Source: Terriglobales bacterium
GTDB lineage: Bacteria > Acidobacteriota > Terriglobia > Terriglobales > Acidobacteriaceae
Assembly (NCBI GenBank): GCA_035624455.1
Contig: DASPRM010000022.1
Coordinates: 1-64,000 of the forward strand
Direction: 5' to 3'
DNA: 64,000 bases
Part shown: in pieces, positions 1 to 64,000 of the stretch
Position numbering within the stretch: the stretch's first letter is position 1
Layout of the letters: each line of letters begins with the position of its first letter
Position numbers and translations under genes: made by a program
The notes under the pieces: generated by a model
What the model saw: the letters and a program-made list of their open reading frames with translations, nothing else
Database searches by the model: none
What the model was told of the DNA's origin: nothing

Positions 1-1575
1 GGGATCATCGAAAACTATGTCGCGCTCAAGCGGCAACTCGCCGAGGAAGGCCATCGCTTCACAACCGAGACGGACACGGAAGTCATCGCCCATCTGGTGG
101 AAAAGTACTTCCATCCGCTAAAAGGCAACGGCAATCGCGTACCGCTGGAGGAAGCGGTGCGTAAGGCAGTGAAGCAGATGACGGGAGTCTTTGCCATCGC
201 CGTGATCTCCGCCGACGAACCCAACAAGATCGTTTCTGCGCGCAATGGCCCGCCCGCGGTCATCGGGCTAGGCAAGGATGAATACTTTGTTGCGTCTGAT
301 GTACCGGCAATTCTTTATCACACACGTGATTTGTTTTTCCTTGCCGATGGTGACCTTGCGGTGATTACACCCGCGGGCGTGAAGCTGTCTGACTTTGATG
401 GGCGTCCCATGGAGCGGCAGGTGCAGCACATCACCTGGGATCCGATCATGGCGGAGAAGGGCGGCTTCAAGCATTTCATGCTGAAGGAAATTTACGAGCA
501 GCCTCGCGCCGTGCGCGACACTACGCTGGGGCGGGTGTCGCTCGATAGCGGCAAGGTTTTTCTCGATGACATGGAGATTACGGAAGCTGAATTCAAGCGG
601 CTGCGCAAGGTGAACATCGCCGCCTGCGGCACCAGCTGGCATGCTGGATTGGCCGGGAAGTTTATGATCGAGCGGCTGGCGCGTGTTCCAGTAGAAGTGG
701 ATTATGCGAGCGAATTTCGCTATCGCGACCCGATTCTCGATGGGGACACGCTCACCATTTTGATCACCCAATCGGGTGAGACCGCCGACACGATTGCCGC
801 CCTCCGTGAGGCAAAAGCCAAAGGCTCGAAGACCCTGGGGATTTGCAACGTGGTCGGTTCGATGGTCACGCGCGAAGCCAATGGGACGGTCTACACTCAT
901 GCCGGTCCCGAGATTGGTGTAGCTTCGACCAAGGCATTCACGGCGCAACTGACGGCTGCTTTCCTGTTTGCGCTTTATCTGGCAGAAGTGCGCGGCACTC
1001 TGAATCCGGAGGAAGCCAAGAAGCTGATTACCGAACTCAACCGGTTGCCGGGCAAGCTGGAAACGTTGCTCGCGCACGAAGAGGATACCGAGGACCTGGC
1101 CAAGGAGTACCAACGTGCGCAGGACTTTCTGTTCCTTGGCCGTGGCATTCACTATCCCATTGCGCTGGAAGGCGCGCTGAAGCTGAAGGAAATCTCCTAC
1201 ATTCACGCCGAGGGATATCCCGCCGGCGAAATGAAGCATGGCCCCAACGCCCTGATTGATGAAGACCTGCCGGTCGTCATCATCGCCACGCGCGACAAGG
1301 AAGATCCGGGCTCGGTGGTCCGATACGACAAAACGCTTTCGAATCTAAAGGAAGTGAAGGCGCGTTCGGGCCGGGTGATCGCGGTTGCGACCGAGGGGGA
1401 TGATGAGATCCGCGAGGCTGCTGACCAGACCGTGTTTGTGCCGGCAGCGCCGGAGTTGCTCTCACCGATCCTGGAGATCGTTCCCCTGCAGCTGCTGGCG
1501 TATCACATCGCGGTTCGCCGCGGATGCGATGTGGATCAGCCACGAAATCTGGCGAAGTCGGTGACGGTGGAGTAG
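1..1575 (+). CDS. glmS: Glutamine--fructose-6-phosphate aminotransferase (isomerizing), 5' truncated by window edge
   Basis: Makes glucosamine-6-phosphate from fructose-6-phosphate and glutamine, the first step to UDP-GlcNAc for peptidoglycan and LPS. The frame is open from base 1 and reads GIIENY..., the end of the N-terminal glutaminase domain. About 100 residues, including the catalytic Cys2, lie outside the window. The two SIS isomerase domains are visible: [29 protein letters not shown]-type segment, and near the C-terminus [17 protein letters not shown] and the canonical ending [13 protein letters not shown]. The 524 codons seen match the remainder of a protein of about 610 aa. The internal ATG at 97 is not the real start. 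The identification is firm. Confidence 0.97.
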
Positions 1576-1621
1576 GGCGGCGGATCGTGTAATCGGGTAA
1601 TCTGAAGTTAGCTTTTGGGGC

Positions 1622-2038
1622 TCACGAAGCAGGTTTTGGAGCTTCCAGGTAGGCCCAGCGTTCAGACAGCTGGCCCCGCACAATGCGCCAAATGACGATC
1701 CCGCCGAACTGAATTTTCTTTCCGCTGTCAGGATCGGTGCATCTCCAGACGTTTCGCACCACGACCTTATCACCTTCGGCGATGATGTCTTCGAGGGTCA
1801 CCTTCAGATCGGGAAATTTCTTGAGGGCACTTCCCACATACTGCTTCGCTCCTGCCGGACCGGGCGGGGTGCCGGGTGGTACGTCGGCTCCGTGATCCAC
1901 GAAATCGCGGGCGAAGTTCACATCCGCGATGTCGAGATTCTTGCGGTTTACGAATTGTTCGAAGTGGTTGCGAACGAAGGTCTTCATTTCCTCGATCGAC
2001 ATGCTTATGCCCCAGTACTCGATATTCGCGGCGCTCAT
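1622..2038 (-). CDS. SnoaL-like / ester cyclase-type NTF2-fold protein
   Basis: A 138-residue protein with the layout of the SnoaL-like polyketide cyclase/ester cyclase family: an N-terminal helix (MKTFVRNHFEQFVN), then a region ending YVGSALKKFPDLKVTLEDIIAEGDKVVVRNVWRCT, and a C-terminal strand ending in RIVRGQLSERWAYLE. Such proteins form a cone-shaped single domain with a buried pocket; the substrate cannot be inferred. The ATG at 2038 has a good ribosome site (GAGGGA, 6 nt upstream). A second ATG lies 12 codons in. It converges on glmS and has no operon partner. No signal peptide, so it is probably cytoplasmic. Confidence 0.75.
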   Translation of the reverse strand: MSAANIEYWGISMSIEEMKTFVRNHFEQFVNRKNLDIADVNFARDFVDHGADVPPGTPPGPAGAKQYVGSALKKFPDLKVTLEDIIAEGDKVVVRNVWRCTDPDSGKKIQFGGIVIWRIVRGQLSERWAYLEAPKPAS

Positions 2039-2107
2039 GGTAGTCCCTCAAAGAAATCGTGGAGTGGGGTAAATTGTAATCGAGGGAAGCTGATATCGTG
2101 TAATGTT

Positions 2108-2169
2108 CAAGTTTGAAGTGCGTAGAAGGAGACCCCGCCCAAGCGGCGCTTGAACGGGGCACCCTCAGG
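2108..2169 (+). repeat. Intergenic palindromic repeat family A, copy 1
   Basis: Contains CCCCGCCCAAGC then GGC then GCTTGAACGGGG followed by CACCCTCAGG; the arms pair as an interrupted stem. The 3' half is nearly identical to copies at 4448-4510 and 8055-8116, while the 5' half is degenerate. The reverse strand of all three copies begins an open frame with MPRSS(A/T)AW(A/P)G, an independent view of the same repeat. The whole gap 2039-2305 holds no other recognisable feature. Confidence 0.8.
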
Positions 2170-2305
2170 GCATTGGGGAATCCGGCGAATTTTGAAAAAG
2201 CATAAATGCTTCGCTCCGCTCAGCATGAGCCCATAAACCAGCTGCCAAATAGACTCGCGCCATTGAATCAAAAATGCTATTTCACACTGTTCTTTAGCAC
2301 TGCGC

Positions 2306-4363
2306 TCAATTTCCGCCGGTGAGTTCATCCAGCAGCTTGCTTGCGCCATATAGCTTGCGCAGTGCTTCCGTCATGGCCGCAGTGTGGACAGCAACTGAGC
2401 GGTTGGATTCGATGTCATACACGTAATCGCCGACAAGCGATTCAATGTTGCCATCGAAAATCAGGCCCACGATCTCACCTTGTTTATTGATGACCGGCGA
2501 TCCCGAATTGCCCCCGACCACATCGTTGGTGGTTACAAAATCGAGGGGCGTCGCGAGGTCGAGGGTCTTCATTGCGTCACGGTAGCGGCGGGGCAGGTCG
2601 AACGGAGCCTGATCATTGAAGCTGAAGGCGCGGTCGTACAGTCCATAGAAGGTAGTCTTGGCGGGAGCGATGGTGCCATTCATGGGGTATCCCTTCATCT
2701 GCCCGTAGGAGAGCCGCAAGGTGAAGGTGGCATCGGGATAGGTGCTCTTGCCGTAGAGAGCGAAGCGAGCGCGGCCGAGTTGTTCGCCGCCGCGCTGCTC
2801 CACGCTTTGAACGTTGTCCTGCACCCACTTGATGAACTCGCGCCGCATGGGGTCGAGCTTGCGGGCCAGGACGATCATGGCGTCAGTGGAGGCATCGACT
2901 GCCTGCTGGCCGCCATCGACCAGCGCTTTTCTGACCTGCGGATCCTGCAGCTTGCTGCCACCGACCAGATCGGCGGCCGCCTGCTCCGGAGTTTTTCCGT
3001 TGAGCACAATTTTCAGGAAGGGATCGTCGGGTCCGAGCTGGTCAAGATCGCGATGAAGGGCGCCAGTGATGCGCGCGATTTCCATGTCGGCATAAATGGG
3101 GGCGGGTGAGAACATCTCCAGGCGCAGCGAATCGAGCTGAGATTCGTGAAACCCGGGAAGCCGGTCACCATCCGGCTTCTTGATCTCAGCGACGTAGTCG
3201 ACAATCGTGGCCGCCAGACGTGAGAGCTGCGAATCTGTGCTGTGATAGAAGCTATCCTTGATGCGCGAACTCATTTTCTGTGTAGCGGCCGCGATATCGT
3301 CCCAGGCGCTGCCATATTGCGTTTTCAATTCCGGGTTGCTCATTACCGCAGAGCGGAATTTGTCCTCTTCCGCCTTCTTCTTGTCCATAACGCGGGGATT
3401 CTCGAGACCCTGGAGATCACCGCTGAGCGCCTTGACGCCGTTCTGCAGGAAGAAGATCAGACTGGCAGCTTCGCGCGCATGCTCGGGACTGGTGGCGGAA
3501 AAGCGCTGCATAACGGCGATGCGGTCGCGGTACACACTAAGAGCGGTGGGAAGCTGGTAATCGCGCTCGAAAGTAAGCTGAGCAACGGTGTCGAGGCGCT
3601 GGGTGGTGCCGGGATGACCGCTGACGAAAACCAGTTCGTCCTCAACCGCGCCCTTGGGGTTCCACTTCAGGTAATTTGAGCTGTTGATCGGCTTGCCGTT
3701 CTCATAGACGCGAAACAGCGCCATATCGAGATCGTAGCGGGGATAGGTGAAGTTATCGGGATCGCCGCCGAAGAAGGCGGCCTGCTGCTCGGGCGCAAAC
3801 ACGATGCGGATGTCGGTGTATTTCTTGTAGCGATAGAGCCAGTATTCTCCGCCCTGGTAGAGAGTGACCACGTCAGAGCGAAGACCGGTTTTTTGCAGGC
3901 TCTCCCGTTCGATCTCGGCGATGATGCTCTCGCGCGCTTTGAACTGCTCCTCAGCGGACTGCTTTCCTTTGAGCGCGGCCTGTACACGGTCGGTGACGTT
4001 CTGGGTGGAGACCAGGACATTAATTTCGAGGTCGGGTGCCTTCATTTCCTGGGCGGAGGTGGCGGCGTAAAAGCCGTCCTTAATGTAGTCGTGTTCGGCG
4101 GTCGAACTCTTCTGGAGCTGACCGCGGGCCACGTGGTGGTTGGTCAGCAACAGCCCGTGCGGACTTACGAATGATCCCGAGCCTCCATCATTCAAGCGCA
4201 CGGAGGAGAGGCGGACGTGGTCCAGCCAGTCCTTGGTGAGGGCGAAATTGTATTTCTGCTGGATGAGCTGGGTGGGGGGATTGTCGAAGGTCCACATGCC
4301 TTCGTCGGCAAGGGCTGCAGTAGTGAGGAGAAGGATGAGCGTGACTCTGGAGAGAACTTTCAT
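2306..4363 (-). CDS. S46 family dipeptidyl-peptidase (DPP7/DPP11 type)
   Basis: Secreted serine exopeptidase expected to release N-terminal dipeptides in the periplasm. 685 aa, with a signal peptide (MKVLSRVTLILLLTTAALA) and the family landmarks: LLLTNHHVA near residue 75 with the catalytic His, YPRYDLDMALFRVY with the Asp, and GGNSGSPVINKQGE with the catalytic Ser at about 620. Residue Ser+18 falls in IFDGN and is Gly. In Porphyromonas enzymes this position is Gly in DPP7 (hydrophobic P1) and Arg in DPP11 (acidic P1), so DPP7-like specificity is inferred. The ATG at 4363 has AGGAG 8 nt upstream. Monocistronic. Confidence 0.92.
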   Translation of the reverse strand: MKVLSRVTLILLLTTAALADEGMWTFDNPPTQLIQQKYNFALTKDWLDHVRLSSVRLNDGGSGSFVSPHGLLLTNHHVARGQLQKSSTAEHDYIKDGFYAATSAQEMKAPDLEINVLVSTQNVTDRVQAALKGKQSAEEQFKARESIIAEIERESLQKTGLRSDVVTLYQGGEYWLYRYKKYTDIRIVFAPEQQAAFFGGDPDNFTYPRYDLDMALFRVYENGKPINSSNYLKWNPKGAVEDELVFVSGHPGTTQRLDTVAQLTFERDYQLPTALSVYRDRIAVMQRFSATSPEHAREAASLIFFLQNGVKALSGDLQGLENPRVMDKKKAEEDKFRSAVMSNPELKTQYGSAWDDIAAATQKMSSRIKDSFYHSTDSQLSRLAATIVDYVAEIKKPDGDRLPGFHESQLDSLRLEMFSPAPIYADMEIARITGALHRDLDQLGPDDPFLKIVLNGKTPEQAAADLVGGSKLQDPQVRKALVDGGQQAVDASTDAMIVLARKLDPMRREFIKWVQDNVQSVEQRGGEQLGRARFALYGKSTYPDATFTLRLSYGQMKGYPMNGTIAPAKTTFYGLYDRAFSFNDQAPFDLPRRYRDAMKTLDLATPLDFVTTNDVVGGNSGSPVINKQGEIVGLIFDGNIESLVGDYVYDIESNRSVAVHTAAMTEALRKLYGASKLLDELTGGN

Positions 4364-4447
4364 CAGTGAGCTCCTGGTGAACCGTATTGTAGCGGGATAG
4401 GCCGCCTGGACTTCCCGGACTGAAGCGCCGGGTGAGGTTCGAGGTCA

Positions 4448-4510
4448 AAAGGATGAAGTCCGGAAAGAAAAACCCCGCCCAAGCTGCGCTTGAACGGGGC
4501 ACCCTTAAGG
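4448..4510 (+). repeat. Intergenic palindromic repeat family A, copy 2
   Basis: About 63 bp: AAAGGATGAAGTCCG, an A-rich spacer, then the CCCCGCCCAAGC / GCTTGAACGGGG interrupted stem and a GGCACCCTTAAGG tail. It aligns over its full length with the copy at 8055-8116. It is followed at 4516-4550 by short AATCGGGTAATT-like tandem units also seen near 1587. Confidence 0.85.
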
Positions 4511-4620
4511 GAGTCGGGGAATCGGGTAATTGACAATCGGGTGATCGAATTCGGGTGGACTCTGAAGTGACAGACAGGCGTGAACCAAAAGTGCGCTCGC
4601 CGAATCAAATAAGTGAACCC

Positions 4621-4626
4621 TATAAT
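4621..4626 (+). promoter_or_regulatory. Perfect -10 hexamer upstream of the flavoprotein gene
   Basis: TATAAT lies 30 nt before the ATG at 4657. No convincing -35 hexamer is present at 16-18 bp (CGCCGA), so this is a tentative sigma-70 promoter giving a short leader. Confidence 0.4.
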
Positions 4627-4656
4627 GAAAATTGGGCGGCTTTCTCAAGATAAAGA

Positions 4657-5376
4657 ATGTCGAATCGTGAGATTTTGACGGCGCGATTGCGCCAGGCGGT
4701 ACCGCTTTCCTCTGCCACCCGGCACCTGCACTTTGAGGTGGAGGAGATACCGCGTTTCGACTTCCACGCCGGGCAATTCGTGTCGATCCGTGCCATGCAC
4801 GACGGGCACGAAATCACCCGGGCCTACTCGATTGCCTCGCCCCCGCGCAACGATCGCACCTTCGAGCTTTGCCTGAATCGGGTTCCTGATGGCTTCTTTT
4901 CCAATTTTCTCTGCGACCTGGCGGAAGGCGAGGCGGTCAAGTTTCACGGCCCGCATGGCTACTTTGTTCTCAAGAACCCGCCCCGTAGCTCGATTTTCAT
5001 TGCCACGGGAACCGGTATTGCGCCGATTCGCGGCATGATTCACTGGCTCTTCGCCGATCCCGCACGCCACGAGGGACGCGAGTTCTGGCTGGTCTTCGGC
5101 GTCCGCTATCAGGAAGACCTCTATTACAACGACGAATTTCTGGAACTGGCGCGGCGGCATCCCAATTTCCACTACATCCCGACTCTCAGCCGCGAGGATG
5201 CCACCTGGCCAGGCGCGACCGGATATGTGCAGGAGCACGTGCGCAAACTGGCCGAAGGGCGGCACGGCCTGGATGCTTACATCTGTGGGCTGCGCGACAT
5301 GGTTCAGGCCAACCGGGAGCTACTGAAGAGCCTGGGCTGGGATCGGAAGGCCATCGTGTACGAGCGGTTTGACTAA
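4657..5376 (+). CDS. FAD/NAD(P)-binding ferredoxin reductase-type oxidoreductase
   Basis: A 239-aa single-chain flavoprotein of the ferredoxin-NADP+ reductase superfamily. The N-terminal FAD barrel has RAYSIAS (residues 55-61, flavin-binding R-x-Y-S). The nucleotide-binding domain has ATGTGIAPIRGM and ends with YICGLRDMV and a terminal aromatic-rich YERFD. There is no fused 2Fe-2S or globin domain, so an external carrier protein is expected; none is encoded nearby. It would move electrons between NAD(P)H and a ferredoxin, flavodoxin or oxygenase in the cytoplasm. The partner is unknown. The start is the first ATG after the -10 element; the ribosome site is weak. Confidence 0.88.
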   Translation: MSNREILTARLRQAVPLSSATRHLHFEVEEIPRFDFHAGQFVSIRAMHDGHEITRAYSIASPPRNDRTFELCLNRVPDGFFSNFLCDLAEGEAVKFHGPHGYFVLKNPPRSSIFIATGTGIAPIRGMIHWLFADPARHEGREFWLVFGVRYQEDLYYNDEFLELARRHPNFHYIPTLSREDATWPGATGYVQEHVRKLAEGRHGLDAYICGLRDMVQANRELLKSLGWDRKAIVYERFD

Positions 5377-5616
5377 GGCATAAACCAGCAGTCAGCAATC
5401 AGCTCTGAACCCACTCATGGGGAAACAGGCCGCGGCGCGCGTCGCCTTGGGCGAGATGTGGCTTTTCTGTAGAGCTGGACCTCCGAGATTAGGCGAAAAA
5501 AGGCGAACGTGGGGCATCCGCTTCGGAGGACAGGCGAGTTTATTTTCAACGGCTTACGGCTGGCATCCTTGGCCTCACTTTCCCGCAACTTCCTATGCTT
5601 CAACATCATCTAAGAA
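5377..5616. other. Gene-free stretch upstream of the dnaK promoter
   Basis: Starts with a short CAGTCAGCAATCAGC-type repeat (5388-5403) like those at 37250 and 58531. The rest has no coding signal on either strand, no recognised RNA fold and no CIRCE element. The dnaK promoter lies immediately downstream. Confidence 0.5.
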
Positions 5617-5637
5617 CTTGACTGTAAGACACTCAGG
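5617..5637 (+). promoter_or_regulatory. HAIR operator (HspR-binding inverted repeat) in the dnaK promoter
   Basis: CTTGACT, 7 nt, ACTCAGG. The established HAIR consensus is CTTGAGT-N7-ACTCAAG; each half-site matches 6 of 7 and the spacer is exact. It overlaps the -35 hexamer and most of the spacer of the dnaK promoter, the position expected for a repressor. A gene for the cognate repressor, hspR, is 6 kb downstream. Confidence 0.8.
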
Positions 5638-5646
5638 TTCTAGCAT
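5618..5646 (+). promoter_or_regulatory. sigma-70-type promoter of dnaK
   Basis: -35 TTGACT (5618-5623), 17-bp spacer, -10 TAGCAT (5641-5646). Transcription would start near 5653 and give a leader of about 70 nt that ends with a very strong ribosome site (AGGAGGAGG) before the dnaK ATG. Confidence 0.65.
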
Positions 5647-5722
5647 ATCGTTATTGTAAGCCGAAGCGATGGCCAACCAGCTAAAGATCAAGCACTTATA
5701 AGTTTAGGAGGAGGAAATCTCC

Positions 5723-7648
<1,926 letters not shown>

Positions 7649-7657
7649 TGGGGGAGC

Positions 7658-7670
7658 GGGGCTTCGGCCC
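7658..7670 (+). terminator. UUCG-capped hairpin after dnaK
   Basis: GGGC-TTCG-GCCC, a stable tetraloop hairpin 10 nt past the dnaK stop. There is no downstream T run, so it may act as an mRNA 3' stabiliser or attenuator rather than a strong terminator. Confidence 0.4.
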
Positions 7671-7709
7671 GGCTGCTAATATTCCTCGAGAGAGGGATTT
7701 GAAAAGTTC

Positions 7710-7774
7710 GCCGCGGATGGACACGGATCCGAAGGGATAAAACCTGATCCGTTGAGGCTGTGCCGGTCCGCGGC
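7710..7774. repeat. Imperfect intergenic palindrome between dnaK and the small ORF
   Basis: Outer arms GCCGCGGA (7710-7717) and TCCGCGGC (7767-7774) and inner arms CGGATC / GATCCG. The GCGGATGGACACGGATCC segment resembles the CCACGGATTACACGGAT repeat seen at 29996 and 47257 (family E). Confidence 0.55.
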
Positions 7775-7850
7775 AACCAATTTTTCAGGACGCGCCGGAA
7801 TAGAAACGATGATGGTCAGCAAAAGACAAAGAATCAGGAAGAACGACAGA

Positions 7851-8039
7851 ATGCAGATTGAATTGAATGGTCAGAGATATTTTGTGAATTTCATCCCCGG
7901 GATGGACGAGTGGTTTGTGCTGGAGGACTCAGCGGCGGGGCTGCGCCAAATCCCGGTGGTGCATGATGCCGCCGAGCATATCGAGCGCTTCGTGATTCCT
8001 CCAGTGAACGAAGAGGGGGACGCGAACGGGTCTGTTTAG
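7851..8039 (+). CDS. Small hypothetical protein between dnaK and dnaJ
   Basis: A 62-residue acidic protein beginning MQIELNGQRYFVNF and continuing with PGMDEWFVLEDSAAGLRQIPVVHD. I do not recognise a family. The ATG at 7851 is preferred over in-frame ATGs at 7809 and 7812 because AGGAAG lies about 9 nt upstream and the upstream residues look like translated intergenic DNA. It sits between two heat-shock genes in the same direction, so co-induction is possible, but a repeat separates it from dnaJ. Confidence 0.55.
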   Translation: MQIELNGQRYFVNFIPGMDEWFVLEDSAAGLRQIPVVHDAAEHIERFVIPPVNEEGDANGSV

Positions 8040-8054
8040 AACCCCGGCGTTTGT

Positions 8055-8116
8055 AAAGGATGAAGTCCGAGAACAAAAACCCCGGCCAAGCTGTGCTTGA
8101 ACGGGGCACCCTCAGG
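8055..8116 (+). repeat. Intergenic palindromic repeat family A, copy 3
   Basis: AAAGGATGAAGTCCG, AACAAAAA, then CCCCGGCCAAGC / GCTTGAACGGGG stem and GCACCCTCAGG tail. Full-length match to 4448-4510 with a few substitutions. It ends about 40 nt before dnaJ. Confidence 0.85.
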
Positions 8117-8157
8117 ATTTTCGCTGGCGACTTGTCTGCGGTGCTGACTGCGAATTA

Positions 8158-9387
8158 ATGGCGACCACGACCAAGAAGGACTACTACGAGATTCTCGGCG
8201 TGAAAAAGTCTGCCTCCGCCGATGAGATCCGCAAGGCCTTCCGCAAGCTCGCGCGCAAATACCATCCGGACGTGAATCCCGGAGACAAAGCCGCTGAAGA
8301 GCGCTTCAAGTCCATCTCCGAGGCTAATGACGTCCTCAGCGATGCTAAGAAGCGCAAGATATACGATCAACTCGGCTATTACTCCGACAATATCGATCCC
8401 AAAGCAGCCGAGGCCTATGCCCGTGCGGCCCAGGGAGGTGGCTTTCCTGGCGGTGGTTTTCCGGGCGGCGGAGCGGGCACAGGCTCGGCGCAAGGTGTGC
8501 CGTTTGATTTCAGCGGATTCGATTTTTCTGACGTCGGGGAAACGGGCGCGCAGGCAGGCGGGCGGAAATCGAGCTTCCGCGATATTTTTTCCAACATCTT
8601 TAGCGGTGGGCGGGGTGGTTTCAGTGTTGAGCCCGAGGGGCCTGAACCGGGCAGCGATCTGGAATACCAGGTCACGGTACCTTTCTGGCAGGCGATCCGC
8701 GGCGGCGTGATGCGCCTGAATATTACGCGTTCCGATAGTTGCACGAACTGCCACGGCACGGGCTACGTTGAAAAGCCCGGGCCATGCCCGGAGTGCGGGG
8801 GCAAGGGAACTATTACGCAGACCAGCGGCCGGATGAAGTTCAATGTCCCCTGCCCGCGTTGTGGCGGCTCAGGCAAGGACCGCAGCGTGTGCCCGATCTG
8901 TTCAGGGGCGGGCACGGTAAACCGCACCGAGCCGCTCGAGATCCGCATTAAGCCGGGCACTCGCGACGGACAGCGCATTCGCATCCCGGGGAAAGGAAAT
9001 GCCGGTCTGCACGGTGGCGAACCGGGCGATCTCTACATCATCGTGAGGCTGGAAGAGCATCCGGTGTTTCGCCGCGAAGGAGACGACATCTATCTGACGG
9101 TTCCCATCACCCCGACGGAAGCTGCGCTTGGTGGAAAGGTTGAGGTTCCTACTATTGACGGCCGCGCCTTGCTTCGCATCCCGCCCGGCACGCAGTCCGG
9201 GCAGAAACTGCGCCTGCGCGAGAAAGGCGTCCCCTCAGCAACACGGGAAGGAACTCGCGGAGACGAGATCGTGGAAGTGAAGATCGTGGTGCCACAGATT
9301 CGTGATGAGCGGTCGAAGGAAATCCTGCGCGAACTCACCAAGCTGAATCCTGAGGATCCCCGGCAGGAGCTGTTCAAGAACGTGTAG
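8158..9387 (+). CDS. dnaJ: Chaperone protein DnaJ (Hsp40, type I)
   Basis: Co-chaperone that stimulates DnaK ATPase and delivers unfolded clients. 409 aa with the full type-I layout: J domain (residues 7-72) with HPD in KYHPDVNPG; Gly/Phe-rich stretch around 92-110 ([13 protein letters not shown]); a central zinc region with four CxxCxGxG motifs ([24 protein letters not shown] and the variant CPICSGAG); and two beta-rich C-terminal substrate domains. The HPD and four Cys motifs exclude a CbpA-type protein. The ATG at 8158 follows a repeat; no strong Shine-Dalgarno is evident. Confidence 0.97.
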
Positions 9388-9453
9388 CAAATTGCAAGCG
9401 GGTAAATGGTAGTCAGGTGAGTTGTGTAATACCCAGTGAAACCGAAAACGCGA

Positions 9454-9529
9454 GATGCTTCGACTCCGCGCCCGCGACCCGCAAAAAGAGCGGGTCGGCA
9501 AAAGCTACGGCGCGTCGCTCAGGATGACG
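9454..9529 (+). repeat. Intergenic repeat family B, copy 1
   Basis: Starts GATGCTTCGACTCCGCGCCC and ends GTCGCTCAGGATGACG. The inner part (GACCCGC...GCGGGTC) is an inverted repeat. Other copies are at 10153, 11860, 21241, 22693 and 40865, always between genes or at a gene edge. Confidence 0.8.
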
Positions 9530-9558
9530 ATTAAAATCCGTCCGCATTTTCGTCTACG

Positions 9559-10125
9559 ATGACCCCCTCCCGTCAGGTTGGAATCGTCCTCGAGACTCCG
9601 CGGCTCTTCCTGCGCCGGCTGACGCTTTCCGACAGCGAAGCCCTGTTCGCGGTTCTGGGGGATCCCATCACCATGCAGTTTTATCCCGAGCCGCTCACGC
9701 GCCAGGGCGTGCAGCGATGGATCGAGCGTAACCTGGAACGCTACGAGAACGATGGATACGGCTTATGGGGTATAGCTCTCAAGACCTCTGGCCAACTTGT
9801 CGGAGATTGCGGTCTGGTTCGGCAGTTGGTGGAAGGCAGGCCGGAGATCGAGGTGGGCTACCACGTGCGCCGCGATCAATGGCGACGGGGCTACGCCACC
9901 GAAGCTGCTCGCGCCTGCATAGACTATGCGTTTCGCAACCTGCGGGTTTCACGGGTGATCTCGCTGATCCGTCCGGAGAATCTGCCGTCCCGCCGGGTGG
10001 CGGAAAAGAACGGTCTGGAGATCGATCACCAGATTCCGTGGCACCACGTACCCCATATTATTTATGCCATCGGGGAGCAGGAGTGGCGCAAGCAGATGAC
10101 GCTAGACGGCGCGCCTCGAACCTGA
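9559..10125 (+). CDS. GNAT family N-acetyltransferase (RimJ/RimL-like)
   Basis: 188 aa. Opens with the RimJ/RimL signature LETPRLFLRRLTLSD, followed by a glycine-containing EVGYHVRRDQWRRGYATEAARA (the acetyl-CoA pyrophosphate loop, RRGYATE) and NLPSRRVAEKNGL near the C-terminus. Enzymes of this group acetylate N-terminal amines of proteins or small amines; the substrate here is not predictable. It is flanked by two family B repeats, with no clear Shine-Dalgarno before the ATG and no operon partner. Confidence 0.88.
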   Translation: MTPSRQVGIVLETPRLFLRRLTLSDSEALFAVLGDPITMQFYPEPLTRQGVQRWIERNLERYENDGYGLWGIALKTSGQLVGDCGLVRQLVEGRPEIEVGYHVRRDQWRRGYATEAARACIDYAFRNLRVSRVISLIRPENLPSRRVAEKNGLEIDHQIPWHHVPHIIYAIGEQEWRKQMTLDGAPRT

Positions 10126-10152
10126 TGCCACATCGTCTGCACAGGAAAAGCA

Positions 10153-10228
10153 GATCCCTCGACTCTACGCCCGCGACCTACAGAACGCGCGGGTCATGAA
10201 AGCGACCGGCGCATCGCTCGGGATGACA
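10153..10228 (+). repeat. Intergenic repeat family B, copy 2
   Basis: GATCCCTCGACTCTACGCCC ... CATCGCTCGGGATGACA, same ends and orientation as the 9454 copy, with a CGCGCGGG-containing centre. Confidence 0.75.
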
Positions 10229-10323
10229 ATCCTCGTTAGTTTTTGCTTTACCTTCCTATCGCTCCGCCCTATTCTGCGCATCACACTTCCGCAAGACGTG
10301 CTCTTAGGAGGACGCGATCGAAA

Positions 10324-11727
10324 TTGACGTATTCCGCCGCTTCCTTCTCGCCTGAATCGAATTTGCCGCCCCGGCAGCGAAACAGTCTGCGCAGGCTCAG
10401 CTTCTGGCCCCTGGTCATAGCAACCTTCTTCATGGTGTCGGGTGGCGCATACGGCACGGAGGACATCGTGCGCGGAGCCGGCTACTTGCGGGGGATCGTA
10501 ATCCTGCTGCTCACGCCGCTGCTGTGGAGTGTGCCGACGGCGCTGATGATGGGCGAGCTCTCCAGTGCAATTCCCGCCGAAGGCGGCTATTACGCCTGGG
10601 TGCGGCGTGCGATGGGAGACTTCTGGGGGTTCCAGGAAGCCTGGCTGTCGCTCGGCGCGAGCATATTCGATATGGCGATCTATCCCACGCTCTTTGTCGC
10701 ATACCTGACGCGCATGGTTCCGGCGCTGTCGCTTAGGCATCGCGGAGTGATGCTCGGCGTGGCGCTGGTGGCGCTTTGCGCGCTGCTGAATATCGCCGGA
10801 ATACGAGTTGTGGCCACAACGTCGGTGGGGATGTTTCTGCTGCTGTCCGCGCCGTTCGCGTTAATTGTTCTGCTGGCGCCCTTTAAGCATGGCGCTTTGG
10901 CTTCAGGGGCGTTGGTTCACAGCGCTCCCGGCGGCGTGCCAGTGGGGATGGTTGGCGGGCTGCTGGTCGCCATGTGGAATTACATGGGATGGGACAACGC
11001 CTCGACGATTGCAGCCGAGGTCGACGAACCGCAGCGCACGTATCCGCGAGCCATTCTGACGGCGGTAGTGATTGTCGCCCTCAGCTACATTCTTCCCGTG
11101 GCTGCCATGTCGCTGACTGGCATCTCCCCGAATGCCTGGGAGACGGGATCGTGGGCGGATCTGGCGGGCCTGGTCGGCGGACCCGGGCTGCGCCTTGCAG
11201 TCGTTCTGGGAGGGATGATCAGCGCGTTCGGAATGTTTAATTGCCTGGTCCTGAGCTATTCGCGCCTGCCGCTGGCGATGGCGCAGGACGGCCTGCTGCC
11301 GAGCATTTTTGCGAGGGTGCATCCGCGGACCCAAGCTCCCTGGGTGGCGATCCTGGTTTGCGCCACGACGTGGGCGCTCTGTCTGGGGTTGGGTTTCGAA
11401 CGGCTGGTTACGATCGATATTCTGGTATACGGCTCCAGTCTGCTGCTGGAATTTATCGCCCTGGTAGTCTTGCGAATCACGCAGCCCGATCTGCCGCGGC
11501 CGTTTCGAGTGCCGGGCGGAATTTTGGGAGTCGTCGCGCTAGGAGTCGCGCCGACCGTGCTCCTGGGATTTTCGGTAATTCGCAGCGAGCACGAGCAGAT
11601 CCTGGGAATGAGCTCGTTTAGTGTTGGTTTGTTGCTGATGGCTGCGGGAGTTGCGGCCTACGGAATCCGGGCTGCGTGGCGGCAGCTGCGGCCGACGGAA
11701 GGGGCGACGCCGGATGCGCAGGGCTGA
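10324..11727 (+). CDS. APC superfamily amino acid permease
   Basis: Integral membrane transporter, 467 aa from the proposed TTG start, with about 12 hydrophobic segments. The first has the family feature ATFFMVSGGAYGTEDIVRGAG (helix 1 with the unwound Gly-rich substrate site). Later come AEGGYYAWVRRAMGDFWGF, MWNYMGWDNASTIAAEV and SYSRLPLAMAQDGLLP, all typical of the APC family. An amino acid or polyamine cation symporter or exchanger is likely; the substrate is unknown. The TTG at 10324 follows AGGAGG (10306-10311); the same frame is open up to another TTG at 10243 but that part is a poor protein sequence. No soluble partner nearby. Confidence 0.85.
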   Translation: MTYSAASFSPESNLPPRQRNSLRRLSFWPLVIATFFMVSGGAYGTEDIVRGAGYLRGIVILLLTPLLWSVPTALMMGELSSAIPAEGGYYAWVRRAMGDFWGFQEAWLSLGASIFDMAIYPTLFVAYLTRMVPALSLRHRGVMLGVALVALCALLNIAGIRVVATTSVGMFLLLSAPFALIVLLAPFKHGALASGALVHSAPGGVPVGMVGGLLVAMWNYMGWDNASTIAAEVDEPQRTYPRAILTAVVIVALSYILPVAAMSLTGISPNAWETGSWADLAGLVGGPGLRLAVVLGGMISAFGMFNCLVLSYSRLPLAMAQDGLLPSIFARVHPRTQAPWVAILVCATTWALCLGLGFERLVTIDILVYGSSLLLEFIALVVLRITQPDLPRPFRVPGGILGVVALGVAPTVLLGFSVIRSEHEQILGMSSFSVGLLLMAAGVAAYGIRAAWRQLRPTEGATPDAQG

Positions 11728-11859
11728 AGAGCTTCTGATCGCAGCGTCAGAACACGTGTCGTTACGGTCGCGTTGCGGCCACAGGTGCACGTTTGTGATT
11801 AGATAGAGGGTATAAATGTGTGAAATCGTCGGCATCTCGGGCATGCGCTACAAACACCA

Positions 11860-11912
11860 GATCCTTCGACTCGGGCCGGTAGTGGTGTACCCGGCCCTCG
11901 CTCAGGATGACA
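11860..11912 (+). repeat. Intergenic repeat family B, copy 3 (short palindromic form)
   Basis: GATCCTTCGACTCGGGCCGG, a short loop, then CCGGCCCTCGCTCAGGATGACA; the centre is a CGGGCCGG / CCCGGCCC hairpin. A partial copy follows (ATTCGACTCCGCGCAGTCGAA, 11922-11943). Between the APC gene and hspR nothing else is recognisable except a TATAAA at 11811 with no -35. Confidence 0.75.
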
Positions 11913-11971
11913 GTCCAAAAATCATTCGACTCCGCGCAGTCGAAAGTGTCAGCGCAGCAAGGGATTTCTAA

Positions 11972-12373
11972 GTGCCTAAGAAGCGCGGCAAAGGCGCGTA
12001 CATGATTTCGGCGGTGGCCGAGATGTACGACATCCATCCGCAGACGCTGCGTCTGTACGAACGCGAAGGACTGCTGAAGCCCTCGCGGACCGAGGGCAAC
12101 ACGCGGCTTTACACGGACGAAGACCTGGAGCGGCTGGAGTTCATCTTGACACTGGCGCGGGATCTGGGGGTGAACATCTCCGGGATAGCCATCATCCTGC
12201 AAATGCGCGAGCGCATGGAGCAGATGCAGAAAGAGATGCAGGACTTCATGCGCGCCCTGCAAAGCGAGATGCTCAGCCGCATGTCTCAAGCTCAATCAAC
12301 GGAAGGGGCGATTGTTCCGGTTCGGCGGGTGCCTGTGGGTCCGCCGGCTCCGGGGAGCAAAGAGCGGAAGTAG
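11972..12373 (+). CDS. hspR: Heat-shock repressor HspR (MerR family)
   Basis: DNA-binding repressor of dnaK-type operons; in actinobacteria and epsilonproteobacteria HspR binds HAIR sites, with DnaK as co-repressor. 133 aa: a winged-helix MerR domain (residues 10-80) with the hallmark HPQTLRLYEREGLLKPSRTEGNTR, then LEFILTLARDLGVNISGI and a short coiled coil (MRERMEQMQKEMQ). There is no C-terminal metal- or ligand-binding domain, as expected for HspR. The GTG start at 11972 has AAGGGA about 9 nt upstream. The gene lies outside the dnaK cluster but on the same strand; no HAIR copy is visible in its own upstream region. Confidence 0.92.
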   Translation: MPKKRGKGAYMISAVAEMYDIHPQTLRLYEREGLLKPSRTEGNTRLYTDEDLERLEFILTLARDLGVNISGIAIILQMRERMEQMQKEMQDFMRALQSEMLSRMSQAQSTEGAIVPVRRVPVGPPAPGSKERK

Positions 12374-12377
12374 GGGT

Positions 12378-12399
12378 GCTGCCCGCAGGCCCTGGCAGC
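12378..12399. terminator. Hairpin between convergent hspR and uxs-like genes
   Basis: GCTGCC, 10-nt loop, GGCAGC. It lies 5 nt after hspR and 24 nt from the end of the opposing gene, so it may end transcription from both sides. Confidence 0.4.
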
Positions 12400-12422
12400 A
12401 AAACGGCCGCTCGTGCTGACAA

Positions 12423-13376
12423 TCAAGAAGGAGCCACTTCCACCGACTTCTCCACTGCCTTGCGGAAATAATCCAGCGACAGGCGCAGACCCGTGTCCAA
12501 ATCTACCTTCGGCTCCCAGCCGAGCAGCTTTTTTGCTTTACTGATGTCGGGTCGGCGCTGCTTGGGATCGTCTTGCGGAAGCGGCTCGAAGCGAATCTTG
12601 CTTTTGGAACCGGTGATCTCCAACACTCGTTTGGCGCACTCCAGGATCGTGAACTCGTTGGGGTTGCCGATATTGGTGGGGGAATGTGCTTCGGATTTCG
12701 CCAGACGCATGATGCCCTCGATCTCATCCTGCACGTAGCAGAAGCTACGGGTCTGCCTGCCGTCGCCGTACACGGTCAGCTCGGCGCCGGTGAGGGCCTG
12801 CTTCATGAAGTTGGGAATCACGCGGCCGTCATTGACTTGCATGCGCGGACCGTAGGTATTGAAGATGCGCACGATCTTGGTATCCATATTGTGGTAGCGG
12901 CGGTAGGCGGCGGTTACGGCTTCCGAGAAACGCTTGGCTTCGTCATATACCGATCGTGGACCGACTGGGTTCACATTTCCCCAGTAGGTTTCGACCTGGG
13001 GATGGACCAGGGGGTCGCCGTAGCACTCTGAGGTGGACGCCAAGAAAAACTTTGCGCCGTAGCGCTTGGCATGTTCCAGAGTATTCATGGTGCCGGTGGA
13101 GCCGACCCGCAGCGTGGCAATACCGTGAGCCATGTAATCCACAGGGCTCGCCGGACAGGCAAAATGGAAGACGTAATCCACTCTGCCGAGATCAAACTCT
13201 TCGCAGATATCTAACTGTCGTAACTCAAATCGGGGTTCATGCTTCAAATGCTCGAGATTGTTTGTCCGGCCGGTGAGCAGGTTATCAACCGCAAGTACGG
13301 AATGGTCTTCGGCCAGCAGAGCGTCGCATAAGTGGGAACCGAGAAAACCGGCTCCTCCCGTGACTAGAACTCGCAT
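12423..13376 (-). CDS. NAD-dependent UDP-glucuronate decarboxylase (UDP-xylose synthase-like)
   Basis: Short-chain dehydrogenase/reductase of the sugar-nucleotide branch, 317 aa. The Rossmann motif is [12 protein letters not shown] at the N-terminus. Markers of the UXS group are [39 protein letters not shown] (catalytic Tyr-x3-Lys) and FNTYGPRM. The family converts UDP-glucuronate to UDP-xylose, a precursor for cell-surface glycans, which fits the glycosyl-phosphate transferase gene just upstream. The ATG at 13376 is preferred; a GTG three codons earlier (13385) is possible. A related dehydratase activity cannot be excluded. Confidence 0.88.
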
Positions 13377-13454
13377 TCCTTGCACCCCAGCTTGGTTCTA
13401 TGATTACCACGGCAGTATAAATCAGGGGAAATCGCTGGCAGGAATGCACACGGA

Positions 13455-15032
13455 TCAGTCACCGGGGACTGAATAGAAGCGGCTGCTGCCAGTCAGTTCA
13501 TCTCTGGCCACACGCTCCTCTTCTGCGATCACATCCTGCAACCCACGCTTGACGGCCTGGGAGAGGGTAGCGCAGAAATCGGAGGTAAGCAGGTTGATGT
13601 CGACGAGAAGAGACTTCTGCGAATAGGCGCGGTAAAGACATAACGATCCGACCGGGCCTTTGTGTAGGACTCCCAGATCGAGGCTGAGACGCCACATCCG
13701 TCCGCCTTCACGGTGGAAGGGATGATCTCCGGATTTGTCCCAGCTGAACAGCCACTCACTCTCATAAATCTGAAAGAAGTCCCGCGGCATCTGACGCGCT
13801 TGACCAGGCCGGATGCGGAGGTCGAATCCGTCAAACTCGTTATCCCGAAAAGCTACTTCGAGGATCTGACAGATTCGCGGCAAGGAACCGGCGGAGGCCA
13901 GATCTTCGGCGGCGCGGCGAATGGCCAAATTGTTCACGATGACACGCTTCTGCTGTGTCGCCCGCTTGGCGACGCGTCCCACTTCCACAAACTCGTGATA
14001 GCCCAGGTGCTGGATGCCAAACCACACCCCGACGCCCACTACCGTCAGGACCACGCCTACCGAACTTCCGTTGGGATAGAGCATCAGCAGGCTGAGCAGT
14101 CCCAGCAGCGCGGAAACCGCATAGAGGATGGTCACCACCTGCCGCTGCGAGAAGCCCAATTTCAGCAAACGGTGATGGATGTGCTCGCGGTCAGCGCGAA
14201 ACAGTGGTTGCCCGCTCAGGAAACGGCGAATCACAGAAAGCGCGACGTCGAGGATCGGCAGGCCGAAGGAGACGATGGGAATAGCCACCGCCACCAAGGT
14301 TGTTCCTTTCTGTGCGCCTGCGAGCGCAATTGCGCTCAACATGAAGCCCAAGAACAGGCTGCCGCAATCGCCGAGGAAGATGGTCGCGGGGTTGAAGTTG
14401 TAACGCAGGAATCCCAGGATTGCGCCCGAAAGAATTACCGTCAGGACCGAGACCAGGCTGTTGTTGCTGAACAGAGAGACGACGAACACCACCAGGGTGG
14501 AGAACATCGCTGACCCGGCGCTGAGGCCATCGAGGCCGTCAATCAGGTTGAAGGCATTGGAAATCCAGAGTACCCAGAGTACCGTCAGGGGCAGGGTGAT
14601 AAGCGCACCGAGGCTCTTATAGCCGAACAGCAGAGGGACAACGTCGATCTGCAGACCGCCGGCGAACAACATGAGTGCGGCGATTATCTGCACGCCAAAC
14701 TTCACCCGTGGCGAGAGAGGATGAAAGTCATCCACCAGACCGAGGCAGAAGATCAATGTGGCCGGAAGCAAAATGGCGAGTACCGTCCGGGCGGGCAGAT
14801 GAGCCGCCGAGCCGTGCAGTTCCTTGAAAATGGCAAAGCCGGCCAGAACCAGGAGGAAGGAAAGAAAGATGGCGACGCCGCCGAGACGGGGAACGGGATT
14901 GGAATGAATGTCACGCTCGCCCGCAGAGCGCGAGGTCCAGCCCCATCGCATCGCGGTGTTGCGAATGTAGTGCGTGAGAACGGAGGAGCAGACAAGGGCC
15001 CCACCGAATAAACTTAGATAAGCTACATCCAT
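13455..15032 (-). CDS. WecA/MraY-family polyprenyl-phosphate glycosyl-1-phosphate transferase with C-terminal soluble domain
   Basis: Transfers a sugar-1-phosphate (commonly GlcNAc-1-P) from a UDP-sugar to undecaprenyl phosphate at the inner membrane, starting surface-polymer synthesis. 525 aa with about 11 membrane helices. The active-site motifs are [12 protein letters not shown] (metal-binding DD at 101-102), [28 protein letters not shown] and the substrate-loop [10 protein letters not shown] near 282-290. Normal members end near residue 350; here about 170 further soluble residues follow, of unknown family. The ATG at 15032 is chosen over an upstream start at 15083. It is followed by the uxs-like gene, and both probably serve one glycan pathway. 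Confidence 0.88.
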
Positions 15033-15299
15033 TGAGCGTGCCTGACGAGCTTCTCCGCTTATTCGTTCCGGCGAACAACCCACCCAGTGCCGAAATCGAC
15101 TCCACCCGTGGCTGCGGGTCGGAAGGTAACTGGACTATAGCTTTCGAGTAACGGCGCGCCAATGGAATAGTGCCTCGGTGGTACACATCTAGTCATATCC
15201 TTTGGTGATGGTGGGTTCCCAGGAAAAGCACTTGTGTTTCTCGGGGTGGGCATAACTGCGAGCGGGCGGGGCGCCCGCGCCACAGAAAACTGCGCATTC

Positions 15300-15305
15300 T
15301 ATAAT
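15300..15305 (+). promoter_or_regulatory. Perfect -10 hexamer just before ffh
   Basis: TATAAT ends 6 nt before the GTG at 15312. If used, the mRNA would be leaderless or nearly so. No -35 hexamer is evident, and no Shine-Dalgarno lies between. Confidence 0.4.
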
Positions 15306-15311
15306 GTTGAT

Positions 15312-16670
15312 GTGTTTGAGAATCTCAGCGAGAAACTGCAGCGCGCGTTCAAGAATCTGCGCGGCCAGGGGAAGCTTACCGAAGAGAACATTGGGGAGGC
15401 TCTGCGGGAGATCCGCCTCGCCCTGCTCGAGGCCGATGTCAACGTAAAGGTTGTCAAGGAACTGATCGACCACGTGCGTGAAAAAGCCGTGGGCAGCGAA
15501 GTGATGACTGCGCTCACGCCGGCCGAGCAGATCGTCAAGATCGTCCGCGACGAACTTATCCTGCTGCTGGGCAAAGAAACGGCCCGGTTCAAGTTTACTT
15601 CCCAGCCCCCGACCGTGGTTCTGATGGCTGGGCTGCAAGGCTCGGGCAAAACCACCACGTCCGGGAAGCTGGCGCACTGGCTGAAGAAGGGCGGACATCG
15701 CCCGATGCTGGTCTCGGTGGACGTCTACCGTCCAGCGGCGCGGGAGCAGCTCAAGGTGGTGGCCAAGGCGATCAGCGGGCCGATCTACGAGGGCACCGTG
15801 GAAGAGGCCAACACCGCCACCGTCGAGCGCCTTGCCAAGGAAGCGCGGCGCGAGGCCACGATTATGGGCTGCGACGTGCTCATCGTGGACACCGCGGGAC
15901 GCCTGCACATCGATGAGCAACTCATGGAGGAGATGCAGTCGCTCAAGCGCCTGTTGAATCCCAGCGAGATCCTCTTCGTGGCTGATGCCATGACCGGGCA
16001 GGACGCGGTGAAGTCCGCGGATGAATTTCACAAGAAGCTTTCGCTTACCGGGGTGATTCTCACCAAGATGGATGGCGATGCGCGCGGTGGCGCGGCGCTT
16101 TCCATCCGTCATGTGACCGGCCAGCCGATCAAGTTCATCGGCGTGGGCGAGAAATATGATGCGCTGGAGCCCTTCCACCCCGATCGGGTGGTTTCACGCA
16201 TCCTTGGTATGGGCGACATTATGTCGCTGATCGAGCGCGCGGAAGAGAACATCGACCGCAAGAAGGCCGAGGAATTTACCAAGAAAGCGCTTACCGGCGA
16301 CGGCTTCAGCCTGGAGGACTTCCGCGATCAACTCCGCCAAGTGCGCAAGATGGGGTCGTTTCAGAGCCTGCTGGGGATGCTGCCGCGCATCGGTCCCTTT
16401 GCCGGTCTGCAGAATGCTGCTGACAAGGTCGACGAGAAGGAGTTTACGCGCATCGAGGCGATTATCAACTCGATGACCGCATACGAGCGGTCGCACCATG
16501 AGGTTATCAATGGCAGCCGCCGCAAGCGCATCGCGCGTGGGTCGGGCACATCGGTACAGGAGGTTAATAATCTCCTGCGGCAGTACGCCCAGATGAAGAA
16601 GATGTTTAAAGACATGGGCAAGGCCAGCTTTGCCCGCAAACTGGCGGGAATGCGCTTGCCGGGCTCGTAG
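15312..16670 (+). CDS. ffh: Signal recognition particle protein Ffh (SRP54)
   Basis: GTPase that binds 4.5S RNA and signal sequences and targets ribosomes to FtsY at the membrane. 452 aa from the GTG at 15312, matching the family start (M)FENLSEKLQRAFKNLRG. N domain to about 85; G domain with P-loop GLQGSGKTTTSGKLA, VDVYRPAAREQL, DTAGRLHID and TKMDGDARGG; then the Met-rich M domain (MGDIMSLIERAEE, MGSFQSLLGMLP, and the RNA-binding segment ending SGTSVQEVNNLLRQYAQMKKMFKDM). Longer readings from upstream include translated repeat DNA and are rejected. Confidence 0.97.
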   Translation: MFENLSEKLQRAFKNLRGQGKLTEENIGEALREIRLALLEADVNVKVVKELIDHVREKAVGSEVMTALTPAEQIVKIVRDELILLLGKETARFKFTSQPPTVVLMAGLQGSGKTTTSGKLAHWLKKGGHRPMLVSVDVYRPAAREQLKVVAKAISGPIYEGTVEEANTATVERLAKEARREATIMGCDVLIVDTAGRLHIDEQLMEEMQSLKRLLNPSEILFVADAMTGQDAVKSADEFHKKLSLTGVILTKMDGDARGGAALSIRHVTGQPIKFIGVGEKYDALEPFHPDRVVSRILGMGDIMSLIERAEENIDRKKAEEFTKKALTGDGFSLEDFRDQLRQVRKMGSFQSLLGMLPRIGPFAGLQNAADKVDEKEFTRIEAIINSMTAYERSHHEVINGSRRKRIARGSGTSVQEVNNLLRQYAQMKKMFKDMGKASFARKLAGMRLPGS

Positions 16671-16683
16671 TGATGCGAGTTTG

Positions 16684-17394
16684 ATGAGAGCCCCAATCAT
16701 TCCAATGAAGTGGCGCGGAATTTCCGAAACTGAATCCGAACCGATCAAGGCTACGCTGGCCGCGGAATTGGCCGAGCGCCGGGAATTGATGCGCTACTAC
16801 GTTCCGCCGGCCACGCAGGCGATCAACGACCGCGTCACCGAAGAGTTGAAGTCTTCCGGGATCGTGGAAAGAGTTCTGGCGCGAGGAGCCAAAGCTCCTG
16901 AGTTCACCCTGCCCGATGCGGATGGAAAGCTGGTTTCCTCGCGCGACTTGCTGGCACGGGGACCGCTGGTGATCAGCTTCTTTCGTGGCCGCTGGTGTCC
17001 TTTCTGCGTGGCCGAGGCCGAGGCGCTGAATCGGATATTGGCGCAGATCGAGCAATCCGGCGCTTCGTTGGTTGCAATCTCGCCCCAGGACGTTCGCCAA
17101 AACAGCTTTATGCGCGATCAGCATAAACTTGGTTATCCGTTGCTGAGCGATAGCGGCAACGGCGTTGCCCGGCAGTTTGGGCTGGTTTATTCGCTGCCCC
17201 AGTATCAGCAAGAGTTATTTCAGAGCGTGTTCATCAACCTGCCCTTCATCCACAGCCATCCCGCCTGGGAACTGCCCTTGCCTGCGACTTATGTTCTGAA
17301 TTCGGACGGTACAGTCCGCTGGCATTGGATGAGCGCTGACTATACCGAACGCGCCGAACCAGGCGAAATAGTAGCCGTCCTCACCAGCCAGTAA
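16684..17394 (+). CDS. AhpC/TSA-type peroxiredoxin-like protein
   Basis: 236 aa with a thioredoxin fold: GAKAPEFTLPDADGKLVSSRDLL leads into ISFFRGRWCPFCVAEAEAL, where WCPFC carries the expected peroxidatic Cys and a second Cys three residues on (a CxxC arrangement). Later strands include LVAISPQDVRQNSFMRDQHKLGYPLLSD and the cis-Pro region LPLPATYVL. It should reduce hydroperoxides using a thiol donor, probably in the cytoplasm, since no signal peptide is seen. An N-terminal helical extension of about 60 residues precedes the fold. The start at 16684 follows the ffh stop by 13 nt; an internal ATG at 16705 is an alternative. Confidence 0.87.
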   Translation: MRAPIIPMKWRGISETESEPIKATLAAELAERRELMRYYVPPATQAINDRVTEELKSSGIVERVLARGAKAPEFTLPDADGKLVSSRDLLARGPLVISFFRGRWCPFCVAEAEALNRILAQIEQSGASLVAISPQDVRQNSFMRDQHKLGYPLLSDSGNGVARQFGLVYSLPQYQQELFQSVFINLPFIHSHPAWELPLPATYVLNSDGTVRWHWMSADYTERAEPGEIVAVLTSQ

Positions 17395-17492
17395 ATCGAT
17401 TTACTCAAATTTTCCAGGCGCACGCCGTGTCGGGTACACTATGTCGCCGTCGCGCAGTGGCAGACGTCCAACTCCGCTTGCTGGAGGTCTCG

Positions 17493-19835
17493 ATGAAACA
17501 TGCCAGGGTTTGCATCCTCCGCCTGATGTCCCTGTTGCTGCTTTCTCTTCCTTTCTCCAACGCCCTTGCGCAATCGGCAACCGAAACGACAGGCAAAGCA
17601 AAGGAAGCGGGCGATCCTCTAAACGATCCGGCCATCGAGTCTCGCGTTGAGGCGCTGCTGAAGCAGATGACGCTGGAGGAAAAGATCGGGCAGGTGAATC
17701 AGTATTCCGCTGGGGAGCGCACAGGCCCGGGCACCGGGCGCATCAGTTACGACGACATGGTGGCACGCGGACAGGTGGGATCGTTATTCAACGTAACCGG
17801 AGCGAAGGAAACCAATGCCTTTCAGCACATTGCGGTCGAGAAGTCGCGGCTACATATTCCCCTGATCTTTGGCCTCGACGTGATTCACGGCTATCACACA
17901 ATTTTTCCGGTGCCGCTGGCTATGGCTTCGACCTGGGATCCTGCGCTGGTGGAGCAGGCCGCGCGCGTAGCTGCACAGGAAGCCTCGGCAGACGGTGTGC
18001 GCTGGACGTTTTCTCCTATGGTAGACATTACGCGCGACGCGCGCTGGGGCCGCATCATTGAAGGAGCCGGGGAAGACCCGTACCTCGGACAGGCGATGGC
18101 TCGAGCCTACGTCCGCGGCTATCAAGGAGCGGAGCCAGGTGATCCCAGTTCCATCGCCGCTTGCGTAAAGCACTACGTTGGTTATGGGGCGGCCGAAGGC
18201 GGGCGTGATTACAACACCACGGAAATTCCCGAACGCCTGCTGCGCCAGGTTTACCTGCCACCGTTTCGTGCTGCTATCGATGCCGGCAGCATTACGCTGA
18301 TGAGCGCCTTCAATTCGCTGAATGAGGTTCCGGCAAGCTCGAACTATTTCACCCTGACGCAGATTCTGCGCAAGGAATGGGGCTTCCGCGGACTCGTGGT
18401 AAGCGACTGGACGTCGATTAGAGAAACGATGGCTCACGGGATCGCGAATGATGGAGCCACGGCGGCGCGCAAGTCGATGAACGCGGGCGTCGATATGGAT
18501 ATGGAGTCCAATCTGTATTTTTCGAATCTGGCAAACCTGATCAAAGCGGGACAAGTATCCGAGGAGCGCCTCGACGACGCAGTGCGAAACATTCTGAGAG
18601 TGAAGTTTGCTCTCGGGCTGTTCGAGCATCCCTATGCCGATGAGTCACGCCCCGCGTCAACCTCGCTCGATCCGGCGCATGTGGAACTTGCGCGCACGGT
18701 CGCGGAAAAATCTCTGGTCCTGCTGAAAAATCAGGCCGTGGATGGCGCCTCGCTTCTGCCGCTCCCGGCCAATCTCCAAAAGATCGCACTGATCGGACCA
18801 CTAGCGGACAGCAATATCGACATGCTGGGAAACTGGGCCGGCAGAGGGAAGCCCGGCGATGCAGTCACGCTTCGCTCTGCGCTTTCGGATTGGGCGCAGA
18901 AGCACGGCAAGCAAGTGATCTATGCCAAAGGAACGGAGATCGAAAGCGCGCCGGATGCGGCCTTCACCGAGGCGCTAAACGCAGCGCGGCAGGCCGACAT
19001 TGTCCTGTTAGCGTTGGGTGAGAATGCCGCATGGATGAGCGGTGAAGCGGGCTCGCGCGCCTATCTCGGTCTGCCAACGAGCCAGGAACAGTTAATGGAA
19101 GCTGTGGTCGCCGTCGGCAAACCAGTGGTGCTGATTCTTTTCAGCGGGCGTCCGCTTGCAGTCAGTTGGGCGGCGGAGCATGTTCCTGCGATTGTGGAGG
19201 CCTGGTTCCCGGGAGTGCAGGCGGGTCCGGCGCTGGTGCGTGCTCTGTTCGGCGAAACCAACTTCAGCGGACGGCTGGTCACTTCGGTTCCGCACAGCGT
19301 GGGCCAGGAGCCGCTCTACTACAACCATCTGCCGACGGGACGACCTGCTACCGGGGTCGATCTTTCCCGTCCGCCCCGGACCCACGATCAGAAATTCAAG
19401 TCCCGTTACTACGACGAGGCCAATGATCCGCTATTCCCCTTCGGATATGGACTCTCGTATACGCGCTTTTCCTACTTGCCGCCCACGGTGAGCGCGACGA
19501 CTGCCAGCGCGCGCACTTTGAATGCCGGCGGCGCGGGACTGCGGGTCTCGGCAGAGGTGAAAAACATTGGGGATCGGGCTGGCGAAGAAGTTGTGCAACT
19601 CTACATCCGCGAGACCGGGACCAGTGTGTCGCGGCCGGTGCGGGAGTTGAAGGGATTTCAGAAAATCTCGCTGGGGCCGGGCGAGTCAAAGAACGTGGAA
19701 TTCAGGCTGGGAAAGGATGAACTGTCTTTCTGGAATATCGACATGAAGAATGTGGTCGAGCCGGCGAAGCTGGAGGTGTGGGTGGCGCCGAATTCGGCGG
19801 AGGGGAGCCCGGCGGTGGTGGAGATTAGTGAATAG
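17493..19835 (+). CDS. Secreted beta-glucosidase, glycoside hydrolase family 3
   Basis: 780 aa with a signal peptide (LMSLLLLSLPFSNALA). The GH3 N-terminal barrel has the family segments LIFGLDVIHGYHTIFP, GAGEDPYLGQ and CVKHYVGYGAAEGGRDY, and the catalytic nucleophile Asp in GLVVSDWTS (about residue 305). The alpha/beta sandwich follows (ALIGPLADSNIDMLGNW), and a fibronectin-III-like domain closes the protein (EVKNIGDRAGEEVVQLYI). It should hydrolyse beta-linked glucosides or xylosides in the periplasm. Close in layout to E. coli BglX. The ATG at 17493 is fixed by GGAGG 5 nt upstream and the signal peptide. No sugar transporter is adjacent. Confidence 0.94.
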   Translation: MKHARVCILRLMSLLLLSLPFSNALAQSATETTGKAKEAGDPLNDPAIESRVEALLKQMTLEEKIGQVNQYSAGERTGPGTGRISYDDMVARGQVGSLFNVTGAKETNAFQHIAVEKSRLHIPLIFGLDVIHGYHTIFPVPLAMASTWDPALVEQAARVAAQEASADGVRWTFSPMVDITRDARWGRIIEGAGEDPYLGQAMARAYVRGYQGAEPGDPSSIAACVKHYVGYGAAEGGRDYNTTEIPERLLRQVYLPPFRAAIDAGSITLMSAFNSLNEVPASSNYFTLTQILRKEWGFRGLVVSDWTSIRETMAHGIANDGATAARKSMNAGVDMDMESNLYFSNLANLIKAGQVSEERLDDAVRNILRVKFALGLFEHPYADESRPASTSLDPAHVELARTVAEKSLVLLKNQAVDGASLLPLPANLQKIALIGPLADSNIDMLGNWAGRGKPGDAVTLRSALSDWAQKHGKQVIYAKGTEIESAPDAAFTEALNAARQADIVLLALGENAAWMSGEAGSRAYLGLPTSQEQLMEAVVAVGKPVVLILFSGRPLAVSWAAEHVPAIVEAWFPGVQAGPALVRALFGETNFSGRLVTSVPHSVGQEPLYYNHLPTGRPATGVDLSRPPRTHDQKFKSRYYDEANDPLFPFGYGLSYTRFSYLPPTVSATTASARTLNAGGAGLRVSAEVKNIGDRAGEEVVQLYIRETGTSVSRPVRELKGFQKISLGPGESKNVEFRLGKDELSFWNIDMKNVVEPAKLEVWVAPNSAEGSPAVVEISE

Positions 19836-19925
19836 CTGTGATGCGGGCGCAGTAGCTGCTCATCCCTCGTCGGACTGACGTTCTCCTCCTGATGACAAGC
19901 CGTGACGACCGCCTGCGCCAAACCC

Positions 19926-19954
19926 TTGCCCACACCTGCAACTTACGGCATAAT
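19926..19954 (+). promoter_or_regulatory. sigma-70-type promoter of the rpsP operon
   Basis: -35 TTGCCC (19926-19931), 17-bp spacer, -10 CATAAT (19949-19954). The predicted start near 19961 gives a leader of about 105 nt before rpsP. Confidence 0.55.
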
Positions 19955-19962
19955 AAGCGTTT

Positions 19963-19991
19963 GTGCCCGCGTCGGAGAGATCGCCGGGCAC
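19963..19991 (+). promoter_or_regulatory. Leader hairpin of the rpsP operon
   Basis: GTGCCCG (19963-19969) pairs perfectly with CGGGCAC (19985-19991). It would form at the very 5' end of the predicted transcript. Its role, such as stability or ribosomal-protein feedback, is unknown. Confidence 0.4.
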
Positions 19992-20064
19992 GACCGGATC
20001 GCCTGGAAGGAAGTCTCGGACGTTCTTCGATCGCCCGGAAATCAAAGAAAAGGAATTACTTAAC

Positions 20065-20316
20065 GTGCTAATGATTCGTCTGGCGCGCGTGGGTGCGCGC
20101 AAGCAGCCTTATTATCGTGTGGTCGTAATCGAGAAGGAGCGGGCTCGGAATGGCCGTGCCGTAGAGATTGTCGGCACCTACAACCCGCGCACTAGCCCGG
20201 CAAGCCTGGAGTTGAAGCGGGATCGCGTCGAGCACTGGGTGTCGAAGGGCGCGCGGATGTCGGACCGTGTGGCGAAGCTGTGGCAGAAGGCTCCGGCTGC
20301 GACTCCTGCAGCTTAG
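20065..20316 (+). CDS. rpsP: 30S ribosomal protein S16
   Basis: 83 aa, small-subunit assembly protein. MIRLARVGARKQPYYRVVV and GTYNPRT are diagnostic, followed by a short Ala/Pro-rich tail. The GTG at 20065, reading (M)LMIRL, is preferred because AAGGA lies 10 nt upstream; the ATG at 20071 would be 16 nt away. First gene of the operon rpsP-khpA-rimM-trmD-rplS, an order conserved in many bacteria. Confidence 0.96.
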   Translation: MLMIRLARVGARKQPYYRVVVIEKERARNGRAVEIVGTYNPRTSPASLELKRDRVEHWVSKGARMSDRVAKLWQKAPAATPAA

Positions 20317-20355
20317 CTTTGGCTGGCAGGACGGCGGCCAGGGAGCACCAAAATT

Positions 20356-20619
20356 ATGAGTCCTAAGGTCGAGAATTCCGGTCCCAATCCGCAAGCCCTG
20401 GTGGCGGCGATTGCGCATGCGCTGATCGGGAAACCCGAGGATACATTCGTCGATCCCTATGAGGAGGATGGCGAAATCATCCTGGAGTTGGAAGTCCCCG
20501 AGGAAGATGTGGGCAAGCTGATCGGGCGGCAGGGGCGTACGGCGCGCGCCATCCGCAACATTCTCGCGGCGGTGAGCGAGAAAGCGGGCAAGCGTTACGT
20601 GTTGGAGATCGTGGAATAG
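20356..20619 (+). CDS. khpA: KH-domain RNA-binding protein KhpA
   Basis: 87 aa with a single KH domain. The core is EEDVGKLIGRQGRTARAIRNIL, with the RNA-gripping GRQG loop, followed by KRYVLEIVE. KhpA (YlqC family) binds RNA with KhpB and affects cell division and translation in Gram-positives; it is regularly found between rpsP and rimM, as here. GGGAG lies 11 nt upstream of the ATG. Its TAG stop at 20617 is overlapped by the likely rimM start. Confidence 0.93.
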   Translation: MSPKVENSGPNPQALVAAIAHALIGKPEDTFVDPYEEDGEIILELEVPEEDVGKLIGRQGRTARAIRNILAAVSEKAGKRYVLEIVE

Positions 20620-21290
20620 CCCGCGCGGAAGAGTTCATTACCCTGGCGCGCGTTGCCAAGACGCAGGGACGCCGGGGCGAAGTAGCGGCCGACCTGCATA
20701 GCGATTTCCCGGAGCTTTTTGCCGAACGACGGCACTTGTTCGCCTTGCTGGCGAACGGTACGCGCCGCGAGCTTGAACTGGAATCGTTTTGGCCGCATAA
20801 GGCGCGGCTGATTTTGAAGTTTGCCGGGGTGGATACGATCAGCGATGCCGAAGCGCTGATCGGCGCTGAGATTCAGATTCCCGCGCGCGAGCGGGCGAAC
20901 CTCGAAGCGGGCGTGCAGTACATATCCGATTTGGTGGGATGCTCGGTTTCGGCAAAGGCGCCGGAGTTTCCCGCGGCGCAGGAACTGGGCACGGTCGAGC
21001 AGGTGCAGTTTGGCGCGGGAGAAGCGCCGCTGCTGGTGATCCGGAAGGGAAATCAGGAACACCTGATCCCGTTCGCCGCGGAGTACATCGCGGCGGTAGA
21101 TGTGGATCGGAAGCGCATCGAGTTGGTGCTGCCGGAGGGGATGCTGGAGATCAATTCGCCGCTAACGGCTGAGGAGAAGAAGCGGCAAGGTTTGCGATCG
21201 GCTATGGAAACAGGGTGTCAGACCAGAACGAAAAACACCAGATCCTTCGACTCCGCGCCCGCGACCCGCAAAGAGCGCGGGCCGAAATAA
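20616..21290 (+). CDS. rimM: 16S rRNA processing protein RimM, apparent AUA start and repeat-derived C-terminus
   Basis: Assists maturation of the 30S head and binds S19. The conserved N-terminus (ITLARVAKTQGRRGEVAAD) lies upstream of the first in-frame TTG (20736), and no ATG, GTG or TTG precedes it. The best candidate is ATA at 20616, in the string GGAATAGCC, where it overlaps the khpA stop TAG as ATG overlaps TGA in coupled genes; GGAG is 8 nt upstream. ATT at 20637 is an alternative. The PRC-barrel part runs to about LEINSPLTAEEKKRQ. The last 25 or so residues translate intergenic DNA and a family B repeat. Function is confident; both ends are odd. Confidence 0.85.
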   Translation: MARAEEFITLARVAKTQGRRGEVAADLHSDFPELFAERRHLFALLANGTRRELELESFWPHKARLILKFAGVDTISDAEALIGAEIQIPARERANLEAGVQYISDLVGCSVSAKAPEFPAAQELGTVEQVQFGAGEAPLLVIRKGNQEHLIPFAAEYIAAVDVDRKRIELVLPEGMLEINSPLTAEEKKRQGLRSAMETGCQTRTKNTRSFDSAPATRKERGPK

Positions 21291-21320
21291 GCGAAGCGGG
21301 CGCGTCGCTCAGGATGACAC
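21241..21320 (+). repeat. Intergenic repeat family B, copy 4, overlapping the rimM 3' end
   Basis: GATCCTTCGACTCCGCGCCC ... GCGCGTCGCTCAGGATGACA with internal GCGACCCGC / GCGCGGGC arms. It supplies the rimM stop codon at 21288-21290. The preceding ACACCA is shared with the 11860 copy. Confidence 0.85.
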
Positions 21321-21334
21321 TTGAGAGTTTTTGA

Positions 21335-22162
21335 ATGATGTCTGTACCGGCCGCGATGAAATTTGAAATCCTTACGATTTTTCCGGATTTCTTTCGCGGG
21401 CCGTTTGATTACGGGATTGTCCGGCGGGCGAAAGAAGCCGGTCTGGTTGCGATCAACATTCACGATCTGCGGGCGTTTGCGAAAGACAAGCACCGCACCG
21501 TAGATGACCGCCCGTTTGGCGGCGGCGAGGGCATGGTGCTCAAGCCGGAACCGATCTTTGAGTGTGCGGATGCACTAGGGTTGGCTTCGCGCGTCGAGCG
21601 CGTTGCGGGTGCTGCTCGCGAATCGGTGGTTCTGCTGTCGCCGCAAGGCAGGCTGTTCGATCAGCAGATGGCAGCCGAGTTGGCAGTCCTGGAACGCGTG
21701 GTGCTGATCTGCGGACGCTATGAAGGAGTCGACGAGCGCGTGGGTCAGCATTTGGCGGATCGCGAGGTTTCGGTTGGCAACTTCGTTCTGAGTGGCGGAG
21801 AGCTGGCAGCGGCGCTGATGGTGGATGCGGTTACGCGATTGATCCCGGGCGCGCTGGGCAATGAGGCGTCGTCGCAGCAGGAATCCTTTAGCGCCGCGAT
21901 GGAACTGGGCGGAGACGGGCCGAGTTCGACGTGCGTGTCGGGCGGATTGCTTGATTATCCGCATTACACGCGGCCGGCGGAATATCGGGGCATGGCGGTG
22001 CCGGAGCCGTTGATCTCGGGCAATCACGAGGAGATTCGCCGCTGGCGGCGGCGGGAAGCGCTGGCCAAGACTTCGCGCAATCGTCCCGACTTGCTGAATC
22101 CGGAGCATTTGAGCGAGGAGGACATGAAGTTGCTGGCGCAAGTAGCGAAGGACAAGAAGTAG
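21335..22162 (+). CDS. trmD: tRNA (guanine-N1)-methyltransferase TrmD
   Basis: Methylates G37 of tRNAs reading CNN codons, using S-adenosylmethionine, and so prevents +1 frameshifts. 275 aa or 268 aa: the family usually begins at [13 protein letters not shown], the ATG at 21356, but no ribosome site precedes it, so the upstream ATG at 21335 is kept. The trefoil-knot SAM site is visible as [27 protein letters not shown] and [25 protein letters not shown]. The C-terminal helical domain holds [15 protein letters not shown]. It sits in the rpsP operon after rimM. Confidence 0.97.
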
Positions 22163-22184
22163 GGCACAAAGAATCGCAAGAACA

Positions 22185-22242
22185 GTCGAGGCTGCGCCTC
22201 GCCCTCCCACACTAGCCAAAGGAAGGCTAGGATGGGGCACCC
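22185..22242 (+). repeat. Intergenic repeat cluster in the rplS leader (families C and D-like)
   Basis: GTCGAGGCTGCGCCTCG (22185-22201) is a short palindrome shared with 32323 and 37299. It is followed by CTAGCC / GGCTAG (22212-22230) and a GGATGGGGCACCC tail. It lies between trmD and rplS within an operon, 20 nt before the rplS ribosome site. Confidence 0.6.
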
Positions 22243-22265
22243 TAAAGATTGAAGGAAGAGGAATC

Positions 22266-22628
22266 ATGTCAACATCACCGATCATTCAGCGACTCGTCGC
22301 CAAGACGCAGCGTACCGATCTCCCCAAATTCAAGCCTGGCGACACCGTGCGCGTTCATGTGAAGATCAAGGAAGGCGACAAGGAACGCGTGCAGGCCTTC
22401 GAGGGACTGGTCATCTCGTACAGCGGAGGGGCGCAGCCCAGCTTCACGGTGCGCAAAATCAGCTTTGGTCACGGAGTGGAGCGCATTTTCCCGCTGAACT
22501 CGAAGGTCATCGACAAGATCGAAGTGGTGCGATCGGCGCACGTGCGGCGCGCCAAGCTGTACTATCTGCGCGGACTGCGTGGCAAGGCGGCTCGTTTGCG
22601 CGAGGCGGATACGCGGCAGGCACAGTGA
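22266..22628 (+). CDS. rplS: 50S ribosomal protein L19
   Basis: 120 aa, located at the subunit interface of the 50S subunit. [29 protein letters not shown] and [21 protein letters not shown] are diagnostic, with [19 protein letters not shown] near the C-terminus. The ATG at 22266 has a GGAAGAGG ribosome site. Last gene of the rpsP operon, separated from trmD by a repeat-filled 103-nt gap. Confidence 0.98.
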
Positions 22629-22692
22629 GAGTGAGTCCGTCGCGATTCTGTTGACGTTTTTCGAGTGACAGCTGCTTCGCGATGCAACTGCA

Positions 22693-22855
22693 GATCCCTC
22701 GCAGTTTGCGGCCGCTCGTGATGACAAGAATGAAAGGGCGTCTGCGGCGCGGCTGAAGCCACGCCCTTTCAAAGCAGACCCATCTCAAATCAAGAACTAC
22801 CCCACCCCAACCAAAAGACGGCTAGAGTGGGGCACCCTCAGGATTGTCTCGGGGG
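22693..22855. repeat. Repeat cluster between convergent rplS and the M61 peptidase gene
   Basis: A short family B form (GATCCCTCG ... GCTCGTGATGACA, 22693-22726), then a D-like hairpin (CCCACCCC...AGTGGGG, 22801-22832), and two GGGGCACCCTCA motifs (22830 and 22853) matching the family A tail. It is likely to end transcription from both sides. Nothing coding is seen in 22629-22878. Confidence 0.6.
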
Positions 22856-22878
22856 CACCCTCAAGAGTCTCTCCGGAT

Positions 22879-24807
22879 CTACTGCGGGTGAGTTGCCAGG
22901 GGCTTCACAATCTCGCTCAGCAGATCCGGTTTGCTTTCGTCCTTTACCAGATGCGGGTACTTTTCGCCCTCGTGGTAGTTGAGGTTGTAGGTGCGATAGA
23001 ACTCAGTGTTTTCGGCGAGAAGTTCGATAGGCTGCTTGCCGTCCTTTGAAGCCTTGATGGCATCATGGATCACGCCGCGCGAGAACTTGCGGCCATTGAC
23101 CGCGATGATCTTCATCCCGGGGGCAATGCCTGCCTGTGCCGCTGGATAAGCCGGAATCACGTCTCTTACCTTGCCTTCCTCGGTAAGCGACACTCCGATT
23201 GAGTAGCGCAGCTCAACAGTTTTGTACACATCATCTTCGTCTTTCATGAATTCATTGACGGTGTCGTTGAACACGAGTTTCCAGCCGCCATTCTCGATCC
23301 CGCCCAGCGGCGCGTCAGGCTGAATTACATCCACGCGACCCTGGAAAAACTTGCGCCAGTCGTACGCAACGACCTGGTTCATGGCCGCAACGAGATCGTC
23401 GAAGGTATAAGGCTTCATTTCAGGTTCGCCGCTCGCCCCGCCGTAAAACAGCTTGCAGAAATCGTTGAGCGACTTCTGACCCCTGGTGAGCTGGCGAATG
23501 GTGACATCAGCGTCGAGCCACAGGAGATCGCCTTCGGGATAGAAATCGACGCTGCGGCGCAAGGCGTCCCAGGCTGTGGGGGAGTCGTAAAGGAAGGGCG
23601 CAGACACGGCGGTATCTTCCAACGACCGCCATTTTCGTCCGGGACGTATCTGCATGAAGGCCGCGGTCACGGCCAGAGACTCACGATATTGGTCAGGCGT
23701 AATCAGGTCGCTGCGCGCCGTCAGGATGTGTCCCAGGTATTGGGTCAGGCCTTCATAAACCCAAAGCAGTTCGCCCTTCATGGGCTGCTGGTAGTCAGGA
23801 GTGGCGAGGCCCGCGGGACGGCGGTACTTGCCGTTCCACGAGTGCGTGAACTCATGCGGGAAGAGACCCGTTCCAAGAGTGACCTCAGGCTCATCGACAA
23901 GATAGCGTTCGCCCGCGCGATCATCGCTGGATTCGTGGTGCTCAAGGCCAAAGTGAGCCACGTGGTCGCTCAGGCTGAGCAGGAACTCGTAGTGACGATA
24001 GTGACGCGAGCCGAAGAGAGCGCCAGTCTCAAGAACCAGGTTGGTGTAACCCTTCTCGAGCCTGGGCACAATGGCCAAAGCGGCTTCGCTATCGGCAGCA
24101 ATGTCGATCTGGTGGCGGATCTTCTCCGAGGGAGCTAAGGGTACGACGCGGAAGTACTGCCCCGTAATCACAGGTGAGTCCACCAGGGTATTAAGGGGCA
24201 CCGACGCGAACTCGATGAAGCCGCCCTGCCGGGCGACATCCAAAGGTGATCCAAATTTCCAGCCCACAGGCAAACGCAGGCGGGGCGCGAACATGACTTC
24301 TGTGGCCGTCATTCCCTGCGGATACAGGAGAACCTGGTTCCAGTTGATGACCGCCAGTTTGTCGGTTACCGAGGTTGCGCCGGAAAACCCGCTCTCCTGG
24401 GTGGGCTCCAGATAATCAAGTGCAATTTCGAGCGTGCTCGCGCCCGCGGGAAGATCCACGTGAAAAGCGAACATGTCCACATCGTCGCGACGCCAGGAGA
24501 CATTCTTGCCGCCAGCGGTGAAGTTGAGGCCAGCCAGGTTATCGATGGGTCCGCTGGGCATGTGCTCGCCGGGAATCCATTTGGGATACACGAGGGTGAG
24601 CGGGCCGGGGCTGACGGGAATCTCCTCACGTGCGTGCAGGATCCGGCGCGGAACATCGCTGGCATCGACGGTGAGCGTGATCGCGCCGGGCAGTTTTTTG
24701 GATTGGGAAACCGGTGGCTTCGAATCCTGCCGGTGGGTGGTTTGTGAGTTTGCGGATGAAATACAGAAAAACAGAAGGGCAGTAGTTACCAACGGACATG
24801 GGCGCAT
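22879..24807 (-). CDS. Secreted M61 family metallopeptidase with PDZ domain
   Basis: 642 aa with a signal peptide (LVTTALLFFCISSANS). Peptidase family M61 (glycyl aminopeptidase type): an N-terminal beta domain, then the zinc site FPHEFTHSWNGKYRRP (HExxH at 318-322) with a third ligand likely in LWVYEGLTQYLG (Glu about 352). A PDZ domain lies near residues 540-610 (AQAGIAPGMKIIAVNGRKFS). Known members cleave N-terminal Gly or Ala; the periplasmic substrate is unknown. The ATG at 24807 gives a proper leader peptide. It stands alone, divergent from the lipoprotein gene. Confidence 0.92.
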   Translation of the reverse strand: MRPCPLVTTALLFFCISSANSQTTHRQDSKPPVSQSKKLPGAITLTVDASDVPRRILHAREEIPVSPGPLTLVYPKWIPGEHMPSGPIDNLAGLNFTAGGKNVSWRRDDVDMFAFHVDLPAGASTLEIALDYLEPTQESGFSGATSVTDKLAVINWNQVLLYPQGMTATEVMFAPRLRLPVGWKFGSPLDVARQGGFIEFASVPLNTLVDSPVITGQYFRVVPLAPSEKIRHQIDIAADSEAALAIVPRLEKGYTNLVLETGALFGSRHYRHYEFLLSLSDHVAHFGLEHHESSDDRAGERYLVDEPEVTLGTGLFPHEFTHSWNGKYRRPAGLATPDYQQPMKGELLWVYEGLTQYLGHILTARSDLITPDQYRESLAVTAAFMQIRPGRKWRSLEDTAVSAPFLYDSPTAWDALRRSVDFYPEGDLLWLDADVTIRQLTRGQKSLNDFCKLFYGGASGEPEMKPYTFDDLVAAMNQVVAYDWRKFFQGRVDVIQPDAPLGGIENGGWKLVFNDTVNEFMKDEDDVYKTVELRYSIGVSLTEEGKVRDVIPAYPAAQAGIAPGMKIIAVNGRKFSRGVIHDAIKASKDGKQPIELLAENTEFYRTYNLNYHEGEKYPHLVKDESKPDLLSEIVKPLATHPQ

Positions 24808-24915
24808 AGACGTGGTCAGGGTAAATGGCGGACGTTGTTGCCTGCAATAGGCGATCTTATGTGCTGCTCAGAGGTACAGGCCCGAATTCTCCGAGGCTAT
24901 TGCCAACCCGGCATC

Positions 24916-24936
24916 TGCCACATTGGTGCTGTGGCA
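24916..24936. promoter_or_regulatory. Perfect 7-bp inverted repeat upstream of the lipoprotein gene
   Basis: TGCCACA, TTGGTGC loop, TGTGGCA. It lies 25 nt before the ATG at 24961 in the divergent M61/lipoprotein gap. It could be an operator or a leader hairpin that affects access to the ribosome site. Confidence 0.35.
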
Positions 24937-24960
24937 GAGAGCATATAGCCAGAGGAAACT

Positions 24961-26274
24961 ATGGCTCGCAGGCTCGGGGTGTTCGCCTTTCTTTTCCTGC
25001 TGACTCTCGCTTTAACGCTCTCTGGTTGCTCTGGCGCTGCCGGGACGTCTGACGCATCTTCATCGGGCGGCGGCGGTGGAACCGGCGGAGGGGGCGGTGG
25101 AGGTGGGGGTGGCGGCGGTGGCGGTTCACCAACTGCGTGCAACGTGATGGCCACCGGTCAGGGGGCGAGCTTGAATGGTTTTCGTCCGTTCAGTTCCTCC
25201 AGCGCCTGGAACCAGGACATCTCGAACGCGCCAGTGGATCCCAATTCCAGCGCCATTATCAACTTCATTGGTCCGACGGCGGGTGTGCATGCCGACTTCG
25301 GATCGGGTCTTTATAGCGGCAGCATCATCGGCATTCCCTACGTAGTGGTGGGATCCGGGCAGGCGTTTGTGGACGTGAATTTCAATGCTTACGGCGATGA
25401 AAGCGATCCCGGTCCGATGCCGATCCCAGCCAATGCGCTGATCGAGGGCGACCCCAATCCTGGCAATGGCGACCGCCACGTATTGGTGCTGGACAACAAT
25501 CAGTGCTGGCTATATGAGCTCTACGGCGCGTCGGCGGGTGCGAACGGCAGCTGGAACGCGGGCTCCGCCGCGGTTTGGGATCTGTTAGGAAACGAGCAGC
25601 GGCCATGGACGTGGACCTCGGCCGATGCTGCCGGGCTGTCGATCTTCGCGGGCCTGGCGCGCTATGACGAAGTAGCCGCCGGTCAGATTCAGCATGCGCT
25701 GCGCTTCACCCTGCAGCAGAGCCGTGCCGCCATGGTGCCGCCGGCCTCGCATTGGGCCGCCAACTCCAGCAATTCGCTGGCGGCGCCTATGGGCATGCGG
25801 CTGCGGTTGAAAGCCAGCTTCGACATCTCCAGCTACTCGGCCACCAATCAGGTGATTTTGAAGGCGCTGAAGCAGTACGGCATGATCATGGCGGATAACG
25901 GCTCCAATATGTTCATCAGCGGCGCGCCTGACGATCGCTGGAACAATGACGATCTGCATCAGCTGGGTAACGTGAAGGCTTCGGATTTCGAAGTGGTGCA
26001 GATGAACCCGGTTTATACGTCGTCGAATGTGCCGCAAGGAGCTGCGCCATCGATCGCGAGCTTCACGGCGAGTTCCACAACTGTGAGCGCGAATACAGCA
26101 GTTACCTTGAGTTGGAACGTGAGCAACGCTGCGTATTTGATCATTTCGCCGCAGATTGGTCCCGTGCGCAATACGAGCCTTAGCGTGACCCCGGCGAAGA
26201 CCACGACCTATACGTTGTACGCGGCCAACCAGTATGGAAGATCAACGGCAACCGTGACGGTGACCGTGCAGTAA
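24961..26274 (+). CDS. Lipoprotein with poly-glycine linker and C-terminal Ig-like domain, function unknown
   Basis: 437 aa. A type II signal peptide ends in LTLSGCSG (lipobox, Cys about 23), so it is anchored in an envelope membrane. Next comes a linker with an unbroken run of 14 glycines after GGGGGTGG (residues about 37-55), then a domain of about 300 residues (SAWNQDISNAPVDPNS, YDEVAAGQIQHALRFTLQQSR, and YGMIMADNGSNMFISGAPDDRWNNDDL), and an Ig-like module of about 80 residues at the end (SFTASSTTVSANTAVTLSWNVS). I cannot assign an activity; a surface glycan-binding or processing role is only a guess. The coding strand of the linker is very G-rich. Confidence 0.8.
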   Translation: MARRLGVFAFLFLLTLALTLSGCSGAAGTSDASSSGGGGGTGGGGGGGGGGGGGGSPTACNVMATGQGASLNGFRPFSSSSAWNQDISNAPVDPNSSAIINFIGPTAGVHADFGSGLYSGSIIGIPYVVVGSGQAFVDVNFNAYGDESDPGPMPIPANALIEGDPNPGNGDRHVLVLDNNQCWLYELYGASAGANGSWNAGSAAVWDLLGNEQRPWTWTSADAAGLSIFAGLARYDEVAAGQIQHALRFTLQQSRAAMVPPASHWAANSSNSLAAPMGMRLRLKASFDISSYSATNQVILKALKQYGMIMADNGSNMFISGAPDDRWNNDDLHQLGNVKASDFEVVQMNPVYTSSNVPQGAAPSIASFTASSTTVSANTAVTLSWNVSNAAYLIISPQIGPVRNTSLSVTPAKTTTYTLYAANQYGRSTATVTVTVQ

Positions 26275-26313
26275 GGAGACGGGGTTCGCTCAGACGGAGG
26301 TGTGTTCTCCCCG

Positions 26314-26353
26314 CCCTCCGCCAAAAACAGGCAGAAGGGTAGCCGACGGCTAC
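26314..26353. terminator. Two adjacent hairpins between convergent genes
   Basis: CCCTCCGCC / GGCAGAAGGG (26314-26339, family D type) followed by GTAGCC-GAC-GGCTAC (26339-26353), which reaches into the stop codon of the opposing carbonic anhydrase gene. Together they probably form a bidirectional terminator. Confidence 0.55.
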
Positions 26354-27105
26354 TCGGTCTCTTTTACCACGCGTCCATTCAATGGCTGGGTGGGTCTTGC
26401 GTTCATTGGGTACGGCTTGGCGAAGGCATCGACCTGCTGAGCAGAGAGAGTCTTGGATGATTTCAACACGTACCAGGTCACACCCTCGGTACAGGGCGGA
26501 GTGGTGAGCGAACCTGCGAAGGTATAGTAGCCAAGCTTTTCGGGCAGCAGATCCGCTGCGTTGATGGTGATGCCCTCGACTGGGGTCTCTACGCCTTTTT
26601 CGCGGGGCAGGTGATCCCAGATTGTCTGGATTGCAGAGTTGGCCTGGCCCTTCTTCAGCAAGACAGCGACCACAGCGAGTTTTCCCTCAGCATCGGCATG
26701 CACCAGATGGGCCACCATATCTGACGGCTGACCATTGATCTTCTCTTCACTGGGATGGTGAAAATGGAACTGCTTGAGCTCGTATTTATGATCGCCAACG
26801 GTGATGGTGCTGCCGGAAGAATAGTTCACCTGAATGGAGTGGCCGTTGTCGATGATCTTGAGGGGCGCAGGCTGGTAGTCGAATTGAATTCGCGGCAGGG
26901 AAGCCTTCTGCGGATTGCGAATGTCGATGGGAGATTGCTCCTTGCCGGTTTTGCAAGTGGTGAAGGAGGGATCGAGGTCTCCCCAATGCTCGGGGCCTTC
27001 GGCACCGGTGTATGTCCAGTGAGGTGGAGAAGTCTTTTGTTGAGCCATGCTCGATGTTGAGATCGCAAAAACCAGGAAAACCAGCCATGCTCCTCGCGAA
27101 TTCAT
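26350..27105 (-). CDS. Periplasmic alpha-carbonic anhydrase
   Basis: 251 aa with a signal peptide (WLVFLVFAISTSSMAQ). Interconverts CO2 and bicarbonate. Zinc ligands are visible in LKQFHFHHPSEE (His114 and His116) and in AHLVHAD (His133); other family marks are HWTYTGAEGPEHW, QSPIDI and SLTTPPCTEGVTWYVL with the substrate-pocket Thr. Two cysteines (CKTGKEQSP and PPCTEG) could form the conserved disulfide. Monocistronic; it would supply bicarbonate or buffer pH in the periplasm. Confidence 0.95.
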   Translation of the reverse strand: MNSRGAWLVFLVFAISTSSMAQQKTSPPHWTYTGAEGPEHWGDLDPSFTTCKTGKEQSPIDIRNPQKASLPRIQFDYQPAPLKIIDNGHSIQVNYSSGSTITVGDHKYELKQFHFHHPSEEKINGQPSDMVAHLVHADAEGKLAVVAVLLKKGQANSAIQTIWDHLPREKGVETPVEGITINAADLLPEKLGYYTFAGSLTTPPCTEGVTWYVLKSSKTLSAQQVDAFAKPYPMNARPTQPLNGRVVKETE

Positions 27106-27290
27106 CGCTTTGGCCTCGCGGGCTTAAATCAATCTGCTGATGGTGCCAAGGTGAAATATGCAGGACTGCGACTTTAACACGGCCAGTGAATTTGCGCTAT
27201 CCGTCCCGGAGGTCGGCAATGCTTTGCCAAATCGTGGCTGACGGGAGTCTCCGTGTAGAATCGCGGACCGGAGGCTGTGCAGAGCTTGCT

Positions 27291-29129
27291 ATGAATCCTC
27301 AGAAACTTCGGTTGGTTCTCCCGTTGTTATTGTTCGTGCTGATTCTCTTTGCTGCTGTTGCCGCGCCCGCTGAGTCGCGTCCCGAGGCATTACATAAATT
27401 TTTTGCGGACGTGTTTGAACAACAGTTGCGGGACAGCCCGCAATTCGCGACGGCCATCGGCCGTCACGACTATGATGACCGATGGAACGACTGGTCGCGC
27501 GCCGGACTGGACCGCCGCCGCGCCCACCTCCAGCAGTGGCTTAAGGAACTCGATACGTTCCCGGTGGAAGGTCTGCCGGCCGAGGACCGACTCAGCGTGC
27601 GGCTGCTTCACTATGATCTGCAGCAGGCACTGGACGCCTTCGATCTCGAGAATTGGCTACTGAGCATGGGGCAGATGTTCGGGCTGCACAACCGTGTTTA
27701 TCTCACGGTGGACCGCATGCCCGCGCAGACCCTGCATGATTATCAGAACATCCTTGCCCGCCTTCGTGCTGTGCCTGCGTATGTCGATCAGAACATCGCC
27801 ATGCTCAACGATGCCGTGCAGCATGGATATGTGCAGCCTCGACTCGTTGTGGATATCGTCAGCAAGCAAATCTCCACCCAGGCAGCTCAGACTCCTGAAA
27901 ACACAAATCTGTTGGTTGCGTTTCGCCATTTTCCATCGAGCATTCCAGGCGACGTACAGGCGAAGATGCGAGCCGATGCCACCGACGCTTATCAGAACCA
28001 GTTTGTGCCGGCATGGCGCAAGCTCCTCGACTATGTCCAGAATTCTTACGCTCCTCATGCGCGGACCAGCATCGGGCTGAGCGCGCTGCCGGGTGGACGG
28101 GAGGCCTACGCGATCCTGGTCCGGCGGCTCACCACGACCAATATGACGCCGGATGAGATCCACAAAATCGGTGAGGAAGAGGTTGCCCGCATCGAGAAAG
28201 AGATGCTGGCCATCGCTCGCTCGACGGGGTTCAACGGCTCACTGGAGGAATTCCAGCGTAACCTACAGACTTCGCTGGAACAGCATTTCCGTTCGCGCGA
28301 GGAGATGCTGGTGTATTGCCGCAATACGGCCAAAATCATCGAGCCGCAGCTGCCGGTGCTCTTCAAGCATATTCCGCTCTTGCTTTATGGCGTACGTCCG
28401 ATTCCGGAGGACCGCGAGCAAGCCTCGGCCAGCAATGCGCAAGCGCCATCGCCCGACGGCAGTACTCCGGGATGGTTCAATCTGAAGACGTATGAGCCGG
28501 AGAAGCAGGTTAAGTTCGACAAAGAGGCGCTGGTGCTGCACGAGGCCGTGCCCGGTCACATTTTTCAGATCACGCTGGCGCATTCGCTGCCGGACCTGCC
28601 GGAGTTCCGCAAGTTCTACTTCAACAGCGCCTACGCAGAAGGCTGGGCACTCTACGCGGAGTCCCTGGGTGCGCAGCTCGGGGTATATCGCGATCCACAC
28701 AGCCGCTTTGGCCAGCTCAGCAGTGAGCGGTTTCGAGCGGTGAGGCTGGTCGTTGATACCGGCATTCATACCATGGGCTGGACTCGCGATCAGGCGATCG
28801 AATACTTCCGCATGCACGCCCCGGAAGAGTCTGTTTCGGAGATTGATCGCTACATCTCATGGCCGGCGCAAGCTCTCGCCTACAAGGTAGGCCAGCTCCA
28901 GATCGTGAGGCTGCGACAGCAGGCGGAGCAGAGTCTCGGCGTCAGGTTCGACATACGGGATTTTCACGACGCGGTTCTGCGGGACGGAGCTCTGCCGATG
29001 GAGTGGCTGCAGCAGCAGGTGCAGCAGTACATCAGCTCGGCCAAACAATCTGTGCCGAGAGATTCCCTGCCGATAAGGCCAGAGGTCGGATCCGGTCAGC
29101 CCGGGACCGAAAACGGCACTTGGCATTGA
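27291..29129 (+). CDS. Secreted DUF885 family protein (putative zinc peptidase)
   Basis: 612 aa, all-helical DUF885 layout. The N-terminal signal peptide (LRLVLPLLLFVLILFAAVAAPAES) fixes the start at the ATG at 27291 rather than at a longer upstream reading. The putative metal site is ALVLHEAVPGHIFQI (HExxPGH at about 417-423), followed by FNSAYAEGWALYAESLG, which is typical of the family and supplies a likely further ligand. Members resemble carboxypeptidase-type metalloproteases, but few are characterised; the substrate is unknown. An internal segment rich in Gln, Ala, Ser and Pro lies at about 390-405. Confidence 0.88.
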   Translation: MNPQKLRLVLPLLLFVLILFAAVAAPAESRPEALHKFFADVFEQQLRDSPQFATAIGRHDYDDRWNDWSRAGLDRRRAHLQQWLKELDTFPVEGLPAEDRLSVRLLHYDLQQALDAFDLENWLLSMGQMFGLHNRVYLTVDRMPAQTLHDYQNILARLRAVPAYVDQNIAMLNDAVQHGYVQPRLVVDIVSKQISTQAAQTPENTNLLVAFRHFPSSIPGDVQAKMRADATDAYQNQFVPAWRKLLDYVQNSYAPHARTSIGLSALPGGREAYAILVRRLTTTNMTPDEIHKIGEEEVARIEKEMLAIARSTGFNGSLEEFQRNLQTSLEQHFRSREEMLVYCRNTAKIIEPQLPVLFKHIPLLLYGVRPIPEDREQASASNAQAPSPDGSTPGWFNLKTYEPEKQVKFDKEALVLHEAVPGHIFQITLAHSLPDLPEFRKFYFNSAYAEGWALYAESLGAQLGVYRDPHSRFGQLSSERFRAVRLVVDTGIHTMGWTRDQAIEYFRMHAPEESVSEIDRYISWPAQALAYKVGQLQIVRLRQQAEQSLGVRFDIRDFHDAVLRDGALPMEWLQQQVQQYISSAKQSVPRDSLPIRPEVGSGQPGTENGTWH

Positions 29130-29232
29130 CGGCAGCCGTTTTCAGGCGTAGCTGCTAAAATTTGGCTGTCGTCCTGTGCTGCGGAAAAAGAAAATCGCTC
29201 CTGATCCCACCGTCTCCCGCTCCACGTTAAAG

Positions 29233-29985
29233 ATGCGGTTGCTGAAGAAGCTGAAGTGTACGACGCGGTTTGAACGCGAGCTTTGGCGGGAAGGAGCGCA
29301 ACTCGTCGCAGGCGTGGATGAGGTCGGTCGCGGGGCGCTGTTCGGACCGGTTGTGGCGGGCGCGGTGATTCTCGATCCCAGCTACCGCATCAAGGGACTC
29401 CGCGATTCGAAACTGCTGCCGGCCGCTCGCCGCGTCGTGCTCGCCGAGCGCATCAAGCAGCACTGTATAGCGTGGGCGATTGCCGCGGTGGATGTCGCGC
29501 GTATCGACCAGCTAAACATCTATCACGCCTCCCGGCTGGCGATGACGGAGGCGGTCCGCCAGCTCCTGCCGGCTCCAGATTTTCTGCTGATTGACGCGCT
29601 GAAACTGGAGCATCCCTGCCAGCAACGATCGATCATTCACGGCGATGCTCTCTCGGCTTCGATCGCTGCTGCTTCCATCGTCGCTAAAGTCGAACGTGAC
29701 CTGATGATCTCTGCCTGGGCGCCCGTTTTTCCTGCCTACGATCTCGCATCCAATAAGGGATATCGTTCCCCCAAACATCTGAAGGCGCTGCGGGAATATG
29801 GGCCATCGCCGCTCCATCGCCAGTCGTTTGCGCCAGTGTGGAACGCAGCATCCCCACAGGAGGCGCTGGAATTCATATTGCAGGAAGAGTCGTCGCCCGA
29901 AGCTGAAGCTCTTCTGGAAGAAGTTGAGCTGGAGTCAGCGGCAGCAGATGATGACCAGGTTGAACTGACTTCGGTCGGCTCATGA
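29233..29985 (+). CDS. rnhB: Ribonuclease HII
   Basis: Removes ribonucleotides misincorporated in DNA and RNA primers. 250 aa from the ATG at 29233. The active-site motif is LVAGVDEVGRGALFGPVVAGAVIL (Asp, Glu); further acidic residues lie in DFLLIDALKLE and the ASIVAKVERDLM segment. The last 50 residues or so (QEESSPEAEALLEEVELES...) form an acidic tail not usual for the family. A GTG at 29176 would add 19 residues; neither start has a strong ribosome site. Confidence 0.94.
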   Translation: MRLLKKLKCTTRFERELWREGAQLVAGVDEVGRGALFGPVVAGAVILDPSYRIKGLRDSKLLPAARRVVLAERIKQHCIAWAIAAVDVARIDQLNIYHASRLAMTEAVRQLLPAPDFLLIDALKLEHPCQQRSIIHGDALSASIAAASIVAKVERDLMISAWAPVFPAYDLASNKGYRSPKHLKALREYGPSPLHRQSFAPVWNAASPQEALEFILQEESSPEAEALLEEVELESAAADDDQVELTSVGS

Positions 29986-29995
29986 TCGGGCGGAA

Positions 29996-30027
29996 CCACG
30001 GACTACACGGATTTCCGCGGATCAGAA
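29996..30027 (+). repeat. Family E repeat (CCACGGAxTACACGGAT type)
   Basis: CCACGGACTACACGGATTTC then CGCGGATCAGAA. It matches the left arm of the inverted-repeat element at 47257-47451. It sits between the convergent rnhB and 30051 genes. Confidence 0.65.
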
Positions 30028-30050
30028 TCAGGCAAAAGTCTCTTCAGAAC

Positions 30051-30665
30051 CTACAGCAGATCCACGTGAAATTTGCACAGGCGGTCGCCCTTAGGCGAGA
30101 TTACCTCCATCACAAGGCGGTCCTCAATCGGTACATGGCCGAGTCTAAAGCCCACGCGGTAGATGCGCTCGTCATAGGGAACGTCCCGCGGCACACCGAT
30201 CTCATCAACGATGCTGGGCTGAATAATTTTCGCTTCCAGGCCACGGAAGATCTTCACACGAAAACGCACACTGAGAAGAAAATCGTTCAGGCTGTGATTG
30301 CTGCTGGCGGGAGTGGGGTGTTCGTCGACGATGCGATCATGCGCGCTGGCTGTAACTCGAAATTGCAGGTACTCGGGGTAGTAGCGGATGAGCTGGCCGC
30401 TCTTGGCAAACAGGTGGGATTGCCCGTCCTGGGTGACATGACGCCATCCCTCGAATTCGGGGCTTTCTACGGAAGCCATGAGGTGGAATCTTTCTCCTGA
30501 AGGCACTAGCCGGAAACTCTCAACTCCCAGCGGAATACGCGAGTGAAATACCACCAACTCGCTGGGCGCATTGGGGTCCTTCTCCCCAGGCAAGAGTTGG
30601 GAACTTAGCAGCAGCAAGGCTAAAGCGAGCGCCGGAACGCAATGTCGGATCTTGCAGTATGGCAT
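30051..30665 (-). CDS. Exported protein of unknown function
   Basis: 204 aa. An N-terminal hydrophobic stretch (ALALALLLLSSQLLPG) suggests a signal peptide or anchor. The mature part is beta-rich and reads like a small periplasmic protein (FRLVPSGERFHLMASVES, SGQLIRYYPEYLQFRVTAS, RVGFRLGHVPIEDRLVMEVISP). I do not recognise a family or catalytic motif. It is transcribed divergently from the PIG-L deacetylase gene and ends against rnhB. Confidence 0.65.
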   Translation of the reverse strand: MPYCKIRHCVPALALALLLLSSQLLPGEKDPNAPSELVVFHSRIPLGVESFRLVPSGERFHLMASVESPEFEGWRHVTQDGQSHLFAKSGQLIRYYPEYLQFRVTASAHDRIVDEHPTPASSNHSLNDFLLSVRFRVKIFRGLEAKIIQPSIVDEIGVPRDVPYDERIYRVGFRLGHVPIEDRLVMEVISPKGDRLCKFHVDLL

Positions 30666-30762
30666 GTATACCTGCCGGTATTCGAGGACCCCAAGGTTGC
30701 TGGAGATTATGCCTGAAATGAGGATTGTGTGCTTGCTAAGATGAAGATGAGAGCCGGAGCGA

Positions 30763-31506
30763 ATGTTCAGACTGCTGTGTATTACAGCTCATCCCGATGA
30801 CGAAGTAGGAGGGTTCGGGGGTACGTTGCTGCTCTATGGCTCTCGCGGGGTTGAGACTTATGTCACTTGCCTAACCCCCGGCCAGGCGGCTACGAACCGT
30901 GGCGGCGCCAGGTCAGATGCAGAACTGGCTGCCATGCGGCGCGCGGAATTTGCCGAGGCTTGCAAAATCCTTCGCGTACATCACGGGGAGGTTCTGGATT
31001 ATCCCGATGCCCGCTTATATCGCGTGGACTTCTTCGAGGTGGTTGGCGTTCTGACGCGCCGTATCCGCGAGATTCGACCGCACGTGGTACTGACGATCGG
31101 CCCGGAGGGAGCGATAACCGCTCATCCCGATCACTCGATGGCATCGGTGTTCGCTACTGTGGCGTACCACTGGGCGGGCAGAAGCAACCATTACCCTGAG
31201 CAGCTCATTAATGGTCTCAAACCGCATCGCGCGCAGAAGCTCTACTACGCCACTGCGAATTTTGTACTCGAGGACCGGCCTCCGGTCTCCCTGCCTCCCG
31301 CTACCGCTATCATCGAGGTGGGCGACATTCTGGAAACGAAGATCATCGCCTTTAGTGCCCACGTCAGCCAGCGTCCTTTGCTGCCGATCTTCGAGAAGAC
31401 GATCCGCAATCGAGGTGCATGCGAGCGCTATCATCTGGCCGCGGCCATAACGCCCCGCACCTTAGACGGCATTGAGCACGACTTGTTCACTGGAGTGATT
31501 GAGTAA
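30763..31506 (+). CDS. PIG-L/LmbE family zinc deacetylase
   Basis: 247 aa. The hallmark AHPDDEVGGFGGTLLLY at residues 9-25 holds two metal ligands (His and Asp), and TAHPDHSMAS supplies the third His. Family members remove acetyl groups from GlcNAc-containing small molecules or lipids (MshB, BshB, LmbE); the actual substrate cannot be told, although a bacillithiol-type or glycan role is possible. GGAG lies near the ATG at 30763. It is followed 72 nt later by tmk. Confidence 0.9.
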   Translation: MFRLLCITAHPDDEVGGFGGTLLLYGSRGVETYVTCLTPGQAATNRGGARSDAELAAMRRAEFAEACKILRVHHGEVLDYPDARLYRVDFFEVVGVLTRRIREIRPHVVLTIGPEGAITAHPDHSMASVFATVAYHWAGRSNHYPEQLINGLKPHRAQKLYYATANFVLEDRPPVSLPPATAIIEVGDILETKIIAFSAHVSQRPLLPIFEKTIRNRGACERYHLAAAITPRTLDGIEHDLFTGVIE

Positions 31507-31578
31507 GCCGGAATCAGCTCATAAGGACGACTTCGGCGCCGATGATATGATTCGGTTGGATTTATCCACCCACTCCTC

Positions 31579-32250
31579 ATGCGCGGGAAATTCATCACTT
31601 TCGAAGGGCTGGATGGCTGCGGCAAAAGCACGCAATTGCAGCGGCTGGCGGAAGTCCTGCGCCAGGAAGGGATCGAGGTAGTGGAGGCTCGCGAGCCCGG
31701 CGGGACGGAAATTGGCGATCGCATTCGGGCCATCGTGCTCGATTCGCGAACCCGGAATCTGGCTCCCAGGGCAGAGCTGGCTTTGTTGTTTGCCTCCCGC
31801 GCGCAGAACCTGCAGGACGTGATTTTGCCTGCTTTGGAGGCCGGCAAATTCGTTCTCTGCGACCGCTATACGGATTCCTCTGAGGCTTATCAGGGAGGAG
31901 GCCGTCAACTGGGAAGCGAGGCAGTGCTTACGGTGCATCAGGTAGTGTGCCAGGGAATCAACCCCGATCTGACCGTGCTGATGGATTCCGAGGTTTCGGC
32001 GAGCGTCGCGAGAGCGCGACGGCGGAACTTATCCCGCCTCGAAGCGGACGCGGCTGGGGATGAGAATCGGTTCGAGCGGGAAAACCAGGCTTTCTTTGAT
32101 CGCGTTCATGAGGCTTACCTGGCCATTGCGCGGCGGGAACCGGAGCGGGTGTTCCTGGTAGATGCCAGGCGGCCAGGAGATGTAGTGCATCGCGAGATTG
32201 TGGAGCACGTGCGGTCTAGATTGTTGGCGGGAGTTACCGACAAGAGGTGA
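31579..32250 (+). CDS. tmk: Thymidylate kinase
   Basis: Phosphorylates dTMP to dTDP. 223 aa: P-loop FEGLDGCGKSTQL at 8-20, the DR(Y/H) motif in LCDRYTDSSEAYQGGGRQL, AREPGGTEIGD for the base-proximal DRX-type loop, and a lid region RARRRNLSRLE. The ATG at 31579 begins MRGKFITFEG, as usual. It precedes holB, a frequent pairing, though a repeat-filled gap of 157 nt lies between. Confidence 0.96.
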   Translation: MRGKFITFEGLDGCGKSTQLQRLAEVLRQEGIEVVEAREPGGTEIGDRIRAIVLDSRTRNLAPRAELALLFASRAQNLQDVILPALEAGKFVLCDRYTDSSEAYQGGGRQLGSEAVLTVHQVVCQGINPDLTVLMDSEVSASVARARRRNLSRLEADAAGDENRFERENQAFFDRVHEAYLAIARREPERVFLVDARRPGDVVHREIVEHVRSRLLAGVTDKR

Positions 32251-32278
32251 GGAGGTTCAGGCTGCATCGGTATCTTTT

Positions 32279-32370
32279 CCCACCCCGCCAAAAGGGGATC
32301 GGAAGGGTGGGGGACCTAGCAAGTCGAGGCGTGTGCCTCGACCTGGATGGACGAGACGTCCGTCCCGACG
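32279..32370 (+). repeat. Family D hairpin plus family C palindrome between tmk and holB
   Basis: CCCACCCCGCCAAAAGGGGATC / GGAAGGGTGGG (32279-32311), then GTCGAGGCGTGTGCCTCGACC and ACGAGACGTCCGTCCCGACG (32323-32370). The latter matches 37299-37348. The two families are also found close together in the 22185 cluster. Confidence 0.7.
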
Positions 32371-32407
32371 CGACGTTTCGGAAATTGTGGGCCACAGGGT
32401 TCTGAGT

Positions 32408-33508
32408 ATGGGGTTCTCTGATTTTCACGGCAATGCGGAAACCGTGGCGGCGATACGCCAGATGCTGGCTCGTGATCGCTTTCCCCATGCGGTAATCCTT
32501 GCCGGCCCAAGGGGATCGGGAAAGTTCACGCTGGCGCAGATGATCGCCAAGGCAATGAACTGCCTGGAGCAGCCTGCCGGCGCGCTACCCGATTTCTGCG
32601 GGCACTGCGCGAACTGCGTTCAGATCGGGGGAGCTGACGATCTCCCCGCGCGCCTGGCAGAGGCGGTCGAAGCCCGCGAGAATCTTCGTGAAGCGGATCG
32701 CAAAGACACTCGCATCTTCGTGCAGACTCATGCTGATGTGCTCATCATCCCGCCGGACCCGCCCCAGATGATGGTCAAGGTGGATCAGATCCGGCATCTC
32801 ATCAGCGCAATTTACAAGCGGCCGGCGAAGGCGAGGCAGGCGGTATATATCTTTCCGGAATCTGCTTTTATGAAGGAGGCCGCCAACTCGTTACTAAAGG
32901 TGCTGGAAGAGCCTCCGGCATTCGCCACTCTGCTCATTGCGAGCACAAATCCGGGAGAGCTGCTTCCGACGATTCGGTCACGATGCGTGACCCTGAGGCT
33001 TGCACCCCTGCCTACCTCTGAGTTGGAGCAATATCTTGCGCAAGGGCGTCCAGACTGGAACAGCAAAACGCGGGCACTGGTAGCACGGCTGTGCGGCGGG
33101 GCGGTGGGCAAAGCGATCTGTTTTGATCTGGAGACGTATACCGCGGCGCGCAAAGATGCGCTGGTGCTCCTGAATTCGGCCGTTCACGCCGAGGATCACT
33201 CGCAGCTTTTTCGCACCACGGAAGACTACCGCGCGGGAGGAGAGGGGCGGGAAAAAACAGAGCAGTTGCTGCAAGCCGTGTACGGGGTGCTGGAGGATAT
33301 CTTGTATTTGAAATCAGGAGCTTCGGCCCTGGTCCGAAATGTGGATATTGTCCCCGAACTGTCAGGTTTGGCCGGGCTGGTGGACTTTCAGTGGATCGTC
33401 AGCGCAAGCCATGGTCTGGACGAGGTCCATAGCGGGATGCGCCGTAATGTGTTGCGGTCGCTTTCCCTGGACGCATTCTCGACTGAACTGGAGCCGGAAA
33501 CGGCCTGA
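32408..33508 (+). CDS. holB: DNA polymerase III delta' subunit (clamp loader)
   Basis: 366 aa, AAA+ clamp-loader subunit. It begins MGFSDFHGNAETVAAIRQML and has HAVILAGPRGSGKFTLAQ, where the Walker A Thr/Ser is replaced by Phe, in line with delta' not acting as an ATPase. Zinc-module cysteines lie at about 52, 64, 67 and 70 (FCGHCANC). The sensor region has EAANSLLKVLEEPPAFATLLI and TIRSRCVTLRLAPL, typical of HolB. The ATG at 32408 is supported by the alignment start; longer readings translate the upstream repeat. Confidence 0.92.
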   Translation: MGFSDFHGNAETVAAIRQMLARDRFPHAVILAGPRGSGKFTLAQMIAKAMNCLEQPAGALPDFCGHCANCVQIGGADDLPARLAEAVEARENLREADRKDTRIFVQTHADVLIIPPDPPQMMVKVDQIRHLISAIYKRPAKARQAVYIFPESAFMKEAANSLLKVLEEPPAFATLLIASTNPGELLPTIRSRCVTLRLAPLPTSELEQYLAQGRPDWNSKTRALVARLCGGAVGKAICFDLETYTAARKDALVLLNSAVHAEDHSQLFRTTEDYRAGGEGREKTEQLLQAVYGVLEDILYLKSGASALVRNVDIVPELSGLAGLVDFQWIVSASHGLDEVHSGMRRNVLRSLSLDAFSTELEPETA

Positions 33509-33694
33509 TCAGCCACAATTGCTGGGCAATTCCCACTGGAAAACCGGCAGGGAAGTTGGCCCATTGCCCCTGTGGAAGCAGTATGATACGGTAGCACGCA
33601 GACAAACCTGGCGCCGCAGCCCAGCAAACCATAGCAATCGTGGATTTTCCGAGTCTGTCGCCGCGGATCATTCCTCGAGGAGGCGTACCAACCA

Positions 33695-34126
33695 ATGAAG
33701 GACGCCGTCGAATCTGCTAGCCCCGTTCGCAACGCTGAGCCGGAAAATTTCGGAAACCGCAAACTGATCCGGCCTTCACTCGCTCGCACCGAAAATCACA
33801 ATCGCGCCGAGAACCACAACCGCCTTGAGGGTCCGCCCCGCGTGGAATCAGGAGGCGAGCGCCGGATGCGCCCTCCCACAGGTCCCAGGAAGGCTGCTCC
33901 GCCGGAGCAGACGCACGCGGAAAATTTCTATTATCAGAAACAAATGCAATCGAAGACCCCCATGGTCATGGTTCTGCGGGACGGAGAAGAGATCCACGGC
34001 ATGATCGAGTGGTATGACAAGACTTGCATTAAAGTAACGCGAGACGGAGCACCGAACCTCCTTATTTACAAACCCAGCATCAAATACATGTACAAGGAAT
34101 CCGAGGGCCCCATTTCCAAGAAGTGA
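33695..34126 (+). CDS. Hfq-like Sm-fold protein with basic N-terminal extension
   Basis: 143 aa. Residues about 77-134 align with Hfq: AENFYYQKQMQSKTPMVMVL, RDGEEIHGMIEWYDKTCIKV (Sm1) and LLIYKPSIKYMYK (Sm2, where Hfq has YKHAIS). The first 75 residues are Asn/Arg/Pro-rich and look disordered. Compared with E. coli Hfq, the rim arginine patch (RRER) reads MQSK, Gln41-Phe42 read Lys-Thr, and Lys56-His57 read Lys-Pro. So a hexameric Sm ring is likely but the RNA-binding faces differ. AGGAGG precedes the ATG by about 11 nt. The next gene starts within 10 nt. Confidence 0.75.
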   Translation: MKDAVESASPVRNAEPENFGNRKLIRPSLARTENHNRAENHNRLEGPPRVESGGERRMRPPTGPRKAAPPEQTHAENFYYQKQMQSKTPMVMVLRDGEEIHGMIEWYDKTCIKVTRDGAPNLLIYKPSIKYMYKESEGPISKK

Positions 34127-34127
34127 T

Positions 34128-34937
34128 GTGACTCCCATGCGGATCCGGATGTTTACTCGCCTGCTGCGAAGGGTTGAAAATTCTGGCCGAACTTTCCTGA
34201 ACTGTCCACGAGGCAGCACTGGAGCTCCAGGAAACGCGCTGCTGCTGGTCAGCTATGTCCTGATCCTGACCGTGCCGCTGCTCGGCGAGGTGCCCATGGA
34301 GGCGCCTGTGGAGTCGCCGGTGGAAACGACAGTTCCTGCAGGCACGGTCTTGCCCGTGATGCTGAGGACCTCCATCAATTCCCGCAAGACCCAGCCTGGA
34401 CAGAAGATCGTGGCCCGGGTCATGGAAGATGTTCGACTACCCGACGGACACAAGCTGCCTTCAGGCTCGAAACTCAGCGGACATGTGGTGTCGCTGGCGC
34501 CTCGTATGGGAGAGATACCCAGCAGCATCACCATTGAATTCGACCGGCTACACTTAAAGCATCATCAAGAAATTACGGTGGTGACGAGCCTGCGGGCGAT
34601 TGCCTCGTTCATGGAAGTCAGTGACGCTTACGTTCCCATGTTCGGTCCCGAGCGCCTCAGTATCGCGGCTACATGGCAGCCGCGAAAGATTGGCAGCGAT
34701 AAGAGCTCGCTGCTCAAATGCGGCGTTTCTGCTGATAAGCGCGCACCGGATTTTTGGGTTTTTTACAACACGGCTTGCGGCACCTTCGGTCTGGGAAAAG
34801 GCGTGGAGATCATGCGCAACGGACAGGAGCGTCCGAAGGGGCGCATCTCGCTCACGTCAGAGAAAAAAGATCTGAACCTTTCCGGCGGCGCCGGCCTGCT
34901 GCTACGGGTGGAAGAGCCTAATTCCCTGGGAGAGTAA
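34128..34937 (+). CDS. Exported protein of unknown function (VirB10/TrbI-like beta-rich segment)
   Basis: 269 aa from the GTG at 34128 (an ATG at 34137 is equally possible). A hydrophobic segment at about 38-54 (ALLLVSYVLILTVPLLG) is a signal anchor, followed by a Pro/Glu-rich stretch (VPMEAPVESPVETTVPAG). The core reads GTVLPVMLRTSINSRKTQPGQKIVARVMEDVRLPDG...LPSGSKLSGHVV, resembling the barrel of VirB10/TrbI-like or LysM-adjacent proteins, but no secretion-system genes are present. It may be co-transcribed with the Hfq-like gene. I cannot assign a function. Confidence 0.65.
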   Translation: MTPMRIRMFTRLLRRVENSGRTFLNCPRGSTGAPGNALLLVSYVLILTVPLLGEVPMEAPVESPVETTVPAGTVLPVMLRTSINSRKTQPGQKIVARVMEDVRLPDGHKLPSGSKLSGHVVSLAPRMGEIPSSITIEFDRLHLKHHQEITVVTSLRAIASFMEVSDAYVPMFGPERLSIAATWQPRKIGSDKSSLLKCGVSADKRAPDFWVFYNTACGTFGLGKGVEIMRNGQERPKGRISLTSEKKDLNLSGGAGLLLRVEEPNSLGE

Positions 34938-34962
34938 GGTTCGCCATCTGCAGAATACTTAC

Positions 34963-35517
34963 CTAAACCTTTGGCAGCACAATTCCTCTTTGTGCCTGAT
35001 ATTTCCCGTGGCGATCTTTGTAGCTGGTTTCGCAAGGCTCATCCGACTGGAAGAACAGGATCTGGCAGAGACCTTCGTTGGCATAAATCTTTGCCGGCAG
35101 GGGAGTAGTGTTGGAGATTTCCAGCGTTACGAATCCTTCCCACTCGGGTTCAAAGGGGGTCACGTTGACGATGATGCCGCAACGCGCATAGGTTGATTTA
35201 CCGACGCACAGAGTCAGGACATCGCGCGGGATCTTGAAGTATTCGACGGACCTGGCCAGGGCAAAGGAATTGGGCGGCACGATGGCGCAATCCGAGCGCA
35301 CGGTGACGAAGGACCGCTCGTCGAAGTTCTTGGGGTCGACGATCGTGCTATTGACGTTGGTAAAGATTTTGAATTCGTCGGCTACCCGCAAATCGTAACC
35401 GTAGGACGACAAGCCATATGAAACGACCGTCTCCCGTACCTGCTTCTCGGAAAATGGGTTGATCATGTCGTGTTCCAGAGCCATTTTCCGAATCCAGCGG
35501 TCACTCTTAAGCGCCAT
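34963..35517 (-). CDS. dcd: dCTP deaminase
   Basis: 184 aa, trimeric enzyme making dUTP from dCTP for thymidylate synthesis. Family marks: [13 protein letters not shown] at the start, [13 protein letters not shown], the catalytic region [39 protein letters not shown], and [26 protein letters not shown]. It looks like the mono-functional Dcd; a bifunctional dUTP-forming type is not clearly separable by eye. The ATG at 35517 is fixed by AAAGGAGA about 4 nt upstream; a longer reading to 35700 has no support. Confidence 0.95.
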
Positions 35518-35693
35518 ACATCTCCTTTGCCCCGGAGGACACGATTTGAACACCCTTTCCACCCAAAAGCGTGCTGTGCGTGGGCGAGGGCGTTCCCTCC
35601 CAGGCGCATGACCCTTTGTCTTCAGGACCCACCGATGGCTGGAGGCTTGGCAGGCTTGCTGCGGTAGTCTCATCTTACGAACGAACGCCGCCG

Positions 35694-35722
35694 TTGACAA
35701 TGCTCGTTCAGACCTTTAGGAT
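35694..35722 (+). promoter_or_regulatory. sigma-70-type promoter of the HU gene
   Basis: Perfect -35 TTGACA (35694-35699), 17-bp spacer, -10 TAGGAT (35717-35722). Predicted start near 35729, leader about 105 nt. This is the only other clear signal in the 316-nt gap 35518-35833 between divergent dcd and the HU gene; the rest of the gap shows nothing. Confidence 0.65.
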
Positions 35723-35833
35723 CAGCACTTTACAGCGCCGGATATAAGGGGCATTATCCGGGTGGCGCCTTCCCGGTGAAGCCGCGCTATCCCCGCTGCA
35801 AAACGGCCAATTTGCGAACATTGGGAGCTGCAC

Positions 35834-36103
35834 GTGATTAAGCTCGACATTATCAATGAGGTCGTCAACAAGACCGGTATTACCAAGACGAAAGCTGAGC
35901 TGGCCGTGGAAACCGTCTTTGAAACCATGAAGAAGGCGCTGGCCCACGGTGATCGCATTGAATTACGGGGATTTGGAGTATTTAACGTGCGGCCCCGCAA
36001 GACTGGAATAGGCCGCAACCCACGCACGGGTGCGGAGGTCAGCATTCCTCCAGGCAAGGCCGTCCGCTTTAAGCCTGGGAAAGAACTGCAGTCCATCGAT
36101 TGA
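35834..36103 (+). CDS. HU/IHF family DNA-binding protein
   Basis: 89 aa, nucleoid-associated dimer that bends DNA. The HU core is complete: MIKLDIINEVVNKTGITKTKAELAVE..., the GDRIELRGFGVFNVR segment, and the DNA-intercalating arm RKTGIGRNPRTGAEVSIPPGKAVRFKPGKEL. The GTG start at 35834 has GGGAG 6 nt upstream. It could be HU or an IHF-like subunit; sequence alone does not decide. Its own strong promoter suggests abundant expression. Confidence 0.95.
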   Translation: MIKLDIINEVVNKTGITKTKAELAVETVFETMKKALAHGDRIELRGFGVFNVRPRKTGIGRNPRTGAEVSIPPGKAVRFKPGKELQSID

Positions 36104-36235
36104 ACTTCGGCAAGTGGCTGGCTCGGATTCGGCAGAATAGCTCTCTCTCGGATTCACCGGCAGATGCGTTAGGGAAATAGCACGCCTGCTGGAAGGTGGC
36201 CGGCATCTACTTGATAGCTCGAGTCAGCCATTTCG

Positions 36236-37231
36236 ATGTCTGAATCCAATCTGCCGGTCCCCCGCTATTATCCCGAAGCCCAGTCGGTTGAGTCTTTCTG
36301 GGCGCCGCCGCGTCCCCGGCGACGCTATTGGCTACATATCCTCCTGCTGCTTCTAACCATCTGCACAACGCTGGTGGTAGGGACTCGCCTGGAAGCCAAT
36401 TTTCTCCACAACCAACCGCTGTTTACCTTGCAGGAAGATGCGCTGCCGCTGTTCCCCATCGAGTGGATCGTGCAGCAGCCCTCGCGATTGCTATTGGGTG
36501 TCCCCTTTGCTTTTTCGCTGATGCTGATCCTGCTCGCCCACGAGATGGGGCATTACCTGATGTGCCTGCGGTACGGCGTTCAGGCTACTTTGCCGTTCTT
36601 TATTCCCGCGCCTACCCTGATCGGCACGCTGGGCGCCTTTATTCGTATCCGCTCGCCGATCCGCTCGCGCGAGGCGCTCTTTGATATCGGCATTGCGGGT
36701 CCAATCGCAGGATTTTTGGTGGCGATCATCGTGCTGCTGCTGGCGCTGATGGATTCACGGCCGCTCCCTGCAATTGCGCACCAGGGCGACATTGTGTTGA
36801 GCTATCCCTGGATTTTCCGGGTGGTTTACCGGATTGCTTTTCCGGTAAGTGCTGCTCAGTATCCGCTGGAGGCGCTGGAGATGCATCCCATGGCCATCGC
36901 GGCCTGGGTGGGAATGTTTGCCACTGCGCTCAACCTGCTTCCCGGGGGACAACTGGATGGCGGACACATCGTGTATGCCCTTTCGCCACGCGCGCACAAA
37001 TTCGTCTCGGTTCTGACCATTGGAATCCTGCTTCCTCTAGGATATTGGCTGTGGCCAGGATGGCTGATCTGGGCGGCCTTGCTGGCGCTGACTGGAGTGC
37101 GCCATCCCTTGGTCCCGATGTGGCCCGGCCTCTCGCGTGGACGCCAGGTTTTGGCCCTGCTTGGGCTGCTGCTGCTGGTACTGACTTTCTTGCCGGCTCC
37201 GATTCAGGGATTTGACGTGTCGCACTGGTGA
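36236..37231 (+). CDS. Site-2 protease family membrane metalloprotease (M50)
   Basis: 331 aa, about 7 membrane segments. The zinc motif LLAHEMGHYLMCLRYG (HExxH at 102-106) lies in a membrane helix, and the distal ligand motif is LNLLPGGQLDGGHI (about 233-246). A cytosolic N-terminus with PPRPRRR precedes the first helix. No PDZ domain is present, so it is of the compact EcsB-adjacent or plant EGY-like type, not RseP. It would cleave substrates within the membrane; the target is unknown. It has no clear operon partner. Confidence 0.9.
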   Translation: MSESNLPVPRYYPEAQSVESFWAPPRPRRRYWLHILLLLLTICTTLVVGTRLEANFLHNQPLFTLQEDALPLFPIEWIVQQPSRLLLGVPFAFSLMLILLAHEMGHYLMCLRYGVQATLPFFIPAPTLIGTLGAFIRIRSPIRSREALFDIGIAGPIAGFLVAIIVLLLALMDSRPLPAIAHQGDIVLSYPWIFRVVYRIAFPVSAAQYPLEALEMHPMAIAAWVGMFATALNLLPGGQLDGGHIVYALSPRAHKFVSVLTIGILLPLGYWLWPGWLIWAALLALTGVRHPLVPMWPGLSRGRQVLALLGLLLLVLTFLPAPIQGFDVSHW

Positions 37232-37298
37232 TATCGGGCGGAGTGGTCAGAAGTCAGCACTCAGCAGCTCGCCATCAGAATTCGGTGGCGGCAGTTTT

Positions 37299-37348
37299 GT
37301 CGAGGCTGCGCCTCGACCTGAACGGACGGGGACGTCCGTTCCCACGTG
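37299..37348 (+). repeat. Family C palindromic repeat
   Basis: GTCGAGGCTGCGCCTCGACC (itself a perfect hairpin) followed by GGACGGGGACGTCCGTTCCC. It matches 32323-32370. A short GTCAGCACTCAGCAG unit (37250-37265) precedes it. The gap between the convergent M50 and priA genes has nothing else. Confidence 0.75.
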
Positions 37349-37409
37349 TTAGCTGCTGGCGTGACCATGTTACTGGTGTATGTTCGTGGAGGCCCAGACT
37401 CGACGAGGG

Positions 37410-39908
37410 TCACAGCAGATTCTGCGCGTCCACATCGACCACAATGCTTGTTCTCGGAAGCTTGCGCTCGGTGGCTTCGTGAAGCATGGCCCGGATGGTG
37501 CTGTTCAACGCTTCCCGGCTGGCTGATTTCAGGAGGAAATGATAGCGATAATCGCGCTTGAGCCGCACGATTGGCGCGGCAGCGGGCCCGAGAACTTTGA
37601 TTTTCGCAGGCGACTCACGTTCGAACCACTTGCCGAGAATTCCCGCTATTCGTAGCGCCTCCTCCAATTTGTCGCTGCGGATCACCACATTCGCCAGCGC
37701 GCTGTGGGGCGGGTATTTCATCCAGTTGCGAAAGCGGATTTCTTTTTCAAAGAAGCCGGCGTAATCGTGCTGGGCAGCGAATTGGATCGCGTAATGTTCG
37801 GGGAAGAAAGTCTGCAGGATCACCTGGCCGGGAGTATTGCCGCGCCCGGCGCGCCCGGCTACCTGGGTCAGCAGTTGGAAGGTGCGCTCGGCGGCGCGAA
37901 AATCAGGGAAGCGCAGCGCCAGGTCCGCGCCAACCACTCCGACCAGCGTGACGCCATGAATGTCGTGACCCTTGGCGATCATCTGCGTGCCAACCAGCAG
38001 GTCGAGTTCACCGGCGTGCAGGGCGTTGAGGACGCGCTCAAAGTCGCGTCGTCCACGCACGGTGTCGCGATCGAGGCGCGCAATTCGTGCCTGGGGAAAC
38101 AGGCCGTGCAGGTGCTCTTCTAACTTTTCCGATCCCGCGCCAAGAAAATAGACGTATTCGCTGCCGCACTTCGCGCACTTCTCCGGCACGCGTTGGACAG
38201 AACCGCAATAGTGGCAGAGCAGGCGCCGCGCGCCCTTGTGGTGCGTCATGCTGATAGCGCAGTTCTGGCACTGGATGGTGTCGCCGCAGGAGCGGCAGAG
38301 AACCGTGGGCGAGTAGCCACGGCGATTCAGCAGGACCATTACCTGCTCCTGGCGCTCCAGGCGTTCCTTGATTGCTTCCGCCAGACGGCGTGACATTAGA
38401 GGTTCGTTGCCAGAGGCACGGAATTCTTCCTTCATATCCACGAGTTCGACTTCCGGCAACGGCCTCTGCTCGACGCGATCGGGAAGCGAGATCAGCTTGT
38501 ATTTGCGTCCGGCATTGAAGTACGACTCGAGAGACGGCGTGGCCGAGCCCAAAACGACCGCGGCCCCGGCCATCTTGGCACGCATGACGGCGACATCGCG
38601 GGCGTGATAGCGGGGGGTCTCCTCCTGCTTGTATGAAAGGTCGTGCTCTTCATCGACAACGATGAGCGCCAAATCCGCAACAGGAGCAAAGACGGCCGAG
38701 CGCGTGCCCACGACTACTTTCGCTTCGCCTCGGTGGATGCGGTGCCACTGTTCCGCGCGTTCGTCGGCGGAGAGAGCCGAGTGAAGGATGGCGACGTCAT
38801 CGCCGAAGGTCTCGTGCAGTTGCGCGGCGGCGGCAGGGGTGAGTCCGATTTCCGGCACCAGCATGATTGCCGAGCGGCCAGATTCCAGCACGCTACGCAT
38901 CGCCGCAAGATAGACGGCGGTTTTGCCCGATCCGGTAACGCCGTGCAGCAGCGACACGGAGAAGGTGCGATTTTCAGTCGCGGCGAGAATTTGGCGCAGG
39001 GCTTCGTTCTGGGCGGAATTGAAAGCGAAGTCGAGCGGCCGGGGGCGATGCTCGAGGCCACTGATCTCGAAGCCTGCCGCTTGCTCAGCCACTGTGATGA
39101 GGCCGCGCTTTTTCAACGATTCGATGCTGCTGCGGGATGCGCCCAGGTCGCGCAGGTGGATGAGAGGCAGCTTGCCGCCTGCGCTGCGTAGAGAGTCAAT
39201 GATGGCCATTTGGCTCGCGTTGAGTTTGCGAAGAGCGCGGGGGCGGCGTCCGTCTGGAGTGCAGCGTGGCTCGAAGCTTTCCGGGCCGGCTTCGGCTTCG
39301 TTCAGCACAACGATGGATACGGTGCGGCGAGCGTCGCGCGCCGCCGTGACGTCCTGGCGCGCAATCCATTTCTTTGCGACCAGACTATCGAGAAGCCTTC
39401 GGCTTGCGCCGGTAGCTGAGCGCAGGGTTTGCTCGCGAGCGGGCTCGCCATCGGTGAGATAGTCGAGCACCGAGTACTCGACGGCCTGCTCTTCGGGAGT
39501 CTTGCGTGAGCGCAAGGACGAGCCTCGGGTGGCAGATTCATGCAGGGCAGTGTAGCCCGCTTCCGTGATGCGATAGCTCTTTGCCCGCCGCACCTCCGCA
39601 CCCAGCGGGAGCATGGTGCGAAAAACTTCGCCAATGGGAGCGATGTAGTAGTGCGCGATCCACTGGGCAAGTTCCAGGAGGCCCGCATCGAGAACCGGCT
39701 CGGCATCGAGGACCTGCAGGATGTTTTTGGCCGTGATGCTGGAATCGGGCTCGCGATCGTGCAGCTCGGTGACGATTCCGGGCAGCTTCTGCTCGCGAAA
39801 GGGAACGAGCACCCGCCCGCCCACTACCGTGGTAACGCCATTGAGCCGGTAGGTGAAGGTCGCCTCCAGAGGAACAGGGACGGCGACCTCACAGAACTTG
39901 GGCGTCAT
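37410..39908 (-). CDS. priA: Primosomal replication restart helicase PriA
   Basis: 832 aa, 3'-5' helicase that reloads the replisome at stalled forks. N-terminal DNA-binding domain (VAVPVPLEATFTYRL), then helicase motifs: LLHGVTGSGKTAVYLAAM (Walker A near residue 326), LIVVDEEHDLSYKQEETPRYHARDVAV (DEEH box) and GSATPSLESYFNAG. A zinc region with paired cysteines follows (CRSCGDTIQCQNC, LLCHYCG, KCAKCGSEY), then LVGTQMIAKGHDI and QVAGRAGRG. The ATG at 39908 gives the standard PriA start. Co-directional with the upstream UDG and coaBC genes. Confidence 0.97.
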   Translation of the reverse strand: MTPKFCEVAVPVPLEATFTYRLNGVTTVVGGRVLVPFREQKLPGIVTELHDREPDSSITAKNILQVLDAEPVLDAGLLELAQWIAHYYIAPIGEVFRTMLPLGAEVRRAKSYRITEAGYTALHESATRGSSLRSRKTPEEQAVEYSVLDYLTDGEPAREQTLRSATGASRRLLDSLVAKKWIARQDVTAARDARRTVSIVVLNEAEAGPESFEPRCTPDGRRPRALRKLNASQMAIIDSLRSAGGKLPLIHLRDLGASRSSIESLKKRGLITVAEQAAGFEISGLEHRPRPLDFAFNSAQNEALRQILAATENRTFSVSLLHGVTGSGKTAVYLAAMRSVLESGRSAIMLVPEIGLTPAAAAQLHETFGDDVAILHSALSADERAEQWHRIHRGEAKVVVGTRSAVFAPVADLALIVVDEEHDLSYKQEETPRYHARDVAVMRAKMAGAAVVLGSATPSLESYFNAGRKYKLISLPDRVEQRPLPEVELVDMKEEFRASGNEPLMSRRLAEAIKERLERQEQVMVLLNRRGYSPTVLCRSCGDTIQCQNCAISMTHHKGARRLLCHYCGSVQRVPEKCAKCGSEYVYFLGAGSEKLEEHLHGLFPQARIARLDRDTVRGRRDFERVLNALHAGELDLLVGTQMIAKGHDIHGVTLVGVVGADLALRFPDFRAAERTFQLLTQVAGRAGRGNTPGQVILQTFFPEHYAIQFAAQHDYAGFFEKEIRFRNWMKYPPHSALANVVIRSDKLEEALRIAGILGKWFERESPAKIKVLGPAAAPIVRLKRDYRYHFLLKSASREALNSTIRAMLHEATERKLPRTSIVVDVDAQNLL

Positions 39909-39970
39909 AAAGGCAGGGTGCTCCGAGTACGAGTTGTGATCAGGCTATTTTAGATTGAAAACGGCAAGTT

Positions 39971-40771
39971 CTAAGAGGCCGGCGCTCGCTTGGTGATCGG
40001 CAGGCCAAGTTCTTCCATCACGTGCTGAAGGTCTTTCCAGGCCTCAGCCTTCTGGCGCGGATCGCGCAGCAAGAACGCAGGGTGATAGGTCACGCGCAGC
40101 TTGCTGCCGCGGAAGTCGTACCAGCGGCGGCGCAGGTTCGACATGGTGTCGTCGAGGCTGAGCAGGTTTTTGGCGGCTACTGAACCCAACGCAACGATCA
40201 CCTTGGGTTTGATCACGTCGATCTGGCGCAGCAGAAACGGCGAGCAGGTTTCACATTCGTCGCGCTCGGGCGTGCGATTGCCGGGGGGACGGCACTTCAC
40301 CACGTTGGCGATATAAACCTGCTCGCGCCGCAGCCCCATGGCTTCGATCATTTTGTTGAGCAACTGGCCGGCGCGCCCGACGAAGGGTTCGCCTTGCTCG
40401 TCTTCATCGGCGCCCGGGCCCTCGCCAACAAACATCAGTTCCGCTTGCGGATTTCCTACGCCAAAGACAATCTGCTTTCGACCCAGCTTGTGCAGCTTGC
40501 AGCGCGTGCAGTCGCCGAGATCTTCGCGAATGAGGTGGAGAGCCTGGCGTGGATCGAGGGCGACTGTTGTTTGCGTTTGGAGGGAGGTGAGTAGAGCTTC
40601 TGATGTGGCTGAGAAAGGCGCATCAGCGTCGACGCTTCCTGCTGCCGAGCCGGCGCGACGGTAAAAATCGTAGATGCCGAGTTCGCGGTAGTACCGAACG
40701 CGGTCGGCCAGCGAAGGGAGTAATTCAGGGGCGATTTTCTGGGGCATGCTTTGGATTTGATGATAATGCAT
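39971..40771 (-). CDS. Family 4 uracil-DNA glycosylase (4Fe-4S)
   Basis: 266 aa. Excises uracil from DNA. The catalytic motif is [33 protein letters not shown]. The iron-sulfur cysteines appear as [12 protein letters not shown] and [20 protein letters not shown]. The second half has [14 protein letters not shown] and [15 protein letters not shown] (catalytic-pocket HPA). An N-terminal extension of about 80 residues precedes the fold ([31 protein letters not shown]). Either ATG, 40771 or 40747, may be used. It lies between coaBC and priA. Confidence 0.94.
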
Positions 40772-40802
40772 TTAGTCGGGCGGGCTCGACGAGGCAGGGC
40801 GG

Positions 40803-40925
40803 CCCACCCTTCCGCCCGCTTTTGGCGGAAGGTGGGAACGTCGAGTCGAACCAGCCCAAAAGCAGGTTCCTCGACTGCGTTCCCTCATCCGCGCAGCGGA
40901 TTAGGGAACTTCGCTCGGAATGACA
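40803..40925 (+). repeat. Family D hairpin plus family B copy between coaBC and the UDG gene
   Basis: CCCACCCTTCCGCC, loop, GGCGGAAGGTGGG (40803-40836), a near-perfect stem. It is followed by a family B form: TTCCTCGACTGCGTTCCC ... TTCGCTCGGAATGACA (40867-40925) with an internal ATCCGCG / CGCGGAT-like centre. No gene is seen in 40772-40974. Confidence 0.7.
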
Positions 40926-40974
40926 ATTTGCATGAATAAGGATGACAATTTGCGCGTATAAGGCAAGTGTTCGC

Positions 40975-42192
40975 CTATTTCGTCTTCACTGCTGCGCCGC
41001 GCTGCAGTCGGATCTTGTGGATCTCGTCCAGAATGCGGTTGGCGATTTCGAACTTGCTTGCGACCGGAACGTCCACAACTTCATTCGGAGTAATGATGGT
41101 GACTGCGTTGCGGTCGACATCGAAGCCCTTGTCCACTTGCGAGACGTCGTTAGCCACGATCGCGTCAAGGGATTTCGAGATCAGCTTCTTGCGGGCGTTC
41201 TCCAGTACGTTTTCCGTCTCTGCGGCAAAACCGACGACGATTTGCGGTCCAGATTGTCGCCCTAGTTCGGCGGCGATGTCCTCGGTGGGCTCCAGTTCCA
41301 GCGCAAAAGCAGCATGGCGCTTCATCTTCTGCGGCAGCTCATTTTTGGGCTTGTAATCTGCAACCGCCGCGGCTTTGATGATCACCGTTGCTTCCGAGCG
41401 ATGCGCCATCACCGTGTGCAGCATCTCGGTCGCGGTTTCCACGCGAAAGAACTCCACCCCCGTGGGAGGCTCAAGAGAAGTTGGGCCGCTGACCAGAATG
41501 ACGCGCGCTCCACGCCGCTGGGCGGCTTCGGCCAGGGCATAACCCATCTTACCGCTGGAGCGGTTGCTGATGTAGCGCACAGGATCGATCTTTTCGCGCG
41601 TGGGGCCGGCGGTGATCAGCACAGTTTCGCCGGCAAGATCGTGGCCCGCACCCAGCAACTGCATGAGTGTATTGACGATGGTCTCATTGGCTGCCAGTCT
41701 TCCGGCGCCCACCATGCCGCAAGCCAGATAGCCGCTGTCGGGTTCCACAATGTGAACGCCGCGCTGTCGCAGAATTTCGATGTTGGCCTTGGTTGCCGCG
41801 TTCTCCCACATGTTCACGTTCATCGCGGGCGCAACGATCACAGGCGCCCTGGTGGCGAGAAAGAGAGTGGAGAGGAAATCGTTGGCCAGGCCGTGCGCGA
41901 ACTTGGCGATCACGTCGGCAGTTGCGGGCGCGACGAGCAGCGCGTCGATGGATTCGGCTACGGCGATGTGCTCAATCGCCGATTCCACATTCGGTGGTTC
42001 GGCCTCGGCACCGAACATGTCGGTAATAACCTTTTCGCCACTGAGGGCAGCAAAAGTGAGCGGCCGAACGAATTCCTGGGCGGCCGCGGTCATGATCACC
42101 TGCACTCGGAGATTGCGGTCCTGCAGCAGGCGCACGATCTCTGCCGCCTTATAAGCAGCGATTCCACCGGTCACACCCAAAGCTATCTTCAT
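40975..42192 (-). CDS. coaBC: Bifunctional phosphopantothenoylcysteine decarboxylase/synthetase
   Basis: 405 aa, two consecutive steps to coenzyme A. The N-terminal flavoprotein CoaC has MKIALGVTGGIAAYKAAEI, the APAMNVNMWENAA motif with the active-site region, and PDSGYLACGMVGAGRLA (catalytic Cys). The C-terminal CoaB part has VLITAGPTREKIDPVRYISNRSSGKMGYALAEAA, IKAAAVADYKPK and VGFAAETENVLENARKKL. The ATG at 42192 is the family start; an upstream TTG adds 8 residues. It follows rpoZ, as in many bacteria. Confidence 0.96.
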   Translation of the reverse strand: MKIALGVTGGIAAYKAAEIVRLLQDRNLRVQVIMTAAAQEFVRPLTFAALSGEKVITDMFGAEAEPPNVESAIEHIAVAESIDALLVAPATADVIAKFAHGLANDFLSTLFLATRAPVIVAPAMNVNMWENAATKANIEILRQRGVHIVEPDSGYLACGMVGAGRLAANETIVNTLMQLLGAGHDLAGETVLITAGPTREKIDPVRYISNRSSGKMGYALAEAAQRRGARVILVSGPTSLEPPTGVEFFRVETATEMLHTVMAHRSEATVIIKAAAVADYKPKNELPQKMKRHAAFALELEPTEDIAAELGRQSGPQIVVGFAAETENVLENARKKLISKSLDAIVANDVSQVDKGFDVDRNAVTIITPNEVVDVPVASKFEIANRILDEIHKIRLQRGAAVKTK

Positions 42193-42341
42193 GGAATTAG
42201 GGCGCGCTTCGCGCAACGCTCATTCTATTAGACGGCGAAAAGCAGCTCCCGGACTCGTGCTGCCGGCCATAGATTCACCTTCGTTGCGGACGGCCAGAGG
42301 ACGACTCCCGGCCTTGAAACCGACGCACGCGGAATCGAGTG

Positions 42342-42575
42342 TTAGTTTCCGACCACTTTGTCCAGCATCTCGCTGGCAGCTTCCACCGCCGTCTTTTCCG
42401 GCTGGTTGATCATCCACTTTACTTTGCCAGCTTTGATTTCTTCCTGCGCAATCTTGCAAGGCTTGCGAGCGGTGGTATCGATTTGTGGACGCGCTCCGGA
42501 TTGCAGTTGTCGCGCACGACGGGCCGCGACGATGATGTATCGGTAATTACTATCAAATCCTTCAATTAACTTCAT
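42342..42575 (-). CDS. rpoZ: RNA polymerase omega subunit
   Basis: 77 aa. Supports RNA polymerase assembly and can contribute to a ppGpp site. YRYIIVAARRARQLQSGARP and ARKPCKIAQEEIKAGKV are typical of omega. The order gmk-rpoZ-coaBC is the conserved one; the gap to gmk is 17 nt, so co-transcription is very likely. Confidence 0.95.
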   Translation of the reverse strand: MKLIEGFDSNYRYIIVAARRARQLQSGARPQIDTTARKPCKIAQEEIKAGKVKWMINQPEKTAVEAASEMLDKVVGN

Positions 42576-42592
42576 TGTTCATCCCCATGTGA

Positions 42593-43291
42593 TCAACTGC
42601 TGGGCACGGTAGAGAACCCAAACGACGCCAAAATCTGCTGAGCCCTGGGTCCCTGGTTATGCAGGCGACAGTCTTCCGCCTTGCGGATAATTGACAAATC
42701 GGTGGAACTGCGAGAAGAGGAGCGGTGTATCCGTTCCGCCAGTACGATCGCCCTAAGTTGCCCCTGTGACTCCTCGAGGCGATCATTTACCAGTATATAG
42801 TCATACTTGCGATAATTCGCGATCTCTTTGGCGGCCGCCTGTAAGCGGCGGTCAATCACCTCGTCGGATATGCGGTCGGCGGCGCTGCGATCGCGCAGGC
42901 GCTGCTCCAGAACCTCGCGCGAAGGCGGCAGAATGAAAATGCTGACTGCATCAGGGAGTTTCTCCTTCACCTGGCGCGCTCCCTGTACATCGATGTCCAG
43001 CAGAAGGTCTTTGCCTTTGGATTTGGCGTCGTCGAGAAAGCGGCGGGCAGTACCATAATAATCGCCAAAAACACAGGCATATTCCAGGAACTGGTTCTGT
43101 TCGATCATGCGCTCGAACTCTTGCGTGGATACGAAGAAATATTCGCGGCCATTTTTTTCCTGGCCGCGTGGCTTGCGGGTGGTGTAGGAGATGGAGAACT
43201 CCAGATCCGGCACCTGGCGCAGCAATTCGTTGCTAAGGGTCGTTTTGCCCGAGCCCGAAGGCGCGGAGATAATGTAAACGATGCCGCTCAT
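42593..43291 (-). CDS. gmk: Guanylate kinase
   Basis: Converts GMP to GDP. 232 aa: P-loop YIISAPSGSGKTTLSNEL, GMP-binding SISYTTRKPRGQEKNGREYFFV, LLDIDVQGARQVKEK and the lid region RDRSAADRISDEVIDRRL. The C-terminal 30 residues or so (IHRSSSRSSTDLS...) exceed the usual length of about 205. Its ATG overlaps the yicC stop by 4 nt (ATGA), implying translational coupling. Confidence 0.96.
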   Translation of the reverse strand: MSGIVYIISAPSGSGKTTLSNELLRQVPDLEFSISYTTRKPRGQEKNGREYFFVSTQEFERMIEQNQFLEYACVFGDYYGTARRFLDDAKSKGKDLLLDIDVQGARQVKEKLPDAVSIFILPPSREVLEQRLRDRSAADRISDEVIDRRLQAAAKEIANYRKYDYILVNDRLEESQGQLRAIVLAERIHRSSSRSSTDLSIIRKAEDCRLHNQGPRAQQILASFGFSTVPSS

Positions 43292-44175
43292 TCGATGTTC
43301 TGCACCTGCTCGCGCAGTTTTTCGATCTCGGCTTTCATTGCCAGGCCGTACTCGGTGATCTTCAGGGCTTCGCCGGAAACACCGGAGGTTTTGGACAGCA
43401 GGGTATTGGCTTCGCGTCCCATTTCCTGCAGCAGGAAGTCCATTTTCTTACCGACTTCTTTTTCCGTGGACAGCAATCCCAGGAAGTGATCGATGTGAGT
43501 CTGCATGCGCACGCATTCTTCCTGGATGTCACTGCGTTCGGCAAGCACCGCCGCTTCCTGCAAAATTCGATCCGCATTGGCCTGGGTTGCCATCAGCTCC
43601 TGCAGGCGACTCTGCAGTTTTTCCATGTATGCACGAAGCACGACTGTCCTTACCTTGTCGATTTCCCGTGTAGCATGGCGCAGGCGCTCGATTCGCTCAC
43701 GCAATTCGCGCTCAATGGCCTTACCCTCATCGGCCCGCATGTGATCCAGCTTGGAGACCGCTTCTTCCAATTTCAGAAGCACGGCGGCTTCAGCGTCCCC
43801 GTTCATTTGCGCCACTGGCCCTTCCAGCATACCGGGAACCTTGAAAATCGCATTGAGATCCGGCTCGGCGGGCAGCGAAAATTCCTTTGCGGCAGCGCGA
43901 AATATGTGCACGTAATTGCTCACCAGGCTTTTGTTCAGCGCCAAACCCTGTGCTCCGCTGCGTTCGAGCGATAAAACAAGCTCCACATGTCCGCGCGCCA
44001 GCTTTTCCTTTAAGGTGCGGCGGAGTTTCATCTCCAGGGCATCGGTGTCGGCCGGCATGCGCATGTGCAGGTCGAGGAAGCGATGATTCACCGATTTCAG
44101 CGACAAGGTGAAGCTGAGCTGGTCATCGACCTGCCCCTTTACCTGCGCGAATCCCGTCATCGAACGGATCGACAT
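43288..44175 (-). CDS. YicC family endoribonuclease
   Basis: 295 aa. The family start SIRSMTGFAQVKG, then LKSVNHRFLDLHMRMP and the C-terminal MDFLLQEMGREANTLLSK with TEYGLAMKAEIEKLREQVQNIE define YicC/YloC. E. coli YicC is a ring-shaped RNase linked to small-RNA turnover. It begins the yicC-gmk-rpoZ-coaBC run and overlaps gmk by 4 nt. Confidence 0.94.
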   Translation of the reverse strand: MSIRSMTGFAQVKGQVDDQLSFTLSLKSVNHRFLDLHMRMPADTDALEMKLRRTLKEKLARGHVELVLSLERSGAQGLALNKSLVSNYVHIFRAAAKEFSLPAEPDLNAIFKVPGMLEGPVAQMNGDAEAAVLLKLEEAVSKLDHMRADEGKAIERELRERIERLRHATREIDKVRTVVLRAYMEKLQSRLQELMATQANADRILQEAAVLAERSDIQEECVRMQTHIDHFLGLLSTEKEVGKKMDFLLQEMGREANTLLSKTSGVSGEALKITEYGLAMKAEIEKLREQVQNIE

Positions 44176-44236
44176 GCCTGGTGCTTGCCCGTCTTTAGTT
44201 TTTTCGCCTTCGGTTCGGCCCGGCGATCTGATACAG

Positions 44237-46084
44237 CTATTCGTTCACGATTCCCGCAGTGGTCGGCGGCTCCAGATCTACGAATTGGAGATCATACAGC
44301 CGGCGATAGGTCCCCAAGCGGCTCATGAGGTCTTCATGCGTACCGATGTCGGTAATCATTCCATTCTCGAGCACGACGATGCGATCGGCGCGCCGCACGG
44401 TGGAGAGCCGGTGAGCGATCACAAACACGGTACGCCCAGCCATCAGGTTCTGCAGTGCCGATTGAACCAAGGCTTCTGATTCGCTGTCGAGTGCCGAAGT
44501 AGCTTCGTCCAGGATCAGGATGGGAGCATTCTTCAGCAGGGCGCGAGCGATAGCCAGGCGTTGCCGCTCTCCGCCGGAGAGCCGGACTCCCTTCTCTCCA
44601 ATAACGGTCTTGTAATCCTCCGGCAGTTCCTGAATGAAGCCTTCGGCCAGAGCCGCCTGAGCCGCCTCCATGACGCGGTCGAGGGAGACGTTGGGCTGGC
44701 CGTAGGCGATGTTGTTCCGCACGCTGTCATTGAACAGGATGGTTTCCTGAGTGACGACGCCGATCTGCGAGCGCAAGGAGCCCAAGGTGACGTCGCGAAC
44801 ATCGATGCCATCAATCGTGATTCTCCCGTCGCATACGTCAAAAAACCGGGGAATCAACTGGGCCAGGGTGCTCTTGCCGGAGCCACTGGAACCTACGATG
44901 GCCAGCACCTCACCTTTGCCGACCGTGAGGTCGATGCCCTGGAGTACCGGCCGGGCGCTGTCTTCGTCGTTGTACTGGAAGCTGACGTTTTCCAGGCGGA
45001 TGCAGTCGCGGAAGGGGGGCAGTATCCTGGCATCGGGCTTCTCGCGCACATCATCCTGGGAATCCATGAAATCGAAGATCGAGGAAGATGCGCCTAAGGC
45101 CTGCTGGAAATTGTTATTGAAGATCGCAAACCGCCGTACCGGATCGTAGAGCTTGAACACGGCCACCAGGAATGCCAGGAAGGTTCCGGCGGTGAACACG
45201 TGAGCTTTGATGTAGTCGCGGCCGAGCAGAAGCAACAGGGCGATGGCGATGGCGCCGAAGGTATCCATCAGGGGAGAGCTGATGGACGCGGCCCGCACGG
45301 ACCGCATATTGGCGCGGAACAGACGTCTGGCAGCACTGCGGAATTTCAGCGACTCCCATTTTTCCATGCCGAAGGCTTTTACCACGCGGTTGCCAGTGAT
45401 GGTTTCGTGCAGGATGTTCTGGATTTCCGCCAGGTTGTCCTGTCCACGGCGGGTCGTTCGGCGAACGCCGCGTCCAATGCGGCGCGCAGAATAGAAGATC
45501 GCCGGCAGGAAGGCCACCAGCATCCAGGCCAGCTTGCCGCCCAAGAGAACGACCACCATCGCCGTGAATATCAGCGTGAAGAATTGCTGCAGAAACTCGG
45601 CGAGCACGGTGGACATCGCAAACTGGACTTTTTCGATGTCGTTGACCAGCGTGGACAGCAGCGTGCCCGTGGTGTGTCGCTGAAAGAACCCTACCGAGCG
45701 ACGCAGGATGCGATTGTAGAGCGCATCACGCAGATCGGTGATCATGCCGTAGCCGGCGTAGTTCACCAGGTACGTGCCCAGATAATCGAAGACGCCTTTC
45801 AGCACAGTGGCGGCCACCATGGCAAACGCCACCACGGTCCAGGCGTTGGTGAAGTGCCTGGGAACGAGTTCCTGTAAGTAGAGAAGCCGGTCAGTGCCGG
45901 GAAACCGGAAGAGGGCGATGTTCTTGGACTGTGATGCGGGATTCAGTACACGGTCAAAGATGGGGCCGACGAGGAGAACCCGAAAGGCGTCCAGCAATCC
46001 GACCAGCGACATAAGGATGATAGACAGAGCGAGTTGAAGGCCGTAGGGTGCGACGTACCGCAGGAGTCGGAAAAGCTGGCGCAT
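44237..46084 (-). CDS. MsbA-type ABC exporter (fused membrane and ATPase domains)
   Basis: 615 aa half-transporter. The N-terminal six-helix membrane domain (LLRYVAPYGLQLALSIILMSLVGLLDAF onward) is followed by an ATPase with Walker A IVGSSGSGKSTLAQLIPRF, Q-loop VTQETILF, signature LSGGERQRLAIARALL, Walker B ILILDEATSALD and H-loop VFVIAHRLSTVRRAD, all intact. It fits lipid A-core flippases such as MsbA, and lies close to the LPS-export genes; other lipid or drug substrates remain possible. The ATG at 46084 is preferred over a TTG at 46120. Confidence 0.92.
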   Translation of the reverse strand: MRQLFRLLRYVAPYGLQLALSIILMSLVGLLDAFRVLLVGPIFDRVLNPASQSKNIALFRFPGTDRLLYLQELVPRHFTNAWTVVAFAMVAATVLKGVFDYLGTYLVNYAGYGMITDLRDALYNRILRRSVGFFQRHTTGTLLSTLVNDIEKVQFAMSTVLAEFLQQFFTLIFTAMVVVLLGGKLAWMLVAFLPAIFYSARRIGRGVRRTTRRGQDNLAEIQNILHETITGNRVVKAFGMEKWESLKFRSAARRLFRANMRSVRAASISSPLMDTFGAIAIALLLLLGRDYIKAHVFTAGTFLAFLVAVFKLYDPVRRFAIFNNNFQQALGASSSIFDFMDSQDDVREKPDARILPPFRDCIRLENVSFQYNDEDSARPVLQGIDLTVGKGEVLAIVGSSGSGKSTLAQLIPRFFDVCDGRITIDGIDVRDVTLGSLRSQIGVVTQETILFNDSVRNNIAYGQPNVSLDRVMEAAQAALAEGFIQELPEDYKTVIGEKGVRLSGGERQRLAIARALLKNAPILILDEATSALDSESEALVQSALQNLMAGRTVFVIAHRLSTVRRADRIVVLENGMITDIGTHEDLMSRLGTYRRLYDLQFVDLEPPTTAGIVNE

Positions 46085-46287
46085 TAGCAGGTGCCCTGCC
46101 TGACGACAACGCTGCCACAAATGGAAATTCCAATCCCAGTTGTGCTTCTCAGAGCGTGTGCCGACGGATTATCCGAGATGGAGTGGCAGGGATACAGATT
46201 AATGATTCTACTTGAGTTTGTGTACTTCCGCACGTAACGGCGGAGAGTGCACCCTGCACTGAAGGCCCAATTTGGTTTCCATCAGCC

Positions 46288-47232
46288 CTATCGCGGACTG
46301 TCCCGATGTACATTCTTTACCTGATAACCGGCCTTCTTAAGCCGTTTGGCTACGTCTTCCGCAATCATCACCGAGCGATGCTGGCCGCCGGTGCAGCCGA
46401 AGGCGATAGTGAGATAGCTTTTGCCTTCCTTCACATAGTGCGGCAACAGGTAAATCAGCAAATCGGAGATGCGATTGATGAATTCCTGAGTTTGCGGGAA
46501 CGAGCGGATATATTTGGCGACTCGCGGATGCCGTCCTGTGTATGGCCGGAATTCGGGAATGAAGTGGGGATTGGGCAGGAAGCGAACATCGAACACCAGA
46601 TCAGCGTCCTCTGGCACGCCTTCGCGAAAACCAAAGCTTACGCAGGAAACCAGGATTCCGTTGTCGGGAGACTCTGTCTTAAAACGCCGATTGATGTGGG
46701 CGCGCAGTTCGTGAACGTTGAACTTCGAAGTGTCGAGGATGTCGTCGGCTAGCTTGGCGATCGGGCCGAGGCGCTTGCGTTCGGCCAGGATGGAAGTCCG
46801 AACCGGAGAAGACGTGCCTAAAGGATGAGGACGGCGAGTTTCACTGAAACGGCGCAACAGCGCTTCATCTGTGGCTTCAAGGTAAAGAATGCGTGTGGGG
46901 AGGAGTTTTCGGACTGCTTTGAGGATGGCAGGCAGTCTCTCCAGGCGCGCACCTTCGCGGACGTCCACCACCAGCGCGGCACGGTCGATCTCCGGCGATT
47001 GCTGCACCAGTTCGGCAAAGCTGGGGATCAACTCCACGGGCATGTTGTCCACGCAGTAGTAGCCCAGATCTTCAAAGACCTTGAGGACCGAACCTTTGCC
47101 GGACCCGCTCAGTCCGGTGATGATCACCAGCTCAGTGCCAAGACCAGGCGCACGAACTCGGGGTTTGCGCCCGTCGAGGGAAGTGGCTGGTGAGGCGCCT
47201 GGTTTGTGCTTTGAATTTTTCTGGGATGCCAT
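46288..47232 (-). CDS. rapZ: RapZ/YvcJ family nucleotide-binding protein
   Basis: 314 aa. P-loop ITGLSGSGKGSVLKVFEDLGYYCVDNMP, the YLEATDEALLRRFSETRRPHPL segment and C-terminal FGCTGGQHRSVMIAEDVAKRL are diagnostic. In enterobacteria RapZ guides RNase E to the GlmZ small RNA and thereby controls glmS; in other phyla the role is less clear. An N-terminal extension of about 35 Lys/Pro-rich residues precedes the P-loop. The ATG at 47232 is chosen; a GTG at 47262 lies inside a repeat. It ends the lptCA-lptB-rpoN-hpf-rapZ series. Confidence 0.93.
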   Translation of the reverse strand: MASQKNSKHKPGASPATSLDGRKPRVRAPGLGTELVIITGLSGSGKGSVLKVFEDLGYYCVDNMPVELIPSFAELVQQSPEIDRAALVVDVREGARLERLPAILKAVRKLLPTRILYLEATDEALLRRFSETRRPHPLGTSSPVRTSILAERKRLGPIAKLADDILDTSKFNVHELRAHINRRFKTESPDNGILVSCVSFGFREGVPEDADLVFDVRFLPNPHFIPEFRPYTGRHPRVAKYIRSFPQTQEFINRISDLLIYLLPHYVKEGKSYLTIAFGCTGGQHRSVMIAEDVAKRLKKAGYQVKNVHRDSPR

Positions 47233-47256
47233 CCTTAGCCATCGTAAATCACGGGC

Positions 47257-47451
47257 GGCCACGGATTACACGGTTTTTCGCGGATTAGAAATAAGACAAG
47301 AAAAGAAGGAAGGTGACGACCGATCGGCATCGCCTACGGTCTATCCGGCACAGGTTTACACTTCTCGCGAAACCCCGATCGATCTCAATGGGCCCCGAGA
47401 AAAGACCAATAGACCGAAAAAGATCCGTGAAAATCCGTGCAATGCGTGGCC
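47257..47451. repeat. Inverted-repeat (MITE-like) element between hpf and rapZ
   Basis: Left arm GGCCACGGATTACACGG... (47257-47286) and right arm ...CCGTGCAATGCGTGGCC (47420-47451) are inverted copies: about 30 bp with 4-5 mismatches. They enclose about 133 bp with no coding signal. The arms belong to the family E repeat also found at 29996 and, in weak form, at 7710. It fills nearly all of the 225-nt hpf/rapZ gap. Confidence 0.65.
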
Positions 47452-47457
47452 CGTTTT

Positions 47458-48060
47458 CTACGGTGCTTCGATCAGCTCCATCTTGCCGTCTTTTTTGCGA
47501 TGAAGGACTTTGATTTTTCCTTTTTCGTCACGAAAGACGAACACATCCCGATCGCGGAATTCCGCTTCCTTGACGGCTTCTTCCAGCGTCATCGGTTTCA
47601 TGGCCACTGATTCGTCAGACCGAACCACATGCGTTTCGGTGATCCGGGCTACTGTGGGGAAACTGTGCACCACAACCGGAACCGCCGCCGCTGCATTGGG
47701 GCCCACTCGAACGCGGACGTCCACGTCCTCTTTACGGGACTCGGTATGCCAATGCTTACGAGGCTGGCGTTTGAGATTTCTCCAGCGCGCCCGGTTTTTC
47801 ACCACCTGGCGCTCAATGTGTTCCAGGGCCTCGCCAACGGCCAGGGACATGTCATTGGCCTCGGCCAGGCCAACTACAGGATTGGGGATTCGTGTGATGA
47901 CCGCGATTTCTGCTTTACAACGGCGCTTTTCCATCGCCAGGATGACTTTGCTTTCGAAATTGTCGCCCAGGATGCGGACGAGTTTCTTCAGCCCGTGTTC
48001 GATTTGTTTGCGGATATCAGGTGTGACTTCGTATTGCCTGCCGGTGTATTCCACGTTCAT
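47458..48060 (-). CDS. hpf: Ribosome hibernation promoting factor, long form
   Basis: 200 aa. The N-terminal ribosome-binding domain (MNVEYTGRQYEVTPDIRKQIEHGLKKL, residues 1-100) and a C-terminal dimerisation domain (VRSDESVAMKPMTLEEAVKEAEFRDRDVFVFRDE...) mark long HPF, which pairs 70S ribosomes into 100S dimers in stationary phase. The linker is Lys/Arg-rich. It follows rpoN, the usual place for hpf in diderms. Confidence 0.93.
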   Translation of the reverse strand: MNVEYTGRQYEVTPDIRKQIEHGLKKLVRILGDNFESKVILAMEKRRCKAEIAVITRIPNPVVGLAEANDMSLAVGEALEHIERQVVKNRARWRNLKRQPRKHWHTESRKEDVDVRVRVGPNAAAAVPVVVHSFPTVARITETHVVRSDESVAMKPMTLEEAVKEAEFRDRDVFVFRDEKGKIKVLHRKKDGKMELIEAP

Positions 48061-48253
48061 CGAACGCCCCCTATGAAACCGGAACCGCTCCCGCCACTTT
48101 TGCGTGTGCGGAACTGTTTCCGGTGGGTCTACTGCAATCTCCTTGCCCCAACTTTTGGGCTATTAGAGACGTCGACCCGGTGAGCCTGTGCTCCATTCCG
48201 GGCGGCTTAGCCTGTTGCACGTACACGGACAACAGGAAAACTCGCAAACCCCA

Positions 48254-50113
48254 TTAATTTTTCACTCGGCGCTGGTGGGTCGAGGGGATCTTCATATCCT
48301 CCCGGTACTTCGCGACCGTGCGACGAGTGACCTGGATACCCTGCGACTGGAGGATGCGGGTGATCTGCTCGTCGGTTAACGGCCTGGCGGGGTCTTCTTC
48401 CTCAATCAGCTTTTTTACACGGCGTTTCAGAATCAGCAGGGAGGTATTGCCGCCTTCCGGTCCTTGCACGCTTTCACTGAAGAAGTAGCGCAATTCAAAG
48501 ACGCCCTGCGCGGTGTGGGCATACTTGTTGGCTACGGCCCGGCTGACGGTGGAGGGATGCACTCCGATCTCCTCCGCCACCTCTTTAATCATCATCGGCT
48601 TCAGGTAATCGATGCCCTGATCGAGAAATTCCCTCTGCCTTCCCACAACGGCGTGGCACACTTTTAGGATCGTCTGCTTGCGCTGCTCGATATTCTTGAT
48701 CAACTGAATGGCGGATTTGTAGCGCTCCTTGACATAGGAGCGCACATCTTTTTCCGCCGCATCACGGTTGAGAAGCCGCTTATAGCTGGTGTTGAGCCGA
48801 AGTTGGGGCACGTCGTCGTCGTTCAGTACCACCTGGTATTCGTCGCCTTGCTTGATGAAGGCAACATCGGGCTCGATCAGACGCGGCTCCACGATGTTGT
48901 AGCGAAGTCCGGGCTTGGGATCGAGAGTACGAATGTAGTCCAGCGCCGCTTGTACGCTTTCCGGAGTGCCGCCGATGGCTTTGGCAATTTCCTTGAGCTG
49001 CTTATTCTGCACTAGCCGCAGATGATTACTGACAATCTCTACGGCATCTTTCAACACCTGACTCGTGCCATTGCCGCCATTCAGATCGTGTTCTACCTTG
49101 ACTCGCTGGTGGTAGTGCAGCTGTGCCAGCAGACATTCACGCAGGTCTCGGCTGGCAACCCCCACAGGATCCATCTGCCGAATCAAATCTGTAGCAGCAC
49201 GAAGATCCTCGAGCGTGAACACTGGCTCGATCCCAGCCGGGGGCACAAACTCCTGTTTAGACTGCACCTCCGGTTCGGGTGCAACCGCCACTGCTGCAAT
49301 CATGTCAGCGACGGAATCGGCGGCATAGCTGGGAGATTCTTCAGGCAGAGTCTCCTCAGCCAATCCTACTGCCGCGGCATGCGGCTGGGGCTCAAACAGC
49401 GGCTTCTCGGCCGAGAGCGCAGCCGCGGATGAGTATGTTTCCGACCGGTCGGCGCTGATTTCGTCGTCAGCGAAAAGAGCCGGCGATGGAACTGGTGGAG
49501 CATCCTCGTCTAGTGGCGAAGAAGCTTCTTTTTTCGCCGAGGCTTCTGAATCCGAGACTGCCAGCAATTCACTCGGATAGGCCTGCGCCATCAGCTCGTC
49601 TTCGGTCGCGATCAGATAACCGTCCTCATTGAGATTTCCGATTACCAGCTCAGCGGCTGCCCGAATCTTGTCGTTGACGTGACTGGCTCCCAACTGCCAC
49701 ATGAGGTGGTCGGTCAGAGTGCTGGGCTTTGATAGAAAATTCTCGAAGGAAGGCTTTTCGACCGACTCTACATCGGAACTGGTGCGATATCCGGGATCAA
49801 GATAGTCCTGAAAGAAGGAGCCGAAGTCGATTTCTTCGAAGGGATCTTTTGGAGTGACGGCTACTACCGGATCGGCTTCCTCCGCAGTCCGCTGACTGCG
49901 TTCGCGGTCTTCAGCCCGGCCAGCGACATCGTCCAGCAGTGGAACTGTGCCATCAAGTTCTTCCAGGACGGGGTTTTCCACCATCTCGGCGTTGATCATG
50001 TCCTTCAGCTCAATCTTATTCAGCGCCAGCACGCTGACCATCTGCACCAGGCCGGGTGTGAGGATCTGCTTCTGGCTGACCCGCAGGCTGAGTTTGTGCT
50101 GAAGAAGTACCAT
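48254..50113 (-). CDS. rpoN: RNA polymerase sigma-54 factor with large central insertion
   Basis: 619 aa, against about 480 usual. Region I: MVLLQHKLSLRVSQKQILTPGLVQ. The core-binding domain starts normally (LTDHLMWQLGASHV, GNLNEDGYLIATEDELMAQ, about 132-177), then about 110 Ala/Glu/Pro/Ser-rich acidic residues (about 185-296) intervene before IRQMDPVGVASRDLRECLLAQL. The HTH is EVAEEIGVHPSTVSRAVANKY (about 511-531), and the RpoN box reads TRRTVAKYRE at 596-605 (usual first residue Ala). All regions needed for -24/-12 recognition are present. A sigma-54 activator gene begins at 63522. Confidence 0.95.
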   Translation of the reverse strand: MVLLQHKLSLRVSQKQILTPGLVQMVSVLALNKIELKDMINAEMVENPVLEELDGTVPLLDDVAGRAEDRERSQRTAEEADPVVAVTPKDPFEEIDFGSFFQDYLDPGYRTSSDVESVEKPSFENFLSKPSTLTDHLMWQLGASHVNDKIRAAAELVIGNLNEDGYLIATEDELMAQAYPSELLAVSDSEASAKKEASSPLDEDAPPVPSPALFADDEISADRSETYSSAAALSAEKPLFEPQPHAAAVGLAEETLPEESPSYAADSVADMIAAVAVAPEPEVQSKQEFVPPAGIEPVFTLEDLRAATDLIRQMDPVGVASRDLRECLLAQLHYHQRVKVEHDLNGGNGTSQVLKDAVEIVSNHLRLVQNKQLKEIAKAIGGTPESVQAALDYIRTLDPKPGLRYNIVEPRLIEPDVAFIKQGDEYQVVLNDDDVPQLRLNTSYKRLLNRDAAEKDVRSYVKERYKSAIQLIKNIEQRKQTILKVCHAVVGRQREFLDQGIDYLKPMMIKEVAEEIGVHPSTVSRAVANKYAHTAQGVFELRYFFSESVQGPEGGNTSLLILKRRVKKLIEEEDPARPLTDEQITRILQSQGIQVTRRTVAKYREDMKIPSTHQRRVKN

Positions 50114-50134
50114 GAGAAGTGGCCCGTCCTGCCT

Positions 50135-50863
50135 TTAGACGAGGGAGAAACTCTCCCCCAGGTACACGCGCTTGACCTCTGGATCGCCGCCTAGCTGCTC
50201 CGGTGTCCCTGCGCGGAAGATTTTGCCATCATTAATGATATACGCCCGATCGGTAACGGAAAGTGTTTCGCGCACATTGTGGTCGGTAATGAGGACCCCA
50301 ATGCCGCTGTTTTTCAGGTCGAAGATGATTTTTTGAAGGTCCAGCACGGCGATGGGGTCGATGCCAGAGAAAGGCTCGTCCAACAAGATAAAGGATGGGG
50401 AAATGCACAACGCTCTGCCGATCTCGACCCGGCGCCGCTCTCCTCCGGAGAGCGCATAGCCACGATTCTTGCGGATATGGCTGAGGCCTAGCTCGTCGAT
50501 CAGCTTTTCCATTTTCTCCCGCCGTTCATGCCAGGAGAGGGGTTGTGCTTCCAGCACCGCCAGGATGTTCTCTTCCACGGTGAGCTTGCGGAAAACCGAG
50601 GGCTCCTGCGGAAGATAACTGATACCAAAATTTCGCGCCCGCAGGTACATGGGCACGTCGGTGATGTCCTTGCCGTCGATGAGAATTCTTCCCAGATCGG
50701 GAGGAGTCAGGCCGACGATCATGTAGAAGGTTGTGGTCTTGCCGGCTCCATTGGGTCCTAACAGGCCGACCACCTCACCCTGATTTACATGGAGACTGAC
50801 CCCGTTTACTACCCGCCGACTGCGGTAAGACTTGCCAACTTCGTCGGTCGCCAGGGTCTGCAT
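50135..50863 (-). CDS. lptB: LPS export ABC transporter ATP-binding protein LptB
   Basis: 242 aa cytoplasmic ATPase that powers LPS extraction by LptFG. Walker [22 protein letters not shown]-loop [17 protein letters not shown], signature [18 protein letters not shown], Walker [17 protein letters not shown] and H-loop [11 protein letters not shown] are intact and of the LptB type. Its ATG directly follows the TAG of lptCA with no gap, and rpoN follows after 21 nt, the conserved lpt-rpoN order. lptF and lptG are not in the window. Confidence 0.97.
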
Positions 50864-53164
50864 CTACTTGGAAACTCTCGCTTTGGTAACACTTGGGCCG
50901 TTCTGGCCGCCTTCAACTTGGACCTTATCATCGTGACTGTAGAAAGTCAACGAATCGCCGGTAACATTGCCGTGTTCGGCATCAAAAATGCTAGGCGGTC
51001 CGCCGGTCAGCCGGAACTTGCTCTCCGAGGGCAGGTATTCCAGCTTCTGACCTATGGCTCTTCGATTCGCCTGTTGAATGACTACATGACCCACAGCGAC
51101 CACGCGGTCCAGTTGGTTGCCGGAGGCAGCTCCACCTCCACCCTTCTGCTCCACTTGGGAAGAAGTATGGGGCTGGAGGAAGGCGTCCAGGGTGTCGGCG
51201 GCAACCGTGCCATCAGTGCTTCGCAGTAAAACCCGGCCTTCGAAGTGTGCCTTGCGGTCGGCATCGATGTAACTCAGCCGCGTGGCCGTAACCTTGACCG
51301 GGGTCTGCTTGCCATTGTTGCCTTGCTGGACAAAAACGGTGGAGACAACCTGTCCGCCTGAGGCTGAGGCGACCACCGATCGTTGATCGCGATCGAAATC
51401 GATGATGGGAGCCTCGACGGCGTTGGAGGTCTGCCACAGTCGGGCATTACCGGTGTAGTGGGCGGTTCCGGAAGCGCGGCGGGCGATCATGGCGGCCGAG
51501 GTTACGTGGATCGGGTCGGCGGTCGCCAGCAGGGCCCCGTTCGGCTGCTGCTTCAGCTCGGAGTACGTGGTTTTGACATTGCCTTCGGCCAATGCGTCAC
51601 CTGACCGGCGGTTGATGCGCAAGCGGTCGGCCGTCGTGGTCACACCTTGATCGGTGAAGCGCGGATTGCCAGTAAGCACGAGTATTCCGTCGTTGGGGTT
51701 GTAAGTTGCTTTCGCCGCCCAAGCCTCGCGGCCGGTTGGAGTGCTGCTGCCGGGAGCAGCGGGCTCGCGATAATGAAAATCGCCTTCCTGCACAAGCGAG
51801 CCGATTCCACCTGAGGGATTCATGGTTGCAGTCAGAACTGTGCTGGTGCTGGTGCGGTCGGGTTGGCCGGAAGCTGTAGAAACCAGCTTGGCATTGGGTG
51901 AGCCGACCACCGTCTTGAGCCGATTCTGTTCGTCGAAGCGGAAGAAAAACCGGGTGGCAGTGATCACAGTGGGACCGGGAGGGGTACTGGATTGAGTTGA
52001 GCCGGTGGCGCCAGTCGGCGGGGTGATTTTGATTGCGGCAGCGCCGCCCGTCTCGGCACGCTCCGGATTGCTGCGATTTGCCGCGTGGAAATCGAGGACG
52101 TCGGAGGTCAACTCGATTGCCTGTCCATCCTTGGTCTGTGGTGGCTGGACCAGGTGGACATTCTGACTGGCGTGAATTGTTTCAGTGCGAGCATTGGATC
52201 CGAAGTCCACCAGGACGCTGCCCGCGTTGCCCTGCATGGGGCGCTCACCTTCTACGTTCACGGCAACGCCACCGGTCAGCAGCGCCGACCGCAGATCGTT
52301 GTTGGTGTCAACCTGAATCTCGGCTTGCGGCGCCTGCGCCTGGATATTGCTCTTGCCGGTGACTTGCGCGGTGACCTGATCGGACGCCAGCACGTGATCG
52401 ATGGTGTTATCGGGACGCAGATAAACAACGAGTTTGCCGGCGTTCACCGTGCTGCCTCTGCGGGTGAGCTTTGCGTCGTCGAGGATCACACGCGGCGGAT
52501 TCTTGCTGATCTCGCCTCTTCTGGCCACCAGCCTGGCATTGCGCTCGCTGGTTTCAAGCTGGATGTTGGAATCAAGAAGCAGCGTGTTTGCCTTGGGATC
52601 GTACCTGGCGCCCTTGGCGGAGCCGCTGACCTGCGGGATGCGAAACTCGATCTGCTCTTTCGTCTGGGCGATGCCGGTATCTTTATTAAAGACCAGGCCG
52701 CTGGTCTTCAGGTGGATGGGATTCTTCAGCTCGCGCGGGGGAACCTGGTCAGAGCGGACCTCGCCGGAGGCGTTACCCTCGAGATCGATATGCACTTCGC
52801 CCTGCGCGGTGACATTGCCCGACTGCGGGTCGTAGGCGAAGTCGGAGCCGTAGATCTGGTCGTAGCGGTTGGCCTCGCGGCCGTAGACAACGATGCTGAC
52901 GTCCTTCAGCTCCGCCTTGCCTCCCTGCTTGTACTGAACTGCGTTCGAGGCGTGAAGAGTGAACAGAGTGTGTCCGGCTTGCGACTTCGAAAGAGTGAAT
53001 CCCTGAGTACTTTGCTGAATTTCAATGCCCAGCTTCTGCGGGGCGCTGTGCATCAGGAGGCGCAGCCGGTGTCGGCCGTAGGTATAGAAGCCGGCCACCA
53101 GGATCAGCAGGAAGATGGCTGCAGAGGCAAACCAAATCCTGAGCCGCGAAACGCTAAAGGGCAT
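50864..53164 (-). CDS. Fused LptC/LptA (OstA-like) LPS transport protein
   Basis: 766 aa, inner-membrane anchored by one N-terminal helix (IWFASAAIFLLILVAGFYTYG, about 10-30). Residues about 35-220 resemble LptC (LHASNAVQYKQGGKAELKDVSIVVYG, DFAYDPQSGNVTAQGEVHIDL). The remainder holds repeated OstA/LptA-type beta-jellyroll units (TADRLRINRRSGDALAEGNVKTTY, ATRLSYIDADRKAHFEGRVLLRSTDGTVAADTL) and ends in SKFRLTGGPPSIFDAEHGNVTGDSLTFY. It would form both the LptC base and part of the periplasmic LPS bridge. Gene order lptCA-lptB-rpoN supports this. A long reverse-strand frame here is a shadow. Confidence 0.85.
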   Translation of the reverse strand: MPFSVSRLRIWFASAAIFLLILVAGFYTYGRHRLRLLMHSAPQKLGIEIQQSTQGFTLSKSQAGHTLFTLHASNAVQYKQGGKAELKDVSIVVYGREANRYDQIYGSDFAYDPQSGNVTAQGEVHIDLEGNASGEVRSDQVPPRELKNPIHLKTSGLVFNKDTGIAQTKEQIEFRIPQVSGSAKGARYDPKANTLLLDSNIQLETSERNARLVARRGEISKNPPRVILDDAKLTRRGSTVNAGKLVVYLRPDNTIDHVLASDQVTAQVTGKSNIQAQAPQAEIQVDTNNDLRSALLTGGVAVNVEGERPMQGNAGSVLVDFGSNARTETIHASQNVHLVQPPQTKDGQAIELTSDVLDFHAANRSNPERAETGGAAAIKITPPTGATGSTQSSTPPGPTVITATRFFFRFDEQNRLKTVVGSPNAKLVSTASGQPDRTSTSTVLTATMNPSGGIGSLVQEGDFHYREPAAPGSSTPTGREAWAAKATYNPNDGILVLTGNPRFTDQGVTTTADRLRINRRSGDALAEGNVKTTYSELKQQPNGALLATADPIHVTSAAMIARRASGTAHYTGNARLWQTSNAVEAPIIDFDRDQRSVVASASGGQVVSTVFVQQGNNGKQTPVKVTATRLSYIDADRKAHFEGRVLLRSTDGTVAADTLDAFLQPHTSSQVEQKGGGGAASGNQLDRVVAVGHVVIQQANRRAIGQKLEYLPSESKFRLTGGPPSIFDAEHGNVTGDSLTFYSHDDKVQVEGGQNGPSVTKARVSK

Positions 53165-53395
53165 TTAAGGTCTATCTTATATCTTTGGGACGGCGACTCG
53201 CCTTTTGTACGAACACGAAGCGGAGGTTCAAGCCGCTGCAAGAATTAGAAGACCGTTGCCCAGCCAAGGGCTTGCTGGCGTAATCCATGGGAGGATTTGA
53301 GCGTCTATTGTGTATAGTCTGAGGTGAGTGAGGTGGGCTCGCGGCGCGGCTGCGAATCCTGATCCTAAGACCTGGAACGGAGCGGTGGCACGGGG

Positions 53396-54322
53396 GTGAG
53401 GGTGTCCGTTCTTACGGTTTCCGATTACAGCTTTCCGGGTGGCTGGACCAGCACGACCGAGATCAGCGGGCGCTCCGGCTGGTACTGCGAACAACTGGAA
53501 AGAGGCGAGATCCTTTATTTCGCGCAGCCGCCCTTTCCTCTTCCCGCCGAGGATCGTGAGTTCCTGCTCGGACTGCGCTCGAAGCTGTCGAGTGTTCACA
53601 AGAATGTTTCCTATCGCCCGGTCTCGGGAGTGCTGGGCGGATTTCCTTCGAGCGACCCGCAATTTCCCCGTTTAGTGAGTATTCTGCGAACCTATTCGGC
53701 GCAGGTGGTGAATTTTCTCGGCGATTTCCTGCGGCCCTATGCCAATCACTGGGCGCTGGATTACGCCAGCTTCCGTCCGGTGGAGGAAGAGGGACGCGAT
53801 CTGCCGCTGCATAAGCGCAATGACCTGCTGCATGTGGATGCGTTTCCCAGCCGGCCGACGCGGGGCGGTCGCATTCTGCGCGTCTTCACCAATATTCATG
53901 GAAGCAAGACCCGTGTCTGGAATACCGGTGATCGCTTTCCGGATCTAGCGAAGAAGTTGGCGGATGGAGCTGGACTGAAGCGCTTTGCGTCGGGTGGCGA
54001 CACTCTTGGTGCGCGCGTGCGGAAGGTGCTTCATCGTGCGGGACTGCCGATTCCCGACCGCTCGGCTTACGACAGCTTCATGTTGCACTTTCACGATTAT
54101 CTGAAAGAGAATTCGACCTTCCAGTCGGAGTGCGAGAAGATTCGCACCGAGTTCCCACCGATGTCCACGTGGCTGGTATTCACCGATGGAGTTCCGCACG
54201 CGGTTCTGGCGGGCCAGCATGCCTTGGAGCAGACGTTCATCATTCCAGTGGATGCTCTGGTCTGCGCGGAGCAGGCGCCGATACGGGTGCTGGAGAGTCT
54301 GTGCGGAAGGGCGCTGGCGTAG
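53396..54322 (+). CDS. Kdo 3-hydroxylase-like Fe(II)/2-oxoglutarate dioxygenase (KdoO family)
   Basis: 308 aa. KdoO hydroxylates the 3-position of Kdo in the LPS inner core to give Ko. Recognised by LLHVDAFPSRPTRGGRILRVFTNI (His146-x-Asp148 iron ligands) and the distal FTDGVPHAVLAGQHALEQTFIIP with the third His. It diverges from the lptCA-lptB operon by 231 nt, which agrees with an LPS-modifying role. The GTG at 53396 gives the longest reading; the N-terminus is uncertain. No signal peptide, so it would act in the cytoplasm before LPS export. Confidence 0.82.
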   Translation: MRVSVLTVSDYSFPGGWTSTTEISGRSGWYCEQLERGEILYFAQPPFPLPAEDREFLLGLRSKLSSVHKNVSYRPVSGVLGGFPSSDPQFPRLVSILRTYSAQVVNFLGDFLRPYANHWALDYASFRPVEEEGRDLPLHKRNDLLHVDAFPSRPTRGGRILRVFTNIHGSKTRVWNTGDRFPDLAKKLADGAGLKRFASGGDTLGARVRKVLHRAGLPIPDRSAYDSFMLHFHDYLKENSTFQSECEKIRTEFPPMSTWLVFTDGVPHAVLAGQHALEQTFIIPVDALVCAEQAPIRVLESLCGRALA

Positions 54323-54348
54323 GCACCCACCGATGGCTATTTGAGGTT

Positions 54349-54382
54349 CCCACCCTCCGCCAAAAGCAGGCGGAAGGGTGGG
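54349..54382. terminator. Family D hairpin between convergent genes
   Basis: CCCACCCTCCGCC, AAAAGCA loop, GGCGGAAGGGTGGG: a 13-bp stem with one bulged base. A TGGGGCACCC motif follows (54395). Position between kdoO-like and the 54428 gene suits a bidirectional terminator. Confidence 0.65.
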
Positions 54383-54427
54383 TCACCCAGGCCTGGGGCA
54401 CCCGCAGTCTCAGTCCGCCGGTTGCAG

Positions 54428-55303
54428 TTATTGCGCAGGCTTGGGCTCTGATTTTTTCCCTGCCGATGGCGCTTTCGGTTTCCAGAATGCGGGATCAGCG
54501 GCGATCCACTTATCCGAAACGTAGCTCATTTTTGGATTGAACATAAATACGTTGGTTTCGGCCGCATCGACGCATGCGGCTTCGAGTTCGGCCAGCTTCT
54601 TCATGCCGTCTTCGCCTATTGCTGCGGCGAATTGCTTGGAATCGGTGAAGCCGCGGTCGGTTTCGGCAAGTGATTTCATCGGCACTATAACGAGGTAAGT
54701 GCCGCCACTGTTGTGGCCGTACATATCCTCGAATACCGCCCAGCGTCCGTTGGCCACAGCCTTTTCATAACCACTGATGTACATCTTGACCAGAGCTTCC
54801 CAGTCCTTCTGATGTCCGGGGCGAACATGGAAGCGCGAGATCTCGAAATAGCGCATCTGCGCGACGTTCACTTTTGCCCGCAGACTGTAATCTTCGCGGT
54901 AAAGGAAGGTGCTCGATTCGGTGGAGGTAAGCAGGTCGCCATCCGCAATGGACGCGCGGTCCAGCGCCGCGAAAAGGGTGGGATTGTTCATGGTGCCCAG
55001 ATTGTCCTTTTCCCACGCCTCGAAGGAGTCGTAACCAATCATGAACAGCGATCGCGACACGCCGGAGAGAGAATCCATGGCCAGATAGTGAGTTGGCCAC
55101 TTGGCGGCGGCAAATGCGTTCACGAAGGCGCTTTCGGTTTTCACATGCGGGCTGCCAGCTTTGCCCGGCTTGAGAAACTCGCGGACGACCACCAGCACCT
55201 TGGGCGGTCCGGTCACCTCCTCTGGGTTTTGTTGAGCCATAGCAGCGGCTGCGCCTGCGACAACAAGACACAGAACCAGCCAGAGTCGTGTAATCCTCGG
55301 CAT
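54428..55303 (-). CDS. Secreted protein of unknown function
   Basis: 291 aa with a signal peptide (LWLVLCLVVAGAAAAMAQ), so periplasmic or external. The mature protein has two related halves: KVLVVVREFLKPGKAGSPHVKTESAFVNAF and YFEISRFHVRPGHQKDWEALVKMYISGYEK, each a strand followed by an RPGH/KPGK turn and a helix, as in NIPSNAP or ABM-type ferredoxin-like folds. That suggests a tandem dimeric alpha-beta barrel, but no active site is visible. A Lys/Pro-rich tail ends the protein. The ATG at 55303 has AAAGGAG 10 nt upstream. Confidence 0.75.
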   Translation of the reverse strand: MPRITRLWLVLCLVVAGAAAAMAQQNPEEVTGPPKVLVVVREFLKPGKAGSPHVKTESAFVNAFAAAKWPTHYLAMDSLSGVSRSLFMIGYDSFEAWEKDNLGTMNNPTLFAALDRASIADGDLLTSTESSTFLYREDYSLRAKVNVAQMRYFEISRFHVRPGHQKDWEALVKMYISGYEKAVANGRWAVFEDMYGHNSGGTYLVIVPMKSLAETDRGFTDSKQFAAAIGEDGMKKLAELEAACVDAAETNVFMFNPKMSYVSDKWIAADPAFWKPKAPSAGKKSEPKPAQ

Positions 55304-55449
55304 AAATCGTGTGCTCCTTTGATCGAGAAATGAGTGCTTTCGCAGGGGCTGCCTAAGCCCCCCGCAGCAGTAGCTTAAGAAGATGTCTTGGAAGACGGGC
55401 CATCTTACGCGCTGGCCGGAATTCGTCAAGGAGAAATCGGGTGGACCGC

Positions 55450-57318
55450 TTAGGATGGCGTAGGGTCGAGTTTGGGATCCGGGGAAACAGCTGCAGGTTT
55501 AGAGTTGGTGCGGCGAAGGTCTTCGATGGCCAATTCCAGGCCGCCCCAATCCGGATGCTCGTTGTGATCGAGACGGAAGGCGACGTCCACCGTATCTCCA
55601 ACCACCAGGGGATCGCGAGCAATCTGCTCCGCCATGCGCCAGCCCATGGCGGCGATGGTAGGCGAAAAATGCGACGCGCTGCGGCTCAAGCCGTCACTGC
55701 TGTTGCCATCCTGGCTCTCAGCCTGACTTGCTAATGAAGGGCCGGGGTCTCCATTGTCGCCGGCTCCATTGCCGCTGTTGCTGATTCTCGCGAACCGCAG
55801 CTTGATGTGCTTGTCCTTAAGAATGCGGGGAGGAAGCAGAATGCGCAGATTGCGCCCGACAAATACGGGCTCGGGGTTACCCATGCCGAACGGCTGCAGC
55901 CTCTGCAGATCTTGGTAAAAGCCTGGAGTCACCTGATCGATGGCGAGCTCGCCATCGACTTCAAGGCAGGGCACGAAATCCTCGGGGGTCAAAAGGGTGC
56001 GCGCATAGGAATCGAGGGCAGAGCGTAAATGCGGAATCTGTTGGCAGGGAAGTCCCAGGCCGACGGCGTGGGCGTGGCCTCCAAAGCGGGTGAACAACTC
56101 GCGGCAGGATTCCAGCGCTTCGAGCAGATGAAAGCAGCGGATGGAGCGTCCGGAGCCGTGCGCTTCTTCGCCGTCGCGTGACAGCACGATGGCGGGACGG
56201 CAGTAGCGCTCGACGACGCGAGTGGCGACGATGCCGATCACTCCGCGATGCCAGCCATCTCCATCGACGACGATGCAGTAGGCTTCACGCAGGGCGGGTT
56301 CACTTTCGAGGCGCTGCTCAACTTCCGCCACGATGCGTTGCTCTTCCTGTTGGCGGTCGGCATTCAGCGTATCCAGCTTCTGGGCCAATTCCCGCGCCCG
56401 CATTTCGTTTTTCTCGGTGAAAAGCTCGATGACGGTTTGGGCGATATCCATGCGTCCGGCGGCGTTCAGGCGAGGAGCGACGCGGAAGGCGATGTCACCG
56501 GTGTTGACGCGCCGTGAGCCATCGAGGGCAGCCACCTCAAGGATGGCGCGCAGGCCAGGATTTACCGGCCGGCTCAACCCATCAAGTCCCAGCTTAGCGA
56601 ATACGCGGTTCTCGCCGGTGAGGGGGACGGCGTCTGCAATAGTCGCGATGGCAACCATCTTGATGAATGAGGGCAGCAGGCGCTGGCGTCCAGTTGCTTC
56701 AAGGAGGGCCTGCGCCAGCTTGAATGCCACTCCGGCGCCGCACAATGCTTTGCAGGGATAACCGCAGTCAGGCTGGTTCGGATTGAGCACGGCCAAAGCG
56801 CGCGGCATGCCCTGGTCTGGAAGGTGGTGGTCGGTGACGATGAGATCCACGCCGAGGCGCGAGGCTGTGTCGGCGGCGGCGAAAGCGCGAATGCCCGTAT
56901 CCACGCTGATGATCAGCCGGATGCCGTCAGCCGCAGCTTGCTCGATGACGTCACCTTTCATGCCGTAGCCGTCAAGAATGCGATGAGGAACGTGGAACTC
57001 GGTCTGGCCGCCGCACAATTCGATGGCAGTTTTCAAAATTACGATGGCGGTGGTGCCATCAACGTCGTAGTCGCCATAGATGAGAACCCGCTCGTGGTTA
57101 GCAATCGCGCTCTGCAGACGTTCTACTGCAGGTTTCATTCCCAGCATGCTGTAGGGACTATGAAGCTGATTGAGCGAAGGAGAGAGAAAAACGCCAGCTT
57201 GCTCAGGAGTGTGAATGCCACGAGCAACCAGGAGCCGTGAGAGAGGAACAGGAATCCGCAGTTCAGAGGCTAAGGACTGAATGATGACAGGGTCCGCGGG
57301 GCGAGCAATCCAGCGCAC
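55450..57318 (-). CDS. recJ: Single-stranded-DNA-specific exonuclease RecJ
   Basis: 622 aa, 5'-3' exonuclease for RecF recombination and mismatch or base-excision repair. DHH-family motifs: VLIYGDYDVDGTTAIVI (metal Asp), LIISVDTGIRA, DLIVTDHHLPDQG (DHH) and VLNPNQPDCGYPCKALCGAGVAFKLA; the DHHA1 part has HGSGRSIRCFHLLEALE and FGGHAHAVGLGL. A C-terminal OB-like domain carries an unusual Ser/Asn/Gly-rich stretch (NSGNGAGDNGDPGPSLASQAES). It starts at a GTG (57318), 3 nt after the stop of the upstream gene. Confidence 0.95.
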   Translation of the reverse strand: MRWIARPADPVIIQSLASELRIPVPLSRLLVARGIHTPEQAGVFLSPSLNQLHSPYSMLGMKPAVERLQSAIANHERVLIYGDYDVDGTTAIVILKTAIELCGGQTEFHVPHRILDGYGMKGDVIEQAAADGIRLIISVDTGIRAFAAADTASRLGVDLIVTDHHLPDQGMPRALAVLNPNQPDCGYPCKALCGAGVAFKLAQALLEATGRQRLLPSFIKMVAIATIADAVPLTGENRVFAKLGLDGLSRPVNPGLRAILEVAALDGSRRVNTGDIAFRVAPRLNAAGRMDIAQTVIELFTEKNEMRARELAQKLDTLNADRQQEEQRIVAEVEQRLESEPALREAYCIVVDGDGWHRGVIGIVATRVVERYCRPAIVLSRDGEEAHGSGRSIRCFHLLEALESCRELFTRFGGHAHAVGLGLPCQQIPHLRSALDSYARTLLTPEDFVPCLEVDGELAIDQVTPGFYQDLQRLQPFGMGNPEPVFVGRNLRILLPPRILKDKHIKLRFARISNSGNGAGDNGDPGPSLASQAESQDGNSSDGLSRSASHFSPTIAAMGWRMAEQIARDPLVVGDTVDVAFRLDHNEHPDWGGLELAIEDLRRTNSKPAAVSPDPKLDPTPS

Positions 57319-57321
57319 GAT

Positions 57322-57783
57322 TCAGCGCTCGTCGTCCTGATCAGCTTCGTAAGTGATGCCGCCGAAGTCCTCCGCCATGTCCAGCAGGCGCTGGTAGCGG
57401 TCGTACCATTCGGTGGAGAGTTCGCAGAGAAATAGCGTGCCCTGATAGGGGAAGCCAAGCTGCACGAACCCGGTCTTGCCGACGTAGGCGCGCAGCCAGC
57501 GAGCCTCCTCCACATCTTCCTCGTTGGCGTAGGGGGCATTACGGAGACGATCGACGAGAAAATCGACGTCGTCACGATCGAGGCTGGCATGATTCATGGT
57601 GAGGAAACTGGAGCCAGAACTCTTGGCGAGCTCTACGAAATCCTTCCAGGATTCCGGATTCCCGTTCATGTCCCACATCACGCTCTGAACTTCTTCGCTC
57701 ACGTAGCCATGGAACCGCTGCATGCCGTGACCCTCAATGAAAGCGGTCATGTCGTCCCGAATAGTTGTGAGATCGTCCTGCAT
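57322..57783 (-). CDS. Hypothetical protein upstream of recJ
   Basis: 153 aa, acidic, no signal peptide. It begins MQDDLTTIRDDMTAFIEGHGM; other segments are EEVQSVMWDMNGNPESWKDFVELAK, FLTMNHASLDRDDVDFLVDRLRN and GFPYQGTLFLCELSTEWYDRYQRLLDM. I recognise no family. The ATG at 57783 is preferred; the frame runs to 57864 but those residues are poor. The 3-nt gap to recJ implies co-transcription and coupling, hence a possible link to DNA repair, but that is only context. Confidence 0.7.
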   Translation of the reverse strand: MQDDLTTIRDDMTAFIEGHGMQRFHGYVSEEVQSVMWDMNGNPESWKDFVELAKSSGSSFLTMNHASLDRDDVDFLVDRLRNAPYANEEDVEEARWLRAYVGKTGFVQLGFPYQGTLFLCELSTEWYDRYQRLLDMAEDFGGITYEADQDDER

Positions 57784-57976
57784 CGACAGTATTCGCCAAC
57801 CCGATACAACTGTCCCCTGCAACCGTCTTGTGCTCGCGGCGGTTTTTGTCGGGGTGATCCTCACATCATACTCCGGGTTTTCGGCGAAAAATAGAATGGT
57901 TAAGCGGGCTCGGGCAGCCGTTGCGGTGGGTCCGCTATGTTAAACTTTTGGGTTAGCTAGCTCGTTCCGCGCGCAC

Positions 57977-58255
57977 ATGCTGCTTTCCAAAGAATATGTC
58001 GGGTATCTGGCCCGCCAACTGACTAAAAGGCTCATCGCAGAAGAGTTTATTGAGACCGCCAATCCGGCGGCGGTGGAGACGCGCGTCAATACAGCTCTGA
58101 TCGAGGAGTTGGCTCTCGAAGATCGCATCAACGACGAGGTGCGCGCGATCCTGGAGGCCTATTCCGACGAGATGCGGAAAAGCGGAGCGAATTACCAGGA
58201 GATGTTCAAGAAGGTCAAAGGCGAACTGGTCCGCAAATACAAGGCGGTGCTGTGA
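57977..58255 (+). CDS. DUF507 family protein, first copy
   Basis: 92 aa: MLLSKEYVGYLARQLTKRLIAEEFIETANP..., with LIEELALEDRINDEVRAILEAYSDEMR and FKKVKGELVRKYKAVL at the end. All-helical, charged, cytoplasmic. DUF507 has no established function. The next gene begins at a GTG overlapping this stop (GTGA, 4 nt), so the two are translationally coupled and may form a heterodimer. Confidence 0.85.
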   Translation: MLLSKEYVGYLARQLTKRLIAEEFIETANPAAVETRVNTALIEELALEDRINDEVRAILEAYSDEMRKSGANYQEMFKKVKGELVRKYKAVL

Positions 58256-58527
58256 GAATCAGCCGCGACAAGGTGAACAAACTGGCGCATGCGGTCACGG
58301 ATGCGCTTGCCGAAATGGACGCAGTGGAATTCCTCGAGGACCGCAACACCATCCGCCTGAAGACCCGAGAAGTGCTGGAAGAATTACTAAAGCGCGAAGC
58401 TACCATTGACGCGGCGGCGCGGCAGAAAATCGAGACGCAGAAGCGGACGATCCTGGAAGGCTCCCAGGAGTGGGACATCCTCTATCGCAAGTATTACAAC
58501 GAAGAAGTCAAGAAGCTGGGGATCTGA
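58252..58527 (+). CDS. DUF507 family protein, second copy
   Basis: 91 aa: MRISRDKVNKLAHAVTDALAEMDAVEFLEDRNTIRLKTREVLEELLKREATID, then QEWDILYRKYYNEEVKKLGI. It shares the helical pattern and the terminal RKY(K/Y) basic-aromatic motif with the preceding copy, indicating an old tandem duplication. Start GTG at 58252. Function unknown. Confidence 0.85.
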   Translation: MRISRDKVNKLAHAVTDALAEMDAVEFLEDRNTIRLKTREVLEELLKREATIDAAARQKIETQKRTILEGSQEWDILYRKYYNEEVKKLGI

Positions 58528-58530
58528 GAA

Positions 58531-58566
58531 TTCAGCAATCGGCAGTCAGCAGTCAGCACTCAGTAT
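58531..58566 (+). repeat. Short CAGTCAGCA tandem-like repeat (family F)
   Basis: CAGCAATCGGCAGTCAGCAGTCAGCACTCAGT, made of 7-8 nt units. Shorter forms occur at 5388 and 37250. It lies just after the second DUF507 gene, before a convergent gene. Confidence 0.6.
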
Positions 58567-58647
58567 CTTCTTCTCGTGACTCTCATCGAATAGTTCTGTC
58601 CTGTGCAGGCTCTTCTCCGTCGGATAGAAAGTTAGTCAGTGCCAAAT

Positions 58648-59046
58648 CTATGAAGCCCTAGGTGTTTGCTCGGCATTCTTGTCACCGAGCAGAGAGCGGA
58701 TGGTAGACAGCAGTTCCGGTAAGTGGACTGGCTTGAGGAGCACTCGAATGCCTTTGCTGGCGGCAACATCGCTGATTTCTGGTTCCGCGAAACCGGTCAG
58801 CAGCAGGCACCCGATGCCTGGGTAGCGGCGGCGTGCCGATTCGATCACGGCCAGACCGTCCTTGTCGCCGCGCAGTCCCAGGTCCGAGATCAGGACGTCG
58901 AATTTCGATTTCGCCAGAAGCTCGTCTGCTTCCTGAGATGAGGCGGCACTGCCGACATCAAAACCCTGATGCCGCAGCACAAGTTCATAAGTGAGCAGCA
59001 CTGCTGGTTCGTCATCGACCACCAGAATTTTTCGCAAAACCGGCAT
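58648..59046 (-). CDS. Single-domain response regulator
   Basis: 132 aa receiver domain only. Acidic pair Asp11-Asp12 in KILVVDDEP, phospho-acceptor Asp55 in VLISDLGLRG, Thr84 in LLLTGFAEP and Lys105 in VLLKPVHLP are all present. No output domain, so it acts through protein contacts (CheY or Spo0F style) or in a phosphorelay. No histidine kinase is adjacent; the cognate kinase is unknown. The ATG at 59046 is the family-like start. Confidence 0.92.
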   Translation of the reverse strand: MPVLRKILVVDDEPAVLLTYELVLRHQGFDVGSAASSQEADELLAKSKFDVLISDLGLRGDKDGLAVIESARRRYPGIGCLLLTGFAEPEISDVAASKGIRVLLKPVHLPELLSTIRSLLGDKNAEQTPRAS

Positions 59047-59119
59047 GAACTTCCAAGCCCAGATTACCAATATAGTTTGAACTCACTGGCTGCGGAAGTC
59101 ACTCTCACAACGCCGACAA

Positions 59120-59956
59120 TCAGTGAATAGACAGGGTATCACTACCACTTGTGCGGGAGGATGACTCGGGAAACAGGCGGGGGCGCTCGGGCAAAGAGTA
59201 CACCCAACGACGGGTGTAAGGGTGAACTGGATGATGCAGGATCTGAGTAGTGGCGCCGCATTCCACTACCTGGCCATCGTGCAGAATAGCGATTCGATCG
59301 CACGCGGACAATGACAGGAGATCTCGAGAGAGGTACAGAATACTGAGATTGCGCTCTCGGTTCAGCTTGCTCAGGAGAGCGAAGATCTCTGCCTGGTTGA
59401 CACCATCCACAGTGCTGCTGAGGTCATCCACAATCAGCAAGCAGGGATTGTGGAGCAGGGCCATGGCGATCAGTATGCGGACTAACTGGTCTGGAGACAG
59501 TATTGTGGTGTGACGGCGAAGAAGTTCCCGGTCCGGCAAACCGCTTGCTGTCAATGCCTCCATGATACGCTGGTGCGCTTCAGCATAACTGGACGCAGCA
59601 TGAGCGTTCCAGGCGGCAAGCAATTGCTGGCCAATGCACAGGGCAGGATTGAGAGCGGTCATTGCGTTTTGTGGAACCAGCGCGATCTCTTGTCCGCGAA
59701 TCTCACGCAGCTTGCGCGCATCGAGCTTAAGAAGGTCTCCCCCCTGGAAAACAATCGAGCCCTCGGTGGCGCCGCTGGTCTGAGGAATCAGCCGCAGCAA
59801 GGCGGCAGCGAGCGTGCTCTTACCCGATCCGCTTGCTCCTGCCAGGCCCAGAATCTCACCTGCGCGTAACTGCAAAAACAGGTTGCTGAGTACCGGACTG
59901 CGGCCGCGATAGCTGACCGTCAGCGCCAACGATATGAGGGAGTCATAGGAGGTCAT
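59120..59956 (-). CDS. OppD/DppD-like ABC ATPase with degenerate catalytic motifs
   Basis: 278 aa of the peptide/nickel importer type. Walker A is intact (GASGSGKST, 40-48), as is the Q-loop (LVPQN, Gln96) and the terminal HHPVHPYTRRWVYSLPE typical of OppD. But the signature is LSPDQ (153-157) rather than LSGGQ, the Walker B reads LLIVDD (Asp178 where the catalytic Glu should be), and the H-loop reads LYLSRDL (Arg211 instead of His). Weak or no hydrolysis is inferred. ATG 59956 overlaps the permease stop (ATGA). The frame continues open upstream but that part overlaps the permease gene and is a shadow. Confidence 0.82.
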   Translation of the reverse strand: MTSYDSLISLALTVSYRGRSPVLSNLFLQLRAGEILGLAGASGSGKSTLAAALLRLIPQTSGATEGSIVFQGGDLLKLDARKLREIRGQEIALVPQNAMTALNPALCIGQQLLAAWNAHAASSYAEAHQRIMEALTASGLPDRELLRRHTTILSPDQLVRILIAMALLHNPCLLIVDDLSSTVDGVNQAEIFALLSKLNRERNLSILYLSRDLLSLSACDRIAILHDGQVVECGATTQILHHPVHPYTRRWVYSLPERPRLFPESSSRTSGSDTLSIH

Positions 59957-60747
59957 GAGACGGCCGGCTCCTCCCGCGAGAGCAATAGTTGGAGGATGAG
60001 GAGCAGGGCCAGCAAAGCGAGCAGCAAAATGGCGCTCCAAATGCCGCTGAGACTGGTGAGGAATTTGCTCAAGTGCTGAACGTCGAGCCTGGGCGCTGTT
60101 TCGCCCAAGCCTACTCCCAGCAGGACCAGTCCAGCTTCGCCGAGGATAAAAACGAAGAGAGAAATCCAGAATTGCGCCAGCAGGATCGGTTTCAGGTACG
60201 GAAAAACATGCGTAGTGAAGAGCAATATCCCATATTGTCCAGAGGCTCGGGCATGCAGAACGAAAGCGGAGTCTCTGAGTTTGCGCGCAGCATTCGAGAT
60301 CACCGGAGTCGAGGCCACGAAGCCAACTTGAACGAGCGGAATCAGGATAAATCCGACAGAGCGGAAGCCAGCGGGTGCGGAAAGCACGGTGGAGGTTAGC
60401 AGCAGCAACAGCAGCCACGGGATTGCTAGCAGGATTGCCGTGATGGTCTGGGCGGCCCGCTCCCACCGCCCAGCGAGATAACCGGCCAAAATGCCAGTCA
60501 GCCCGGATGCTACTGTGGACAGGAGCGCGGCTAATGGCGCCAGCCATAGACCCAGCAGCATTTCTTCGGAACCGCGGGAATGATCGGAAAATGGCCCGAT
60601 CGGGCCTGAGTGGTGCGGAGTGGGGGGAATGATCAGTGCGGCGCCATGCAAATCATGGTGCAGCATGGGAACGCGTATCTCGCTGGCGGCCGACGTGACG
60701 GTTAGCAGCGCCAGCAAAACCACGACGGCTTGTGTCCTCTGCCGCAT
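59953..60747 (-). CDS. OppC/DppC-like ABC permease, orphan
   Basis: 264 aa from the ATG at 60747 (a GTG at 60765 is also possible). After a first hydrophobic segment comes a Pro/His-rich periplasmic loop (PPTPHHSGPIGPFSDHSRG), then the usual DppC core: GLWLAPLAALLSTVASGLTGILAGYLAGRW, the EAA-like loop KLRDSAFVLHARASGQYGILLFTTHVFPYLKPIL, and LGEAGLVLLGVGLGETAPRL. The usual partners OppB, a binding protein and a second ATPase are absent. Coupled to the ATPase gene by a 4-nt overlap. Confidence 0.8.
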   Translation of the reverse strand: MRQRTQAVVVLLALLTVTSAASEIRVPMLHHDLHGAALIIPPTPHHSGPIGPFSDHSRGSEEMLLGLWLAPLAALLSTVASGLTGILAGYLAGRWERAAQTITAILLAIPWLLLLLLTSTVLSAPAGFRSVGFILIPLVQVGFVASTPVISNAARKLRDSAFVLHARASGQYGILLFTTHVFPYLKPILLAQFWISLFVFILGEAGLVLLGVGLGETAPRLDVQHLSKFLTSLSGIWSAILLLALLALLLILQLLLSREEPAVS

Positions 60748-60810
60748 TTCACGAATGCAATTCACTAACGCAATTCACTGCATCTCACAGTCGTTGATCG
60801 TGCCTGGCAA

Positions 60811-63294
60811 TTACTCATTTCCTCTCGCTAATTCAGGCTCTGCGGTCAGAGGCTTTATCTCCTCACTCTTCCTGTGATGCTGCTGCTTCATGATGTACAT
60901 CCGACGATCCGCTTCGGCCAAGAGCTGGTCACCATCGGTGCCATCCTCGCCGTAATAGGCCATTCCCGTACTCACGGAGAGCCGGTCAGTGCCGCAAACC
61001 TGATGTCCGGCCTCGCGAGCCAGTTGATCGAGGACGGCAATTTTGTCGGCAGCCGCCTCATGCTTTAAACCAGGGGCAATGATCACGAACTCGTCGCCGC
61101 CCATGCGCGCGACGTAGTCGTACTCGCGGCAGACGGAGCGCACGCCATGACCGAATGAGCGGAGAACTTTATTGCCCTCGAGATGGCCAAACCGATCATT
61201 GATCTCCTTGAAGCCGTCGAGGTCACAAATCAAGACCGCCATATCCGCGCCCGTTCGTTTGCAGCGCGCGATTTCCTGATCGAGATGCAGGAACAGTGAG
61301 CGGGCGTTGGGAAGGCCAGTTAGGTAGTCGGTAGTGGCCGAGTTTTCCGCCTGCTGGTACTTGAGGGCGTTTTCCACCGAGAGCGCGACCTTGGAGCTGA
61401 CCGCGAGCATGATACGCAGGTGGTCAGACGTAAAGGCGTCGCCCTCCCCCTTGTACAGGGTGAGCACGCCGACTACTCCGGAGAGCGCTTCCAGGGGCAC
61501 GGCAAGAGCAGAGCGCAGTGGGCTGAAGCGGGCGTCGCTCGGATATCCGGGTTCACATGCCGGATCGCCGTTCACGATGGGCTTGCGATGAGCCGCCACC
61601 CAGCCGGACACGCCCTCGCCCACGGGAATCTGCAGCGAGGAAAATACGCGAAAGTTATCACCGCTGACGTGCTCGGGAACCAGCACGTGTTCGCGCAATA
61701 CATAAATGGCGATGGAATCGTAGGGAATGAGCTTGCGCAGCCGCACGGACAGAACTGATAGGGTGTCGTCCAAGCTGAGGGAGTTGCCGAGCTCATGGCT
61801 CAACTCGAAGAGGGTTTGGGCTTCTTGCCTGGCGGCGGCGATGGAGGATAGGAAATTGCCGTCAGTGATGACGTCCAGCGGTCGCAGCTTTTCGGGAGCA
61901 AACCCAGACGCAGGTGCGGCCGCGTTGCTCAGGCGCAGGTCGGTGGAGAGACGCTGTCGCCCGGCGCCGGTCATCTGGGTTTGCGCCAGCTTCTCCAGTT
62001 CCAGGTAGCGGCGCTTGAGCACATCCACCACCCGCGGGTCGAACGCCCTTCCCGATTCGGCTGCTACGACCTCCATAGCTTCCGGAAGCGGCACCGCGCG
62101 ACGGTACTGGCGGTGGGAGTTGAGGGCATCGAGACAATCCACCGCGGCAAGAATGCGCGCGCACATGGGAATTTCTTCGCCACGCAGGCCATAGGGGTAT
62201 CCGGAACCATCCCATCTCTCATGGTGTGCGCGGACGATGGGGACAACGGGGTAGGGAAAGTTCACGCGCTCCAGAATCTCTGCTCCTACCAGGGGATGGA
62301 TTTTCATCTTCTCGAATTCTTCGGGGGTGAGTTTTCCCGGCTTGTTGATGATGTGCTCCGGGATAGCGAGCTTGCCAATGTCGTGCAGCAGTGACGCCGC
62401 GCGCAGGGCCTCGATTTCGTCTTTGGGAACTTCCAGTTCTTTGGCAACCTCCAATGCGTAGACTCGGACGCGCTGGAGATGGTCGAAGGTGCTGTGATCC
62501 TTGGCTTCGATGGCCAGCGCCAGGGCTTCGATCGTGCGCAGGTGCAAGGAAGCAATGCTTTCGACGTGATCCTTCTCCTGTGAAAGGCGGCGCAGATAAA
62601 CGCGGTAGGAGCGATACGTCCAATAAATGATCGGTAACACCAAGAGCGAGGTCTGCCAGCCGATCAGCACATTGATGTAGCTGACCAGGGCAGCCACACC
62701 TGCACCCAGCAGGTAGTAGGGCAAAGACCAGAAATGTCCGTCGTGCCACACTCGACGAAACGCTTTGTTCTGGGTGAGTGCGGTTAAAGCCGCTGCGAGC
62801 GCACTGCCGGTCACGAAATAAGCAAAGGCCGCGGCCAGAAGAACCAACGTGACGCTATGTCCGAAGGGCTGAGCAATGCGGTGATAAACGCCATAAGAGA
62901 CGGCGATAGCGACCGCGGTGTTTGCCAGCTGAAAAATAAGTTGGGCATACCTGGGCCTCTGCTTGAGCTTCCACAGGCTCTGCACAAGCACTGGACTGCA
63001 GCCCATCAACATTGTTTGCGGAAGGGTCAGCTCAGAGATGCCGATGAGGATGAATAAAAAATTGACCGAGATCGAGCCAGTGAGACCGGGAAGGCTTACG
63101 CGCAAAGTGGAGGCTAGCAATGCCACCAGCAGATAGGCGCAAAAGCGTAGGGGATCAGCGTTCTGCCAATTGGCAGCACTCCAGGCGATCACGCCGACGC
63201 CGGCAATGACTTGCAGGATCCAGAAAGCCCTGGCCCGAAAGGGCATGACGAGTGGCTGCGCCTCCCCAGGGGTTAGTGGCATGCAGACGGCCAT
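60811..63294 (-). CDS. Membrane HD-GYP / GAF / GGDEF cyclic-di-GMP protein
   Basis: 827 aa. Residues about 20-235 hold 6-8 membrane helices (MASE-like sensor). Then an HD-GYP phosphodiesterase with LLHDIGKLAIPEHIINKPGKLT (about 300) and AHHERWDGSGYPYGL (about 358-372), a GAF domain (about 500-650: YDSIAIYVLREHVLVPEH, GVSGWVAAHRKPIV), and a GGDEF cyclase with intact MGGDEFVII at about 730 and LICDLDGFKEINDRFGH. Both synthesis and breakdown motifs are complete, so it may switch between activities. No RxxD inhibitory site is evident four to five residues before GGDEF. Confidence 0.93.
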   Translation of the reverse strand: MAVCMPLTPGEAQPLVMPFRARAFWILQVIAGVGVIAWSAANWQNADPLRFCAYLLVALLASTLRVSLPGLTGSISVNFLFILIGISELTLPQTMLMGCSPVLVQSLWKLKQRPRYAQLIFQLANTAVAIAVSYGVYHRIAQPFGHSVTLVLLAAAFAYFVTGSALAAALTALTQNKAFRRVWHDGHFWSLPYYLLGAGVAALVSYINVLIGWQTSLLVLPIIYWTYRSYRVYLRRLSQEKDHVESIASLHLRTIEALALAIEAKDHSTFDHLQRVRVYALEVAKELEVPKDEIEALRAASLLHDIGKLAIPEHIINKPGKLTPEEFEKMKIHPLVGAEILERVNFPYPVVPIVRAHHERWDGSGYPYGLRGEEIPMCARILAAVDCLDALNSHRQYRRAVPLPEAMEVVAAESGRAFDPRVVDVLKRRYLELEKLAQTQMTGAGRQRLSTDLRLSNAAAPASGFAPEKLRPLDVITDGNFLSSIAAARQEAQTLFELSHELGNSLSLDDTLSVLSVRLRKLIPYDSIAIYVLREHVLVPEHVSGDNFRVFSSLQIPVGEGVSGWVAAHRKPIVNGDPACEPGYPSDARFSPLRSALAVPLEALSGVVGVLTLYKGEGDAFTSDHLRIMLAVSSKVALSVENALKYQQAENSATTDYLTGLPNARSLFLHLDQEIARCKRTGADMAVLICDLDGFKEINDRFGHLEGNKVLRSFGHGVRSVCREYDYVARMGGDEFVIIAPGLKHEAAADKIAVLDQLAREAGHQVCGTDRLSVSTGMAYYGEDGTDGDQLLAEADRRMYIMKQQHHRKSEEIKPLTAEPELARGNE

Positions 63295-63521
63295 TTGGCG
63301 GCAGTCATCCTGGCTTTATTGCATGATTCTTCAATTACTTAGCACTGCTGCAGGCAAATGGAGGAAAAGTGGAGGCTGGGGTGCGACAGAATGTCGCTTC
63401 CATTATGGTCTTAAGCCATTTTGGCACATGGAACTTATACACGAAGGGACTAATTCAAGGCTGTACTGTTGCTTAGGTACTAACCTGTCCCTAGGCTGAA
63501 ATTTGCTGCAAAGCTACTAAT

Positions 63522-64000
63522 ATGGTCTGCCAGCCCAGAATCGGGCCAAGAACTCCTGCAGAAGATGGAGACCTAGTTTTGGAGACGTTTGAAGCTCCCT
63601 TTCAGGTGGACGGGGTCGAGCCAGTCGTGCGCAGCGAACTGATGAAGCGGCTGCTGCAGATGGTAGAGCGGGTGGCACGCAGCAACGCCGCTGTGCTGAT
63701 AAGCGGCGAAACCGGCAGCGGAAAGGAATTTGTTGCGCGTGCGCTGCACCACTATTCTCTGCGTAGCGAGCGGCCCTGGGTGGACGTGAATTGCGCTGCG
63801 CTTCCCGAGCATCTGGTGGAAAGCGAACTGTTTGGCTACGAGAAGGGTGCGTTTAGTGGGGCCGATTCCACCAAACCGGGACTGTTCGAACTCGCCGACA
63901 AGGGCACGCTCTTTCTCGATGAGGTTGGTGAACTCGAGCCCAGAATTCAGGTAAAGCTGCTGCGAGTACTCGATGGCATTGCTTACTTCCGGCTGGGCGG
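63522..64000 (+). CDS. Sigma-54-dependent transcriptional activator, 3' truncated by window edge
   Basis: 159 codons visible from the ATG at 63522. A short leader of about 30 residues without a receiver or GAF domain leads directly into the AAA+ domain: [22 protein letters not shown] (Walker A), [28 protein letters not shown] (the sigma-54 contact loop, GAFSGA instead of GAFTGA) and [23 protein letters not shown] (Walker B). It should drive RpoN promoters, and rpoN is in the window. Input must come from a C-terminal domain or a partner. No ribosome site is obvious. Confidence 0.9.

Follow-up and report, generated by a model that had tools for sequence, protein, structure and literature searches.

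The closest described systems to the locus considered here are the Opp/Dpp/Nik peptide and nickel ABC importers, which are built from SBP_bac_5, BPD_transp_1 and ABC_tran plus oligo_HPY domains, and it is to these domain families that both proteins of an OppC/OppD-like gene pair in a Terriglobales bacterium belong. Unlike these importers, the pair is without a binding protein, a second permease, the catalytic glutamate and the H-loop histidine. ABC transporters with a degenerate nucleotide-binding site, such as MRP1 and TAP, are treated in two papers (PMC9898250, PMC12422388), and a search of the literature for the present pair returned nothing. How, then, is such a pair to be understood? We consider it probable, on balance, that it is a lineage-specific remnant of a four-gene importer which has lost two of its genes and would no longer transport, its still open frames reflecting residual constraint, recent inactivation or both.

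The locus

The pair is found in the window, the name used here for the whole stretch of 64,000 nucleotides that was analysed, and sits inside a 65.8-kb contig of a draft genome in 166 contigs. Its features are as follows (K is the selection exponent introduced below).

59120..59956, minus strand: degenerate OppD-like ABC ATPase, 278 aa (ABC_tran, motif alignment, AlphaFold)
59953..59956, minus strand: ATGA overlap of the oppC stop and the oppD start (sequence); the binding-protein gene sits here in relatives
59953..60765, minus strand: highly diverged OppC-like permease, 270 aa (BPD_transp_1, conservation, AlphaFold)
60766..60810, minus strand: 45-nt spacer from the GGDEF-gene stop to the oppC GTG start; a whole oppB (about 860 nt) is here in relatives
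60811..63294, minus strand: HD-GYP-type/GAF/GGDEF gene, the conserved upstream neighbour of the operon, under normal constraint (Pfam, synteny, K 1.00)

The 475-aa open reading frame assigned to 59120-60547 is an upstream extension of the OppD frame, the true OppD start being the ATG at 59956, and OppC begins either at the GTG at 60765 or at the ATG at 60747. Both frames are open over about 1.65 kb, with no stop codon and no net frameshift. Pfam assigns ABC_tran to the OppD-like ORF (1.8e-20) and BPD_transp_1 to the OppC-like ORF (4.4e-09), which is the domain combination of an Opp/Dpp-type importer; the oligo_HPY match of the OppD-like protein lies below the Pfam cut-off, and the closest NCBIfam models, NikD/OppD/DppD-like for the ATPase and Opp/NikC-like for the permease, both score far below theirs. 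The neighbours are those originally predicted, with the c-di-GMP enzyme encoded by the GGDEF gene upstream and a response regulator gene downstream.

The operon in related genomes

Genomes of the same bacterial family were searched with OppC and OppD, and 52 orthologous loci from 51 other genomes were read. As far as the contigs extend, the genes run in the order GGDEF gene, oppB, oppC, a family-5 binding protein (SBP_bac_5) and oppD; OppD with the binding protein upstream of it is present at all 52 loci, oppC and oppB wherever the contig extends to them, and the HD-GYP/GGDEF gene lies upstream of the operon in most. The GGDEF gene was unmatched in the stretch read for 11 of the 52 loci, in at least five of which it adjoins on the opposite strand. 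In a tree of the GGDEF protein the window is sister to locus L052 (UFBoot 97), which argues for vertical descent.

Some matches in the relatives contain stops. In L058 the HD-GYP/GGDEF gene shows a single in-frame stop, and in G129 its match (C7:97584-100007) contains two TAGs, possibly reflecting pseudogenes or match edges. One stop is also counted inside the matched OppD stretch at G072:C24:11099-11905 and at G135:C521:9123-9923 (L159, L166), where the extracted frames have no internal stop, and the one counted is probably the stop that ends the gene, close to the limit of the match.

The Walker B Asp-Glu and the H-loop histidine are canonical in all 52 of the relatives' OppDs. The signature of these family OppDs (L051-L062, L140-L179) is SVGQ instead of the usual SGGQ, exactly so at 49 of the 52 loci, with SVGL at two and STGQ at one. 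None of the 52 shows a pair reduced and substituted as in the window, a search of 398 family genomes with OppC gave nothing above 45% identity, and a scan of genome contigs for a closer relative gave just paralogues at 27-38%; the genus of the source bacterium is represented by this genome only. The original prediction was of a pair that might regulate or sense, and it named canonical motifs in relatives, the mark of a decaying copy, as counting against it, which is what the relatives show. Because all 52 related loci are canonical (with a near-canonical signature), and have oppB and the binding protein where the contig reaches, the window holds a lineage-specific reduced copy and not a conserved sensor. 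Nothing found points to regulation or sensing, and the c-di-GMP neighbour is the ancestral neighbour of an intact importer.

The operons read in the relatives each have one OppD-type ATPase, which suggests that OppD acts as a homodimer. The lack of a second ATPase near the pair had been correctly noticed but, since the relatives are alike in this, it is the ancestral state rather than a loss.

The 4-nt overlap between the two genes had been taken to mean that the pair is maintained. In the relatives such overlaps occur at 44 of 49 oppB/oppC, 43 of 50 oppC/SBP and 21 of 52 SBP/oppD junctions, counts which accept ATGA, GTGA or TTGA in the right frame and may run too high where the start codon is uncertain; at the sister locus L052 all three junctions are ATGA. 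If the gene for the binding protein were cut out from between two ATGA junctions, exactly the overlap seen in the window would result. The overlap is thus no argument for maintenance, because 4-nt junctions are the inherited style of the operon, although the open frames and the rejection of neutrality described below leave part of that claim standing. The wider caution is that a 4-nt gene overlap is no evidence of a maintained gene pair.

Among the loci compared only the window is without oppB and the binding-protein gene. As predicted, neither is near: tblastn of contig positions 50000-65812 gave no OppB or binding-protein homologue at E<=1, spacer remnants included. The suggestion that complementary genes might lie elsewhere was not borne out, as no oppB or binding-protein orthologue was found in the 97.7%-complete genome, where OppB is represented by distant paralogues of other cassettes. 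No intact second copy of the operon was found either, and the source genome seems to be without one. The best genome-wide matches (binding protein 39%, OppB 28%) belong to the separate C68 Opp cassette. This cassette (L063, G000:C68:52000-66000) is complete, with OppB, OppC, binding protein, OppD and OppF and with canonical motifs in both ATPases, and its genes share only about 27-45% identity with their counterparts in the window operon. At 60748-60820 of the window a short ATG frame (ATGAGTAA) overlaps the GGDEF stop behind AGAGG, and near the oppC start GTGAAATGCG resembles ATGAAACGCG of L052; these are perhaps traces of the deleted oppB, and are too short to judge.

The ATPase and the permease

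Judged by its motifs, the OppD-like protein would not be a catalytically competent ATPase. Its signature is LSPDQ, in which SPDQ replaces the SVGQ of relatives, its Walker B is VDD, with Asp177 kept and the glutamate changed to aspartate (E178D), and its H-loop is SRD in place of SHD (H211R). The Walker A motif GASGSGKST is intact, and Gln96 (within PQNA) and the D-loop Asp184 are retained; the altered triad and the preserved Walker A and Q-loop agree with what was first read from the DNA. The product may still bind ATP, and with the catalytic residues missing its hydrolysis of ATP should be poor or absent. Near-invariant columns are altered at 16 of 60 positions, and the altered ones are weakly concentrated in the catalytic region (10/26 vs 6/34, Fisher p 0.085). 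The AlphaFold model, made with a 20-sequence alignment of orthologues, has a mean pLDDT of 87.9, and the product probably still folds.

The permease has changed more widely, with 30 of 63 near-invariant columns altered; for the GGDEF protein the count is 11 of 218. OppC is best kept in the EAA/coupling-loop region (about 151-210) and in part of the transmembrane core, and stretches 31-70, 131-150 and 211-245 are far from the consensus. Its AlphaFold model (20 orthologues) has a mean pLDDT of 70.6, good around 71-210 and poor at 31-60 and 222-240. Because the relatives' sequences guided the models of both proteins, these say only that the folds are not contradicted. The transmembrane hydropathy of OppC is matched equally well by constraint and by about 0.1-0.2 per site of neutral drift.

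Selection on the window branch

On the topology of the GGDEF tree, the tip lengths of the window and L052 are 0.52 and 0.27 for GGDEF, 3.22 and 0.28 for OppC, and 1.30 and 0.34 for OppD. The OppC-to-GGDEF tip ratio of 6.2 places the window far outside the other 34 tips, which reach at most 1.8; the corresponding OppD ratio of 2.5 is at the top of the range and not outside it. A two-class codon model, in which omega at the window tip is raised to an exponent K, was fitted to 12 sequences. The fitted K is 0.48 for OppC (2 delta lnL 29.7, p 5e-8) and 0.62 for OppD (2 delta lnL 19.2, p 1e-5), 1.00 for the neighbouring GGDEF gene and 0.83-1.52 for three control tips, values that come from a home-made model of a single tip, with synonymous sites near saturation (2-3 per site) and an uncertain alignment of the OppC loops. 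OppC and OppD are under relaxed constraint on the window branch, and the adjacent GGDEF gene is not.

Relaxed constraint is not the same as none. A branch that was neutral throughout is rejected (2 delta lnL 75.4 for OppD and 46.8 for OppC), and omega on the branch averages about 0.21 and 0.26 for the two genes of the pair, well below 1 and not near it as in a pseudogene. Uniform relaxation fits better than a switch from normal constraint to neutrality, by 5.6 (OppD) and 4.0 (OppC) lnL units with an equal number of parameters. If constraint had been normal before, the best shared neutral tail would be about 0.2 substitutions per site, and such a tail leaves both frames free of stops in about 0.1-0.3% of simulations, indels not being counted. 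Adding a neutral tail to the relaxed model gives no improvement; tails of up to about 0.06 substitutions per site are compatible with it, and at about 0.06 there is an 8-13% chance, approximately, that both frames stay open. The pair is thus not a plain pseudogene yet, since whole-branch neutrality is rejected and a neutral tail of the length needed to account for the altered conserved residues would rarely leave the frames open; nor has it any stop or net frameshift. The codon analysis that had been proposed for the pair therefore gives a divided answer, with neutrality rejected and constraint relaxed.

Compensated frameshifts were also considered as a source of the odd motifs. A frameshift-aware alignment hinted that the frame had shifted in two places, around the Walker B/D-loop in OppD and in OppC's RAxLPLN segment, and the idea was rejected, substitution-only simulations giving an equal or larger gain in 32/60 cases for OppD and, marginally, 3/60 for OppC.

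Origin of the pair

The probable starting point is an ABC importer of family 5 (peptide/nickel type) with four genes, oppB-oppC-binding protein-oppD, inherited downstream of the HD-GYP/GGDEF gene. Two of the four, oppB and the gene for the binding protein, would then have been deleted in the lineage leading to the window, the second deletion leaving oppC joined to oppD through one ATGA. The leftover pair would have been unable to import, and its ATP-hydrolysis residues and much of the OppC consensus may then have been lost under relaxed selection. It would carry out no transport now, and its open frames may be due to weak residual constraint, to a recent final inactivation, or to both. We infer the order of these events, and the loss of hydrolysis and of transport, from the missing residues and missing subunits. 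Counting against a remnant are the open frames, the rejection of neutrality over the whole branch, the low omega and the improbability of a long neutral tail.

It is from these same open frames and rejected neutrality that the main rival draws its strength. Here selection would maintain OppC and a catalytically impaired OppD as a membrane complex that binds ATP, hydrolyses it slowly or not at all, and has taken on a new role, for instance in sensing or scaffolding near the c-di-GMP enzyme. The better fit of uniform relaxation than of constraint followed by neutrality agrees with this, as do the retention of Walker A, the Walker B aspartate, Gln96 and Asp184 while the glutamate and the H-loop histidine have gone, and the place of the coupling-loop region among the best-kept parts of OppC. 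However, the pair is seen in one genome only, its changes spread across much of OppC, those at invariant OppD columns gather only weakly in the catalytic region, and neither a new domain nor a partner gene is present, the GGDEF neighbour being ancestral. We therefore regard repurposing as a tentative and rather unlikely explanation. That the importer was cut to an OppC-OppD half-transporter which binds ATP without hydrolysing it, and which has been selected as a membrane-bound nucleotide switch co-transcribed with the c-di-GMP enzyme, appears more doubtful still.

Might the pair still transport with the help of another Opp cassette, C68 for example, that would lend it OppB, a binding protein and an active ATPase? 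The complete C68 set with its canonical ATPases is present in the genome, and examples are known of heterodimeric ABC transporters in which one site is degenerate, but the cassette is a distant one, it does not need the pair because it has its own OppC and both ATPases, and the window OppC has lost much of its consensus, all of which makes borrowing very improbable. Least credible is an artefact of assembly or sequencing, in which the deletions or odd motifs would come from a misassembled contig, since although the assembly is a draft of 166 contigs and only this genome shows the pair, the locus sits within a contig of 65.8 kb, the substitutions run along the whole length of both proteins with the frames still open, and the frameshift-aware signal is no higher than in substitution-only simulations for OppD and marginal for OppC.

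On the preferred reading of a lineage-specific remnant, the pair is a decaying or possibly repurposed leftover and not a new kind of system. Its value is that it catches an ABC importer partway through its breakdown, where two genes and the catalytic residues have gone while the remaining frames are open and some constraint is left. If that constraint postdates the deletions, the case would be one of an ABC pair that gave up transport and took on another role.

Comparison with known systems

In the degenerate-site ABC transporters MRP1 and TAP, as in the window OppD, catalytic residues are lost and ATP-binding motifs are kept. These transporters retain a second, competent site in the same transporter, whereas the window locus encodes no partner ATPase. 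In comparison with the oppB-oppC-SBP-oppD operons of its own family, such as L052 and L051, the window is without two genes, oppB and that of the binding protein, its catalytic motifs are degenerate, and its OppC and OppD are about 38% and 52% identical, respectively, to those of the sister L052. Yet it is alike to these operons in the upstream HD-GYP/GAF/GGDEF gene, the order of oppC then oppD, the 4-nt overlaps and the single OppD-type ATPase.
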